A DNA stretch of 54,081 nucleotides from assembly GCA_028706255.1 (NCBI GenBank), contig JAQWBS010000008.1, forward strand, positions 1-54,081. The letters are read 5' to 3'. Positions within the stretch are counted from its first letter, which is position 1. Every line of letters starts with the position of its first letter. The stretch is from Alphaproteobacteria bacterium (lineage in GTDB: Bacteria; Pseudomonadota; Alphaproteobacteria; RF32; CAG-239). The notes under the pieces are model-generated. The model was not told the DNA's origin, ran no database searches, and was given only the letters and a program-made list of their open reading frames with translations. Below, in pieces: positions 1 to 54,081 of the stretch. Position numbers and translations under genes: made by a program.

Positions 1-1
1 A

Positions 2-127
2 ACAAGCGCAAACTTGAAAATCAACAATATCTATACCCCTTTCGCCTTCAACCTCGGATATGCCAGAGATACTCGCTCAAACTACTCCGACGACCAAATA
101 TACCTCACAATCAGATATAATTTCTAA
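2..127 (+). CDS. Autotransporter beta-barrel C-terminus (partial, 5' cut by window edge)
   Basis: An open frame enters from the left edge and gives about 41 residues that end in LTIRYNF. The terminal Phe preceded by alternating aromatic and hydrophobic residues is the signal used by the BAM machinery on the last strand of outer-membrane barrels. The stretch is closely similar, at DNA and protein level, to the last strands of the autotransporter ending at 30829: both carry NLKINNIYTP, GYARDT and YSDDQ. It is therefore the tail of a paralogue whose passenger lies outside the window. A terminator follows directly. What the missing passenger does cannot be said. Confidence 0.8.
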   Translation, partial: TSANLKINNIYTPFAFNLGYARDTRSNYSDDQIYLTIRYNF

Positions 128-142
128 GGCATAAAAAGCCCA

Positions 143-172
143 AAAAAAACCTCTCAAATGAGAGGCTTTTTT
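143..172. terminator. Bidirectional rho-independent terminator
   Basis: CCTCTC (150-155), loop AAAT, GAGAGG (160-165), then C and six T. A run of A on the left makes it work for the convergent acetyltransferase gene as well. The same stem recurs at 26130 and 30844. Confidence 0.85.
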
Positions 173-187
173 ATCAAAATAACATTC

Positions 188-724
188 TTATTTCTCAGGG
201 AAAAAAGCACGAGAATAAAGTGCATTTCCACGCAATCCTTTCAGAGCATCAGGTTGCAATTCCAAAATCAGAAAATAGTCTTCAGCATGTTTAAAAGGCG
301 CAACGACATCATAAATCTTTGCTTTTCTAAAGCCAAATTTTGAATAATATTCAGGATTTCCAAGGGCAAGCATTGTACCATAGCCAAGTTCTTTAGCTTT
401 CTCGATTGCCTCTCTAACCATTTGTTTCCCAATCCCTTGATTTTGATATTCTGGTAAAACAGAGATAGGAGCTAAAGCCAAAGAAGTATGTATACGTTCA
501 TTAATATCATCTTCAATTTTCACTTCACTGAACATAATATGTCCAACCAAACCATTGCTATTTTCAACAACATAGGTCAGTTCAGGAACAAAATCCTCAC
601 TTGCTCTGATACGTTCCACCAAATGATGTTCATCGCCATCAGAGACCTTTGCTGATAAAAAGGCTTTTTTAACCAGTTCTTCTACTTCTTTATAATCTTG
701 TTGTGTTTCTTTTCTAATATTCAT
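188..724 (-). CDS. GNAT-family N-acetyltransferase (YhbS-like)
   Basis: A 178-residue single-domain protein of the Gcn5-related acetyltransferase fold, predicted to move an acetyl group from acetyl-CoA to an unknown amine. The acetyl-CoA pyrophosphate-binding motif A is visible at residues 90-100 (LPEYQNQGIGK, matching Q/R-x-x-G-x-G/A). The later block LGNPEYYSKFGF (121-132) is characteristic of the YhbS subgroup (COG3153). No transmembrane segment or signal peptide is present, so it should be cytoplasmic. It lies 4 bp downstream of pmbA/tldE on the same strand and may be co-transcribed. The substrate cannot be read from the sequence. Confidence 0.88.
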   Translation of the reverse strand: MNIRKETQQDYKEVEELVKKAFLSAKVSDGDEHHLVERIRASEDFVPELTYVVENSNGLVGHIMFSEVKIEDDINERIHTSLALAPISVLPEYQNQGIGKQMVREAIEKAKELGYGTMLALGNPEYYSKFGFRKAKIYDVVAPFKHAEDYFLILELQPDALKGLRGNALYSRAFFPEK

Positions 725-728
725 ATTC

Positions 729-2060
729 CTAACTACTTGCTATTGTAACATTTTTCACTAAAACTGAGGGACTTCCAATGGATCTTGACTTAAATTCTAA
801 ATCATCAGCGACCTCTTCAACATCTTCCAACAAACAATATAAGTTACCGGATATTGTAAATTGGTTAACAGGATTACTAATCATTCCTTTTTCCACAACA
901 AATCCTTCTGCACCCAAAGAGAAATCTCCTGAAACCAAATCAACCCCTGCGTGTATACCATTTAGTCTATCTATATATATACCACTATCTAAAACTTTCA
1001 ACAACTCAACTTTTGTAATATTCCCCTTTTCAACATATAAATTGAAAGGTTTAGTTCCCAGTCCGCCTGTTCCATTTCCCGTTGATTTTGTTGAATATTT
1101 ATGTGCCATTGAGAGATTAAAAAATAAATGTTGCAAAACACCTTTTTCCACAATTTTCTTATTTTGAGTCGGAAAACCATCGCCATCAAAGGAAGCTGTT
1201 GCAAACCCTTTCTCTAAATGTGGATTATCAATCAGTGTGAATTTTTCTGAGGCAATTTTTTTACCAATTGAATTAATCTTCAATTTTGAATAGCCCTTAT
1301 CAATTTCGTAAGCTGAAAAGATACCCAAAATCGAAGAGAGCAAATTTGCAAAAGTAACATTTTCAAAAACAACTCGTGTTTTTTGTGATTTCACCTCAAC
1401 ACTTCCCAACTTTGCCACTGCTTTCTCAACTGCTTTTTTTGCCAAAGACTCAGCATTAAAATCTGATTCCTTATCAAAACTGACAACTTCGCTGGCTGTT
1501 TTGTTGAGTTTGCCATCTGTTGCGCTCAAGTAAACATAAGCATAAGCCCCAAATTCTTCTTTACTCAAATTAAGCCCTAAAGAGTTTCTCATAATCAACT
1601 TACCACGACTAAAGCCATATTGTGTTGCCACAACTTTATTCACGCGCTTATCCAAAGCATAAGCCTTAGCTTCTAATTCCTTCAGAAAGGCAACTTTATC
1701 CAATTTTTCAAGTTTATCCATCAACGGAGCATATGGCTTGACTTTAGCATAATCCCCACTGCCGTCATGGAAGAAAACTTCGTCTTCATTTTCCACAATT
1801 TCCGCATTCATAACTGCTTGTTTAACAAGCATATGAATATCCTCTTCCACAAACTTTTCTGTGGTCATTTTGCCAAGTTTTCCATTAACAATGACAGAAA
1901 TTTGCAAAGTCAGATTATCAGAGCTTTCATTTTCACTCACTTCTTGTTCAAAAACAGAAAGACTATCGCTTTCCGATTCACGATAAGTGATTTGATATTT
2001 TTTCAGTCCTCTTTGCTCACAATTGGCAACAACTTTTTCAATAAATTGTTCAATAGACAT
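729..2060 (-). CDS. pmbA: PmbA/TldE, metalloprotease subunit of the TldD-TldE complex
   Basis: A 443-residue member of the TldD/PmbA family. In other bacteria TldE pairs with TldD to form a hetero-dimeric cytoplasmic protease that trims unfolded peptides (microcin B17 maturation, CcdA degradation). This paralogue lacks the HExxxH zinc site seen in the upstream gene, as expected for the TldE half. The start MSIEQFIEKV was chosen because GGAGGG lies 8 nt upstream and its A is shared with the TldD stop (TAATG). A longer open frame that continues upstream inside tldD is not credible. The one-base overlap suggests translational coupling and a 1:1 complex. Confidence 0.93.
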   Translation of the reverse strand: MSIEQFIEKVVANCEQRGLKKYQITYRESESDSLSVFEQEVSENESSDNLTLQISVIVNGKLGKMTTEKFVEEDIHMLVKQAVMNAEIVENEDEVFFHDGSGDYAKVKPYAPLMDKLEKLDKVAFLKELEAKAYALDKRVNKVVATQYGFSRGKLIMRNSLGLNLSKEEFGAYAYVYLSATDGKLNKTASEVVSFDKESDFNAESLAKKAVEKAVAKLGSVEVKSQKTRVVFENVTFANLLSSILGIFSAYEIDKGYSKLKINSIGKKIASEKFTLIDNPHLEKGFATASFDGDGFPTQNKKIVEKGVLQHLFFNLSMAHKYSTKSTGNGTGGLGTKPFNLYVEKGNITKVELLKVLDSGIYIDRLNGIHAGVDLVSGDFSLGAEGFVVEKGMISNPVNQFTISGNLYCLLEDVEEVADDLEFKSRSIGSPSVLVKNVTIASS

Positions 2061-3442
2061 TATTTTTGCCCTCCAACCGTAATTGAAGAAATATGCAATG
2101 TCGGCATGCCATGACAAACCGGAACAGAGCCAGAAGCAGAACCACACATTCCCGTTCCACTCACTTTTTCATCATTACCAACCATATCAATATTCATCAA
2201 AACATCTGCCGAATTTCCAATCAGTTTTGCTCCCTTAACAGGCTTTCCAACTTTGCCGTTTTCAATCACATATGCCTTATACACCGTAAAGTTAAAATCA
2301 CCCGTTGCTGGTTGCACAGAGCCACCACCAAACTTGGTGATATAAAGCCCCTTTTTCACAGAAGCAACAATTTCTTGCGGGTCAGATGTGCCACTTAAAA
2401 CATAAGTATTATTCATTCTTGAGGTTGGCGCAAACGTATAGTCTTGTCGGCGAGAACTTCCTGTTGGCTGTTCATTCATGCGTTGACCATTAAATCTGTC
2501 TACCAAATAACCAACTAGCTCACCGTCTTTAATCAACGTATTGCGACGTGTTTTCACACCCTCATCATCAACATTAAGCGAACCCCAAGCACTTGGAATT
2601 GTTCCGTCATCCACAAGCGTCACCTTATCAGAAGCAATTTTCTGCCCTTTTTTACCTGCAAAAACAGAAGCTCCAATTGCAACAGATGTAGCTTCAAGCG
2701 AATGTCCACAAGCTTCGTGAAACAAAACACCACCATTATTGCTAATTACCACCGGCATTTTTCCAGCAGGACAATTCACGGCTGAAAACTGTTCCACAGC
2801 ACCAGACACAACTTCCTCAGCAAAAGCTTCCAAATCAATATTTTTAACTTGTTCAAAGCCTTTCATTGCTCCTTTGCGAGAAAAATCTTCATAAACTTCT
2901 TGACCATTATCAACCGTTGCGGAAAGACTCAATGCTGTATAAGTTCTTTTATCTTCAACCCAAAGCCCTTCAGAGTTTGCAATGAGCACCTTTTGGGTCT
3001 TATCCAAAACACTTGCTTCAATACGTTTAATTTTATCGCTTTTGGCATATGCTTTTTGTGAAAGCACAGATAAATATTCTTTTTTTTCTTGTTTAGAAAC
3101 ATCTAATGGGTTGAGCAAAACAGGATGGACAGTCTTAAACTTCTCTTCAACAAAATTGATTTGAACATTTCTTTTTTCACTCTTAATCGCTTGAGCTGCC
3201 TTATGAGCCGCCTTTAAAAGCCCATCTCTGGTTAAATCGTTTGTTGAAACATAAGCATAGAAAAAGCCTTTCGTGACCCTAATTCCCACCCCACAAGTGA
3301 TATCAAAAGCCGAACTTTCAATTTTATGATTGCCCATCAACAGGCTATTCGTAATCTTGTCTTCAAAAAAGACTTCAGCAAATTCACCTCCTGTTTTGAG
3401 TGCTTCATCTAAAACATCTAAAACTAAGATTTTATCAAGCAT
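2060..3442 (-). CDS. tldD: TldD, zinc metalloprotease subunit
   Basis: 460 residues; catalytic partner of TldE. The zinc-binding HEACGH (residues 242-247) followed by SLEATS matches the family HExxxH motif, and glycine-rich blocks typical of TldD follow it. The start MLDKILVLDV was chosen because AAAGGA lies about 8 nt upstream. The start overlaps the end of rlmE by 8 nt (ATG inside the last codons of rlmE), giving an operon rlmE-tldD-pmbA with both junctions overlapping. The longer open frame upstream runs into rlmE and is rejected. Cytoplasmic; no signal peptide. Confidence 0.95.
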   Translation of the reverse strand: MLDKILVLDVLDEALKTGGEFAEVFFEDKITNSLLMGNHKIESSAFDITCGVGIRVTKGFFYAYVSTNDLTRDGLLKAAHKAAQAIKSEKRNVQINFVEEKFKTVHPVLLNPLDVSKQEKKEYLSVLSQKAYAKSDKIKRIEASVLDKTQKVLIANSEGLWVEDKRTYTALSLSATVDNGQEVYEDFSRKGAMKGFEQVKNIDLEAFAEEVVSGAVEQFSAVNCPAGKMPVVISNNGGVLFHEACGHSLEATSVAIGASVFAGKKGQKIASDKVTLVDDGTIPSAWGSLNVDDEGVKTRRNTLIKDGELVGYLVDRFNGQRMNEQPTGSSRRQDYTFAPTSRMNNTYVLSGTSDPQEIVASVKKGLYITKFGGGSVQPATGDFNFTVYKAYVIENGKVGKPVKGAKLIGNSADVLMNIDMVGNDEKVSGTGMCGSASGSVPVCHGMPTLHISSITVGGQK

Positions 3443-4133
3443 TTTTATTTCCTTTGAACCCTTGTGCAACCAAATATGTTTCAGATGAATCCTTACGGCT
3501 GGCATCTGGCTTAAAATGTGTCACTTTCGTGAAGTTCTTTTTAATATCATTCAAAAGGGTTGTTTCAGCCCCTCCTTGGAAAACCTTAGCAATAAAAATA
3601 CCACCTTCTGCCAAAACTTCTTTTGCAAAATGATATGCCAATTCCACCAACCAAATTGTTCTTAAGTGGTCTGTTTGTTGATGTCCAATGGTGTTTGCCG
3701 CCATATCACTCATCACCACGTCAGCTTCGCCTTCCAATAAAGCTTTCAAATCGTCTGCGGCATTTGGTTCAGTGAAATCTTGGCAAAGCAAGGTTGCGCC
3801 ATGAATTGGTTCTGTTTCTAAAATATCAAGCCCAACAATTTGCCCTGCTCCTTTGTTTTTAGCAACAGCAATTTGTGTCCAGCCTCCAGGGGCACAGCCC
3901 AAGTCGACAATTCGCTTGCCTTTTCCTAAAAACTTATATTTCTCATCAAGTTGAATGAGTTTATATGTTGCACGAGAGCGATATCCCTCTTTCTGAGCCG
4001 CTGAAACATATGGGTCGTTTAATTGTCGTTGCAACCATAACGTAGAAGATTTCGTTCGTGACTTCGCTGTTTTCACACGAACCGACAAACTTCTTTGTGC
4101 CCTAACTTTTGTACTTGATTTCTTAATTACCAT
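3435..4133 (-). CDS. rlmE: RlmE (FtsJ/RrmJ), 23S rRNA U2552 2'-O-methyltransferase
   Basis: 232 residues. It methylates the 2'-OH of U2552 in the ribosomal A-loop with S-adenosylmethionine, a late step in 50S assembly. The SAM loop DLGCAPGGW is at 77-85. The catalytic K-D-K-E set is intact: K58 in ATYKL, D143 in VMSDMAAN, K183 in FIAKVFQGG and E218 in DSSETYLV. A basic N-terminal extension of about 40 residues (rich in K, R, S) precedes the core and may contact rRNA. It is first in the rlmE-tldD-pmbA overlap operon and is preceded by an AT-rich 14-bp inverted repeat. rlmE beside a Ppx/GppA gene is a known alphaproteobacterial arrangement. Confidence 0.96.
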   Translation of the reverse strand: MVIKKSSTKVRAQRSLSVRVKTAKSRTKSSTLWLQRQLNDPYVSAAQKEGYRSRATYKLIQLDEKYKFLGKGKRIVDLGCAPGGWTQIAVAKNKGAGQIVGLDILETEPIHGATLLCQDFTEPNAADDLKALLEGEADVVMSDMAANTIGHQQTDHLRTIWLVELAYHFAKEVLAEGGIFIAKVFQGGAETTLLNDIKKNFTKVTHFKPDASRKDSSETYLVAQGFKGNKNA

Positions 4134-4147
4134 CTTTTTCTCAAAAA

Positions 4148-4181
4148 AATATATACCTATAACTGCATATAGGTATATATT
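4148..4181 (-). promoter_or_regulatory. Perfect 14-bp inverted repeat, terminator- or attenuator-like
   Basis: Arms at 4148-4161 and 4168-4181 (AATATATACCTATA and its exact complement) enclose the 6-nt loop ACTGCA. Read on the minus strand, the hairpin lies about 35 bp after the stop of the Ppx/GppA gene and is followed by a run of T, then by the rlmE start 15 bp on. It can be a weak AT-rich terminator of the phosphatase gene, an attenuator for rlmE, or a palindromic operator. The symmetry is visible; the role is inferred. Confidence 0.55.
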
Positions 4182-4215
4182 ATTCTCAAATCAATTGCAA
4201 AGATTTATTGTTTTT

Positions 4216-5295
4216 TTATCTTGAAATCCGTTTTTTAACAGACATAATCTTTAACAACGTTTGCTTATTTCCCTTTTTATCACTTGAGCCTGATTGTGTT
4301 TTTCCTTTTAATGTTATTTTTAGACTTTTAATTCTATCCATTCTTTTTTTAGAAGATTTATTTTTATTAAACATTTCTCCAGCCAATCCTTCTTTAGGAC
4401 CTTTTAAGGAGGCTCTAACTTCCTGATTTTTATCAAGATTGAACACAGCCAAAGTTTCTTTAAAAATAAACGAACCTGTAACTATTTGCGGTGCGGCTTT
4501 AAAGCCTGAATAACCTCTCTTATAAACATCTTTAGGATGCATTTGAGAGAGTTCCTGCAAGATAAGCATTAACTCTAGTGAGTTAATTTTCTGTCCATCG
4601 ACTTCTTCGGGTAAAAATTTCTCATGTCCGGCTTTTTTACTCAAAATTCTCATCACACTTGACGTATTTGTCACAACATCTAATTCGCCAGCATATGCCT
4701 CAAAGCCAACCTCTTTTTTAAATTTCTCAATCTGTGTTTGAAGATTTTCTTCTTCATTTTTTAAAACGTCATCTCTAAATTCTTTACTCTTATCAAGTTT
4801 TTCAAGCAAAAACCGAGACCCAATGAGCGAAAGTGTTCCAACAACTTTCTTTTCTTTAGCTGAATAAAGCGCAATATCCGTTGACCCACCACCCATATCA
4901 ACAATCAATTTATTTTTATTATTTTGTTGTTCCTTATCGGCAATAATGGCCTTTGCAAAAAGTTCCGCTTCTCTTTTTGCCGAAATAATTTCAATCTCAA
5001 CACCAATTTTTTGTTTGATTTTTGCAATCACATCAGCAGAATTTTCACCATCTCTAAAGCCCTCTGTGGCAATAATTCTAACATCAGTCTTATCTTTAAT
5101 GTCCAAGTCAAATTTTTTGAGTTCATCTGAAAAATCATTAAGGCAGGCAAAAAGATAATCTTCCCCGATTTTGCTATCTACCATATTTCTTTTTGAGGAG
5201 AAATCTTTATAGAACACTGTTTCGCCTTGAGGATTAATTACCCCGACACGCCACTTATTTGTTCCAAATTCAATGACAGCTTTATTTTGTCCCAT
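4216..5295 (-). CDS. Divergent Ppx/GppA-family phosphatase paralogue (first of three)
   Basis: 359 residues with the ASKHA fold of exopolyphosphatase/pppGpp phosphohydrolases. The phosphate-1 motif, normally DLGSNS, reads EFGTNKWRV, so its Asp is replaced by Glu. The block usually ATAACR reads ATEGFRDG, and the Glu-rich EEARL motif reads REAELF. The second phosphate loop DMGGGSTD is kept. A basic Lys/Ser-rich tail of about 50 residues ends the protein. The changes suggest altered catalysis or a sensor role rather than a standard Ppx. The start ATG at 5295 was preferred over an in-frame GTG two codons upstream because AGAGGTGG fits it as ribosome binding site. It lies about 100 bp downstream of the second paralogue. 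Confidence 0.8.
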   Translation of the reverse strand: MGQNKAVIEFGTNKWRVGVINPQGETVFYKDFSSKRNMVDSKIGEDYLFACLNDFSDELKKFDLDIKDKTDVRIIATEGFRDGENSADVIAKIKQKIGVEIEIISAKREAELFAKAIIADKEQQNNKNKLIVDMGGGSTDIALYSAKEKKVVGTLSLIGSRFLLEKLDKSKEFRDDVLKNEEENLQTQIEKFKKEVGFEAYAGELDVVTNTSSVMRILSKKAGHEKFLPEEVDGQKINSLELMLILQELSQMHPKDVYKRGYSGFKAAPQIVTGSFIFKETLAVFNLDKNQEVRASLKGPKEGLAGEMFNKNKSSKKRMDRIKSLKITLKGKTQSGSSDKKGNKQTLLKIMSVKKRISR

Positions 5296-5400
5296 ATCCA
5301 CCTCTAAAAATAACAGATAGGAATATAATAGACAAAAAGGCTAAAAATGTCAATTAATTACGACAAGACTTATTTTGTGAAAGAATTTTTAAAGGCGCAT

Positions 5401-6333
5401 CTACATCAATTTTATCAACTCTCGGACAACGCCTTCTTTAACACTTCCTAAAGAGGCAACAACTTTATCCATTTCAAAAGTTTTAGCGACTGTTTCGAAG
5501 ATAAGACAAGAAGCGACAAAGATTGAGCTTCTATTTTGTCCAACATATGGCGACTGAGCAAGTTCAGAAACAGATTTTTTATAGAAAGCATTTAACAATG
5601 GTTCAACTTTTTGCACCTCAATCTCATAACCATCGGAATTGCCACGCTCATATTTCTCAAACTCATGGAAAGCCGCTGCTAAGCGAAGCGGAGTGCTTGA
5701 AGCACCAATAAAGGAAATTGAATCAGCATATTTATCAAAATTGCTATCCTCAATAAATTTATCTAAATATCCCTTAAGCTCTTTGCGGAATTTATCAGCA
5801 TTTCTTTGAGAATATTCCGCTAATTTAAATTTTTCAGAAGCATTTCTTCCGCCCCATGGAATTGAGGTCGAATGAATGATTTTTGGAGTTTCAGTGTTTG
5901 TTGCTAAAGAAATTTCCGTTGAGCCACCTCCAGAATCAAACGCCAGAATATATTTCTTGCTTTTATCAGCATGTCCCAAAGCACCAAGCAAAGTTAATCT
6001 TGCTTCTTCCTCTCCGCTGATAATGTCTAACTCAATTCCAGATTCATTTTTAATTGCTTTAATCAATGCGTCAGCATTTTTTGCTTTTCTTGCCGCAGCT
6101 GTGGCAACGGCATGATATGCCTCAACATTATGAATATCCATCTCTTGTCGGAAATCAAAGAAACACTGTGCTGCACGAGAAATTGCTTCTTCTGAAAGGA
6201 TGCCTTCCGCAATCAAACCTTCTCCCAAACGAACAGAAATGCCATTATGAAAAACTTCTTTTCCTGTTTCATCAACAATTGATAAGCGACAAGAATTACT
6301 TCCCAAATCAATTGCAGCATATCTCTTAGGCAT
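5401..6333 (-). CDS. Ppx/GppA-family phosphatase (second of three)
   Basis: 310 residues, the size of the single two-lobed ASKHA core without the C-terminal HD domain of E. coli Ppx. Motifs are canonical: AAIDLGSNSCRL near the N-terminus, ATAAARKAKN, SGEEEARLTLLG and FDSGGGSTEISL. It is expected to hydrolyse polyphosphate and/or pppGpp in the cytoplasm. The start MPKRYAAID was chosen with AAGGAA upstream; a TTG-initiated form would be six residues longer. The start codon overlaps the stop of the third paralogue by 8 nt, so the two are translationally coupled. Which substrate it prefers cannot be told from sequence. Confidence 0.9.
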   Translation of the reverse strand: MPKRYAAIDLGSNSCRLSIVDETGKEVFHNGISVRLGEGLIAEGILSEEAISRAAQCFFDFRQEMDIHNVEAYHAVATAAARKAKNADALIKAIKNESGIELDIISGEEEARLTLLGALGHADKSKKYILAFDSGGGSTEISLATNTETPKIIHSTSIPWGGRNASEKFKLAEYSQRNADKFRKELKGYLDKFIEDSNFDKYADSISFIGASSTPLRLAAAFHEFEKYERGNSDGYEIEVQKVEPLLNAFYKKSVSELAQSPYVGQNRSSIFVASCLIFETVAKTFEMDKVVASLGSVKEGVVRELIKLM

Positions 6334-7420
6334 TATCTTTATTCCTTGCAAAAAACTTCTTTTTCTTATGACGATAAAATTTATGGCGATGATTGTGATT
6401 ATTATGGTTGGTATGATTCGGCTTATGCATTAAGTCAAGCAAAATGCCTTCACGTATTCCTCTATCAGCAACAGTCACCTCAGAAATTGGCCAAAAAGAG
6501 CAAAGCCCTTCAATAATTGCACAGCCAGCAATGGTTAAATCTGCTTTCTGCAAGCCAATGCAAGGGTGTTTTTTTCGCCCCTCGTCACCAATCATTTTAA
6601 TTTTATTAATGGCTCGATATAAATCTTGTCTTGAGATTGAAATTCCATCAACTGCGGAACGATTATATCGGGTCAAATTAAGGTGAAATGCTCCCAAAAC
6701 AGTCACTGTCCCAGAAGTTCCAATAATTTGAATTTCATGTTTAGAAATGCCTTCAGAAATTTTGTGCTTTTCATCAAACTCTTTCAAAAGTTTGTGCGTT
6801 CTTTCCATGATTGTGTCATATGCCAAATTCGTCATATCCGCATCAGGAAACGCCTCAGAAACCGTCACCACGCCATAAGGAAGCGAAACAAATCCTTCAA
6901 TAAAAATCCGCCCCGAATTTGAAATTCTTGCGAGTGAAATTTCCGTTGAGCCACCTCCAATATCAAAAATAAGCCCTCTTTTGATGTTTCGATTAAGCAA
7001 TGGAACACAACCAACAGCCGCCAATCTAGATTCTTCTTTAGAAGAAATAATCTCAATATTAAGCCCTGTTTCCTTTTTGACCATATTCATAAAAACATCA
7101 CAATTTGTTGCCCGACGACAAGCCGCCGTTGCCACAAAACGTGTTCCTGAAATGGGTTGATATTCTTCAATGACACCAGAACAAACCTTCAAAGCAGCAA
7201 TCGTTCTTTTGATTGCTCGCAAGGAGAGTTCATTATTTTGAATGATGCCTTCGCCTAAGCGGGTAATTTTTGAATAAGTTTCAATCACTCTGAAAGAAGA
7301 AGGGGTCGGTGTAGCAATCACCAAGCGACAACAGTTCGTCCCTAAGTCAATGGCAGCATATTTGGCTGAACCATTTTCTTTTTTACTTATATTTTTGCCA
7401 CTGTCATCAAACTTCTTCAT
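6326..7420 (-). CDS. Ppx/GppA-family phosphatase with His/Asn/Lys-rich tail (third of three)
   Basis: 364 residues. It has the standard motifs AAIDLGTNCCRLVIATP, ATAACRRATN, SSKEESRLAAVG and FDIGGGSTEISL, so it is probably active on polyphosphate or pppGpp. The C-terminus, from about residue 332, is a low-complexity basic tail of alternating His and Asn followed by HKKKKFF. Such a tail could bind metal, polyphosphate or nucleic acid; that is inference. The gene starts 9 nt after the ccrM stop and overlaps the second paralogue by 8 nt, so ccrM and the phosphatases are likely one transcript. Confidence 0.9.
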   Translation of the reverse strand: MKKFDDSGKNISKKENGSAKYAAIDLGTNCCRLVIATPTPSSFRVIETYSKITRLGEGIIQNNELSLRAIKRTIAALKVCSGVIEEYQPISGTRFVATAACRRATNCDVFMNMVKKETGLNIEIISSKEESRLAAVGCVPLLNRNIKRGLIFDIGGGSTEISLARISNSGRIFIEGFVSLPYGVVTVSEAFPDADMTNLAYDTIMERTHKLLKEFDEKHKISEGISKHEIQIIGTSGTVTVLGAFHLNLTRYNRSAVDGISISRQDLYRAINKIKMIGDEGRKKHPCIGLQKADLTIAGCAIIEGLCSFWPISEVTVADRGIREGILLDLMHKPNHTNHNNHNHRHKFYRHKKKKFFARNKDNA

Positions 7421-7429
7421 TTATTTCTA

Positions 7430-8533
<1,104 letters not shown>

Positions 8534-8584
8534 TCAACTTTTCCTAAGTTTTTACTGATATGAAATGATTATGCTCTGAATATG

Positions 8585-8612
8585 GTTATAATTTTATTAA
8601 CAAAAATGACAA
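8585..8612 (-). promoter_or_regulatory. Candidate sigma70-type promoter for ccrM
   Basis: On the minus strand, TTGTCA (8612-8607) and TATAAC (8590-8585) are 16 bp apart, ending 57 bp before the ccrM start. The match is good for an AT-rich genome, but chance matches are common in such sequence. Confidence 0.45.
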
Positions 8613-8649
8613 AATTTTCTATTTTTATCCAAATAATTTTTAGATGAAA

Positions 8650-9267
8650 TTATAAAAACGCTTTAATAGGTTTATAAGACTTGCGATGTTCGGGCGTTAT
8701 ACCGTGTTTTTTCAAGCCTTCAATATGTAATTTTGTGCCATAACCAGCATTTTTTTCAAACCCATAAAAAGGATATTTTTTTGCCAAATCATTCATCAGT
8801 CTATCTCGATAAACCTTTGCTACGATGGAAGAAGCGGCAATAGAGATAGATTTTCCATCTCCCTGAATAACTGTTTTGACTCCACAAGGAAAATCTTTTG
8901 GGGTTTGATTGCCGTCGATGATGGCAAACTCAGGCGAAATACTCAATCCCTTAACTGCTCGTTTCATTGCCAAAAAAGTCGCCTGAAGAATGTTTATTTC
9001 GTCAATTTCCTCCGAACTTGCCTGCCCCACACCAATTGCCACATTTCCTTTTTTTTCTTCAAGCAAAAGCCTTTCATAAAGCATTTCTCGCTTCTTTGCG
9101 GAAAGTTTTTTAGAATCATTGAGCGAATCCAAGAAAAGTTTGTCCATCTTACGATTAAGAATGACCACAGCTCCCGCAACCACAGGACCAGCCCAAGGGC
9201 CTCTTCCAGCCTCATCGACCCCAACAACCACCTTATCTATGCTTTCTTCAATTTCAAAACTCGGCAT
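8650..9267 (-). CDS. rnhB: Ribonuclease HII
   Basis: 205 residues. It cuts the RNA strand of RNA-DNA hybrids and starts removal of misincorporated ribonucleotides. The metal-binding residues are visible: D18 and E19 in DEAGRG, D118 in IIDGN and D137 in IQGDGKS, followed by SIAASSIVAKVYRD. Length and start (AGAGGAAA about 5 nt upstream of the ATG) agree with the family. It is transcribed away from the GNAT gene at 9365, with about 100 bp shared between the two starts. The ccrM gene follows on the same strand after a 120-bp gap that has its own promoter candidate. Confidence 0.96.
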   Translation of the reverse strand: MPSFEIEESIDKVVVGVDEAGRGPWAGPVVAGAVVILNRKMDKLFLDSLNDSKKLSAKKREMLYERLLLEEKKGNVAIGVGQASSEEIDEINILQATFLAMKRAVKGLSISPEFAIIDGNQTPKDFPCGVKTVIQGDGKSISIAASSIVAKVYRDRLMNDLAKKYPFYGFEKNAGYGTKLHIEGLKKHGITPEHRKSYKPIKAFL

Positions 9268-9304
9268 ATATTTTCCTCTATTTTGTCAAAAATGGTACAA
9301 AATT

Positions 9305-9333
9305 TTGTTTACTATTATATTTATTTATGATAT
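9305..9333 (+). promoter_or_regulatory. Candidate promoter for the acetyltransferase at 9365
   Basis: TTGTTT and TGATAT are separated by 17 bp, in the gap between divergent genes. The -35 match is imperfect. Confidence 0.3.
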
Positions 9334-9364
9334 ATTCTTCAAGTCATTTATGGAGAGAAACAAG

Positions 9365-9838
9365 ATGCTTTATTTTTCTAACTTAAAAAAAGAAGACCTT
9401 GATAAATATTCCCGCATGGTGAGATCTGAAGTGAATCTTGCTGACTATTACTGCCCAAAAATGCTTCTGGCGGAATGGGACAACGTTGAAAACTACATCC
9501 TTATGAACGAATTTAGAGAGTGGATTGGCTGGTGTGCCATTTCCTCAAAGGAAAACATTTGCAATCCAAACGGCAAAAACATCATCGGCAACGTCATCTT
9601 TCATCAATATCGCAATCAGGGCTATGGCAAATATCTCTATAAAATTCTCTTTGAAAAATCTCAAGGCAAAAACAAACTCATTCGTATTAATCCGTTTAAT
9701 GATGCTTTAAAGGGAATCAGCCAAAAATATGGCTTCAAACCACATCAAACAAACGAAATTTGGAACACATATACTTGCCAAGAGAATCACTACCCTGAAG
9801 AATTGAAAGAATTACCTCTAATAGAAGTTGAGATTTAA
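9365..9838 (+). CDS. GNAT-family acetyltransferase
   Basis: 157 residues. The acetyl-CoA motif is seen in the second half as GNVIFHQYRNQGYGKYLYK (R/Q-x-x-G-x-G). A later block, SQKYGFKPHQ, fits the end of the fold. It is a small cytoplasmic protein of unknown substrate. The start MLYFSNLKK was chosen because GGAGAGAA lies 5-6 nt upstream. A much longer open frame reaches back through rnhB and is not credible. It is convergent with the S41 protease gene, with 12 bp between the stops and no clear hairpin there. Confidence 0.8.
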   Translation: MLYFSNLKKEDLDKYSRMVRSEVNLADYYCPKMLLAEWDNVENYILMNEFREWIGWCAISSKENICNPNGKNIIGNVIFHQYRNQGYGKYLYKILFEKSQGKNKLIRINPFNDALKGISQKYGFKPHQTNEIWNTYTCQENHYPEELKELPLIEVEI

Positions 9839-9850
9839 ACTAGCTTCAAA

Positions 9851-10960
9851 TTAATTTTTCAAAAGCTCTTGTGCTACCACAATATCAATTTCATATTTTG
9901 CACGGCTCTCTCTTGGGCAGGTTCTCACTTTGTTATGCAAATTATTAATTACCTCATCAGGGTTTTCATTTTCGCCCATTTCCAACATACAAATATTGGC
10001 GGCAATTCCTCTGTTTTGCAAACTTTCACCACTTGGAATATAATAATAAGCAGAGGTCAACGCAACTTCACCACCATTGTCAAATTTTATCAATTTTTGA
10101 ACAGTGCCTTTGCCTTTGGTCTGTGTGCCAACAATTGTTGCCCCAAGTTGTAAATTCATCGCCGAAGCCAAAACTTCTGCCGAAGAAGCCGTGTCTCCGT
10201 CCACCAAAACCACCATAGGCTTACTCTTAACCACATTCACCCCTTCTGCAACATAAAAGGTGTGGCTTCCAATTTTTCTGCTTTGCGTGGAAACAATCAC
10301 CCCTTCATCAAGAAAGATATTCATAATTTCAATTGATTCACTCAGCACCCCCCCAGGGTTACCTCGCAAATCAACAATCAAAGCTCGATAATTTGGGTGT
10401 GAGTCTAAGCTTTGTAAAATGCGTTCTTTTGTATAAAAATTCATCGGACCGAATTTCATATATAAAACATCATCAGGTAAATATCTATCTGCAAAATAGC
10501 GTTGTTTTTTACCGTCTCTCTTTTCGCCTAAATCTAAATAAGGATAATATTTTGTATCTTTATCTAAATCTGAAAACATCGCCAAAAGCAAATAGTCTTT
10601 AATTTCAAAATCTTTCGCTTTAATTTCTGGAGAAGTTTTCATTGCTTCAACCACAACTTTTTGCGTAAACTCACCCCAAGCCTTAACACTTTTCAAATCT
10701 TGAGGTTTCGTCACATTACGATAAGATTTTCCATCATAATAAAGTGACGTCCTAAATTCATTATCTGCAAGTTTCAACTTTGGGTCAATTACCGTTAGCC
10801 CACTTAAAGCTTTTTCACTCAACGCTGAGAGAGAAGTTTCAAAGAGATATTCATCTTGAACTTGCGCATAAACTTTTGCATAAAAATCAGCATCAGTTTC
10901 CGCTTTCACGTTTGGCACAACAAAAATAAGACTCAAAAATGCTAAAACGATTTTTCTCAT
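9851..10960 (-). CDS. S41-family C-terminal processing peptidase, exported, no obvious PDZ domain
   Basis: 369 residues. A signal peptide of about 20 residues ends at VKA. The peptidase core includes VDLRGNPGG (196-204), the Ser nucleophile in GDTASSAE (S260) and the general base Lys in TKGKGTVQ (K284). The order S...K is that of CtpA-type serine proteases that process or degrade periplasmic proteins. The region before the core (20-160) does not show a recognisable PDZ domain, so substrate selection may differ from Prc/CtpA. The ATG overlaps the rnr stop by 4 nt (ATGA), so it should be translated with RNase R. Confidence 0.88.
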   Translation of the reverse strand: MRKIVLAFLSLIFVVPNVKAETDADFYAKVYAQVQDEYLFETSLSALSEKALSGLTVIDPKLKLADNEFRTSLYYDGKSYRNVTKPQDLKSVKAWGEFTQKVVVEAMKTSPEIKAKDFEIKDYLLLAMFSDLDKDTKYYPYLDLGEKRDGKKQRYFADRYLPDDVLYMKFGPMNFYTKERILQSLDSHPNYRALIVDLRGNPGGVLSESIEIMNIFLDEGVIVSTQSRKIGSHTFYVAEGVNVVKSKPMVVLVDGDTASSAEVLASAMNLQLGATIVGTQTKGKGTVQKLIKFDNGGEVALTSAYYYIPSGESLQNRGIAANICMLEMGENENPDEVINNLHNKVRTCPRESRAKYEIDIVVAQELLKN

Positions 10961-13059
10961 TTTTTCTTCACTTTCATAGATTTTTTCTTTTCTTTTTTAA
11001 CACTTTCTTTAGGCTGTTTTTGTCGGTTACGACTTTTCATTTTCTTCTCGAAAGACGGCGTTCTTTTACGACGATTATTACCCGCTTTATCATAATAATC
11101 AACTCCTTCTTTCTCATCAACAAATTTGAAAATTGTTCCGCCATTCACAGGAGACGCCTCCATAAGACGAGCAATAATTTTATCTCCCATCATAAAATCT
11201 CGCCCTGTTCTCGTGCCTTTAAGCCCCACATTAGCAGCCGAAATTTCATACATATCGCTTGGCAGACTCCTCATTGGGATTAAGCCTTCCGAACCAATTG
11301 AGTCAATTCGCACAAAAACCCCTGCCAGAGAAACGCCTGAGATAACCACTTCAAAATCTTGCCCCACAGAAGGCGTGAGGTAAGAGGCTAAAAATCTGGA
11401 AATAAGTTCTCGTTCCGCATTCACCGCTTTGCGTTCAGTTGAAGAAATATAATCACCAATTTCTTTGAATGTGTCAAATGTGGCACTTTCTTCAAGCTCC
11501 CCGCCATCTCCCATTTGATATGCCTTAATCAACGCACGATGAATAAGCAAATCAGAATAACGACGAATTGGCGAGGTGAAATGTGCATAATCTTCTAAGC
11601 CTAAGCCAAAATGCCCCATGTTTGTTGGAGAATATTTTGCCTGACACTGAAGCCTTAAAATCAAATCGCTAATCCCCGAGCTATATCCTTTTTTTTCACA
11701 TTCTTCTAAAATACGATTAAAATGTTGTGGTCTAAGCGCTGCCGCATCAGGAAGCTTCAAGCACAAATCCATCAACAAAGGTTTAATGTCTTTTACCTTT
11801 TCTTCCAAAGGCGATTCGTGAATACGATACATCACTGGCAATTTTGCTTTTTTCAAAGCTTTTGCTGCACACACATTGGCCGCCACCATAAATTCTTCAA
11901 TAATCTTATGTGCTGTCAATTGTTCAAATTTTTCAATCTTGCTCACATTGCCAAACTTGTCGATTTTGATTTTAATTTCATTGCTCACAAGCTCCAAAGC
12001 CCCTCTGGCTTTTCGGGCTTTATCAAAAGCAAAATAAGCTTCATAAACAGGTTGAACACAGGTTTTGAAAACATCCATAATGTTTGCACTATATTTGCCG
12101 TCAATCGCTTCTTGAACTTCTTTATATGTCAATCTTGCTGCAGATTTAATCACCGCTCTTTTGAAATCGTAATGAATGACATTTCCGTCATTATCAATTT
12201 TCATTTCACAAACGAGAGATGCTCTTTCCTCTTTCGGACGCAAAGAACATAAATCATTTGAAAGAATTTCAGGCAACATCGGCACAACCATATTCGGCAG
12301 ATAAACTGAGTTACCTCTTTTATAAGCTTGTCTATCAAGTTCACTAAACGGACGAACATAAAACGCCACATCGGCAATCGCCACCATAATTTTGAACCCA
12401 CCAGAAACTTTTTCAGCATAAACCGCATCATCAAAGTCTTTGGAATCTTCTCCATCAATGGTCACAAAAGGCACACTTGTCAAATCAATGCGTTGTTTTT
12501 TATCAAATTTTGGCAAGGTTTTGAGTTCTTTTACCACACCTTCTGAAAACTCGACAGGAATGTCATATTTTTCCAAAATCAAACTAGCTGTGGCTTTATT
12601 TAAATCAAACTTGCCATAAGATTTCAAAATTCTAAATTGCTTGGCTTTCCCTGGTCCAATTAAAACACCGCTAACATAATCGCCCACTTCGGCTTCACTG
12701 GAATTTTCAACCTCAAATTCTTTGTTAGAATTTCGCTCTGTCAGTTTCAAAACAATCTTATTACCAACTTTATCTAAAACACCTTTAATTGCTTCAGGTT
12801 CAACATCTGCACGAAAAATACGCACCACAGGTTTTGCCCAAAAAGCACCTTTACGATTAATCAGATTTGCAACAAACCTATCCCCTTTTTGCAAAGGCGG
12901 ACGAATTTTTCTGTTTTCTAATACATAAATTTTTGGCACAGACCCAAAATCTTCCACAGGCACTGCCATTAAATCTCCATAACCACTCTCTCCAGAAATT
13001 TCCAGAGTCAAACTTTGTGGTAAAAGTCCTTTTTTATTTTTTTCAAATTTTTTATTCAT
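10957..13059 (-). CDS. rnr: Ribonuclease R
   Basis: 700 residues. This 3'-5' exoribonuclease degrades structured RNA and defective rRNA or tRNA. The RNB catalytic motif is visible as IDGEDSKDFDDAVYA (about residues 200-215), which supplies the Asp cluster for metal binding. GHFGLGLEDYAHFTSPIRRY, also typical of RNB proteins, follows. An S1 RNA-binding domain occupies about 560-650. The tail is strongly basic (KKMKSRNRQKQPKES and more Lys), as in RNase R that acts on ribosomes. The gene lies 10 nt after xth on the same strand and overlaps the S41 protease gene downstream. Confidence 0.96.
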   Translation of the reverse strand: MNKKFEKNKKGLLPQSLTLEISGESGYGDLMAVPVEDFGSVPKIYVLENRKIRPPLQKGDRFVANLINRKGAFWAKPVVRIFRADVEPEAIKGVLDKVGNKIVLKLTERNSNKEFEVENSSEAEVGDYVSGVLIGPGKAKQFRILKSYGKFDLNKATASLILEKYDIPVEFSEGVVKELKTLPKFDKKQRIDLTSVPFVTIDGEDSKDFDDAVYAEKVSGGFKIMVAIADVAFYVRPFSELDRQAYKRGNSVYLPNMVVPMLPEILSNDLCSLRPKEERASLVCEMKIDNDGNVIHYDFKRAVIKSAARLTYKEVQEAIDGKYSANIMDVFKTCVQPVYEAYFAFDKARKARGALELVSNEIKIKIDKFGNVSKIEKFEQLTAHKIIEEFMVAANVCAAKALKKAKLPVMYRIHESPLEEKVKDIKPLLMDLCLKLPDAAALRPQHFNRILEECEKKGYSSGISDLILRLQCQAKYSPTNMGHFGLGLEDYAHFTSPIRRYSDLLIHRALIKAYQMGDGGELEESATFDTFKEIGDYISSTERKAVNAERELISRFLASYLTPSVGQDFEVVISGVSLAGVFVRIDSIGSEGLIPMRSLPSDMYEISAANVGLKGTRTGRDFMMGDKIIARLMEASPVNGGTIFKFVDEKEGVDYYDKAGNNRRKRTPSFEKKMKSRNRQKQPKESVKKEKKKSMKVKKK

Positions 13060-13069
13060 TCTTTTTCTA

Positions 13070-13861
13070 TCATTTCAAATCTACGACAAGCGGCGTATGG
13101 TCTGATGGCTTTACATCTCCCCTCGCCGACTTATCAACAAAACATTCTTTCAATTCGTCCACCATCAGAGGAGACAAAAAGGCATAGTCAATTCTCATTC
13201 CTAAATCGGCAGGAAAAGCATTGCCCGCATAGTCCCAGTAAGTGTAACCAACCTCTTTTGGGTGAAGCACTCTGAAAGCATCATAAAACCCCAAATATTC
13301 AATTGCTTTTAAGCGTTGTTTCACTTCTTCACGGAAAAGCGCATTATTTTTCACAACATCAACATCATAAACATCTTTATCTGTCAAAATCACATTAAAA
13401 TCGCCCGTCAAAATTACCGGCTCGTTCAAAGCCAACAAGTTTTTTGCGTGTTTATACAAAGCTTCCATCCAGCGGAGTTTATAGTCAAACTTAGACGTGT
13501 CGTCAGGGTCATTATAAGGCGGATTTCCATTCGGCAAATAAATTGACGCAACTCTAATTTTTCGTCCCTTAACATCAACCAAAACTTCTAAATATCGTGC
13601 GTGTTCATCTTCAAACTCGGGTAATCCTTCTTGCACCACTTCCATTTTATAACGGCTCAAAACCGCCACCCCATTATAAGACTTTTGCCCCAAGATTTTC
13701 ACATCATATCCCAAAGCTTGAATATCAAAGAAAGGGAAGCCATTAAATTCCGTCTTAATTTCTTGCAAACAAACAATATCTGGCGAAGTTTTTTCCAACC
13801 ACGCCGAAAGGTTTTCCAGTCTGGCATTCACAGAATTGACATTATAAGTCGCAACACGCAT
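13070..13861 (-). CDS. xth: Exonuclease III, AP endonuclease
   Basis: 263 residues, the normal length for XthA. It opens abasic sites and removes 3' blocking groups in base-excision repair. The core reads MRVATYNVNSVNARL, CLQEIKTE (catalytic Glu), LTGDFNV (Asp and Asn) and SDHTPLVVDL (final Asp-His). The start was placed at MRVATYN because all family members begin there and AAGGTTTAG precedes it. The open frame extends about 63 codons upstream but that part overlaps the divergent dgt gene and looks noncoding. It is first of the xth-rnr-S41 run. Confidence 0.96.
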   Translation of the reverse strand: MRVATYNVNSVNARLENLSAWLEKTSPDIVCLQEIKTEFNGFPFFDIQALGYDVKILGQKSYNGVAVLSRYKMEVVQEGLPEFEDEHARYLEVLVDVKGRKIRVASIYLPNGNPPYNDPDDTSKFDYKLRWMEALYKHAKNLLALNEPVILTGDFNVILTDKDVYDVDVVKNNALFREEVKQRLKAIEYLGFYDAFRVLHPKEVGYTYWDYAGNAFPADLGMRIDYAFLSPLMVDELKECFVDKSARGDVKPSDHTPLVVDLK

Positions 13862-13936
13862 TTTTCTAAACCTTATTGACAGATTAAATTCAACGTGATT
13901 GTATATTAAAATTAACAGATAAGGAAGATAAAAATT

Positions 13937-15094
13937 ATGACACTCGCAACTTATGCTATCGATTCCGAAAAATCTAAAGGACGTCTTTATGTAGACTTCA
14001 AGCAAATCAACCGTTCCGCCTTTCAAAGAGACAGAGACAGAATAATCCACTCTTCAGCCTTCCGCAGGCTCGACGGCAAGACACAAGTGTTTGCTTACCA
14101 TGAAGGAGAAAATTATCGCACTCGCCTCACCCATAGCATTGAAGTTGCTCAAATCACCCGCACAATCTGTAAAAATCTTAATCTTAATGAAGAACTTGGA
14201 GAAGCGATTGCCTTAGCACACGATCTTGGACACCCTCCTTTTGGACACGCTGGCGAAAGAGGATTGAAGAATGTGCTTAATGAATTTGGTGGCTTCGACC
14301 ATAATGTCCATTCCCTCAAAATTGTCACCCAACTTGAGGTGCATTATCCACAATTTGCAGGACTTAATTTATCTTGGGAAGTTTTGGAAGGTATCGTCAA
14401 ACATAATGGACCAATCAACATCATTTATGATAAGTATCTTAAAGAATTTAACCAAATTTTCGATCTCGAACTCAATCACTATCCTTCCTTGGAAGCCCAA
14501 GTTGCTTCCATTTCGGATGATATTGCTTATAATAACCACGATATTGACGATGGTTTTAGAGCAGGTTTTTTCACCATTGAAGAACTCCGCCAATTGCCTT
14601 TCATCGATAGAATTATCATTAACTTTGAAAAAGATTATCCAAACTGCGACGACAACGTCAAAATGTATGCCATTACTAGAAATTTAATTTCAGGAATGGT
14701 CTTTGATATTTTGGAAAATTCAAAACTTAATTTAGAAAAGTTTGACATTAAAACGTTTGAAGACGTGCAAAAACATGGTGGTTTTCTAATTGATTTTTCA
14801 AATGATATGAAAGAATTTCTTAAAGACCTGAAAGCTTTCCTGAAAGCAAGATTTTATAGCCACACCAAAGTAACTAGAATGGATATGAAATCACAAAAAG
14901 TGGTTGAAGATTTATTTGGTATTTTTATGAAAGACACAAATCTTTTACCTGCAAAAGAAAGAAATAAAATCGCTCAATTTGATAAAAACGAAGTCAAAAT
15001 TGCCGATATTATTGCTGAATATATTGCTGAAATGACCGATTTGGCTTGCCTTAATGAGCACGAAAAACTTTTCAATCTTTATACAAGATTTTAG
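13937..15094 (+). CDS. dgt: Deoxyguanosinetriphosphate triphosphohydrolase (dGTPase, HD superfamily)
   Basis: 385 residues. It hydrolyses dGTP, and perhaps other dNTPs, to the nucleoside and triphosphate, which controls nucleotide pools. Conserved blocks are DRDRIIHSSAFRRLDGKTQVF, YRTRLTHSIEVAQI (metal His) and LAHDLGHPPFGHAGE (the HD pair). A later ASISDDIAYNNHDIDDG supplies another Asp. This is the shorter dGTPase-like type 2 form. AAGGAAG lies about 10 nt before the ATG. It is divergent from xth, with about 75 bp between the starts. Confidence 0.95.
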   Translation: MTLATYAIDSEKSKGRLYVDFKQINRSAFQRDRDRIIHSSAFRRLDGKTQVFAYHEGENYRTRLTHSIEVAQITRTICKNLNLNEELGEAIALAHDLGHPPFGHAGERGLKNVLNEFGGFDHNVHSLKIVTQLEVHYPQFAGLNLSWEVLEGIVKHNGPINIIYDKYLKEFNQIFDLELNHYPSLEAQVASISDDIAYNNHDIDDGFRAGFFTIEELRQLPFIDRIIINFEKDYPNCDDNVKMYAITRNLISGMVFDILENSKLNLEKFDIKTFEDVQKHGGFLIDFSNDMKEFLKDLKAFLKARFYSHTKVTRMDMKSQKVVEDLFGIFMKDTNLLPAKERNKIAQFDKNEVKIADIIAEYIAEMTDLACLNEHEKLFNLYTRF

Positions 15095-15164
15095 TTTTGT
15101 TAAATTATTATAAAGTTTTATCTTATATAATTGCCTAAAATCAGATAAGTTTAGGAGAGATAGA

Positions 15165-16277
15165 ATGTTTAATGATTTTCCGGAAGACAACCAAAATGAC
15201 GATTTCTTGAACGAATTTCGTCAAAAGCTTGCCAGCCAGCCTACAACCAAAATTGAAGAAAAACGCAAAGATATGCAACGTTCAAAAGGTGTTTTCCTTG
15301 GTGCCGTTGCGGGTGTTGGACTTGCTTGTGCCGTTGGTTGGTTTGTTCTTGCCCCAAAATTTTCCCCAGAAACTAATGCTGAACTTCCTGTTATCAAACG
15401 CCCTCAAACAGCTGTCAAAATTGAACCGACAGAACCTGGTGGTATGGAAATTATGAATCAAGATAAAACAATCTATGATATCATTGATAAAACCGAAGAA
15501 AAAACAGTTGAAAATCTTCTTCCTCCTCCTGAAGAACCTAAACTCCCTGAAATTTCAGCTGAAAAACTTGCTGAAGAAGAAGCTGAAAAGCAAGCAGCCC
15601 TCGCTGCAACTCAAGCTCAAGAAGCTGCAAAAGCCCCAGTAGAAACTGTTGTTGAAAAAGTTGCTGAAGAAGTTACTGTGGTCGCCGAGCAAGCTACGCC
15701 TAAAGAAGTTCAAAATGAAGGAAAAGAAGAAGAAACCGTCAGTATCGCCGAAGCTTCTGAAACTTTACAACAAGCTCAGAAACGTTCAGCTCTTTTTGTT
15801 GACCCAAAAATTGCTTATCAAGAATCTTTAAAACAAAGAAAAGCTGAAGAAGCAGCACAATTTGAGTTGGCTAAAGCAGAAGCTGCAAAAAAAGCTAAAG
15901 AGAAAGCAACTGAAACAAAGACAGAAACAAATAATGTTCTTGATAGCGAATTTGTTGAATTACCTGTTTCCTTACCAACTGTTGCAGAACCAAGTGTTCC
16001 AACAAATCAAGACACAGCAAGTGTTGCACCAAAAGGCGCTTGGCAAATTCAATTGATGTCTTCAAAAAACAAAGACGCTATTGAAAAATCTTGGACATCA
16101 ATGGCTAAAAAATATCCATTCTTGGCAAGCTTGCCTCACGAAGTTGAAGAAGCACAAATTGATTCTAATGCCTTTTATCGTCTTAAAACGGGGGCTTTCA
16201 CAAACAAAGCTGATGCTGATGATGTTTGTAACAAGATTAAAGCAGGGGGTGGCTCTTGCCTCGTTAAGAAAAAATGA
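15165..16277 (+). CDS. SPOR-domain inner-membrane protein
   Basis: 370 residues. A cytoplasmic N-terminus (1-42) is followed by one transmembrane helix at about 43-63. A long periplasmic linker rich in Glu, Ala, Lys and Pro then leads to a C-terminal SPOR domain from about residue 291 (GAWQIQLMSS ... LKTGAFTNKADADDVCNKI). SPOR domains bind glycan strands stripped of stem peptides at the division septum, so a role in septal peptidoglycan is likely (FtsN/DedD-like). AGGAGA precedes the ATG. It overlaps the next gene by 4 nt (ATGA). Two Cys in the SPOR domain may form a disulfide. Confidence 0.88.
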   Translation: MFNDFPEDNQNDDFLNEFRQKLASQPTTKIEEKRKDMQRSKGVFLGAVAGVGLACAVGWFVLAPKFSPETNAELPVIKRPQTAVKIEPTEPGGMEIMNQDKTIYDIIDKTEEKTVENLLPPPEEPKLPEISAEKLAEEEAEKQAALAATQAQEAAKAPVETVVEKVAEEVTVVAEQATPKEVQNEGKEEETVSIAEASETLQQAQKRSALFVDPKIAYQESLKQRKAEEAAQFELAKAEAAKKAKEKATETKTETNNVLDSEFVELPVSLPTVAEPSVPTNQDTASVAPKGAWQIQLMSSKNKDAIEKSWTSMAKKYPFLASLPHEVEEAQIDSNAFYRLKTGAFTNKADADDVCNKIKAGGGSCLVKKK

Positions 16278-16942
16278 TAGAAACACTCAACATTATCATA
16301 GAACTTTCTGCCCTTTTTCTCGCAATCATACTCCATGAGCTTGCTCATGGATATGTTGCGTTATTATTAGATGACAAAACAGCGCATATGATGGGCAGAC
16401 TTTCTTTAAACCCTGCCCGCCACGTTGATCCAATAGGCACAATTATTTTCCCAGCTATCCTTCATCTTTCAGGAGCAAATTTCATCTTTGGCTGGGCAAA
16501 ACCTGTTCCGGTGAATTATAGCAATTTCAAAAATCCTAAGAGAGATGTTTTTCTTGTTGCTTCAGCTGGAATTGCTGCAAACATTTTATTATTCATCACC
16601 TTTGGTGGCATTGCCTTGATGATGACAGAACATGGAACGAACTTTATTAGTGCTATCTTTTTTAAGTTCTGCATTGCTTTTTCATTCTTTAACATTATGT
16701 TGGCTGCCTTCAATCTTTTGCCAATTCCACCACTTGACGGTTCTAAAATGTTTTTGAGTTGGATTAAAAAGCCATGGATTCAAAACTATCTCAATTCCCA
16801 AACTTACGGTTTGTTAACCATCATTTTGCTTGGGATAATCATTCCTGAAGTGGCACAAAAATTTAACATCAGCTTCAATCCAATTAAAACCTATCTCAGT
16901 TTTGTTTTAAAATTAACAAACGACTTTCTTCTTTGGTTATAG
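16274..16942 (+). CDS. Site-2 protease family protein (peptidase M50)
   Basis: 222 residues, nearly all membrane. The zinc motif HELAH (H21, E22, H25) lies in the first helix, and the third ligand block NLLPIPPLDGSKM (about 147-159, D155) is intact. It is therefore a predicted active intramembrane metalloprotease of the compact YwhC-like group without a PDZ domain. Its substrate is unknown; such enzymes often cut membrane-tethered regulators. The start overlaps the SPOR gene by 4 nt, and nagZ follows 9 nt after the stop, so SPOR-M50-nagZ form one operon linked to the envelope. Confidence 0.9.
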   Translation: MIETLNIIIELSALFLAIILHELAHGYVALLLDDKTAHMMGRLSLNPARHVDPIGTIIFPAILHLSGANFIFGWAKPVPVNYSNFKNPKRDVFLVASAGIAANILLFITFGGIALMMTEHGTNFISAIFFKFCIAFSFFNIMLAAFNLLPIPPLDGSKMFLSWIKKPWIQNYLNSQTYGLLTIILLGIIIPEVAQKFNISFNPIKTYLSFVLKLTNDFLLWL

Positions 16943-16951
16943 GAGAAAAGA

Positions 16952-18004
16952 ATGAAGCCCATTTTATCAGCAATCCTTTCCATCCAAGGAACAGAGCTTA
17001 GTGATGCTGAAAAGAGGCTTTTCTCTCAATATAATCCATATGGCATCAATTTATTTGGTCGTAACATTAAAAGCAAAACACAACTTAAAACACTCATTAA
17101 ACAAATTAAAGAAACTGTTGAACGTGAAGATATTATTATTGCCATCGACCAAGAAGGTGGCAGAGTAAGAAGACTTATTGAACCCGAGTTCAGAGCCTAT
17201 GTCCCACAGCATATTTTAGGAATTGAAGATGAAAATTATTCTAAACTTCATGCCCATTTGATAAGTTCCGACTTAAAAGAATTGGGAATAAATATGAATT
17301 ATGCTCCTGTGCTTGACTTAAGCTATCCAGAAACCACACTTGCCATTAAATCTCGCTGTTTAAGTGATAATGAAAAAACCGTTGCCAAACTCGGAAAAAT
17401 AATGGTTGAAGAATATTTATCCTGCGGGATTTGCCCTTGTTTAAAACATATTCCGGGGCATGGCAAAGCAGTTACAGACCCTCATCTTGGCTTACCAATT
17501 GTTTCTGCCTCACATAAAGAGCTTGAAAAAGACTTCTTCCCTTTCAAAGAAATGAATACTGCCCCATCAGCAATGACTGCACACCTCATTATTGAGGCGT
17601 TTGACAACAAACATCCAATAACACAAAGCAAAAAAGCGATTGATGAATTGATAAGGGGCGAAATTGGCTTCAAAGGACTTCTCATCTCTGACGCAATTGA
17701 TATGCACGCCTTGAAAGGCACAATTAGTGAAAAATATCAACAATCAATCCATGCTGGTTGTGATGTTGTTTGTTATGCTCTGGGCAAAGAAACAGCTCTT
17801 CAAGAAATTTGTGAAAATGCACTTTATTTGAATGATTCCGCCTTAGAAAGAGCCAAAAGAATCTCCCAAATCACAAACAAAGAAATGGATTTTTCGAAAG
17901 TTGATTCATATGCAAAAGCATATCAAAAAATCTCTCTTAACACAGAAATTTATCATGATAACTACGACGCCACCGAAATTTTGAATCTACTTAATAAAAA
18001 TTAA
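16952..18004 (+). CDS. nagZ: Beta-N-acetylglucosaminidase NagZ (GH3)
   Basis: 350 residues. It removes GlcNAc from anhydro-muropeptides in the cytoplasm during peptidoglycan recycling. Family blocks are IAIDQEGGRVRRL, KHIPGHGKAVTDPHLGLP (the catalytic His loop of NagZ) and LLISDAIDMHAL (catalytic Asp). There is no signal peptide, as expected. AGGAGAAAAG lies just before the ATG. The position behind a SPOR-domain protein and M50 protease supports an envelope-maintenance operon; SPOR domain followed by nagZ is a common alphaproteobacterial order. Convergent with the next gene. Confidence 0.95.
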   Translation: MKPILSAILSIQGTELSDAEKRLFSQYNPYGINLFGRNIKSKTQLKTLIKQIKETVEREDIIIAIDQEGGRVRRLIEPEFRAYVPQHILGIEDENYSKLHAHLISSDLKELGINMNYAPVLDLSYPETTLAIKSRCLSDNEKTVAKLGKIMVEEYLSCGICPCLKHIPGHGKAVTDPHLGLPIVSASHKELEKDFFPFKEMNTAPSAMTAHLIIEAFDNKHPITQSKKAIDELIRGEIGFKGLLISDAIDMHALKGTISEKYQQSIHAGCDVVCYALGKETALQEICENALYLNDSALERAKRISQITNKEMDFSKVDSYAKAYQKISLNTEIYHDNYDATEILNLLNKN

Positions 18005-18005
18005 A

Positions 18006-18830
18006 TTACAAAATAAAGCGAATATAACTTCTGTCATCAAAAGAAACATTTCCTTCAAGGATTCCTTTTGTGCCTTTGTTTTCTTTATAACACAATGGGT
18101 CTGCGTTAACAATTCTCTGCAATTCTTTTTCTGTTTCCTCAAGTGTTGGGAAAAGAATTGAATAACCATCTGAAGCCAAAATAATTTCCTTGGCTTGTTT
18201 CACATCATAAACCACGATTTCTTCTTCAGGAATTTTTGTGCCATCAACAACCGCAAAAGAATATGGTGATTTCACAGCATTATTTTGAAACAAACATTGT
18301 TTTTGAAGCATTGGCGAAATAAATTCCCGCCCCGTATCACGAGCCATCAACTCTTGCTCGGTTTTTCCAGACTTAATTTCCGCAGCCAAGAAATATGCCC
18401 GCATTTCTGACATGATAAAATCAATAAATTTTTGAGGTTGAAACGCCTTACCATCAACCAAAGCCTGACAATCTCCCACAGACCAAATTTCTTGATGAAA
18501 CCTGCTGTAAACAACAACCGAAGCCGTTGGTCTTTGGTGGGGATTTTCTAACATTTCGCTCAAGATACCTTGATGTTGATAAAATTTTATTAAAGCCTGT
18601 GTCATCAATTCAAACGCTTGAGGAGCAGTTGCTTCTTTATGAAGAGATGAAACTGCCATTGAAATGACTTCCATTGCAATTCGACCAGAAGTTTTTCCCT
18701 CAAAAAGCCGATTAGATTTAGCTGTTGCCCCATCAATGACCACAACGAAATCATCTGAACAAAAAAGACCATCTTCACATAAATCTTGATTAGGATTTTT
18801 CCCTTGAATAAACTTCTCTATGATTTTCAC
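18006..18830 (-). CDS. PP2C-like serine/threonine phosphatase domain protein
   Basis: 274 residues. The PP2C metal-binding pattern is recognisable: FVVVIDGATA (first DG), EIWSVGDCQALV, KEIILASDGYSILFP and, at the end, FDDRSYIRFIL in place of the usual DN/DD. It is presumably a cytoplasmic metal-dependent phosphatase; the substrate and any partner kinase are not in the window. The start is GTG at 18830, with AAAGGAA 11 nt upstream; the nearer ATG is out of frame. The initiation codon overlaps the stop of a possible 30-codon open frame behind the hairpin repeat. Convergent with nagZ, with 1 bp between them. Confidence 0.75.
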   Translation of the reverse strand: MKIIEKFIQGKNPNQDLCEDGLFCSDDFVVVIDGATAKSNRLFEGKTSGRIAMEVISMAVSSLHKEATAPQAFELMTQALIKFYQHQGILSEMLENPHQRPTASVVVYSRFHQEIWSVGDCQALVDGKAFQPQKFIDFIMSEMRAYFLAAEIKSGKTEQELMARDTGREFISPMLQKQCLFQNNAVKSPYSFAVVDGTKIPEEEIVVYDVKQAKEIILASDGYSILFPTLEETEKELQRIVNADPLCYKENKGTKGILEGNVSFDDRSYIRFIL

Positions 18831-18919
18831 AATAACATAATTCCTTTAAAGCTTTTATTCATTCTATATAACATAACAATATTTAGATGTAAAATATTAA
18901 GCTTCCGAAAATTCACCAT
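18827..18919 (-). CDS. Possible 30-residue leader ORF behind hairpin copy A
   Basis: On the minus strand the frame starts with ATGGTGAAT immediately after GGAGG and a T tract, and ends at a TGA that overlaps the GTG start of the PP2C-like gene. The peptide begins MVNFRKLN. It could be a leader peptide coupled to the phosphatase gene. There is no homology I recognise, and chance is a fair alternative. Confidence 0.2.
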   Translation of the reverse strand: MVNFRKLNILHLNIVMLYRMNKSFKGIMLL

Positions 18920-18945
18920 AAAAAACCTCCACAGCAAGGTGGAGG
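18910..18945. repeat. Hairpin repeat, copy A
   Basis: A 36-bp unit, AATTCACCATA, six A in total, CCTCCAC-AGCAAG-GTGGAGG, that is repeated with one extra A at 19079-19115. On the minus strand the hairpin is followed by TTTTTTATGGTG, so it is terminator-like. Its 3' arm also offers GGAGG as ribosome binding site to the ATG. Confidence 0.85.
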
Positions 18946-19078
18946 GTAAAATAGCCTGTCGGGAATTACTCTCCCGTTGGTCGAGTTGCCTCTGCGGTTC
19001 TTCGCTTCGCTCAGCGGCACACGTTGTTTGCCTGAACCTTGTAGTGAACCCCCTTCTTCAGGGCTTCAAGCACTTTCA
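18946..19078. other. GC-richer insert between the two hairpin copies
   Basis: About 130 bp whose base composition is clearly less AT-rich than the surroundings. It has small hairpins (CGGGA/TCCCG at 18960-18976; CCCT/AGGG near 19050-19063) and a block CTTCGCTTCGCTCAGCGG. I do not recognise an RNA family. Most of the minus strand of its right part is the short open frame at 19011-19088. Confidence 0.5.
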
Positions 19079-19088
19079 AATTCACCAT
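19011..19088 (-). CDS. Possible 25-residue small ORF behind hairpin copy B
   Basis: ATGGTGAATTTG follows GGAGG at a spacing of 8 nt; the ribosome binding site is the 3' arm of the terminator-like hairpin. The peptide starts MVNLKVLEALKKGVHYKVQ and stops at 19011. It shares the MVN start with the frame behind copy A because the repeat supplies both. Coding status is uncertain. Confidence 0.25.
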   Translation of the reverse strand: MVNLKVLEALKKGVHYKVQANNVCR

Positions 19089-19122
19089 AAAAAAACCTCC
19101 ACAGCAAGGTGGAGGTTTTTTT
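19079..19122 (-). terminator. Hairpin repeat copy B, terminator of the tRNA gene
   Basis: CCTCCAC (19096-19102), loop AGCAAG, GTGGAGG (19109-19115), with seven A on the left and seven T on the right, so it works on both strands. It begins right after the CCA end of the tRNA-Ile gene when read on the minus strand. Duplicate of copy A. Confidence 0.85.
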
Positions 19123-19123
19123 A

Positions 19124-19200
19124 TGGTGGGCCTGGAGGGACTTGAACCCCCGACCAGACCGTTATGAGCGGCCTGCTCTAACCAACTGAGCTACGGGCCC
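19124..19200 (-). tRNA. tRNA-Ile2 (anticodon CAU, lysidine-modified)
   Basis: A 77-nt cloverleaf with encoded CCA. Acceptor GGGCCCG/CAGGCCC, D arm GCTC...GAGC, anticodon stem GGCCG/CGGTC with loop CTCATAA (CAT), T arm GGGGG-TTCAAGT-CCCTC. The CAT anticodon could mean Met or Ile2. C4-G69 and C5-G68 in the acceptor are determinants known for TilS, and the sequence resembles Ile2 of E. coli more than elongator Met, so Ile2 is favoured. The acceptor has one C6/A67 mismatch. TTGACT-N17-TAATTT lies just upstream and a terminator follows. Confidence 0.9.
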
Positions 19201-19220
19201 AACAGCTTATTAGTGTTCAG

Positions 19221-19249
19221 AAATTAGGATAATTATACCTAATAGTCAA
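19221..19249 (-). promoter_or_regulatory. Promoter of the tRNA-Ile2 gene, with a palindrome in the spacer
   Basis: On the minus strand TTGACT (19249-19244), 17 bp, TAATTT (19226-19221); the tRNA begins 20 bp later. A perfect TATAAT is also present at 19237-19232. The arms ATTAGG and CCTAAT (19223-19228 and 19238-19243) form a palindrome across the spacer. Confidence 0.5.
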
Positions 19250-19287
19250 GAACTTTTTATATAAATCAAAAGCAAACCTGATAAATC

Positions 19288-19315
19288 TTGTCAGTTAAAA
19301 ATTTTCAGGTATAAT
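19288..19315 (+). promoter_or_regulatory. Strong sigma70-type promoter for the small membrane protein gene
   Basis: TTGTCA (19288-19293), 16 bp, TATAAT (19310-19315). The start codon of the 46-residue protein is 50 bp downstream and nothing else lies in between. Confidence 0.6.
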
Positions 19316-19365
19316 CAAATCCTAAATCTAATTATTCACATTTATTAACAACAAAAATCAATTTT

Positions 19366-19506
19366 ATGTTATCCTTCATCATCACCGTAAGCTCAATAAC
19401 ATTAAGTACAATTGCTTTGTTTGTTATTGCCTTTTTTATTGGATTAAAAGTCGTTGAATTCAATTTCAAAAAACACGACTTTTTTAAAGGAGAAACTTTT
19501 GATTAA
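19366..19506 (+). CDS. Small single-pass membrane protein, 46 residues
   Basis: The frame begins MLSFIITVSSITLS, continues with a hydrophobic helix through about residue 28 (IALFVIAFFIGLKVV), and ends with a charged tail KKHDFFKGETFD. Support for a real gene is its own promoter (TTGTCA-16-TATAAT, 50 bp upstream), a clear transmembrane helix, normal codon use and a terminator 11 bp after the stop. A weakness is the lack of a clear Shine-Dalgarno sequence before the ATG. I do not recognise the family. Similar tiny membrane proteins often serve as subunits of larger membrane complexes, but no partner is nearby. Confidence 0.55.
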   Translation: MLSFIITVSSITLSTIALFVIAFFIGLKVVEFNFKKHDFFKGETFD

Positions 19507-19516
19507 GACAAAATAA

Positions 19517-19560
19517 AAAAAACGGACCCTTTCTTTTTAAAGAAACGATCCGTTTTTTTT
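19517..19560. terminator. Bidirectional terminator
   Basis: Outer arms AACGGA and TCCGTT, inner arms TTTCTTT and AAAGAAA, flanked by eight A on the left and eight T on the right. It separates the 46-residue gene from the convergent gene ending at 19566. Confidence 0.85.
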
Positions 19561-19565
19561 CATTC

Positions 19566-20069
19566 TTATTCTGGAAAGAACTCATTTTTTCTGCCAACCA
19601 AAGAAATATATTCCTTATAATTGGTCACAATATAATAAGCACCTTCTTGCTGCTTTTGTGGCATATGAGTTTCTCTAATTAACCACCCTTTCAAACCGCT
19701 TCCATATTTTTCAACACGAAGACCTCTTGTTGTGATGACCTTTCCAAGCTTATGATAACTATAATAAACAATTTTATAGTCCTCATAACTTTCTTCTTGA
19801 GAAAGCACAAATTTTTCTTTTGAAACACATTCAATTGCAAGAGCTTTAAGCTTTTCAACAATTTCTTCATAAGAGTAATGTTGTTTCTTTCCTTGAACAT
19901 GAAGTTCTCCAGCCATCTCAGTCATCACTTCTTCATATATACAAACCGAAGCGCATTTCAATCCTTCATATAAGACATGATAAACTTCCGTGCTACTACC
20001 TTTTTTAAGATAAAAAACCTTTGAACAGACAGGAGCTCTTCTAGATGTTGCAAATGTTGTCATAAGCAT
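19566..20069 (-). CDS. Hypothetical protein, 167 residues
   Basis: I do not recognise the family. The protein is soluble, mixed alpha/beta by composition, rich in Tyr, Lys and Glu, and begins MLMTTFATSRRAPVCSK. It has four Cys, all in the first half. There is no signal peptide or membrane helix. No clear ribosome binding site precedes either possible ATG (20069 or 20063). It stands alone between two terminators, so it is a single-gene unit. Codon use resembles the neighbours, which favours a real gene. Confidence 0.6.
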   Translation of the reverse strand: MLMTTFATSRRAPVCSKVFYLKKGSSTEVYHVLYEGLKCASVCIYEEVMTEMAGELHVQGKKQHYSYEEIVEKLKALAIECVSKEKFVLSQEESYEDYKIVYYSYHKLGKVITTRGLRVEKYGSGLKGWLIRETHMPQKQQEGAYYIVTNYKEYISLVGRKNEFFPE

Positions 20070-20154
20070 AAAATTTAATAATTAATAGATAATTCAATTC
20101 ATGAATGGAGAATATGTTTTTAGTTAAATTTTGTCAACCATAATCAACAAACAT

Positions 20155-20186
20155 AAAAAAAGCCAATCAATCTGATTGGCTTTTTT
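20155..20186 (-). terminator. Terminator of cysS
   Basis: AGCCAATCA (20161-20169) and TGATTGGCT (20173-20181) with A and T runs on the two sides; it lies 11 bp after the cysS stop on the minus strand. Confidence 0.85.
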
Positions 20187-20196
20187 AAATGGTAAA

Positions 20197-21582
20197 TTAT
20201 GCTTTTTTCCAAGTTGTACCTTGCGGACTATCCTCAAGAATAATCCCCTGTGCTTTCAAGTCATCTCTAATTTTATCAGCAAGTGCAAAATCTCTATTTT
20301 TCTTCGCTTCTGCTCTTTTTTGAATTAAAGCTTTAATTTTATCAGCTTTTTCATCGCCATGCGTTCCTTTGAACCAAACTTCAGGGTCTTGATATAAAAT
20401 CCCTAAAAGCTCAGCACTAGCAAGGAGTGTAGATTTTAACGCTTTCTTTTCTTCATCGCTGTCAGCTTTGTTCAATGCATTGACTAAGTCGTGAATGACA
20501 GACAAAGCCAAAGGCGTGTTTAGGTCATCGCACATTGCATCGACAATTCTTTCATCAGGCTCAGCAACAACAAACTCAATTTCTTTCACCTTAAGCAAAG
20601 CATTATAAAACTTATCTAAAGTTGCCTTAGCCGCATCAAGATTTTCAAACGTGAAATTATATGGTTGGTGGTAATGCGTTGTGATGAAAGCCAAACGCAA
20701 CGCTTCTGCTGGGGCTTTTTCAAACACTTCAACAACCGTATAGAAATTGCCTAAAGATTTAGACATTTTCACACCGTCAACCATCAACATCCCCGCATGC
20801 ACCCAATATTTTGCATAAGAATCATGTGGGTGAGCACAGCAAGATTGTGCACATTCATTTTCATGGTGAGGAAAAATCAAATCATTTCCGCCGCCGTGAA
20901 TGTCAAACGAATTACCAAGCAGTTTAGAACTCATTGCAGAACATTCCAAATGCCACCCTGGGCGACCATAACCAAAGGGGCTTTCCCACCCCTGTTCACC
21001 GTTTGCTTTGTCAGCAGGTTTCCACAAAATAAAATCTGCAGGATTTTTCTTATATCCCGCCACATCAATTCTTGCCCCAGCGATTAATTCCTTCAATGGA
21101 CGACCTGAAAGAAAACCGTAGTTAGGCATAGATTCAACATCAAACAAAACGTGCCCATCAGATTCATAAGCGTGTCCTTGAGCCATAATCTCTTGAATGA
21201 GGACAATCATCTCATTAATATATTCTGTTGCTCTCGGACGATGATTTGGAGCTTGAACATTCAAATTTCCTGTGTCTTCCAAATACCACTGCAACGTTTC
21301 ATCTGTAATTTCACGAATGGAGCGTCCCGTTTGTTCTGCTTTCGCCAAAATTTTATCATCAACATCAGTGATGTTGGAAACATAAGTCACATGCTCGCTA
21401 CCATAAACCTGTTTCAATAAACGAAACCAAACATCAAAGATAACGGCAGCTTTGGCATTGCCAATATGAGCTCTGTCATAAACCGTTGGTCCACAGACAT
21501 ACATACGCACATTATTCTCATCAATTGGAACAAACGCTTCCTTGCGACGGGTGAGCGTATTATGCATATATATTTTTTTCAT
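20197..21582 (-). CDS. cysS: Cysteinyl-tRNA synthetase
   Basis: 461 residues, the usual length. It charges tRNA-Cys with cysteine. The class I HIGH signature reads AHIGNA after CGPTVYDR, whose Cys is a zinc ligand. Other zinc ligands are in WHLECSAM and in GNDLIFPHHENE. The KMSKS signature is exact in VDGVKMSKSLGNF. The start MKKIYMHNTL was chosen because GAGGAAAG lies 7 nt upstream; longer in-frame forms lack support. Single gene with its own terminator. Confidence 0.97.
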   Translation of the reverse strand: MKKIYMHNTLTRRKEAFVPIDENNVRMYVCGPTVYDRAHIGNAKAAVIFDVWFRLLKQVYGSEHVTYVSNITDVDDKILAKAEQTGRSIREITDETLQWYLEDTGNLNVQAPNHRPRATEYINEMIVLIQEIMAQGHAYESDGHVLFDVESMPNYGFLSGRPLKELIAGARIDVAGYKKNPADFILWKPADKANGEQGWESPFGYGRPGWHLECSAMSSKLLGNSFDIHGGGNDLIFPHHENECAQSCCAHPHDSYAKYWVHAGMLMVDGVKMSKSLGNFYTVVEVFEKAPAEALRLAFITTHYHQPYNFTFENLDAAKATLDKFYNALLKVKEIEFVVAEPDERIVDAMCDDLNTPLALSVIHDLVNALNKADSDEEKKALKSTLLASAELLGILYQDPEVWFKGTHGDEKADKIKALIQKRAEAKKNRDFALADKIRDDLKAQGIILEDSPQGTTWKKA

Positions 21583-21655
21583 GATATCTTTCCTCATCAT
21601 AATCATTAGACAACCTGACCAGAATATAAGCGATTCGAAATATTTTCAATATTTT

Positions 21656-22330
21656 TTATTGTGCAACATTCTCGTTAAGTGTTTTTTCATTTGTAATTTC
21701 AATAGACTTTGTCATATCAGATAAGTCTTCCAAAAACCAAGCAATATCTCCGTCATTACGGGCAATCATTTCAGCAAATCTGCTACGATAAGCTAGAATA
21801 AAACTTGTTTCAGCAACTTTCAAATCAACAATCATAATTTTATTATCTTTCCGATGAAGTCTAAACTCCACCAGAAAATTTTGTTTTTGTGCCGAGTTCC
21901 CTGTAAGCCCTCTTAACAACTCAACATTAACGTAAACATTTGTATAAGTCTTTTCGACCTGAGCTTTAGTTACGGAAAAAGTGACTTCATTTTTGCTAAA
22001 AGAAAGCGGAAAAGTTTTGTAAAGTGCGAGAGAATATCTCTTAAATAGAGCCACATATTCCACTTTTTGCGCTTCGCTCATCTCTCGCCAATGTTTTCCC
22101 ATCACAAATTTTGCCAAATAATCTAAATCGACATAATTTTTAACAAGCGTGTCAATTTTTTCATATTTAATTTCCAAAGAAGGTTCAGATAATGTTTCCA
22201 ACAAAACAAGTCCTTTATCATTTGCCCAAGCCTCTGCCTCAATTTTGCTAATTTGCTTCGTAGTTGCCCATGCAACACCCGAAAAAAGCAAAGAAAATAT
22301 GATAAGTCGCAAAAAAAACTTAACTCTCAT
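21656..22330 (-). CDS. MlaC/Ttg2D-like periplasmic phospholipid-binding protein
   Basis: 224 residues. A signal peptide of 22 residues ends at GVAWA. The mature part has the Ttg2/MlaC family pattern, including YVDLDYLAKFVMGKHWREM and YKTFPLSFSKNEV. MlaC shuttles phospholipids between the outer and inner membranes to keep lipid asymmetry. The other Mla genes (mlaFEDB, mlaA) are not here, so it is separated from its usual operon. The start MRVKFFLR has AAAGG upstream; a longer frame reaches into the divergent gene. The gene for an amino-acid-binding protein starts about 60 bp away on the other strand. Confidence 0.82.
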   Translation of the reverse strand: MRVKFFLRLIIFSLLFSGVAWATTKQISKIEAEAWANDKGLVLLETLSEPSLEIKYEKIDTLVKNYVDLDYLAKFVMGKHWREMSEAQKVEYVALFKRYSLALYKTFPLSFSKNEVTFSVTKAQVEKTYTNVYVNVELLRGLTGNSAQKQNFLVEFRLHRKDNKIMIVDLKVAETSFILAYRSRFAEMIARNDGDIAWFLEDLSDMTKSIEITNEKTLNENVAQ

Positions 22331-22391
22331 GAAAAAACCTTTTATACTCAGTGAATAATTTATTTTAACAATATAACAGTTGGTCAAGAAA

Positions 22392-23411
22392 ATGAAACTA
22401 AAATTATTCATCTTTTCAGCACTTTTTATTTCTCTTGCAGGCGAAGCTTTTGCTGACAATGTCGGAATACGCTTTATTAATGGCAGAGGCAAAATTAGAT
22501 GTGGGGCAAACATGAGCGACAAAACTTATGCCTTAAAAGATGAAGATGGCTTCATGCGTGGGTTCGCAGTTGATTTATGCAAAACAATTGCCACAGCCAT
22601 TTTTGATGACTCTGAAAGATATGAAATCGTTGATGCCAACGACCGCACCATGGAAGGGCTTTTAAACGCTGATAAAATTGATATTATGATTGGGGCAAAT
22701 GCCTTGCCAGCAAGCCAAGACATCCATGATAAAATCTATGCACTTTCTCCAATTTTATATGACAAGCAAACCTTACTAATTAAGAAAAAAGAAGGAGCAA
22801 AATCGCTCAAAGATTATGGGGGAGAAAAAGTCTGCACCGTGCTCGATTCTTATGAAACATATAATATGAAGAAATATATTGAAACATATAAACTTGAGCT
22901 AAATGTTTTGCCATTCAAGACACAAGCTCAAGCAAAGACAGGTCTTCTGCTTAATCGTTGTGCCATTTTGACAGGAGATAGCATATATCTCAAAGCACTC
23001 TATAAAAATGCACTCAACAGCAAGGACACATTTGAAATTGTTCCTGAACATATTGCTGCTAAACCTATGTATGCCTATGTTAGGAAAGACAATCTCAAAC
23101 TTCAAACAACAGTGGAGTGGATTTTTAATGCAATTAAACTTGCCGAAGATATGAGCATTAACTCTAAAAATATTGATGTTTTCATCGGCGAAAAAGACGA
23201 TTCAGCACAAAACTTGCTTGGCGACAACCCTAAACTTTGGGAAAAATTTGAGCTTAGACCAACTTGGGTTAGGAAATCCATCAAAGAAGTTGGCAATTAT
23301 GGCGAAATCTATGAAAGAAACATCGGGCAGGAATCTGATTATAAGCTTGAAAGAAATGAGAACAAACTCATCACCAATGGTGGCTTGATTACACTGCGAC
23401 CTTTCTTGTAA
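22392..23411 (+). CDS. Periplasmic amino-acid-binding protein (SBP family 3, AapJ-like), orphan
   Basis: 339 residues. A signal peptide ends at AFA (about residue 21). The start of the mature protein, GKIRCGAN, and GFAVDLCKTIATAIF match the general L-amino-acid receptor AapJ of alphaproteobacteria. In that system the protein feeds amino acids to the AapQMP permease. No permease or ATPase gene is adjacent, so its partner must be elsewhere or it works as a sensor. ATG at 22392 was preferred to an in-frame TTG four codons upstream. Its last 23 bp overlap the convergent esterase gene. Confidence 0.85.
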   Translation: MKLKLFIFSALFISLAGEAFADNVGIRFINGRGKIRCGANMSDKTYALKDEDGFMRGFAVDLCKTIATAIFDDSERYEIVDANDRTMEGLLNADKIDIMIGANALPASQDIHDKIYALSPILYDKQTLLIKKKEGAKSLKDYGGEKVCTVLDSYETYNMKKYIETYKLELNVLPFKTQAQAKTGLLLNRCAILTGDSIYLKALYKNALNSKDTFEIVPEHIAAKPMYAYVRKDNLKLQTTVEWIFNAIKLAEDMSINSKNIDVFIGEKDDSAQNLLGDNPKLWEKFELRPTWVRKSIKEVGNYGEIYERNIGQESDYKLERNENKLITNGGLITLRPFL

Positions 23412-24093
23412 AGCGTTTTGCGATAAATTCATATCCTTCGTGAATTCCCTCGTCACTAATGCGATGTTGTCCGTCATTAACAACATATGTTCTCACTTTG
23501 CATCCACAAGTTTCAAGATTTTTCTTTGTGTAAGCCAAAGCTTCAAAACGCACTTGATTGTCAGAAGTGCCATGAATCAGCAACACATCTGGTGAAGACT
23601 TATGATTTTTAATCAGAAATTCTTGTGGTGCAAGAATACCACTAAAACTGAGCAACCCTGCAATTTTTTCTTCTCTCATCAAAGCTGTGAAAATTGCCAA
23701 TGTTGCCCCTTGAGAATAACCACAAAGATATAAATCTTTATCTTCTAAACCATATTCACTCAGCAAATTATCAATATATGGCGTAATCATTTCATAAGCT
23801 TCAAGAATGCCCAATTTCATACGAGAATATATTGCAACACATTCTTCCATCGTGGCAACGGTTTTGCGGTCATCATTATCATCAAAGCGATGCATAGAAT
23901 ACCACTGAAATTTTTTAGGGTGAATTTCGCAAGGAATTGGAGATTTTGGAATGTGGACAGCAACATTATCAAGCCCCTCAAGCAAAGGAACAATCTTTTC
24001 ATCAACATATTCCGGACTATCAATATAGCCGTGAAAAAAAATAATCAGTTTTTCAGGATGCCCTTTCACATGGACAATTTCTTCCTCAATCAT
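23389..24093 (-). CDS. Alpha/beta hydrolase of the carboxylesterase/phospholipase group
   Basis: 234 residues. The nucleophile elbow is LCGYSQGATLAIF (GxSxG). The acid is in IHGTSDNQVRF and the His in NDGQHRISDEG, giving the Ser-Asp-His triad of the Abhydrolase_2 family. An oxyanion block IIFFHGY is near the N-terminus. It should hydrolyse small esters in the cytoplasm; the substrate is unknown. The start MIEEEIVHV has GGAGG 7 nt upstream. Its 3' end overlaps that of the binding-protein gene by 23 bp, an unusual convergent overlap. Confidence 0.88.
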   Translation of the reverse strand: MIEEEIVHVKGHPEKLIIFFHGYIDSPEYVDEKIVPLLEGLDNVAVHIPKSPIPCEIHPKKFQWYSMHRFDDNDDRKTVATMEECVAIYSRMKLGILEAYEMITPYIDNLLSEYGLEDKDLYLCGYSQGATLAIFTALMREEKIAGLLSFSGILAPQEFLIKNHKSSPDVLLIHGTSDNQVRFEALAYTKKNLETCGCKVRTYVVNDGQHRISDEGIHEGYEFIAKRFTRKVAV

Positions 24094-24214
24094 CTGAGAC
24101 CTCCAAATTTTTTCTTTTGAGAGGAATATCACATATAAATTAAAATAAAATAAACAAGATGTTACTTATTATTGCAACAAAACTTTCATAAATTTAAGAC
24201 TCATTTTCTCTTGC

Positions 24215-24266
24215 AAAAAAAAAAAACGATTATCATAGGTTGTATAAGAAGAATTTTTCTTACAAC
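24215..24266 (+). promoter_or_regulatory. Twelve-A tract and leader hairpin before the Cys-rich gene
   Basis: An uninterrupted A12 runs from 24215 to 24226. It is followed by a hairpin with arms GTTG...TAAGAA (from 24239) and TTCTTA...CAAC (to 24266), ending just before the GAGGAG ribosome binding site. The tract lies in the probable promoter region. Confidence 0.45.
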
Positions 24267-24282
24267 TATGAGGAGTCGTGCC

Positions 24283-24930
24283 ATGAAGAAGTCATATTTT
24301 ATTTTTTTATTAGCGTTTTTGGTATTTCATCTCAATGCTTTTCTAACTTTCAATGCTCTAGCAGGCGTATATTTTATCTCAAAGCCAGACACTAATTATG
24401 ATTATATTGTCAAGAAATATGAGAAGCCTTGTCAGGCAACAGGATATTTTTTCTCCACACTAAACTGTCCCACTAACAAAAAACTCTCTGTAAAGTGTCC
24501 AGATGGGGATTTTTACAGGCTTTGCTCTTGTGACCTAGAAACCTTAAAATATAACGCAACCAATTGTGTCGACGAAACAAGTGGCGTCAAAAAACTTCTC
24601 AGCGGAATTTCATGCGATGAGAACGGAGTCAGCTACTATGAAAAATGCACTTGCCCTGAGGAATATTCCCTCTCATGCACGGGAGATTTTGTTCCAAGAA
24701 ACAAAGTCGATTACTGCGACAATAAATATAGTCTTTGTGTCTGCGACCCAAACAAATTTTTCAAATGCGACAATGGACCTGAAGTCAATGCTAAAGAATG
24801 TTTCGATGAAATAAACGGCACGATGTATTCAAATTGTAAAGCTAAAAAAGTTGGGTGTGGCGACGGAGAAGTTTCTCTAGAAACTTACTGGTGTAATCAA
24901 GCCCTAAAATGCTTTATTCCCTCTCTTTAA
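24283..24930 (+). CDS. Cysteine-rich secreted protein
   Basis: 215 residues. A signal peptide ends around NALA (residue 27). The mature part has about 19 Cys in repeated C-x-C and C-x(8-12)-C spacings, for example KCPDGDFYRLCSCD, KCTCPEEYSLSC and LCVCDPNKFFKC. This suggests three or so small disulfide-bonded modules in the periplasm or on the surface. I do not recognise a named domain. The start was placed at MKKSYFIF because GAGGAG lies 8 nt upstream. The next gene starts 26 bp later and shares the Cys-Pro module style, so they form a surface-protein pair. Confidence 0.75.
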   Translation: MKKSYFIFLLAFLVFHLNAFLTFNALAGVYFISKPDTNYDYIVKKYEKPCQATGYFFSTLNCPTNKKLSVKCPDGDFYRLCSCDLETLKYNATNCVDETSGVKKLLSGISCDENGVSYYEKCTCPEEYSLSCTGDFVPRNKVDYCDNKYSLCVCDPNKFFKCDNGPEVNAKECFDEINGTMYSNCKAKKVGCGDGEVSLETYWCNQALKCFIPSL

Positions 24931-24956
24931 TCTTATTATCTTATGGAGTTAAAACA

Positions 24957-26096
24957 ATGTCTAATCTTTCTAAATCTTATCTATTTATCTTTCCCTTGGC
25001 TTTATTGGGAACGGTAACAAACTCAAATGCTCAAACTTGTACAATTCCTCCGACCTGTGATGAACTAGGATATTCCAAAAGCACCTCAGACTGTTCGGGA
25101 AGTATGGTTAAGTGTCCTTTTGACAAATCAAAAGTTTATTGCCCTGATATTGGTGAAACAAGTGGCAACACCTATAAATTAACGACATCTTGCATGAATG
25201 CTACTGTTGAAACTTCTGAAAATATTGTAAAGTTATGTAAAATTGCTGCTATTAATATTCCTGGGGTTCCTGCTGGAACGGCTGGCGGATATATTCAAGA
25301 AGGTTCTCTCGCTCAAACAGGTGCTTGGGTCGAATCAGGATCATATCTTTACAGTGGATATGTTTCAGGACGGGCAAAAATCATCGGAAATTCACGAGTA
25401 GCAAACATCTATATGTCTGGAAATGCTGTTGCCAATAATGTAAGTATGAGTTCACTAATTCAATCATCCCTTCAACTTCTAGATAACAGCCTGTTGTTTA
25501 ACTCTCAAATTAATAGTAATGGAACCGACATAACTCTAAACAATAATGATAGGTTAAGCTTTACCGGCTACAATCTTACAATAGAGGGGAGTGCAACAAT
25601 TGAAGATAAGAACAAGAACACCACTTCCAACAATAGGTCAATGTATGTAAATTCGGGTAAAATTCAAGGGGCTTCTAAAATGACCATTGAAAATGAAAAC
25701 AAGGCGAATCAGGCTATATGGATGAATGGGGGGGCTATTATTAGTGAAAATGCTCAAATAAGCCTCGGAGAAAATAATTCTGCAGCCAGAGCTATATCTA
25801 TTGATTCCTCCCAAATTGAAGGAAATGCTCAAATAATAGTTGGCGATAATAACACAACCTACCAAGCCATATACATAGTTACCTCTGCAAAAATTAAAGG
25901 AAACGCTCAAATAACAAATGAGTCAGGAACAAATACAATTACTGTATCACAGAGCACCATAAGTGAAGATGTTAAAGTCAATGCAACGAAAGGAAACGTT
26001 TCAATAATAAATTCCCAACTCAGCGGAGATGTTGAAATTTGTAGCGGAACTTATAATAACGTCACTTATACAACAGGACGCTATGGGTGTGATTAA
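24957..26096 (+). CDS. Secreted beta-solenoid-like repeat protein
   Basis: 379 residues. The signal peptide ends at NSNA (residue 25). A short Cys-rich head follows (TCTIPPTCDELGYSKST and KCPFDKSKVYC). The rest is repeats rich in Asn, Ser, Ile and Gly with recurring GNAQI or GNSRV units, as in parallel beta-helix passengers. There is no beta-barrel at the C-terminus, which ends in a Cys-containing GRYGCD, so it is not an autotransporter by itself. GGAG precedes the ATG. It is probably co-transcribed with the Cys-rich gene and ends in a perfect 15-bp terminator stem. Adhesin or surface-layer function is inference. Confidence 0.75.
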   Translation: MSNLSKSYLFIFPLALLGTVTNSNAQTCTIPPTCDELGYSKSTSDCSGSMVKCPFDKSKVYCPDIGETSGNTYKLTTSCMNATVETSENIVKLCKIAAINIPGVPAGTAGGYIQEGSLAQTGAWVESGSYLYSGYVSGRAKIIGNSRVANIYMSGNAVANNVSMSSLIQSSLQLLDNSLLFNSQINSNGTDITLNNNDRLSFTGYNLTIEGSATIEDKNKNTTSNNRSMYVNSGKIQGASKMTIENENKANQAIWMNGGAIISENAQISLGENNSAARAISIDSSQIEGNAQIIVGDNNTTYQAIYIVTSAKIKGNAQITNESGTNTITVSQSTISEDVKVNATKGNVSIINSQLSGDVEICSGTYNNVTYTTGRYGCD

Positions 26097-26120
26097 TTTT
26101 TTCCTTTAAGAAAAGCCCTC

Positions 26121-26154
26121 ACAAGAAAGCCTCTCGATTGAGAGGCTTTCTTGT
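26121..26154. terminator. Perfect 15-bp bidirectional terminator
   Basis: ACAAGAAAGCCTCTC, loop GATT, and the exact complement. The core CCTCTC-N4-GAGAGG is the same as in the terminators at 150-165 and 30844-30859. It lies between the beta-solenoid gene and the convergent gyrA. Confidence 0.85.
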
Positions 26155-26168
26155 ATTTCCGTCAGAGC

Positions 26169-28979
26169 TTATTCATCAGCTTGAGAAACAAAATTCAAAT
26201 CGTCAATATGAGAAATTTCTTCCGTCTCTTCGCCATCAGCGATAATGTTTTCATCAGACTCAGTTCCTTCCAAATCTTCATCATCATCGTCGGCATCAAG
26301 CCAAGTCACACTCACAACATGTTCATTTTCTGCTGTTCTGAACAAGATAACCCCTTGTGTCTTACGTCCAGCAATTCTGATGTCATCGACTGGCATTCTG
26401 ATAAGTTTTCCAGCATCTGTCACCATCATAATATGGCTTCCCTCAATAATTGGGAATGAACTTGCCATTTCTTTGTTACGAGCAGACATTTCCATATTGG
26501 CAATACCGCTACCACCACGACCAGTTGTGCGATATTCATAAGAAGAGGAACGCTTACCATAACCTGTTGTTGTCACAGATAAGATAAATTGTTCTCTTTC
26601 AGCCATTGCCTTATATTCTTCAAGGCTGATTCCTTCTTGCAAATAACTGCTTTCTGAAATTGGAGCATCAGGATTTTCAGCAATTGCACGCTTAATTTCA
26701 GAAGATGTTCTAAGATAAGCATCTCTTTGTTCTGCTGTCGCGTCAGAGTGGTTGAGAACAGACATTGAAATCACGGTGTCATTCTTCGCCAATTTAACCC
26801 CTCGAACACCTGTTGAATTACGTCCAACAAACACACGAACTTCTGTCACAGGGAAGCGAATACATTTTCCAGCTCTTGTTGAAAGCAAGATATCTTCGTC
26901 TTCATTACAAATTCTAACGTTGATAAGTTTGTCATCATCATCAAGTTTCATCGCAATCTTACCGTTAGACTGAACATTGACAAAGTCCATCAAGCTATTA
27001 CGACGCACATTTCCTTGAGAGGTTGCAAACATAATAGACAAGTTTTTGCAATCGTCCTCATTCTCTGGAAGCTTCATCACAGTTGTAATGGTTTCACCTT
27101 GTTCAAGAGGGAGCAAATTGATGAACGGTTTACCCTTAGAGGTTGGAGAGCCAAGCGGAAGCTTGTAAACTTTCATTTTATATACCAAACCTTTTGAAGA
27201 GAAGAACAACACAGGGGTGTGTGTGCTTGCCACAAACAAGCGAGAAACAAAGTCTTCTTCCTTCGTAGACATACCAGATTTTCCCTTTCCGCCACGTTTT
27301 TGTGCACGATAAGCATTCAAAGGAACACGTTTGATATAGCCAGCGTCTGTCACTGTCACAACCATTTCTTCTCTTTGGATAAGAGATTCAATGTCAGTGT
27401 CATATTCAATATCTTCAATAATAGAGCGACGTGGCGTTGCATATTCATCTTTAATTGCCACAAATTCATCACGCATAATGCCATAAAGTTTTTCACGAGA
27501 AGCCAAAATTGAAAGATATTCTTTAATTTCATCCCCAAGAGAACGAAGTTCATCATGGATTTTGTCTCTTTCCAAACCAGTCAAACGGTGCAATCTTAAA
27601 TCCAAAATGCCTTTTGCTTGTTCTTCAGACAAACGATATGTGCCATTTTCAACTTTTCTATCAGGTTCATCAATCAAAATCACCAATGGTTCAACATCTT
27701 TTGCTTCCCAAGAACGTGCAAGAAGTTGTTCTTTCGCATCTTGAGGATTAGCCGCTGAACGAATGAGATTAATGACCGTATCCAAGTTTTCAACCGCAAT
27801 TGCCAAACCAACCAAGAGGTGGGCACGGTTACGACATTTGTTCAAATCAAAGATTGTACGACGACGAATAACTTCTTCTCTGAACTCGATGAAAGCAGTT
27901 AAAATGTCTTTCAAGTTCATCATCATTGGGCGACCATGGTGAATGGCAAGCATATTCATTCCAAAACTTGTTTGCAAAGCCGTGAATTTATAAAGTTGGT
28001 TCAAAACCACATCTGCTTGGAAATCACGCTTAATTTCAATCACAACACGAACACCCTGACGGTCGGATTCATCTCTGATGTCGGAAATGCCTTCAACTTT
28101 CTTTTCTTTAACAAGTTCAGCAATTCGGCTAACCAAAACAGATTTATTCACTTGATATGGAACTTCATGAACAATAATCGCTTCTTTATCTTTGCGAATT
28201 TCTTCAATAGTGCATTTTGCACGCATCACCACAGAGCCACGACCTGTGAGATAAGCAGATTTCGCACCGCTATACCCCAAAATCAACCCACCTGTTGGGA
28301 AGTCTGGTGCAGGAACGATATTAATCAAGTCTTCAAGAGAAATTTCAGGGTCATCAATGCATGCACAACAAGCGTCTAATACTTCACCCAAGTTATGAGG
28401 AGGCATATTCGTTGCCATACCAACCGCAATACCGCTTGTTCCGTTGACCAATAAGTTAGGAAAACGTGCCGGCAAAACAGAAGGTTCCATAACGGTTTCA
28501 TCATAGTTTGGAGTGAAATCGACAGTGTCTTTATCAATATCGTCAACCAAAGCTTGGGAAACTTTTTGCAATCTGGCTTCCGTATAACGCATTGCCGCAG
28601 CACTATCTCCGTCCATTGACCCAAAGTTTCCTTGTCCGTCAATGAGTGGTAAACGCATTGAGAAATCTTGTGCCATACGAACCATTGTATCATAAATTGA
28701 AGCATCACCATGCGGGTGATATTTACCCATAACATCACCGACGATACGAGCAGATTTTCTATGTGGTTTATTATATTCATAACCATTTTCGTGCATGGAA
28801 TAAATCACACGACGGTGAACAGGCTTCAACCCGTCACGCACATCAGGCAACGCACGAGAAACAATCACACTCATTGCATAGTCAAGATATGAACGTCTCA
28901 TTTCTTCTGAAATAGCAATTGTTGAAATATTCTTCACAGAATCAACAGCCCCTTCCAAAATTTCATTTTCATCACTCAT
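26169..28979 (-). CDS. gyrA: DNA gyrase subunit A
   Basis: 936 residues. With GyrB it introduces negative supercoils using ATP. The catalytic Tyr is Y132 in AAAMRYTE. The GyrA box is present as QKRGGKG, which separates it from ParC. The C-terminal beta-pinwheel is followed by an acidic tail of about 40 residues. In the quinolone region [12 protein letters not shown], position 93 (E. coli Ser83) is Ala and D97 (E. coli Asp87) is kept. The gene stands alone, convergent with the surface-protein pair. It is divergent from a truncated autotransporter gene. Confidence 0.98.
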
Positions 28980-29047
28980 TAAATATACCTTTTCCTAAAT
29001 TTTAACTTCCCTGTTTATATCAAAAAAAGCCCCCTCTAACCAGTGAA

Positions 29048-30829
29048 TTGTCAAACTTATACCCATTAAAAAAGGCTATTTTTTGCTCTAAAGCGAAAAA
29101 AACAGCCTTAAAATCGATTTTTAATTTTTTGCAACCGCTAAAAGTTAACACAAAAACACTAAAAACGCAAAAAAACCGCCTGATTACTAAAGTTGGCGAC
29201 GATGAGACTGTAAAACTCAATTCAATTGATATTGTCGACAATTCAGTTGTAAATTTCAATACCATTGCCGATAGCATTATCAACATGCGAGATCCAATCA
29301 GAAACATTAACTCTTCAGGCAATCTTATTTCCACGGGTATTGTCAATAAGACTGGCTTAGGCAGTTTATATTTATGGGGAGATAACAGCGAATATGGCGG
29401 AGTTTTTAACATCAATGAGGGGGATTTTTATGCGCTCTTTGATGAGGCGGATGAATACGATCAAAGACATGAGTTTAGCTTAGAGAGAGCCATCATTACC
29501 TTTGCCGACAACACAACTTTCCGCCCGATGGTCACGAATGATAACAAGATTGCTGACCTTGGCACGAATGCCACTGTTGGTGACAACGTCAAACTTTTGC
29601 CATATAACCTCTCTTCTCTTGACAAAGGTTTGCATCTTTATGACGTTGATTACAGTGCCTTTGAAGACTGGAGCAACGACCTCGCCGCTGTTGACACGTC
29701 AACCGAGGATACCAAAATCGTCATCAAGAAAAACTTGGCGGGATATCAAGATTTGGGGGCACTTGCCGATATTTATCGCTTAAGAACAGACCTTTCTTCA
29801 GAGGAGCGTATGTTATTCGACAACATTTACTATACTGGAGAAGTCTCAAATGAAGTCAAAGAGCAGTTCAACATCATTGGCGGGGCGGATAAAATTGTTT
29901 ACACCGAAGTTCACAAAGCAGGTGTTCGCCAATTTAATCGCCAGATATATTCCCGCATTCAAAACAAAAACTGTTCAAGTTGTGGCATGTTAGACGGCTA
30001 TGCCGACGAACACTTATGGTTTAACATCGGACAAAACAACATTGAAAAGAAAACCAAAGGCAATGACTTGGGGTATGACTATAAACCAACTAATCTCGCC
30101 ATTGGATATGACCATGACTTCATTCCAAACGCCCTTAATCTGGGGGTTGCATTCAGCTATGCTTATGGTGAAGTTGAGGGCAAAGGTCAAAGCATTCATA
30201 ACAGTTCCGACATTGATGAATATATGCTATCCTTTTATGGAAAATATAAACCTGTTCGTGCTTATGTCACTGGAAACTTAGGTGGTGGGCTCATTCAAAA
30301 CAAGACCAAAACGCAAAGCAGCACCATCTCAACCAGAGGAGAATATGACACTTACACGGCGTTCGCCACGGTTGAGTTCGGCTATGATTTCGGCAATGCC
30401 TGCGGGGTGATTGAACCATTCACAGGGCTTGAATATGCTTACATCTATACGGAATCTTATAACGAAAAAGGGCTCGGAGCTAGACACCTTGCCTCTGACA
30501 GTTTTAATGCGATTGAAGCCCCTATTGGCTTAAGAGTTTCAAGAAACATGGTACTTGACAGCTTTATTCTGACCCCTGCCATTGAACTTGCTTATGCAAG
30601 AAGCCTTGGCGACACAAGCTCAAAAGTGGAAAGCTACTTTGTAGGAAGCCCTGAAAGCCCTTGGGTAATGAAAGGAACTGCCGCTGGACGTGACAGCATC
30701 AGAAGCAGCCTAAACTTGAAAATCAACAATATCTATACCCCTATCGCCCTAAACTTTGGATACGCCAGAGATACTAAATCTGATTATTCTGACGACCAAT
30801 TCTATCTCACAATCAGATATAATTTCTAA
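29048..30829 (+). CDS. Autotransporter with intact beta-barrel but no signal peptide (5'-truncated)
   Basis: The open frame codes for up to 593 residues. The C-terminal 280 or so residues form a typical autotransporter barrel (LNLGVAFSYAYGEVEGKG ... YLTIRYNF). Before it lies a short passenger remnant with GLGSLYLWGDNSEYGG and GVFNINEG, the beta-helix closing motifs. The N-terminus has no signal peptide: the only available start is TTG, and the first 40 codons are Lys-rich and overlap a hairpin at 29072-29109. So the gene has probably lost its 5' part and most of its passenger, and may be a silent cassette or pseudogene. The last part is nearly repeated at positions 1-127. Confidence 0.75.
   Translation: MSNLYPLKKAIFCSKAKKTALKSIFNFLQPLKVNTKTLKTQKNRLITKVGDDETVKLNSIDIVDNSVVNFNTIADSIINMRDPIRNINSSGNLISTGIVNKTGLGSLYLWGDNSEYGGVFNINEGDFYALFDEADEYDQRHEFSLERAIITFADNTTFRPMVTNDNKIADLGTNATVGDNVKLLPYNLSSLDKGLHLYDVDYSAFEDWSNDLAAVDTSTEDTKIVIKKNLAGYQDLGALADIYRLRTDLSSEERMLFDNIYYTGEVSNEVKEQFNIIGGADKIVYTEVHKAGVRQFNRQIYSRIQNKNCSSCGMLDGYADEHLWFNIGQNNIEKKTKGNDLGYDYKPTNLAIGYDHDFIPNALNLGVAFSYAYGEVEGKGQSIHNSSDIDEYMLSFYGKYKPVRAYVTGNLGGGLIQNKTKTQSSTISTRGEYDTYTAFATVEFGYDFGNACGVIEPFTGLEYAYIYTESYNEKGLGARHLASDSFNAIEAPIGLRVSRNMVLDSFILTPAIELAYARSLGDTSSKVESYFVGSPESPWVMKGTAAGRDSIRSSLNLKINNIYTPIALNFGYARDTKSDYSDDQFYLTIRYNF
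29072..29109. repeat. Imperfect inverted repeat at the 5' end of the truncated autotransporter
   Basis: AAGGCT...TTTTTTGC pairs with GCGAAAAAA...AGCCTT around TCTAAA. It looks like noncoding sequence inside the nominal reading frame. Confidence 0.5.
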
Positions 30830-30836
30830 AAACAAT

Positions 30837-30868
30837 AAAAAAGCCTCTCACTTGAGAGGCTTTTTTAT
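30837..30868. terminator. Bidirectional terminator
   Basis: GCCTCTC, loop ACTT, GAGAGGC, with six A on the left and six T on the right. It follows the autotransporter stop by 8 bp and serves the convergent ssb too. Confidence 0.9.
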
Positions 30869-30889
30869 CGAAATAATGCTTTCTAATGA

Positions 30890-31363
30890 CTAGAATGGAA
30901 TTTCATCGTCTAAATCTGTGGCAGAAGAAGAATTATCCCAGCCTGAAGATGCAGAAGATGAACCAGAAAAGACATCATTGCCACCCGCAGGTGCGAAATC
31001 TGAACCACCATCACGACCATCTAAGAGAACCAATGTTCCATTGAAGTTTTGCAAAACAACTTCAGTTGAATATCTTTCTTGACCGCCTTGGTCTTCCCAT
31101 TTACGAGTTTGAAGTTGTCCTTCTAAATAAACCTTAGAGCCTTTTTTCAAATATCTATCAGCAATATCTGCCAATTGCGCATTAAAGATAACAACTCTGT
31201 GCCACTCTGTGCGGTCTTTTCTTTCACCCGTTGCTTTGTCTTTCCAGCTATCACTTGTCGCAATGCTCAAATTAACAATTTTAGAACCGCTTGATGTGTT
31301 GCTCACTTTAGGATCAGCACCCAAATTTCCAACTAAAATAACTTTATTAATACTACCAGCCAT
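30890..31363 (-). CDS. ssb: Single-stranded DNA-binding protein
   Basis: 157 residues. The OB-fold core begins [18 protein letters not shown] and includes EWHRVVIF and [15 protein letters not shown] Gly/Ser-rich linker follows, ending in the acidic tip DDEIPF, which recruits repair and replication proteins. It covers single-stranded DNA at forks. Linker and tip are normal for alphaproteobacteria. The gene is isolated: uvrA, often the neighbour of ssb, is not present. Confidence 0.97.
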
Positions 31364-31478
31364 ATCACTTTCACCCCTAGATTTTGAGGAACTGTCCTCA
31401 TTTACTTAAAATATTTAATTTAATATACAAAAACAAAAAATTTAATAAACGAAAAAGCTTCCGTTTTACACAAATATC

Positions 31479-32585
31479 TTATTTCACCTGTTCAAAATGT
31501 CCTTGAGAAACTTTATAAATGCTATAATTCAGTAAGTCTTCAGGAGAACCATTCTTAAACTCCACCTCTCCCCAAGTTGTTTGAAACTTGTCACTTTCCA
31601 AAAGCTTTGAAAGTGCATCATAACTAAAAGAATCAGCCTTAACAACCAAGTCTTGCCAAAGCTTAACTGCTGAATAGCTATAAACAGAAAGCCCTTCAGG
31701 TTCAATACCAAGCAGACGAAATTCCACTAATTTTTCAGTAAAAGACGGATTATCTTTCAACGAAGGCAAGCCAATGGAATAAGAACCTTCTGCCAAGCTC
31801 CCAAGTTTTTCACTATATTCATCTGTTAGCTGATATCTGTTAGTAAAAATGATAAAATCTGAATCTCTTTCCTTAATTTCTTTGAAAACATCAATCACTT
31901 CTTCCACATTTCCTAAGATATAAGCAACATCATAATGTTTCGTGACAGACTTTGCCAAACTCTCAGAACTTTTATATTTATTAACATCAAAAGGTTTAAA
32001 CATCTCAGAAAGTTCAGCTTTTCTAAATTCACCTTGCACCACAGCGGCAATATCAACGATATCCCGATCGTCACTATCATAAATCAGTGCCACTTTTTTG
32101 CCTGACATATTCTCTTTGTAAAAGTTGAAAAAATCACTCCCTTGACGCTCCTTACTCCCCAGCATTTTCACCAAGCCTTTGTGATTTTGTTTATAATTAT
32201 TCGTCCCAACTGAATTAGGGATAATTTGAAAAATTTTAGCTTTTGCAAAGGTGTCAGAAATTTCTTCAAACGAATTTGAACAATAAGGACCAATAACAAC
32301 GGAAGCTTTATCTTCCTTAGAAGAACTAATGCTAATCATTTGAGCTGTTGAAAGGGAAAGCACATCATCACACTGGTCAAAAACCGTAATCAAATTAAGT
32401 TTTCGTCCTTTAATGCCCCCATTATTATTGATGTCATCAATGGCAATTTTTGCCCCTTCAATAATTTCAGAGCCCATAGCCTCATATCTGCCATCTTGAG
32501 GCGCAATGACCACAACATTAACATCTGCAAAAGAAGCACGACAAATAAAGACAGAAAAAAGCAATAAAATAAAAATTCTCAACAT
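31479..32585 (-). CDS. Periplasmic binding protein of the branched-chain amino-acid type (Peripla_BP_6), orphan
   Basis: 368 residues. The signal peptide ends at SFA (about residue 20). The mature part reads like LivJ/HmgA-type receptors: VVIAPQDGRYEAMGSEIIEGAKIAIDDIN, with NNNGGIKGRKLNLI and VVIGPYCSNS. Three Cys lie in the first lobe (DQCDD and GPYCS plus one in the signal peptide). It may bind amino acids or short amides. No liv permease or ATPase genes are adjacent, so it is the second unpaired binding protein in the window. Single gene, about 115 bp after ssb's start region on the same strand. Confidence 0.8.
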   Translation of the reverse strand: MLRIFILLLFSVFICRASFADVNVVVIAPQDGRYEAMGSEIIEGAKIAIDDINNNGGIKGRKLNLITVFDQCDDVLSLSTAQMISISSSKEDKASVVIGPYCSNSFEEISDTFAKAKIFQIIPNSVGTNNYKQNHKGLVKMLGSKERQGSDFFNFYKENMSGKKVALIYDSDDRDIVDIAAVVQGEFRKAELSEMFKPFDVNKYKSSESLAKSVTKHYDVAYILGNVEEVIDVFKEIKERDSDFIIFTNRYQLTDEYSEKLGSLAEGSYSIGLPSLKDNPSFTEKLVEFRLLGIEPEGLSVYSYSAVKLWQDLVVKADSFSYDALSKLLESDKFQTTWGEVEFKNGSPEDLLNYSIYKVSQGHFEQVK

Positions 32586-32665
32586 AAATAACCTGTTTGG
32601 GGACCATATAATCCAAGTATTATAAAATATTCATAACAAAATACAATATTTTTTATTTTCAAATT

Positions 32666-33679
32666 TCAAACATTTATTTTGATTAAATCCATCAGACAAT
32701 AAAGTTCATCAATAAAAACGCTTCGTTTAGAAATTTTTGCTACAAAAAGACCATCCCTAATTTTTTCATAAGCGCCATATTTTTTCCAATAATCTTCCAA
32801 CGTAGCTAAAGCAGAAACCAAATCATAAAGGTTTATCTTTCTCACTTTTTCAAAAACGATTTCCACGTCATCGGAAGCAAAGACTTCTTCACCATCAGCG
32901 ATAAAAACCTGATTAAATCTTTCTAAGGTGAAATGCTGATTCTTCCCTCTCGAAACAGAATCCCAAATGCGATAAACAAACATTTTGTAAGAAGCAAATA
33001 AGTTTTGCGCAATGGGATTTTGATATATTTTCAAAACATCAAAAAAAGTTTGACCATCAACACTCACCTCATAGATTGTTTCCTTAGGCACAAGCACAAG
33101 CTGAATATTATGTTCTAAAGCGGTTTCAAAAACCCTTTGAGCAGCTTCATAACATTGAATAAGATTGTGAGAATTACGAGCTGGCACAACTTTGCCTTCT
33201 TCATCAAATTCATAACCACCCATCACCACAATTTTTTTTGTTTTCTCAATAAAAAGCGAAGCATATTTCTCAATAAAGCAAGCAATATCTGGCATAATTG
33301 CATTAATAAGAACGGTCAAAGAATGTGCCTCTGCTTGTTCATAAACCTTTTTCAAGAGTGCTTCAGCGGAAGATTCAAGTGCCTCGCCAAGCGCTTCAAG
33401 TTTACACGCTCCAGCTTCTTCATAATAGCCATTCCCCTTGATATTATTGTATTGCTCATAGTCACAACCAACTGCAACTGGCACATTAATCCCTAAACTC
33501 AAAAAAGCCCCTTTAGCAAATTTTGCCCGCTTTAATCTAATGACTTCATCACCATAAGTGGCAACAACAGCTTTCAACGAAACAGCTTTCTGATGAACAA
33601 AATTCGCCAGTCCAACAAAACTCACTAAGTCATCTGGGTCATTATTAGGGTCAGTAATTAGGATTATATTTTCAATCAT
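32666..33679 (-). CDS. Nucleoside-hydrolase-like protein
   Basis: 337 residues. The fold looks like the inosine-uridine nucleoside hydrolase superfamily: an N-terminal Asp cluster TDPNNDPDDLVSF, a middle VVMGGYEFDEEG and then NSHNLIQCYEAA. The usual signature is DTDPGxDD. Here two residues are inserted between the first Asp and the DD pair, giving a DxxNDPDD form that resembles DUF1593-type members. It would use calcium to cleave N-glycosidic bonds, but the substrate is uncertain. No signal peptide. Between two exported-protein genes, with no clear operon partner. Confidence 0.7.
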   Translation of the reverse strand: MIENIILITDPNNDPDDLVSFVGLANFVHQKAVSLKAVVATYGDEVIRLKRAKFAKGAFLSLGINVPVAVGCDYEQYNNIKGNGYYEEAGACKLEALGEALESSAEALLKKVYEQAEAHSLTVLINAIMPDIACFIEKYASLFIEKTKKIVVMGGYEFDEEGKVVPARNSHNLIQCYEAAQRVFETALEHNIQLVLVPKETIYEVSVDGQTFFDVLKIYQNPIAQNLFASYKMFVYRIWDSVSRGKNQHFTLERFNQVFIADGEEVFASDDVEIVFEKVRKINLYDLVSALATLEDYWKKYGAYEKIRDGLFVAKISKRSVFIDELYCLMDLIKINV

Positions 33680-33747
33680 TTAGAAACGCTTAGAAATAGA
33701 TTATAGAATAGAACATCTCTCTTTCTTACACAGAAATATCATCTTTG

Positions 33748-36700
33748 TCAAAAATTATATCTAACCCCCAAATTTGTGGAAATAGATTTGACGATTGAAC
33801 TTTTTTGATACATCAAATCAGAATATAAATTCCAACGCTCATCAAGTTTCATGTTCAAACCTCCACCAACTTCAAAACTCGTGCCTTTCGCTGAAGATAA
33901 AGCCTCAACGCTGTTCATTTCAACCTCACTTTTTCCATCAAATTCATGAGCAACTCCAAGTTGCACAAAAGGCTCTAAAATGGTTTGCGGAGAAAGTTCT
34001 GTGTGATAATAAACGGTCAATGCATTTTTCAAAACTTTGCTAATCGTGTGGCTATAACTTCCCGAACCGCCATAATTTGTTGTGAATTTATCACTTTTCG
34101 AATAAATATATTCAAACATTGCCTTAGGTTCAAAAATAACCTTATCTTGCGCATTCAACATAAATGTCCAACGCTTTCCAAATTCCAAATCAAATGCCGT
34201 ATAGCCTCTCTTTGAGTTATAAGAAACAATGTCATCTTGAGAGGTTATATTCTTAATTTTCATATCAGAAATAAAATGTCTCAAAGCAAAATCTGTAAAA
34301 TATCCATTTTGATTCAACCAAGTTGCATAAGCACCAAAGCTAGGGCTAGTAATTTTTCCAGAACCTTCTTTTTGATTATGCTGCAAAATCTTAATGTCAT
34401 TCGTATATTGATATCCAAGCATTACCCCTAAATATATTTGATTAAAAGCAGAAGCATAAACTTTATAATCATATCCACCCTCAATTCCAAACAAGTTCAT
34501 TTTAGCTTTGCTCGCATCTCCAATTTCTAAATTTTGCGTATAAGTTCTCACCCAAGTTCCAGATTTTGAAACAGGATTATCATCTCTCAATTCACCCAGC
34601 CTTTTCCTAAGTTCATTCATCCCAAACTTGACACTGGAAAGATGAACAGAAGGCACATCTATCACCATTTTCCCAACAGGAGAAACATCAGGCGGTGTTG
34701 GTTCAGGGTCTGGGTCTTCTGGGGTCGGCTCTGGTTTAACGCTTGTTCTGAGATAATAATTATCTCCCACACCATTCACATCCCCCTTAACTAAATGATA
34801 TTCATAAAACCCACTATCAATCACACCACCATGCAATGAAAATGTTGAAGAAACACTTGCCCCATCTTGTTGAACAACCAAAATTCCATCACTTTCCAAA
34901 GCATTACTTTCATCATCTCCCATTGCCTGAATGTTCAGAGTTGTTGATCCAGAAGATACTTGTGAAATAACAAGTCTATCGCTCTTATCTTCTGCCAAAT
35001 TAAGATATGAAGTGAGTTTTATTTGACCATTTGAAGCTGAGTAATTTTCAACATTCAAAGTGTTATCACCATCTACGGAACGCATATCAATGATAGAATC
35101 ATTCAACACAACATCATTCAAAGAAGAAGAGCTGTTTGTTTTCCACAAACTCCCATTTAACAATGAATAATTCACCACACTCGTTGAACCTTTATCAATA
35201 TTACCAATAATCTCTGAACTCGTGGCGCTCAGATTAACCGTTGCAACGCCTTGAACACTTAAAAATTTTTCACTTTTAACATTAAATTGACTTCCCTCAA
35301 ACCTAACTTCTGAAATTTCAGGTAAACTAGCACGCATTAACAAGCCCATACCATCTTCAAGCACAACATTTGAATTTCTAAAGAGCAAATCCGCCCCGTC
35401 ATTAGCATCGATAAATTGAGTGATATTTTCCGCTGAAATATCATAATTTTCTACCATATTCTCAACATTACCTTCAGCAAACCAAACAGTATCTAAGTCA
35501 GAGAAAAACATTTTTCCTCGAGAAAGAGAGCGGAATATCGTTTCACCTTGCGTATATAGACCGAAGGAAGAAGGCGTATCTGCTATATTTCCTGAAATAT
35601 AAACATCCATATTTTCCACAGTCAACGCTTCTCCCGAAATAATACCATAAAACCCTCTTGCAGCCTGATTATCAAGAATTTCAATTTTTCTATTTTGAAT
35701 TTCTTGATTAATAATCTGCCCACCATTTATGAGATAAATTGACGCAACATCAAATGCTGACTCATTTTCTTTAATAAGAATATCAACATTTTTAAAAAAA
35801 ACATCTGTATTCGCAAGTGCAACTATCCCTGAAAAATCGTTCGTATTCGTCTTGTTTTTCAAGAAATGGAGTTGCCCAGAATTTTCATTTCCTTCAATTT
35901 TTAAAGAGCTCCCACTGCCAAGATAAATTCCTGCAAATTGTGACGCAGAATTACCTTCAACAATCATGTCCATGTTTTTAACGTTAACATTACTACCACC
36001 ACTCCAAACATAAAGAGCAGCGCCAAGTTTTGAAGCCCTATTCCATGAATAATTATAAGTATTGCCTTGTTCTGTTCCAAATAAATCCATCTCTGCTGTG
36101 GCAATCCCATAATTAACTCCGCCTTGTGCAACATTACTTGTAAACTCAAGATTCATTCCAACAAGTTCAAATTTGCTCGTCGGCGAATGTGTTTTTGATG
36201 CAGAATAAAGTCCTGCACTCCAATTATCTGAATAATTCTTGTAAAAGAGCAAGGTATTATCCATATCACTTGAAAATCTATAAGTTGCTTGATTATTCAC
36301 ACCAATCACATAAGAATTCCCAAAGGAACTATTTGCATAGATATCCATATTTTTAATCAAGGTATTTCCACCAGTTCCAAAGTTTTGTAAACTAACAACT
36401 CCATCATAATATATATTACTAACGTCGAGATATCCGCCAGCAGTTCCTCCATCAATAATAAGCTTACCTCCTTCATTGCTAATTGCTGCATCTCCATCAC
36501 TATCCAAAAAGAGGCGTAATTCATCATTAGAATCAAAAGACCGAAAAAGAGCATTTCCTGACGAATTCACCCAGATGCCCACTCTGTTATTATAGGCATT
36601 TATCGACCCCGTGACCGCAACATCCCAAGGTTGACCAGCATTGTTTGACATCACACAAATGCCACACTGATACCCACCTGAATTGGCATTGCCAGAATAA

Positions 36701-36804
36701 TAACCATCAACAATATGCAAATCAGAATTGACAAACAACTGATCTGCAAAAACAGGTTTCACAAAAAAAACAAGAAAAAAAACTGTAACTTTAAAAATTT
36801 TCAT
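33748..36804 (-). CDS. Autotransporter (type Va), full length, 1018 residues
   Basis: A signal peptide (about 20 residues) ends at PVFA. The passenger, to about residue 690, is rich in Asn, Ser and Gly with short beta-helix repeats (GNSASQFAGIYLGSG, GNIADTPSSFGLYTQG). A proline-rich spacer PEPTPEDPDPEPTPPD (about residues 695-711) is followed by a 12-strand type barrel that ends in LGVRYNF. The passenger should be displayed on the cell surface; its role (adhesion, autoaggregation) is inferred from the family. The barrel is distinct from that of the gene ending at 30829 except for the terminal signature. AGGTGA lies about 9 nt before the ATG. Single gene. Confidence 0.92.
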   Translation of the reverse strand: MKIFKVTVFFLVFFVKPVFADQLFVNSDLHIVDGYYSGNANSGGYQCGICVMSNNAGQPWDVAVTGSINAYNNRVGIWVNSSGNALFRSFDSNDELRLFLDSDGDAAISNEGGKLIIDGGTAGGYLDVSNIYYDGVVSLQNFGTGGNTLIKNMDIYANSSFGNSYVIGVNNQATYRFSSDMDNTLLFYKNYSDNWSAGLYSASKTHSPTSKFELVGMNLEFTSNVAQGGVNYGIATAEMDLFGTEQGNTYNYSWNRASKLGAALYVWSGGSNVNVKNMDMIVEGNSASQFAGIYLGSGSSLKIEGNENSGQLHFLKNKTNTNDFSGIVALANTDVFFKNVDILIKENESAFDVASIYLINGGQIINQEIQNRKIEILDNQAARGFYGIISGEALTVENMDVYISGNIADTPSSFGLYTQGETIFRSLSRGKMFFSDLDTVWFAEGNVENMVENYDISAENITQFIDANDGADLLFRNSNVVLEDGMGLLMRASLPEISEVRFEGSQFNVKSEKFLSVQGVATVNLSATSSEIIGNIDKGSTSVVNYSLLNGSLWKTNSSSSLNDVVLNDSIIDMRSVDGDNTLNVENYSASNGQIKLTSYLNLAEDKSDRLVISQVSSGSTTLNIQAMGDDESNALESDGILVVQQDGASVSSTFSLHGGVIDSGFYEYHLVKGDVNGVGDNYYLRTSVKPEPTPEDPDPEPTPPDVSPVGKMVIDVPSVHLSSVKFGMNELRKRLGELRDDNPVSKSGTWVRTYTQNLEIGDASKAKMNLFGIEGGYDYKVYASAFNQIYLGVMLGYQYTNDIKILQHNQKEGSGKITSPSFGAYATWLNQNGYFTDFALRHFISDMKIKNITSQDDIVSYNSKRGYTAFDLEFGKRWTFMLNAQDKVIFEPKAMFEYIYSKSDKFTTNYGGSGSYSHTISKVLKNALTVYYHTELSPQTILEPFVQLGVAHEFDGKSEVEMNSVEALSSAKGTSFEVGGGLNMKLDERWNLYSDLMYQKSSIVKSISTNLGVRYNF

Positions 36805-36854
36805 TGCCCATCACCTAAAAAAATATAAATTTAGGTAATCTCTTTTTTTAAGAA

Positions 36855-36895
36855 ATCAAAAAAAACACCCTTAAACTTAAGTCTAGGGTGTTTCT
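36855..36895 (-). terminator. Terminator of gatB
   Basis: AACACCCT and AGGGTGTT arms around a 13-nt loop; eight T follow on the minus strand. It lies about 17 bp after the gatB stop. Confidence 0.8.
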
Positions 36896-36910
36896 CTTTT
36901 TAGCAATATT

Positions 36911-38371
36911 CTATTTATTCAGTTTTTCTGAAACAATTTTGTTCACCACTGCAGGGTTTGCCTTGCCTTGCGTTGCTTTCAACGTTTGTCCAACAAAGAA
37001 CCCAAGCAAATTGTTGCGACCAGATTTATAAGTCTCAACTTCTGCTGTGTGTTTAGCCATTAGAGCATCAATTGTTTGTTCAATGAAAGCCACATCTGTT
37101 TCTTGTTTCAACCCTTTTTCAGCCACAATTTTTTCAGGGTCGGCATCATTTTCAAGCATCATCTCAAAAACATCTTTAGCAATCTTGCCACTAATCACAT
37201 CTTTAGAAATCAAATTGACCAATTTTCCCAAGTTTTTTGCAGAAACTGGAGATTGTGCAATGGTTAAACCATTCTTATTCAAAACGGCAAACACATCTCC
37301 AATCAACCAGTTGGCAACTCTTTTTGCATCAGCCCCATGAGAAGCCTCTTCAAAATATTCGGCAACTTCCTTGCTTTCACAAATCACTCTGGCATCATAT
37401 TCTGTTAAGCCAAGTTCTTTGATGAAACGGGCTTTCTTCACATCTGGCATCTCAGGCATTTCAGACTTAATTTTTTCAACAAAACCTGTTTCCAACACAA
37501 GCGGAAGCAAATCTGGCTCAGGAAAATAACGATAATCATGGGCAAATTCTTTCTTACGCAACGTATGAGTCACATTAGCAACGGGGTCATACTGACGTGT
37601 TTCCTGAGCAATTACGCCACCCTTTTCATAAACTTCAACATGACGTTTTGCTTCAGCCTCAATGGCTTGCATTACAAAACGAACACTATTAACGTTCTTC
37701 ATCTCACAACGGGTACGAAGCTCATCAGAACCAAGTGGACGAACAGAAACATTCACGTCACAACGCATTGAACCTTCGTCCATATTTCCATCGCACGTTT
37801 CCAAATAACGTAAGAGAGAACGAAGCTTACGAAGAAAAGCTCCTGCTTCTTCAGGCGCACGGAAATCTGGCTTAGTCACAATTTCCATCAACCCCACACC
37901 AGCACGGTTTAAGTCAATCAAACTCTTAGTTGGTTCGAGATCGTGAATAGATTTTCCACTGTCTTGCTCAATATGCAATCTTTCAATGCCAATTTTTTTC
38001 TTGCTTCCGTCCTCAAGTTCAACTTCCAAGCTACCCTCACCCACAATCGGATAAGTAAACTGAGAAATTTGATATCCCAAAGGCAAGTCCGCATAAAAAT
38101 AGTTCTTACGAGCAAACTCAGAATATTCATTAATTTGAGCATTCAACCCCAAACCTGTTTTAACCGCCTGATGAACACATTGTTCATTCAAAGTTGGCAA
38201 CATCCCCGGCATACCAGCATCTAAAAATGCCACGTTTTGGTTTGGTTCATCACCATAATTGGTAGACGCCCCACTAAAAATTTTAGACTTTGAAATAATC
38301 TGACAGTGAATTTCCAAACCACAAACAACTTCCCATTTTCCTTTTGGTGTTTCAATAATATATTCACTCAT
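36911..38371 (-). CDS. gatB: Aspartyl/glutamyl-tRNA amidotransferase subunit B
   Basis: 486 residues. GatB phosphorylates the misacylated tRNA and, with GatA and GatC, converts Glu-tRNA(Gln) and Asp-tRNA(Asn) to the amides. Signature blocks are VVCGLEIHCQI, GMPGMLPTLN, RKNYFYADLPLGYQISQ and MRCDVNVSVR. The C-terminal YqeY-like helical domain is complete. It follows gatA with a 3-bp gap and ends the sppA-gatC-gatA-gatB run. A terminator lies just downstream. Confidence 0.97.
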   Translation of the reverse strand: MSEYIIETPKGKWEVVCGLEIHCQIISKSKIFSGASTNYGDEPNQNVAFLDAGMPGMLPTLNEQCVHQAVKTGLGLNAQINEYSEFARKNYFYADLPLGYQISQFTYPIVGEGSLEVELEDGSKKKIGIERLHIEQDSGKSIHDLEPTKSLIDLNRAGVGLMEIVTKPDFRAPEEAGAFLRKLRSLLRYLETCDGNMDEGSMRCDVNVSVRPLGSDELRTRCEMKNVNSVRFVMQAIEAEAKRHVEVYEKGGVIAQETRQYDPVANVTHTLRKKEFAHDYRYFPEPDLLPLVLETGFVEKIKSEMPEMPDVKKARFIKELGLTEYDARVICESKEVAEYFEEASHGADAKRVANWLIGDVFAVLNKNGLTIAQSPVSAKNLGKLVNLISKDVISGKIAKDVFEMMLENDADPEKIVAEKGLKQETDVAFIEQTIDALMAKHTAEVETYKSGRNNLLGFFVGQTLKATQGKANPAVVNKIVSEKLNK

Positions 38372-38374
38372 CTC

Positions 38375-39829
38375 TTATTTCCTCTCAAATTTCGCATCTT
38401 GTTCAAGCGCATAAGCCGTCTTGAAAATTGTCGCCTCATCAAACGCACGACCAATCAACTGCAAGCCCAAAGGCAATCCATCTTTAGAAAGCCCAATTGG
38501 TAAGCTCATTGCTGGAAGCCCTGCCAAATTTGCTGTGACGGTGAAAATATCATTCAAATACATATTCACTGGGTCTTCATTCATTGATTTATCCCCAATT
38601 GCAAATGCAGGTGTTGGCGTTGTCGGAGTCAAAATCACATCACATTTTTCAAATGCTTTGATAAAGTCTTCTCTCACCAAACGACGAACTTTTTGTGCCT
38701 TCAAATAATAGGCGTCATAATAACCAGAAGACAAAACATATGTCCCAATCATAATACGACGTTTAACTTCTTTGCCAAAGCCTTCTGTGCGGGTGTTGAT
38801 GTAAAGATTATCCAAACCATCACCATCAACTCTCTTACCATATCTCACCCCATCATAGCGAGCCAAATTGGAAGAGGCTTCCGCTGGTGCAATCGTATAA
38901 TATGTGCCAAGGGCATAAGTTGTGTGAGGCAAAGAAATATTGACAATTTCAGCCCCTCTGGCTTTGAGCATTTCAATGCCCATATCCCAAAATTTTGAAA
39001 TTTCTTCATTCAACCCTTGTGGGCGATATTCCTTAGGAATCCCAATTCTCAAGCCTTTGACATCTTGTCCTAAAAATGCCTCAAAATTTGGCACGTCAAT
39101 TTTAGCAGAAGTTGCATCTTTGCTATCATACCCTGAAATTGTTTCCAAAAGAATGGCGCTATCTCGCACATCTTTTGCCATAATCCCTGCTTGGTCAAGC
39201 GAAGAGGCAAAAGCAATAATTCCATAACGTGAGCAACGACCATAAGTTGGTTTAATTCCCGTAATTCCGCAATAAGCAGAAGGTTGACGAATAGACCCAC
39301 CCGTATCACTTCCTGTTGCTGCCGCACACATATTCGCAGCCACCGCAGCGGCAGGACCACCAGAAGAGCCACCTGCAACAAGATTTAATTCTTCTTTCCA
39401 AGGATTAATCACAGGACCAAAACAACTTGTCTCATTGCTTCCGCCCATGGCAAATTCGTCCATATTGAGTTTACCCAAAAAGCCTGCTCCATCATCAAGC
39501 AATTTTTGAGTCACAGTTGACTCATATTGTGGCACGAAATTTTCTAAAATTTTTGAACAAGCTGTGGTACGAATATCTTTCGTGCAATATAAATCCTTAA
39601 TACCGAGCGGAATCCCCTCAAGTTTGCCTTGCATTCCTTTTGCATATTTCTCATCAGATTTTTGAGCCTGAGCCAAAGCCACTTCTTCGGTTTCCAAAAC
39701 AAAAGCATTCAAATTTTTTCTTGCTTTCATCTCCCCCAAATAAGCCTTTGTCACTTCAACACTGGAAAATTCTTTTTTTGTCAAGCCCTTCAAAGTTTCG
39801 GCAATCGTCAATTTATTTAATTTACTCAT
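38375..39829 (-). CDS. gatA: Aspartyl/glutamyl-tRNA amidotransferase subunit A
   Basis: 484 residues. It is the glutaminase subunit that releases ammonia for transamidation. The amidase signature is complete: [17 protein letters not shown] with the catalytic Ser, and [15 protein letters not shown]; the catalytic Lys is in [12 protein letters not shown]. The start MSKLNKLTI was preferred (AGGA upstream) to an in-frame TTG two codons earlier. It follows gatC by 14 bp and precedes gatB by 3 bp, so the three subunits are co-expressed. Confidence 0.97.
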
Positions 39830-39843
39830 TTTCAAAATCCTAT

Positions 39844-40134
39844 CTATTCAACATCAACAACTTTTGGCACGACGAAATAACCATATTCCTGCTCTGGTGC
39901 ATTTGCTAAAATGGCTTTTGCATTGCCACCAGAAGTTACCTCATCCTTTCTGCAAACTAAATTTGCATCATTTACGGATGTCAAAGGCTGGACATTTTGT
40001 GTATTGACTTCGTTAAACTGCTCAATCATCGCAAAGATATTATTAAAATCTTTTTTAGTATCCTCAATTGTTTCATCAATATTCAAACGTGATAAAAACG
40101 CAATTTTCTTTACAGTTTCCGCATCAATTTTCAT
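39844..40134 (-). CDS. gatC: Aspartyl/glutamyl-tRNA amidotransferase subunit C
   Basis: 96 residues, the normal size. It helps fold and stabilise GatA. It begins [19 protein letters not shown], the typical GatC N-terminus, and ends with the conserved [14 protein letters not shown] block. It is placed between sppA (15 bp upstream) and gatA. A promoter of its own is not evident, so it is probably read through from sppA. Confidence 0.96.
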
Positions 40135-40149
40135 TTTCTTTTCCTCATT

Positions 40150-41973
40150 TTACATAAATATCTTCATCGGCGTCAAAATCGTATCATATTTCATACGTTT
40201 TAACATATTAACGTCTTCAATATCAATTCCTAAATCAAATAATACCCCATTTATTTTTGTTTGAGATGACTGAGCAGAAAAACCTCCTCCAACAAATTCA
40301 GAGAGTTTTTCCTGAAAAGTCTTCTTACGAGGATAATAAATCAAGCCATATTTCCCTTGTTTATCCCCATCTTCTTTTATTAAGGCTCTCGCTTTCAAAA
40401 GAGATGCCTCCATCCCGCCCAAATCATCAATCAGATGATGTTCTTTTGCCAAAGCACCTGTCCAAACACGCCCTCTGGCTAATTCATCAAGTTTTTTAAG
40501 GTCAATCTGACGAGAATTCGCAACTTTTCCTACAAAATCTTGATAAATATTATCTAACGACTGATTAAAAACTTTCTTTTCTTTTTCGGTAAATTTCCTA
40601 TTCAAGCTCAGTGCACCTGCATTATCTCCAACATTGACAACACCCCAGTTCACCCCAATTTTATTCCAAAGTTTTTGCAAAGAAATTTTTCCTCCCAAAA
40701 CCCCAACAGACCCTGTGATTGTGGTTGGCTCTGCAAAGACATAATCTCCCGCAAGAGCAATAAAATATCCTCCTGAAGCAGCATAGTCCCCCATGGAAAT
40801 CACCACCGGAATTTGTCTGTCCTTCTTCAACTTTTCTAATGCGTGCCAAATTTCGTGCGAAGCCGTGTAACTTCCCCCAGGGCTATTCACACGAACGACA
40901 AGCGCTTTAACTTTTTCATTTTCAGAAATTTCTTCAAGTTGTTGCAAAACACTTTCTGAACCAATAACATTTTCTCTGTCAAAAGGATATGCTCGGCTTT
41001 GTCCTGAATTAATCACCCCATCAAGCACCATATAAGCCACTAGTTTTTCCGCATCTTCGATGTCTGAAAAATAAGTTGCATAATCAACGAATGAATAAGC
41101 TTTTGCATTATGCTCTTTTTTCAATTTATCCATCAGTTCAGATTTATAAGCAACTTTATCAATGAGTTTACTTTCAAAATTTGCTTTCACAAAAATTGGG
41201 GCTTCATTAATTGAAGAAGTCACTTCAGAAACCTTCATGTTTCTTGAAGCGGAAATTTCTTGCACAATATTTTCCATCAGACCACCGCTCAACTTATTCA
41301 GTTCCTCTTTATGTTCCTTGGAAAAAGAGGACGACATCATAGATGCCATCGCATTTTTATATTCATAACGACTAAAAAACTCTGGTTCAACACCAATTTT
41401 TGTGAACAAATCTTTGAAAAATGGAACTTCAATACTCAATCCAGTTATGCCAATTTCAGTGTTTGGCATCATCCAAATTTCATCAAAAGCGGTCGCCAAA
41501 TAATATGCTCCAGTGCCACCCCCAAAAGCACCAAAGCCTGTCGAATAAGCATACGCTTTTTTACCCTTACTTCGGAAGGCTTTAATTGTTTGACGCAAAT
41601 TTTGAATTTGTGATAACCCTAAATTGACAGAGGAGATATCAACAACCAAAGACGTCACTTTATCATCGTCAAAAGCAAAGCTAATTGTTCTTAGTAAGTC
41701 ATAATAAGAAAGTGCACCAACACCAGAAATTTCTGAAAAAACATCATCAACTCTTAGTTCACTATATGGCTGAGTCATATCAAGCGTTAAAATAACCTTT
41801 TCAGGAATTGGTTCAACAATCTTGCCATCACTAAGCAACGCTTTCGCAATAAAGAACATAAAAACAAAAAAGAACACGCCAACAATTGCAAAAGCATAAA
41901 CAAAAGAATTAATCAGAAGTTTACGCTTCCAATTTTTTTTCATTTTTTTCTCAATTTTTTTTTCATCACTCAT
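40150..41973 (-). CDS. sppA: Signal peptide peptidase SppA, 67-kDa type
   Basis: 607 residues, two tandem ClpP-like domains like E. coli SppA. A charged N-terminus (KKIEKKMKKNWKRK) precedes one membrane helix at about 20-45, which anchors the protease with its body in the periplasm. The general base Lys is in SRYEYKNAMASM, in the first domain. The nucleophile Ser is in MGDYAASGGYFIAL in the second. SGSVGV-type glycine loops (TGSVGVLGGKISL) support the fold. It degrades cleaved signal peptides and possibly other membrane proteins. It leads the gatCAB genes, an uncommon pairing. Confidence 0.93.
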   Translation of the reverse strand: MSDEKKIEKKMKKNWKRKLLINSFVYAFAIVGVFFFVFMFFIAKALLSDGKIVEPIPEKVILTLDMTQPYSELRVDDVFSEISGVGALSYYDLLRTISFAFDDDKVTSLVVDISSVNLGLSQIQNLRQTIKAFRSKGKKAYAYSTGFGAFGGGTGAYYLATAFDEIWMMPNTEIGITGLSIEVPFFKDLFTKIGVEPEFFSRYEYKNAMASMMSSSFSKEHKEELNKLSGGLMENIVQEISASRNMKVSEVTSSINEAPIFVKANFESKLIDKVAYKSELMDKLKKEHNAKAYSFVDYATYFSDIEDAEKLVAYMVLDGVINSGQSRAYPFDRENVIGSESVLQQLEEISENEKVKALVVRVNSPGGSYTASHEIWHALEKLKKDRQIPVVISMGDYAASGGYFIALAGDYVFAEPTTITGSVGVLGGKISLQKLWNKIGVNWGVVNVGDNAGALSLNRKFTEKEKKVFNQSLDNIYQDFVGKVANSRQIDLKKLDELARGRVWTGALAKEHHLIDDLGGMEASLLKARALIKEDGDKQGKYGLIYYPRKKTFQEKLSEFVGGGFSAQSSQTKINGVLFDLGIDIEDVNMLKRMKYDTILTPMKIFM

Positions 41974-41995
41974 TTTAGCACACTTAACTAGACAT

Positions 41996-42028
41996 AAAAA
42001 AGACTGCTTAAAAAAAGCAGTCTTTAAT
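41996..42028 (-). terminator. Terminator of fabI
   Basis: AAAGACTGCTT (41999-42009) and AAGCAGTCTTT (42015-42025), followed by T on the minus strand. It lies about 40 bp after the fabI stop and separates fabI from sppA. Confidence 0.8.
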
Positions 42029-42064
42029 ATAAAATCTTAAAGTCTAAAACTCAAGATAATTTTA

Positions 42065-42895
42065 TTAATACTCCGCAAGCAATTTTGCAGTTTCAGGCGC
42101 ATTTTCAATGTCCATCATTGCAATTGCATGATATCCTGCGTCAACGTGCAAAACTTCACCAGTCACACCAAGACCAAGAGGAGAAAGCAAACTCATTGCC
42201 ATTGACCCAACTTCGTCTTGCGTTACGTTTTTGTGAAGTGGAGCATTTAATTCGTTCCAACGCAAGATTTTTCTGAAATCACCAATTCCAGAAGCTGCCA
42301 AAGTTTTGATTGGACCAGCAGAAATAGCGTTTACACGAACACCTTGCTTACCCAAATCAACTGCAGCATAACGAACAGAAGCTTCCAAAGCAGCTTTTGC
42401 AACGCCCATAATGTTATAGTTTGGAAGAACTCTCTCACCACCGAGGTAAGAAAGGGTAACAATTGAACCACCTTCATTCAAGATTGTTGAAGCATATTTA
42501 CAAGTTTCCAAGAAAGAGAAACAAGAAATGTGCATTGTATTTGTGAAATTCGCCAAAGTCGTATCAATTGTACGACCTTTAAGTTCATTTTTATCAGAAA
42601 AGGCAATCGCATGAACAACGAAATCAATTTTACCCCATTTTTCGCCTAATTCTTTGAAACAAGCTTCAACGCTTGCAGAATCAGTTACGTCACATTTGAT
42701 AAGGATTGGGCTGTGGTCAAGCTGTTCAGACAAAGGTTGAACTCTTTTTTCCAAAGCTTCATTTTGGTATGAAATTGCAATTTGTGCTCCTTGTGCATTT
42801 AATGCTTGAGCAATTCCCCATGCAATGGACTTATCATTCGCAAGTCCCATAATCAGACCTTTTTTTCCTTCCATTAGCGGCTTATATGTTGTCAT
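42065..42895 (-). CDS. fabI: Enoyl-[acyl-carrier-protein] reductase (NADH), FabI
   Basis: 276 residues. It carries out the last reduction of each fatty-acid elongation cycle. It begins MTTYKPLMEGKKGLIMGLAN, which includes the GxxxxxSIAWGIA dinucleotide loop. The catalytic Tyr and Lys are in YNIMGVAKAALE (Y-x6-K). A later GPIKTLAASGIGDF is typical of FabI and distinguishes it from ordinary short-chain dehydrogenases. AAGGAATG lies before the ATG. It stands alone, divergent from the YihY/BrkB gene. Confidence 0.97.
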   Translation of the reverse strand: MTTYKPLMEGKKGLIMGLANDKSIAWGIAQALNAQGAQIAISYQNEALEKRVQPLSEQLDHSPILIKCDVTDSASVEACFKELGEKWGKIDFVVHAIAFSDKNELKGRTIDTTLANFTNTMHISCFSFLETCKYASTILNEGGSIVTLSYLGGERVLPNYNIMGVAKAALEASVRYAAVDLGKQGVRVNAISAGPIKTLAASGIGDFRKILRWNELNAPLHKNVTQDEVGSMAMSLLSPLGLGVTGEVLHVDAGYHAIAMMDIENAPETAKLLAEY

Positions 42896-43086
42896 ACTTA
42901 CATTCCTTATGTTATTTCTATATAAGATAACTTAAAAGACCCGTTCTTAAAAGCAATTCCTAAAAAATCTTGGTGAAAAACCAATAAAGAGGTTTACTTT
43001 TCTCCTCAAGACAAGTCTAATCATCTTAAGTTGACTATTTATCTAAATAAATACGATTTGTAAACATTTTTTTGAAAGAGATGGAC

Positions 43087-44061
43087 ATGAATTTAAAAAA
43101 CAAACTGGCAGAAGTTAAGCAATCCGCCAAGAAAAAGATTTCCACAAGCAGCGAATTTTGCCTATTCCTAAACAAAAGAATCAAAAGCGATGCAATTTTT
43201 AGAGTTGCCTCTGCATTAAGCTATACCTCACTGCTTGCTCTTGTTCCACTCTTTGCCATTGCTTTGGCAATTTTTGCAGCATTTCCAGTGTTTGCTGAAT
43301 CAAAAATTCAAATTCAAGAATTTATTGTGCACAACTTCCTTCCTGGGACAGGTGAAGAAGTGAAAGAATATTTCAATCAGTTCATCAGTGCCAGTGCAAA
43401 GCTTACCACCATTGGTGTGGTCGGTATTGCCGTGACGGCGATTATGTTGCTTTCCACCATTGAAAACACCTTTAACTTTATTTTCAAAGTCAATAAACCA
43501 CGCCGATTCACCACAAAAATTACCCTTTATTGGACAATCATCACCTTAGGGCCTCTCCTTTTAGGTGCTGCTTTCTCTATGCGAGGCTATCTTTATGCCA
43601 TCAGTAATATGATGGAAGATAATGCTGGCTCTTTTAAAATGCTCGTCAGCAGCCTTATCCCTGCTTCGCTAACCGTCATTTTGCTTATCTCCGTTTATAT
43701 GCTTGTGCCAAACAAAAAGGTTAGCTTCTTTAATGCCTTTTGGGGAGCTGTGACGACGGTCATCCTCTTCGCGGTGCTTCGCTCAGGAATTGGCTCAATC
43801 TTGCTTAGTGGTGCAACGTACAAAACTCTTTATGGTGCGCTTGCCACCGTGCCGTTGCTCTTGGTGTGGATGTATTTGGCTTGGGCAATCGTTATTTTTG
43901 GAGCAATTGTTACCGCTTCTTTGGAAGAATTTAACTATCTTAAAAACAACAAATTTGAAGAACAAAGAAGAAATAACCCTCCAAGACAAAACAGAAAATA
44001 TGAGGTCAGAGATTACACTCAAAACCGCAATCGAAAAAATAATAACTATAATAAAAAATAG
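43087..44061 (+). CDS. YihY/BrkB-family inner-membrane protein
   Basis: 324 residues with about six membrane helices. Early blocks are RVASALSYTSLLALVPLFAIALA and the GxxEEVKEYFNQF loop. Such proteins were once called RNase BN (rbn), a name now known to be wrong for this family; their function is not settled and may be transport. The C-terminus is a hydrophilic Asn/Arg/Lys-rich tail of about 45 residues. Start MNLKNKLAEV chosen because AAAGAGATGG fits as ribosome binding site; in-frame ATG (43081) and TTG (43072) alternatives are near. A GTTCTT/AAGAAC palindrome touches its stop. Confidence 0.9.
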   Translation: MNLKNKLAEVKQSAKKKISTSSEFCLFLNKRIKSDAIFRVASALSYTSLLALVPLFAIALAIFAAFPVFAESKIQIQEFIVHNFLPGTGEEVKEYFNQFISASAKLTTIGVVGIAVTAIMLLSTIENTFNFIFKVNKPRRFTTKITLYWTIITLGPLLLGAAFSMRGYLYAISNMMEDNAGSFKMLVSSLIPASLTVILLISVYMLVPNKKVSFFNAFWGAVTTVILFAVLRSGIGSILLSGATYKTLYGALATVPLLLVWMYLAWAIVIFGAIVTASLEEFNYLKNNKFEEQRRNNPPRQNRKYEVRDYTQNRNRKNNNYNKK

Positions 44062-44077
44062 TTCTTGCAAAAAGAAC
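44061..44077. repeat. Short palindrome between the YihY gene and recA
   Basis: GTTCTT-GCAAA-AAGAAC. It could be part of a hairpin for the upstream gene or an operator for recA. It does not fit the alphaproteobacterial SOS box GTTC-N7-GTTC. Confidence 0.4.
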
Positions 44078-44137
44078 AAAACTAGTACATATTAAATTTA
44101 ATTTGAACAAAACATTATAAGAATAGAGAGAAACTAA

Positions 44138-45166
44138 ATGGAAAAAGATAAAGCACTCGACGCCGCCCTCAGCCAGATTGAACGTGCCTTCGGTAAAGGT
44201 TCAATCATGCGCCTTGGTCAAAACCAACATATGGATATTGAAGCAATTTCAACAGGTTCACTCGGGGTGGATATTGCCCTTGGAATTGGCGGTTTACCAA
44301 AAGGTAGAATCATCGAAATCTATGGGCCTGAAAGCTCAGGTAAAACCACTTTAGCTTTGAGTGTTGTTGCTCAAGCTCAAAAGAAAGGTGGAACTTGTGC
44401 CTTTATCGATGCGGAACATGCTCTTGACCCTGCTTATGCTAAAAAAATTGGCGTTGATATTGAAAACTTGCTCATCTCTCAACCAGATGCTGGTGAACAG
44501 GCCTTGGAAATTACGGACACTTTGGTTCGCTCAGGTGCAATTGATGTGCTTGTTGTTGACTCCGTTGCCGCTCTTGTGCCGAAAGCAGAACTTGAAGGCG
44601 AAATGGGAGATAGTCACATGGGACTTCAAGCAAGACTTATGTCTCAAGCTCTGAGAAAACTTACGTCAACCATTTCTCGTTCTAACACGCTCGTTATCTT
44701 CATCAACCAAATTCGTATGAAAATTGGTGTGATGTTTGGTAGCCCTGAAACAACAACAGGCGGAAACGCATTGAAATTCTATGCCTCTGTTCGTATTGAC
44801 ATCAGAAGAGTTGGTTCAATTAAAGACAAAGAAAACGTCATTGGAAACCAAACAAGAGTGAAAATTGTGAAGAACAAAGTTGCTCCGCCGTTCAAAGTTG
44901 TTGATTTCGACATTATGTATGGTGAAGGAATTTCAAAAATGGGCGAACTCGTTGACCTTGGAGTTAAGGCAAACATTGTTGAAAAAGCAGGTGCTTGGTT
45001 CTCTTACAACGGCGAAAAACTTGGTCAAGGACGTGAAAATGCCAAAATTTTCTTGAGAGAACACCCTGAAGTTGCTGATGAAATTGAAAATAAAATCAGA
45101 GCCGATGCTGGACACATCACGGTTGATATGATAGGGGAAGATGAAGCTCCTGCCAGCGATGAATAA
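44138..45166 (+). CDS. recA: Recombinase A
   Basis: 342 residues. RecA forms filaments on single-stranded DNA for homologous recombination and triggers LexA cleavage. Walker A is [10 protein letters not shown], and the Walker B region is [20 protein letters not shown]. Loop L2 [17 protein letters not shown] is canonical, and the C-terminal acidic tip ends [20 protein letters not shown] precedes the ATG. A terminator 26 bp after the stop makes it a single unit. No lexA or recX is adjacent. Confidence 0.98.
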
Positions 45167-45190
45167 ATAAAACCATCGAACACAACCACA

Positions 45191-45226
45191 AAAAAGACCT
45201 TCGTTTTGAGCGAGGGTCTTTTTTAT
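45191..45226 (+). terminator. Terminator of recA
   Basis: AAAGACCTTCG, loop TTTTGAG, CGAGGGTCTTT (one T-G wobble), then T run. Confidence 0.88.
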
Positions 45227-45288
45227 GTTTAAAAACAAATAGAAAAATTATCCAAATCAATATAGCAAATTTAATCTCATTAATATTT

Positions 45289-46422
45289 TTATCTCATCTT
45301 TTGCTTTTTTTGAGAAGCAACAGGGTTAACGGCAATTGGTTTAATTTTATTACCAAATGAAGCAACCTTATGTTTAACTTCAAGATGAGGAGATTCCAAT
45401 CTCACTTTTTCAATTGGTTGAATCCTATCAAGAACGAGTGTCTTTTCAGGAACTTCTTTGAAATCTCTAAAAGCTCTGAATTTTAACAATCTATCTTCAT
45501 CAACGCGTTGCATTTGCTTGTAAAGATATTTTTTTTGTTCAATAATAGAAAGGTGATAAATTTTATCTTTAATGACATCTTTTGCCATTTCAGCCGTTGA
45601 AAGCACCCAACCAGACTGCCCTCCCCAGTAAGAGCTATCAACTTCTTCATAGCTTTCATTATTAAAACTTAAAAAGCTTCCCTTGCCTTTTTTCTCACGT
45701 TTTGTTTCATCCCCAACCATTTCGTAAAACCTACCTTCAAAATAGGTAATTAAGTGAAGCCCTGAAGTTGTATTTGCATTTCTTCTTGATTTTGTTTTTC
45801 TCAAATCAACAATAATAAAATCACCATTTTTATATTTTTTATGCTTATCCAACTTAATTTTTTTACTAACACGATCAGGAAATAGTTCTCTTGCTTGTTC
45901 AAGCATTACGCCACAAGAATTCGGATTAACAAGATTGACATACAAGTCTTTAATGTAATCAATACTATCTCTGGCAGCAACGGTTTTAAACACCAAGGCA
46001 GGTTGGATAGCGCAATAATTCAATCCATTTCCAAAAACTCTTTTTCTTGCTGCTCGCTTATAGCGATTAACAACACGATATTTATTTTCCAAAGCTTCCT
46101 GAAAACTCAAGATATCATTTTCAATCACATCTTCCAAAGCTGATTCGATATCAACTTCTTCATACATCATATATTCCATAATTTTAGACATATCTATCTT
46201 GCCTGCATCGGCAACAAGTTCACTATGGTGAATTGTCTTATCTCTACTTGAGTTTTGGGCTTCTGCAGATTTAGGGGACAAACTCATCACGCCAATAAGT
46301 CCTCCCGTAAGCAAAACTTTCTCCCCTGCTTTTCTCAATTGATTTTGTTTAAACTTACGAATAGCAACTCTTTTTTTATAACTTAGAATTTCCATTAAAG
46401 TTCTTTTTTTCTTATCGACCAT
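45289..46422 (-). CDS. Exported protein of unknown function, 377 residues
   Basis: I do not recognise the family. A long basic N-terminus (MVDKKKRTLMEILSYKKRV) leads to a short hydrophobic stretch VLLTGGLIGVMSLSP and then SAEAQ, which fits a signal peptide or tail-anchored export signal cut after AEA. The body is Lys/Glu/Asp-rich. A possible NlpC/P60-like papain fold is suggested by a Cys in GLNYCAIQPALVF and a His in TTSGLHLITYFEGRFYEM, but the order and spacing are only suggestive. GGGAG precedes the ATG. The gene is alone between recA and a divergent lipoprotein-protease gene. Confidence 0.65.
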   Translation of the reverse strand: MVDKKKRTLMEILSYKKRVAIRKFKQNQLRKAGEKVLLTGGLIGVMSLSPKSAEAQNSSRDKTIHHSELVADAGKIDMSKIMEYMMYEEVDIESALEDVIENDILSFQEALENKYRVVNRYKRAARKRVFGNGLNYCAIQPALVFKTVAARDSIDYIKDLYVNLVNPNSCGVMLEQARELFPDRVSKKIKLDKHKKYKNGDFIIVDLRKTKSRRNANTTSGLHLITYFEGRFYEMVGDETKREKKGKGSFLSFNNESYEEVDSSYWGGQSGWVLSTAEMAKDVIKDKIYHLSIIEQKKYLYKQMQRVDEDRLLKFRAFRDFKEVPEKTLVLDRIQPIEKVRLESPHLEVKHKVASFGNKIKPIAVNPVASQKKQKMR

Positions 46423-46625
46423 AGCTATCTCCCATCTTCCGCTTCATCATCAGAACATATTTTTCCAAACACACTAATTTTATGTATAGATATAATATAT
46501 ATTATTATGAAAAAAATTAAAGTTTTTTTTGATATCTCTTAAAATTATCTTTACATTAACAGCCATTTGTATGTAAAAGAGTAGTATTAAAATTATTTCA
46601 CATAAACAATAAAATTGGTAAAAAA

Positions 46626-47174
46626 ATGTATAACAAAATCCATAAAGTTTTCTCTTTTTTTTTAATGGCAATAATTATCCACATGACAAGCTCCTGCACC
46701 ACAAATTCTCCAAAATCTTTGCCGGCTATCATTCCCGCAATTGAGATGAAACCCAAAACCTCTCACCCTCTAGGAATTATTGGCGGAACTGAACCTGTTT
46801 ACCTTGAAGGAATGGTTTCACCATTTATCTCTCGAATTGACACAGGCGCACAAACTTCTTCCATTGATGTTGCTAAAGAAAAATTTTTTGAAAGAGATGG
46901 CAAAAGATGGGTTGCTTTCACCATCATCAACAGCGAAACAAATGAGAGCAAAGTTTTCGAGAAAGTTATTGAAGACCAAATTGCCATTAAAAGAGTTGGT
47001 GGCAACGAAAGACGTGTGATTGTTGTAATGGACATCAAAATGGGTGGGCAAAGCATCAAAGAAAGATTCACCCTTGCTGAACGAGAAAAATTTAAATATC
47101 AAATCCTCATTGGCAGAAACATCTTAAATGGCAGAGCCATTGTTGACCCAGCCTTAAATGTTACCTTAAAATAG
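46626..47174 (+). CDS. RimK-associated retropepsin-like aspartyl protease (Zn_protease family), lipoprotein
   Basis: 182 residues. The N-terminus is a lipoprotein-like signal with TSSC at about residue 24, so it should be anchored by lipid on the periplasmic side. The body belongs to the Zn_protease family (PF05618): IDTGAQTSSIDV carries the retropepsin DTGA motif and the later ILIGRNILNGRAIVDP is characteristic. In other bacteria it accompanies an ATP-grasp peptide ligase and a 7TM protein, as here (genes at 47201 and 48751). The trio is thought to make or trim a Glu-containing peptide or protein tag. The next gene starts 26 bp later. Confidence 0.85.
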   Translation: MYNKIHKVFSFFLMAIIIHMTSSCTTNSPKSLPAIIPAIEMKPKTSHPLGIIGGTEPVYLEGMVSPFISRIDTGAQTSSIDVAKEKFFERDGKRWVAFTIINSETNESKVFEKVIEDQIAIKRVGGNERRVIVVMDIKMGGQSIKERFTLAEREKFKYQILIGRNILNGRAIVDPALNVTLK

Positions 47175-47200
47175 TTTTTTTGACTTAAAGAGATATCAAA

Positions 47201-48745
47201 ATGTTGCAAAAATTTAAATCCATCAGAGTAATTCTATCCATCGGCTTAATTCTTTCTGCAATTTTTGCCGGATATTGTATGTATTATAAAGTCACCCATT
47301 GGGGGTTTAGTTTTAAGCCAAGAGAAACGAAAAGGATTTGGAACATTGAGGCACACATCAACTTTATGCCAACCAATGAAAACATAAAAATCACGCTTGC
47401 CACCCCTGAAGATAGCAAGTTTTATAAAATTTTAGACGATAATGTCATTGCTCCAAAATATAAAGTTTCCCGTATCAAAAGCACTGAAAACAAAATCGTT
47501 TTACGTGCCCAACCACAAACAGAAGAACAAAATCTATATTATCGCATCTTATTGTTTGATAATGAAGCAGGCAAAGGCACTGTAAGAGCTTCTAAACCAA
47601 GAAAACCTGCTATACCAGAATATGATGAGACACAAATGGCGGTCGCAAAATCAATCCTTGCTCAGGCAGAAGCCCTTGAAACGGAAGCTGATCTTCCACA
47701 AAAAATTATTGAAATTTTTAATGAGAAACCAACCCCTGTTGCCGTCTCAACCCTTCTTCCTTTCAAAATTACGAAAGAAAATGTTGCAACAACAATTAAA
47801 AACCTGTTAGCAATCAAATCTGTGCCTTCAAGGCTCATCAAAGGGGTTAGACTAGAAGAAAACAAAAAATCTTTTTCACCAGATTTAATGATTGAAGCTT
47901 ATGTGGGTGGAAAATGGCGTCTTTATAACCTCAAAAATGCGGCAAAGGGAATGCCAGATGACTTCATCATCTTTCAACGTGGTGACAAAGGACTTTTAGA
48001 CATTGAAGGCGGTGAAAACTCTTCCATTCAATTTTCTGTGTTGCGTTCAACAACGTCTAATTTTGACTTAGCAAATCACCGTGCCAGACTGGATAAAACA
48101 AAATCTTGGTATGATAATTCTATTTATAATTTGCCAATTAACAATCAAAACATCATCAAATGGCTCAGTGTGTTTCCGCTCGCAATTCTTGTGATTGTTT
48201 TTATTCGTAACATTGTTGGCTTACAAACGATGGGAACGTTTACCCCAATGCTTATTGCCATGTCTTTAACGCAAACAGGCTTTGTTAATGGCATCACATC
48301 ATTTGCCATTATTATCTCTATTGGTATGTTGCTCAGAACTTTACTTTCAAGGCTAAACTTACTTCTTGTGCCAAGAATTTCATCGGTGGTCATCTTCGTT
48401 ATCATCATTATGCAGACCATGACAATTATTGGCTATCGCATGAATTTTGACATCGGGCTTTCAGCAGTCTTTTTCCCAATCATCATTATGGCATGGATTA
48501 TTGAAAGAGCCTCCATCACTTGGGAAGAAGATGGTGCTTTTAATGCTTCTCGAGAAATTTTCAACACGCTCCTAACCTCTGTCGTCACTTATTTCATCAT
48601 TCAAGATGAATATATCAAACATTTGATGTTTGCGTTCAATGAACTCAACCTTGTGATTTTGTTTATTGTGATGTTGCTTGGAACTTACACGGGCTATCGT
48701 CTGCTTGAACTTAAAAGATTTGCACCTTTGGTCAAAAGAGGATAA
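47201..48745 (+). CDS. Inactive transglutaminase-like/7TM membrane protein
   Basis: 514 residues. One N-terminal helix (about 10-27) is followed by a soluble region of about 300 residues and then about seven membrane helices from residue 325 to 505. This is the arrangement of the inactive-transglutaminase plus 7TM family (PF14400/PF14402). The soluble part carries FKITKENVATTIKNLLAIK and GGKWRLYNLKNAAKG, the degenerate transglutaminase part. It is likely to lie in the periplasm, facing the protease lipoprotein upstream. The ATG is 26 bp after that gene, and the ligase gene follows 5 bp after its stop. Confidence 0.85.
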   Translation: MLQKFKSIRVILSIGLILSAIFAGYCMYYKVTHWGFSFKPRETKRIWNIEAHINFMPTNENIKITLATPEDSKFYKILDDNVIAPKYKVSRIKSTENKIVLRAQPQTEEQNLYYRILLFDNEAGKGTVRASKPRKPAIPEYDETQMAVAKSILAQAEALETEADLPQKIIEIFNEKPTPVAVSTLLPFKITKENVATTIKNLLAIKSVPSRLIKGVRLEENKKSFSPDLMIEAYVGGKWRLYNLKNAAKGMPDDFIIFQRGDKGLLDIEGGENSSIQFSVLRSTTSNFDLANHRARLDKTKSWYDNSIYNLPINNQNIIKWLSVFPLAILVIVFIRNIVGLQTMGTFTPMLIAMSLTQTGFVNGITSFAIIISIGMLLRTLLSRLNLLLVPRISSVVIFVIIIMQTMTIIGYRMNFDIGLSAVFFPIIIMAWIIERASITWEEDGAFNASREIFNTLLTSVVTYFIIQDEYIKHLMFAFNELNLVILFIVMLLGTYTGYRLLELKRFAPLVKRG

Positions 48746-48750
48746 AGAAA

Positions 48751-49707
48751 ATGTTTAACAATTTGTTCAACTTCGCCTCTCCAAAAAAGCTCAAAGAAGC
48801 CGGCGTTTTGGGAATGAATGCTCGAAACTATAACTTCATCTCAAAGCTCAACAAGAGAAGTCTTTACCCGCTTGTGGACGACAAAGTCATCACCAAAGGG
48901 TTGGCAGATAAGCATCAAATTAATACGCCTAAAAAAATTGGTATCATTGAATTTCAACATGAAGTTAAAAATATTCTTCAAATCCTTGGAGACTATAAAG
49001 AATTTGTGATTAAGCCAGCACAAGGCAGTGGCGGAAAAGGCGTTTTGGTTATTAAAAACTATGATGGCGAAATTTTCACCACAGCTTCTGGCAGAATAAT
49101 CACTTACAATGAAGTTTATCAGCATATTTCCAACATCTTAAGCGGACTATATAGCTTGGGCGGAAAATATGACACAGCACTCATTGAAGAACTAGTTCAC
49201 TTCAGCGACATCTTCAAAGATTTCAGCTTTCAAGGCGTGCCAGATGTGAGAATTATCGTCTACAAGGGTTATCCTGCCCTAACCATGATGCGTTTGGCGA
49301 CTAAAGCTTCTGGTGGAAGAGCCAATCTTCACCAAGGGGCAGTTGGCGTTGGATTAGACATTCAAACAGGAGAAGCCCTAAATGCCGTGATGAGAAACGT
49401 GCCAATCACACATCATCCCGACACAAATGCTGAATTAAAAAATCTTGTTGTGCCTTTCTGGAGAGAACATCTGGAAATTGGAGCAAAAGCTTATGATATG
49501 ACAGGGCTGGGTTACATCGGCGCTGATATCGTGCTTGATAAAGAAAGAGGCCCAATGATGTTAGAGCTTAATGCTCGCCCTGGTCTTGCGATTCAAATTG
49601 CCAATGGCATTGGCTTGCAAAAGGTCTTGGAAAATATTGAAAAGAATTATCCTAAAAATTTAAATGCTCAAGAACGAGTAGATTTTGTTTTGAACCATAA
49701 AAAATAA
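48751..49707 (+). CDS. RimK-related ATP-grasp alpha-L-glutamate ligase
   Basis: 318 residues. The ATP-grasp fold is recognised by FVIKPAQGSGGKGVLVI (nucleotide loop), VPDVRIIVYKGYPALTMMRLA, and MMLELNARPGLAIQIANG near the C-terminus, which supplies metal-binding Glu and Asn. It should ligate an amino acid, probably Glu, to an unknown peptide or protein; the subfamily is the RimK-related E-ligase (TIGR02291). It is the cytoplasmic part of the trio with the protease and 7TM protein. The three genes are tightly spaced and probably co-transcribed. Confidence 0.88.
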   Translation: MFNNLFNFASPKKLKEAGVLGMNARNYNFISKLNKRSLYPLVDDKVITKGLADKHQINTPKKIGIIEFQHEVKNILQILGDYKEFVIKPAQGSGGKGVLVIKNYDGEIFTTASGRIITYNEVYQHISNILSGLYSLGGKYDTALIEELVHFSDIFKDFSFQGVPDVRIIVYKGYPALTMMRLATKASGGRANLHQGAVGVGLDIQTGEALNAVMRNVPITHHPDTNAELKNLVVPFWREHLEIGAKAYDMTGLGYIGADIVLDKERGPMMLELNARPGLAIQIANGIGLQKVLENIEKNYPKNLNAQERVDFVLNHKK

Positions 49708-49776
49708 ATCTCAAATGCTGGCAAAAGCCCCCGACACAAACTATATAGAAGATAGACATTGACGAAGGAGAAAAAA

Positions 49777-50394
49777 ATGACCAAAGAAGTTAAAAAAATT
49801 GCACCAAAAGAAGCACCAAAAAAATTAGCGGGTGGTAAAACAGGAAAATTAGCAAAAGCAGAGACCAAACAAATTGGTGTCAGCCAGAGCCGTGCAAAAA
49901 AAATCAAACATTCATACAAAGTGAAAGATGCTGAAAACGCACTCGTTTTGAAACTTAAAGATGGAGATGTCGTTATTGAAATGTTTGCAGATGTTGCACC
50001 AAAGCACGTTGCCAGAATTAAAGAACTGGTGAGAAGCAAGTTTTATAATGGCTTAAAATTCCACCGTGTGATTGAAGATTTTATGGCTCAAACAGGTTGC
50101 CCACAAGGCACAGGAACAGGCGGAAGCGGAAAAAAACTTGCAGCTGAATTTTCTAAGCTCTCTCACAAAAGAGGCACTGTTTCTATGGCAAGAGCAATGG
50201 ACCCTAACTCTGCAGATAGCCAATTCTTCATCTGCTTCACAGATTGCCCATGGTTAGACGGACAATATACCATTTGGGGTGAAGTCACTTCAGGCATTGA
50301 ATTTGTCGATATGATTACCAAGGGGACAGGAGCAAACGGAACAGTTTATTATCCTGATGAGATTATCAGTTTACAAGTCATTGCTGACCTCTAA
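49777..50394 (+). CDS. Cyclophilin-type peptidyl-prolyl cis-trans isomerase
   Basis: 205 residues. The catalytic Arg block is LKFHRVIEDFMAQTGCPQG, followed by ADSQFFICFTDCPWLDGQYTIWG, all standard for the bacterial PpiA/PpiB group. An N-terminal Lys/Ala-rich extension of about 50 residues (KKIAPKEAPKKLAGGKTG) precedes the core and is unusual; it might bind nucleic acid or ribosomes. There is no signal peptide, so it is cytoplasmic. ATG at 49777 has GAAGGAG 6 nt upstream; an in-frame TTG six codons earlier is less likely. A terminator shared with the next gene follows. Confidence 0.92.
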   Translation: MTKEVKKIAPKEAPKKLAGGKTGKLAKAETKQIGVSQSRAKKIKHSYKVKDAENALVLKLKDGDVVIEMFADVAPKHVARIKELVRSKFYNGLKFHRVIEDFMAQTGCPQGTGTGGSGKKLAAEFSKLSHKRGTVSMARAMDPNSADSQFFICFTDCPWLDGQYTIWGEVTSGIEFVDMITKGTGANGTVYYPDEIISLQVIADL

Positions 50395-50412
50395 AACTAA
50401 AATTTTGAAAAT

Positions 50413-50446
50413 AAAAAAACACCCTTAATTTTAGGGTGTTTTTTTA
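50413..50446. terminator. Bidirectional terminator
   Basis: AACACCCT, loop TAATTTT, AGGGTGTT, flanked by A and T runs. It serves the cyclophilin gene and the convergent thiol:disulfide interchange gene. Confidence 0.88.
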
Positions 50447-50450
50447 TTTC

Positions 50451-53153
50451 TTAATGAATATTTCTGATAATACGGCTCAGTTCTCTTTCAGACAAAACTT
50501 CTGGCAAAACCATACCATCTGGCACTTTCTTACTATAAACAATATAGAAAGGAAGTCCTTTGCGACCATATGCCTCCATAAAGCTTAAAATCTCCTCACT
50601 ATAATTCGTCCAGTCAACATTAATCACTTCAACATCATTCGCCTGAATAACATTCTTAAGACTGATATTTTTGAAAACCATCAATTCATTATATTTACAA
50701 GTCAAGCACCAATCTGCCTCAATACTCACAATAACAATTTTTCCTTCACGCACATAAGTGCCAATTTGTTCAAAATCAATCATCTGCTGTTTTTCTGCAT
50801 TTTTATTGAAATGTTTTTCAAAATGATAAATCCCATCAACAACTGAAATTGCAAAAACACTCAACAAAACAACACCAAAAATTTTAGAAAAACGCTTTCT
50901 CAGACGAGAACTTTCATCTTTATTTAAATGCTGTGCTGTGAGTTGTTCTTGTAAAACATAATAAAAATAGAAAACGCTAGCAAAAAGAATTAGATAAATT
51001 CCTAAACGGAACATTGCCCAAAATCCAACCTGTGCAGAATAAATTAACATAAGCCAAACAAGGGTAAGGAATAGCAAAAGAAGCATAATCCGATTAAGCT
51101 TATTCATCCACGCCCCTGGTTTTGGCATTAAATTAATGGTTAGATAGGGAAACGCAGCCAAAAACAAATAAGGCAAAGCCAACCCCAAAGAAACTGCCGT
51201 CAAAATAGCAAACATATCAAGATAGGACGCTGAAAAGGCGAACCCAATGGTTGTTGCCAAATATGGTCCTGTGCATGGGGTTGATAACAAAACCACCATA
51301 ACACCTGTCGCTAAAGGCAAAAAGCTCGCTTCATCTATGCTTGAACTTAAAAACTTCTGCGCCCAACTTGGCAAGGAAATTTGAAAAATGCCTAACACAT
51401 AAAGCATAAAGAGTAAAATCATAAACATCATAAAAATCAAAAACAGCGGATTTTGAAACTGAATCCCCCATCCCAAAGAATAACCTAAATATTTAAGCAA
51501 ACATAAAACAAGTGTCAAAACCAAAAAGCTCAACAAAATACCAACTGCTGTCATCAAGAAGCTTTTTCTGATTTTTGCTGGAACACGAGCCCCAAAAGAA
51601 GTCAAAGACATCATTTTAAGCGAAAGAACAGGAAAAACACATGGCATAAAATTAAGCAAAAAGCCACCCAAAATTGCTAAAAAGATTAAGCTAAGCGACA
51701 ATTTCAAATTAAGCACATCAAACAAAGAAACTTCAGATGCAATCTGCTTTGTGCGGATAAAATGTTCATCATTCACATTTGCAAAAACAACAAATTCTTT
51801 TCCTTTTAATTGCTCATTTTCATTTTCAGGAGAAAATCTCACCACAATTTTTCGACCATCAATTAAAATGCGAGGATTAGATAAGGCAATATTTTCTTCA
51901 TTTTCAACAAAAATATCAAAATGCTTCAACGCATAATCATTTTCCAAAACAGCTCGCAAAATTTCTTTTCCATCATCATCTTCTTCAACATTAAGGGAAA
52001 GTAATTTAAGTTTTTTATCTTCCACACTAGGCAACTGATGAAAAGTGTTTGTTACATAATTTGCAACAATGCTCGACCTGCCATCTTCAGCAATTAAATT
52101 TAAGGAAGGCGTCAACATTTTCTTTTGACATTCTATTTGCAAGTTACACAATGTGACAGCAACATTCGCTTTTAAATCTAAATTTTCTTCAGGATTTTTC
52201 ACATCCAAAACAAAGGGAAGCATAAACGACCCGCCATAAGCTTGAAGTTTCTTTCCACCAATTTCCAAAATTTTGGTGGCTGGATAATGAATTGATAGGT
52301 CTTCTAAATTTTCAGATTTCTCAAAATCAACCTTGAGAACAGAATTATTTTTTAAAGATGAGGCTAAAATAAAATAATTCGGTTTCACATAAAAAGCCAA
52401 ACCCATTTTGAGGTTTTTTTGATGATTAATTGAAGAACTTTCAGATAACAAACGTACGGAAACCCCATCTTGTTCAACCCATTCTCCCACGCCTTTTTCA
52501 GCCGTAAAAGGGCTATATTCACTGTCAAATGTGAAAAACTTTTTCCAATCAAGCTTTGAACTCATTTCAAAAAGTTGTTCAAGCTTATTCTTACTTTTCT
52601 TTTTCTCAATCTCTCGTAATCTTTTCGCTTCAATTGCCTTAACATCTCGAGGATTCGAAGAATATGAAATGACTTTTTTGAAGTCATAAACAACTGCAGC
52701 CATATTATCTGGAGCTTGGATATATTCCTCTTTATATCCCGTTTCATATTCATCATCATCAAGCACAAGCGTAGGTTCTTCAGGCACAAGAAAACGTTCT
52801 TTAACAATTTCATAATAACTCTTACCTTGTCGATAAAGGGTAACAGCCTTACGAACAAGCTTCTCTCTTTCATAAAGCTCAGCCTCTTTCATGTTCGGAT
52901 AAAACTTCTTTAAATCATCTCGCAAATCTTCTGTTTGCAAAGCCTCATCATCATAGTTCTTATCAAAATATTGCCCAATTTCAATCATTGTTTCAACTTC
53001 ATTTTTAAAGTCGAAAGGCTTTTCCTCTTCCTCATTTTCATCTAAATCAAGGATAACCTGTCCACTCTCCAAAAGTTTATCAGCCTTTTGGGCATAACCC
53101 AAAGAACTGTTTGAAAGTAAAAGCAATATCACTATATATATAAAATTCTTCAT
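50451..53153 (-). CDS. DsbD/ScsB-like thiol:disulfide interchange protein with an extra N-terminal domain
   Basis: 900 residues, much longer than E. coli DsbD (about 565). A signal peptide ends at GYA. An acidic, helix-rich region (about 25-200) that I do not recognise comes first. A periplasmic beta-sandwich domain with CNLQIEC follows (about 210-470). The transmembrane core (about 480-780) has the Cys pair FMPCVFPVLSLK and STPCTGPYL. The C-terminal thioredoxin-like domain has EADWCLTCKYNE. The set matches the ScsB/DsbD family, which carries electrons from cytoplasmic thioredoxin to periplasmic proteins. It is convergent with the cyclophilin gene. No other Scs or Dsb gene is nearby. Confidence 0.88.
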   Translation of the reverse strand: MKNFIYIVILLLLSNSSLGYAQKADKLLESGQVILDLDENEEEEKPFDFKNEVETMIEIGQYFDKNYDDEALQTEDLRDDLKKFYPNMKEAELYEREKLVRKAVTLYRQGKSYYEIVKERFLVPEEPTLVLDDDEYETGYKEEYIQAPDNMAAVVYDFKKVISYSSNPRDVKAIEAKRLREIEKKKSKNKLEQLFEMSSKLDWKKFFTFDSEYSPFTAEKGVGEWVEQDGVSVRLLSESSSINHQKNLKMGLAFYVKPNYFILASSLKNNSVLKVDFEKSENLEDLSIHYPATKILEIGGKKLQAYGGSFMLPFVLDVKNPEENLDLKANVAVTLCNLQIECQKKMLTPSLNLIAEDGRSSIVANYVTNTFHQLPSVEDKKLKLLSLNVEEDDDGKEILRAVLENDYALKHFDIFVENEENIALSNPRILIDGRKIVVRFSPENENEQLKGKEFVVFANVNDEHFIRTKQIASEVSLFDVLNLKLSLSLIFLAILGGFLLNFMPCVFPVLSLKMMSLTSFGARVPAKIRKSFLMTAVGILLSFLVLTLVLCLLKYLGYSLGWGIQFQNPLFLIFMMFMILLFMLYVLGIFQISLPSWAQKFLSSSIDEASFLPLATGVMVVLLSTPCTGPYLATTIGFAFSASYLDMFAILTAVSLGLALPYLFLAAFPYLTINLMPKPGAWMNKLNRIMLLLLFLTLVWLMLIYSAQVGFWAMFRLGIYLILFASVFYFYYVLQEQLTAQHLNKDESSRLRKRFSKIFGVVLLSVFAISVVDGIYHFEKHFNKNAEKQQMIDFEQIGTYVREGKIVIVSIEADWCLTCKYNELMVFKNISLKNVIQANDVEVINVDWTNYSEEILSFMEAYGRKGLPFYIVYSKKVPDGMVLPEVLSERELSRIIRNIH

Positions 53154-53232
53154 ATTATCCGGCTCTTATTATTTGTTTGATACTTCATAATTTAATACAT
53201 CATAAAAAAATTAACAAGTACAGGAAAATAAA

Positions 53233-53787
53233 TTGAAAAAATTTGCTGATAAATATTTAACGGGAAAATGTCTCATCTCCAATTCATATGTCGAAAATGA
53301 TATTTTTTCGAACTCGTTAGTTTATATCTGTTCGCATACGAAAGATGGTGCAATTGGCTTCATCATCAATAAAAAGCTTCCTGAACATTTAAGTAAGAGC
53401 TTTAATGAAGAAATGAATGCTCAAAACAGAATTAATATCTATCAAGGCGGACCGATTGAGGAAATTAAAGGATTTATTATCCACTCGACAGATTATTTAT
53501 CTTACGACACCATAGAAATTGATTCGCAAACGGCCATATCCTCATCAATGGACGTGCTCAGAGATATAACCATGGGAGAAGGTCCACAAAAAAGCTTGTT
53601 ATTAATGGGCTATACTAGTTGGCAGGCAGAACAATTGGAGAATGAAATTAGAAAAAACGATTGGTTAGTAATTGACTCAAGCCCAGAAATCATCTTCAAT
53701 CAAGACGACCGAATGAAGTGGCATGATGCCATCAAAACATTAGGGTTTGATATGAGCCAACTTTCTCCACTTTCAGGAACAGCCTAA
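53233..53787 (+). CDS. YqgE/AlgH family protein (UPF0301)
   Basis: 184 residues. The family blocks are visible: LTGKCLISNSYVENDIFSNS, then VYICSHTKDGAIGFIINK, GGPIEEIKGFIIHS and LLLMGYTSWQAEQLENEI. The function is unknown; in Pseudomonas AlgH affects transcription of alginate genes. There is no signal peptide. The start is TTG, with ACAGGAAA 6-8 nt upstream; no ATG lies near the conserved N-terminus. It is divergent from the DsbD-like gene, with about 80 bp between starts, and ends in its own terminator. Confidence 0.93.
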   Translation: MKKFADKYLTGKCLISNSYVENDIFSNSLVYICSHTKDGAIGFIINKKLPEHLSKSFNEEMNAQNRINIYQGGPIEEIKGFIIHSTDYLSYDTIEIDSQTAISSSMDVLRDITMGEGPQKSLLLMGYTSWQAEQLENEIRKNDWLVIDSSPEIIFNQDDRMKWHDAIKTLGFDMSQLSPLSGTA

Positions 53788-53824
53788 CAAATATTATTAT
53801 AAACACTCGATAATAACCCTCAAG

Positions 53825-53857
53825 AAACTCCTTCATTTCATTATGGAGGAGTTTTTT
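53825..53857 (+). terminator. Terminator of the YqgE gene
   Basis: AAACTCCT and AGGAGTTT arms around a 14-nt loop, followed by a T run. Confidence 0.85.
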
Positions 53858-53875
53858 ATAAATGTAGAACAGGAA

Positions 53876-53914
53876 GCAATATCTCTCCATTCGCTTTGCT
53901 CAGTCGAGATGACA
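53876..53914. repeat. Short interspersed intergenic repeat (ATCTCTCCATTCGCTTTGCT type)
   Basis: The block ATCTCTCCATTCGCTTTGCT-CAGTCGAGATGACA has a recognisable form: similar sequences occur between genes in very many unrelated bacteria. It is less AT-rich than the genes before it and lies where the sequence composition changes. Confidence 0.5.
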
Positions 53915-53954
53915 ATGTTTTATCTCCAGCCGACACGTCGTGCCACCGATACAT

Positions 53955-54081
53955 GGGATTGTTGTGGGAACCGGAGATTTATCGGAGCTGGCCCTGGGCT
54001 GGGCCACTTATAATGGGGACCATATGTCCATGTATGGGGTGAATGCCGGCATTCCCAAGACCCTGGTGCGCTATTTGGTGG
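53955..54081 (+). CDS. nadE: NAD synthetase (NadE) fragment, truncated both sides, probably foreign
   Basis: The frame reads [16 protein letters not shown], then [16 protein letters not shown], then [10 protein letters not shown], and runs off the right edge. It matches the synthetase domain of glutamine-dependent NAD synthetases of the long type found in clostridia and relatives. Upstream of Gly the frame has no start codon and the protein homology stops at once. The codons are GC-rich (CTG, GCC, GGC, GTG), unlike any other gene in the window. So this is either an assembly chimera or a recent insertion cut by the window edge; chimera is favoured. Confidence 0.8.

Follow-up and report, generated by a model that had tools for sequence, protein, structure and literature searches.

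What could a protease, a polytopic membrane protein and a ligase, encoded side by side, produce together? The question is raised by three genes of the window, the 54,081-nucleotide stretch of alphaproteobacterial DNA analysed here, for which the original prediction proposed that a cytoplasmic ligase adding Glu-like residues and a periplasmic protease trimming them would build or edit a peptide or tag exported across the membrane. The predicted set of a retropepsin-like lipoprotein, a 7TM inactive transglutaminase and an ATP-grasp protein was confirmed by the open reading frames (Table 1) and by Pfam and NCBIfam matches that are far above chance (PF05618 for RloA, E 1.5e-28; PF14400 and PF14402 for RloB, E 6e-26 and 5e-84; PF14397 for RloC, E 1.7e-90). 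All three genes lie on the plus strand with the stated gaps of 26 bp (rloA-rloB) and 5 bp (rloB-rloC), and no terminator-like site was found on the plus strand from 46626 to 49777, up to the next gene. The assignment to one operon stands, but the operon was already known and named. The layout of retropepsin, inactive transglutaminase/7TM protein and ATP-grasp protein on a single strand with tight spacing is that of RloABC, and the genes of the window are a stand-alone RloABC module, a member of the named rloABC system described in Pseudomonas aeruginosa. An association of these genes was reportedly predicted by Iyer et al. in 2009.

Table 1. Features of the rloABC locus and its 3' neighbour (positions in the window)
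Feature	Positions	Strand	Remark
rloA: 182-aa retropepsin-like aspartic peptidase with lipoprotein signal peptide	46626-47174	+	PF05618, NCBIfam; solved relatives 9g58, 9g59, 2pma
RloA lipobox T21-S22-S23-C24 (MTSS-C24)	46686-46697	+	Cys conserved in 90% of 96 aligned RloA
RloA active-site motif R70-I-D72-T-G-A75	46833-46850	+	R70 in place of K46, D72 = D48 of P. aeruginosa RloA (PMC12239564 numbering)
RloA R130	47013-47015	+	poly-Glu-contacting R114 of P. aeruginosa RloA; 100% conserved
RloA R153	47082-47084	+	R137 of P. aeruginosa RloA; 99% conserved (96 sequences)
rloB: TM1, periplasmic inactive transglutaminase-fold domain and 7TM domain, 514 aa	47201-48745	+	PF14400, PF14402, NCBIfam RloB
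Periplasmic domain of RloB (residues 43-286), transglutaminase-like but without catalytic Cys and His	47327-48058	+	3isr, Z 14.6 over 221 residues
7TM domain of RloB (residues 300-514) with five invariant Arg (R336, R379, R392, R436, R506) and distant PgsC/CapC similarity	48098-48742	+	
RloB motif G340-LQTMGTFT-P349	48218-48247	+	aligns with PgsC GLATGGMIVP
rloC: cytoplasmic ATP-grasp alpha-L-glutamate ligase-like protein, 318 aa	48751-49707	+	PF14397, TIGR02291
RloC ATP-binding loop K88PAQGSGGKG97	49012-49041	+	K88, G92, G95, G97 100% conserved in 97 sequences
RloC Mg-ATP motif E272-L-N274-A-R276	49564-49578	+	99% conserved
Cyclophilin-type PPIase, Lys-rich N-terminal tail (49777-49911)	49777-50394	+	in this bacterial family, a fourth member of the unit

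In P. aeruginosa PA14, rloABC corresponds to PA14_41690, 41710 and 41730, and the species carries three RloA proteins and RimB (PMC12239564, mBio 2025). The RloA proteins are dimeric and retropepsin-like, have signal peptides, cut runs of at least eight Glu with a strict poly-Glu preference and require D48, R114 and R137 in vivo (PMC12239564). Triple rloA mutants are unable to grow at low salt, are poor biofilm formers with short, wide cells and show increased sensitivity to beta-lactams; when rloB or rloC is deleted in this background, low-salt growth is restored in full and the other defects are relieved in part (PMC12239564). Because of this rescue, RloB and RloC would be expected to make or deliver what RloA removes. 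Cleavage of poly-Glu by RloA and the position of RloB and RloC upstream of it are established for these relatives rather than for the window.

The RloA of the window shares the hallmarks of these proteases, namely a signal peptide with lipobox cysteine C24, a DTGA motif and the poly-Glu-coordinating arginines R130 and R153, and the presence of residues matching D48, R114 and R137 supports a role in trimming an exported product. The lipobox-like TSSC already noticed in this protein proved to be genuine, its cysteine being widely kept (Table 1), and the catalytic D72 is invariant among the 96 aligned RloA. R130 and R153 lie 23 residues apart, exactly as R114 and R137 do. The window protein differs from the PA14 RloA in lacking a Cys after DTG and in a distance from catalytic Asp to first Arg that is shorter by eight residues, in the flap stretch (58, D72-R130, against 66, D48-R114). 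NCBIfam matches of the window RloA were to the RloA3, RimB, RloA2 and RloA1 models, with 90 bits for RloA3 (curated cut-off 210), and RloB matched its own model with 278 bits (E 1.1e-82; cut-off 900); since the RloA1, RloA2 and RloB models are of the "exception" type and that of RloA3 is an "equivalog", each narrow and with a high cut-off, these scores exclude only those narrow subfamilies.

On the cytoplasmic side, RloC scores 429.6 bits against TIGR02291 (alpha-L-glutamate ligase-like; cut-off 314.2), and its closest matches in the PDB, all of weak similarity, are RimK, alpha-L-glutamate ligases and tubulin polyglutamylase. The nucleotide-binding residues of the ATP-grasp protein, whose loss would have spoken against the prediction, are in place: K88, the GS-GKG stretch (92-97), D259, E272, N274 and R276 are all retained, so RloC should bind Mg-ATP.

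In the AF2 model of RloB (pLDDT 84), the periplasmic domain has a clear transglutaminase-type fold, and the columns of the Cys-His-Asp triad that marks active transglutaminases hold K, D and N in the window, in keeping with the triad-less RloB of RloABC. Cys and His are missing at these columns from all other canonical RloB aligned as well and are present only in two fusion proteins described below. The 7TM domain has broken helices in addition to its invariant arginines. Foldseek and VIA-align gave no significant PDB match for it, the best fold match of the model (RnfA/NqrD, Z 9.0) being within the range of generic helical-bundle similarity, and a comparison with the viral library returned nothing significant.

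A motif likeness, GLQTMGTFTP in RloB and GLATGGMIVP in PgsC, was the starting clue for a link between this domain and PgsC/CapC. The similarity is weak, specific and reciprocal. When a profile of the RloB 7TM domain was searched against about 600 targets and decoys, ranks 1 to 6 were all CapC, and 12 of 43 CapC sequences reached E<1, compared with 1 of the 43 reversed CapC and 3 of the 255 other membrane ORFs, whereas control profiles from seven other membrane families gave 0-3 CapC hits each and none in the top four. RloB likewise took ranks 1 to 6 with a PgsC profile, and the alignments cover most of PgsC in one register. The best E-values (0.001-0.003) come from a small database, and CapC sequences are mutually related, so the hit counts are not independent. 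The Pfam CapC model (PF14102) matched only 2 of 50 RloB members (E 1.9), and HMM-HMM comparison of the two families was not significant (P 0.016-0.37; forward score 15.9 against 14.3 for reversed decoys), for which reason homology of the RloB 7TM domain with PgsC/CapC is held here as probable. Sequence searches for PgsC in the PDB and among viral contigs were negative, and our literature search found no paper on an RloB-PgsC link and no second Rlo study. A CapC match in one alphaproteobacterial genome (G526) was false, the protein being heme A synthase. Proteins of about 1000-1100 aa with two tandem CapC domains were also observed in several phyla (L042-L052, L158-L189).

The rlo genes are linked in relatives of the window, where unlinked genes would have spoken against the prediction, and the co-occurrence of the three families was borne out by an A-B-C order in 92 of 100 loci. 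Among the other eight, contig ends truncate three (L072, L126, L150), two tandem rloA stand in front of rloB in L103 (6760-7978), rloC is split in L133, and L138 has an additional rloA-like ORF on the other strand, which leaves two real order variants, a fusion (L053) and a locus without rloA (L054). PF14402 is found in 46 of 49 genomes of the family to which the window belongs, compared with only some 4% of the other genomes of its class, and the named relatives are uncultured gut Alphaproteobacteria followed by Nitrosomonas, Vibrio, Endozoicomonas and others. The nearest of them (L073, 63% in RloB) comes from a MAG labelled Lactobacillaceae that is evidently a mislabelled alphaproteobacterium. 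Three rlo loci (L106, L107, L108) from MAGs labelled Victivallales and Phycisphaerae are nearer to the window (37-41%) than most gammaproteobacterial ones, through transfer or misbinning. Rlo is usually accompanied by a RimK-RimB pair (PMC12239564). With a single PF05618 gene and no RimK over cut-off in the genome of the window, Rlo would work here without that pair, and this lineage, in which neither RimK nor RimB was detected beside its one RloA, offers a clean natural example free of redundancy.

In one alphaproteobacterial genus (g204 of family f116), a single protein of about 850 aa combines RloB and RloC (G266, L040/L053; G1347, L200); its transglutaminase domain keeps the Cys-His-Asp triad, and no rloA is found near its gene. 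Another genome of that family (G1346) has the three genes in their usual form. With RloC joined in this way to the C-terminal end of RloB, the ligase would be expected on the inner side of the membrane domain. The sequences also suggest that an active cysteine peptidase in the fusion protein may stand in for RloA. The idea that the fusion genomes lack every PF05618 protein proved wrong: the sole PF05618 match in each is a long ORF at a different place, a 495-aa frame in G266 and, in G1347, a 470-aa RimB-RimK-type protein (L201, 59-1471) with retropepsin and ATP-grasp in one chain and no signal peptide. The fusion comes from one genus and from incomplete MAGs (83-87%) and is suggestive only. 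In the other variant (G192, L041/L054), an RloB without the transglutaminase domain lies next to RloC and is preceded by a predicted outer-membrane barrel-like protein, and the locus has no rloA.

Does the unit also encode the acceptor of a glutamate chain? All ORFs within 8 kb of the 100 rlo loci were clustered, and no fourth gene common to all lineages was found across phyla. In the family of the window, 42 of 45 loci have a cyclophilin 3' of rloC, in most cases at a distance of 24-92 bp, and outside the family it was seen once; the other neighbours in the window (RecA, DsbD, AlgH) are not kept in family loci. Of the 45 aa in the N-terminal tail of the window's cyclophilin, 29% are Lys, few are acidic and none is aromatic, and one might speculate that the tail binds a polyanion. 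The suggested search for a conserved acceptor gene therefore ended in a family-specific, Lys-tailed cyclophilin and in nothing shared across phyla, the outcome expected if no dedicated acceptor protein exists. This favours a free polymer or a generic acceptor, and a free polymer becomes at least as likely as a tag. At 45289-46422 the window encodes a divergent 377-aa protein that may carry a signal sequence and matches neither Pfam nor NCBIfam; it is present in only 2 of 45 related loci.

One alternative is a reversible tag, in which RloC would glutamylate an existing housekeeping molecule or protein, RloB would present it in the periplasm and RloA would deglutamylate it, in the manner of RimK, RpsF and RimB. 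In its favour, RloA is homologous to RimB and RloC to RimK, and RpsF with eight C-terminal Glu is cut by RloA in vitro (PMC12239564). However, across phyla the operon is not accompanied by a conserved acceptor gene, and in P. aeruginosa no genome-encoded poly-acidic periplasmic substrate of RloA could be confirmed (PMC12239564). A protein tagged by a cytoplasmic ligase would moreover have to be exported after its modification, and the similarity to PgsC points to export of a polymer, which together make the tag unlikely.

A product linked to lipid or sugar, in which amino acids would be attached by RloC to a cell-wall precursor or an undecaprenyl-linked sugar, to be flipped by RloB and trimmed by RloA, seems less likely again. 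The altered cell shape and beta-lactam sensitivity on loss of RloA do point to the wall, and the name of PF14397, sugar-transfer associated ATP-grasp, suggests other acceptors. An OprB-type carbohydrate porin also stands 5' of rloA in about 30 family loci, within 250 bp in some and about 1.2 kb away in others (for example L059, 9751-11064; L103, 5594-6811; L075, 4874-6115; and about 28 more), but the only OprB of the genome of the window is on another contig (C3), unlinked to rloA. No sugar transferase or wall gene is conserved beside rloABC in the 100 loci, and the strict preference of RloA for poly-Glu fits such a product poorly. Least probable of all is that RloB itself is an acceptor or sensor, glutamylated by RloC and clipped at its tail or elsewhere by RloA for control of wall stress without any export: fusion of RloB with RloC in one genus and the inactive enzyme fold of the periplasmic domain, typical of binding or sensing, would suit it, but a 7TM domain with five invariant arginines and broken helices resembles a substrate path, and the only triad-complete RloB occurs where RloA is unlinked, suggesting that an external cutting step was replaced.

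We therefore prefer the reading in which RloC makes an oligo- or poly-Glu, RloB exports it and RloA trims it, to which we give a probability of about one half. RloC would join acidic amino acids in the cytoplasm at the expense of ATP, most likely L-glutamate through alpha bonds, while in contact with the C-terminus of RloB at the inner face of the inner membrane. The chain would then pass the PgsC/CapC-like membrane domain with its invariant arginines and reach the transglutaminase-like domain, which may now serve to bind or guide it, and lipid-anchored RloA would cut the emerging poly-Glu, fixing its length or recycling it. Product left uncut would damage the cell wall at low osmolarity. We infer the synthesis by RloC, the transport by RloB and the behaviour in vivo of the window's own proteins. 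The original prediction of a cytoplasmic Glu ligase, a membrane protein and a trimming periplasmic protease agrees with the genetics and biochemistry of P. aeruginosa RloABC and comes close to the suggestion made in PMC12239564; its exported product gains from the RloB-RloC fusion and the PgsC/CapC similarity, but a dedicated acceptor, as a tag would call for, is not conserved outside one family. The rloABC system itself was known. To its genes, motifs and linkage, observed here in a further lineage, our analysis adds the statistics of gene order, the family cyclophilin, the RloB-RloC fusion with its triad and the specific similarity of RloB to PgsC/CapC. The rlo operon is widespread, and in P. 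aeruginosa osmotic tolerance, biofilm, cell shape and sensitivity to beta-lactams are all influenced by it.

Comparison with known systems places the locus of the window closest to RloABC of PA14, with which it shares gene order, families, a signal-peptide protease with the catalytic D and the poly-Glu-binding Arg, an inactive transglutaminase joined to 7TM and a cytoplasmic ATP-grasp protein. It differs in being alphaproteobacterial, in having a single PF05618 gene without any RimK above the family cut-off, and in the cyclophilin added in its family. RimK-RimB, which acts in polyglutamylation of RpsF, likewise pairs an ATP-grasp ligase with a Glu-removing retropepsin, but both are cytoplasmic and no membrane protein takes part; the fusion genomes G266 and G1347 keep their separate long PF05618 protein alongside RloB-RloC. 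TgpA of P. aeruginosa resembles RloB in carrying a transglutaminase-fold periplasmic domain on a polytopic protein (Z 6.0), but the domain of RloB is inactive, whereas that of TgpA is considered active, and TgpA is not known to have a linked ATP-grasp or retropepsin. PgsBCA/CapBCA shares with Rlo the logic of a cytoplasmic ligase, a small polytopic membrane subunit and an external part with a depolymerase, and PgsC, the membrane subunit of poly-gamma-glutamate synthase, shows weak similarity to the RloB 7TM domain. The PgsB ligase is Mur-ligase-like, whereas RloC is an ATP-grasp protein; RloB also carries a transglutaminase-like domain, and the Rlo bond is likely alpha, not gamma. Tentatively, and with the odds somewhat against it, RloABC might be an ATP-grasp-driven Gram-negative counterpart of PgsBCA/CapBCA, in which the RloB 7TM domain would be a true PgsC homologue, RloC would polymerise alpha-L-glutamate, and the chain would be extruded into the envelope and cut by RloA or, in the fused form, by an active transglutaminase-fold cysteine peptidase. 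The link to PgsC/CapC, if true, names the class of product, an exported poly-glutamate, and makes the mechanism directly testable.
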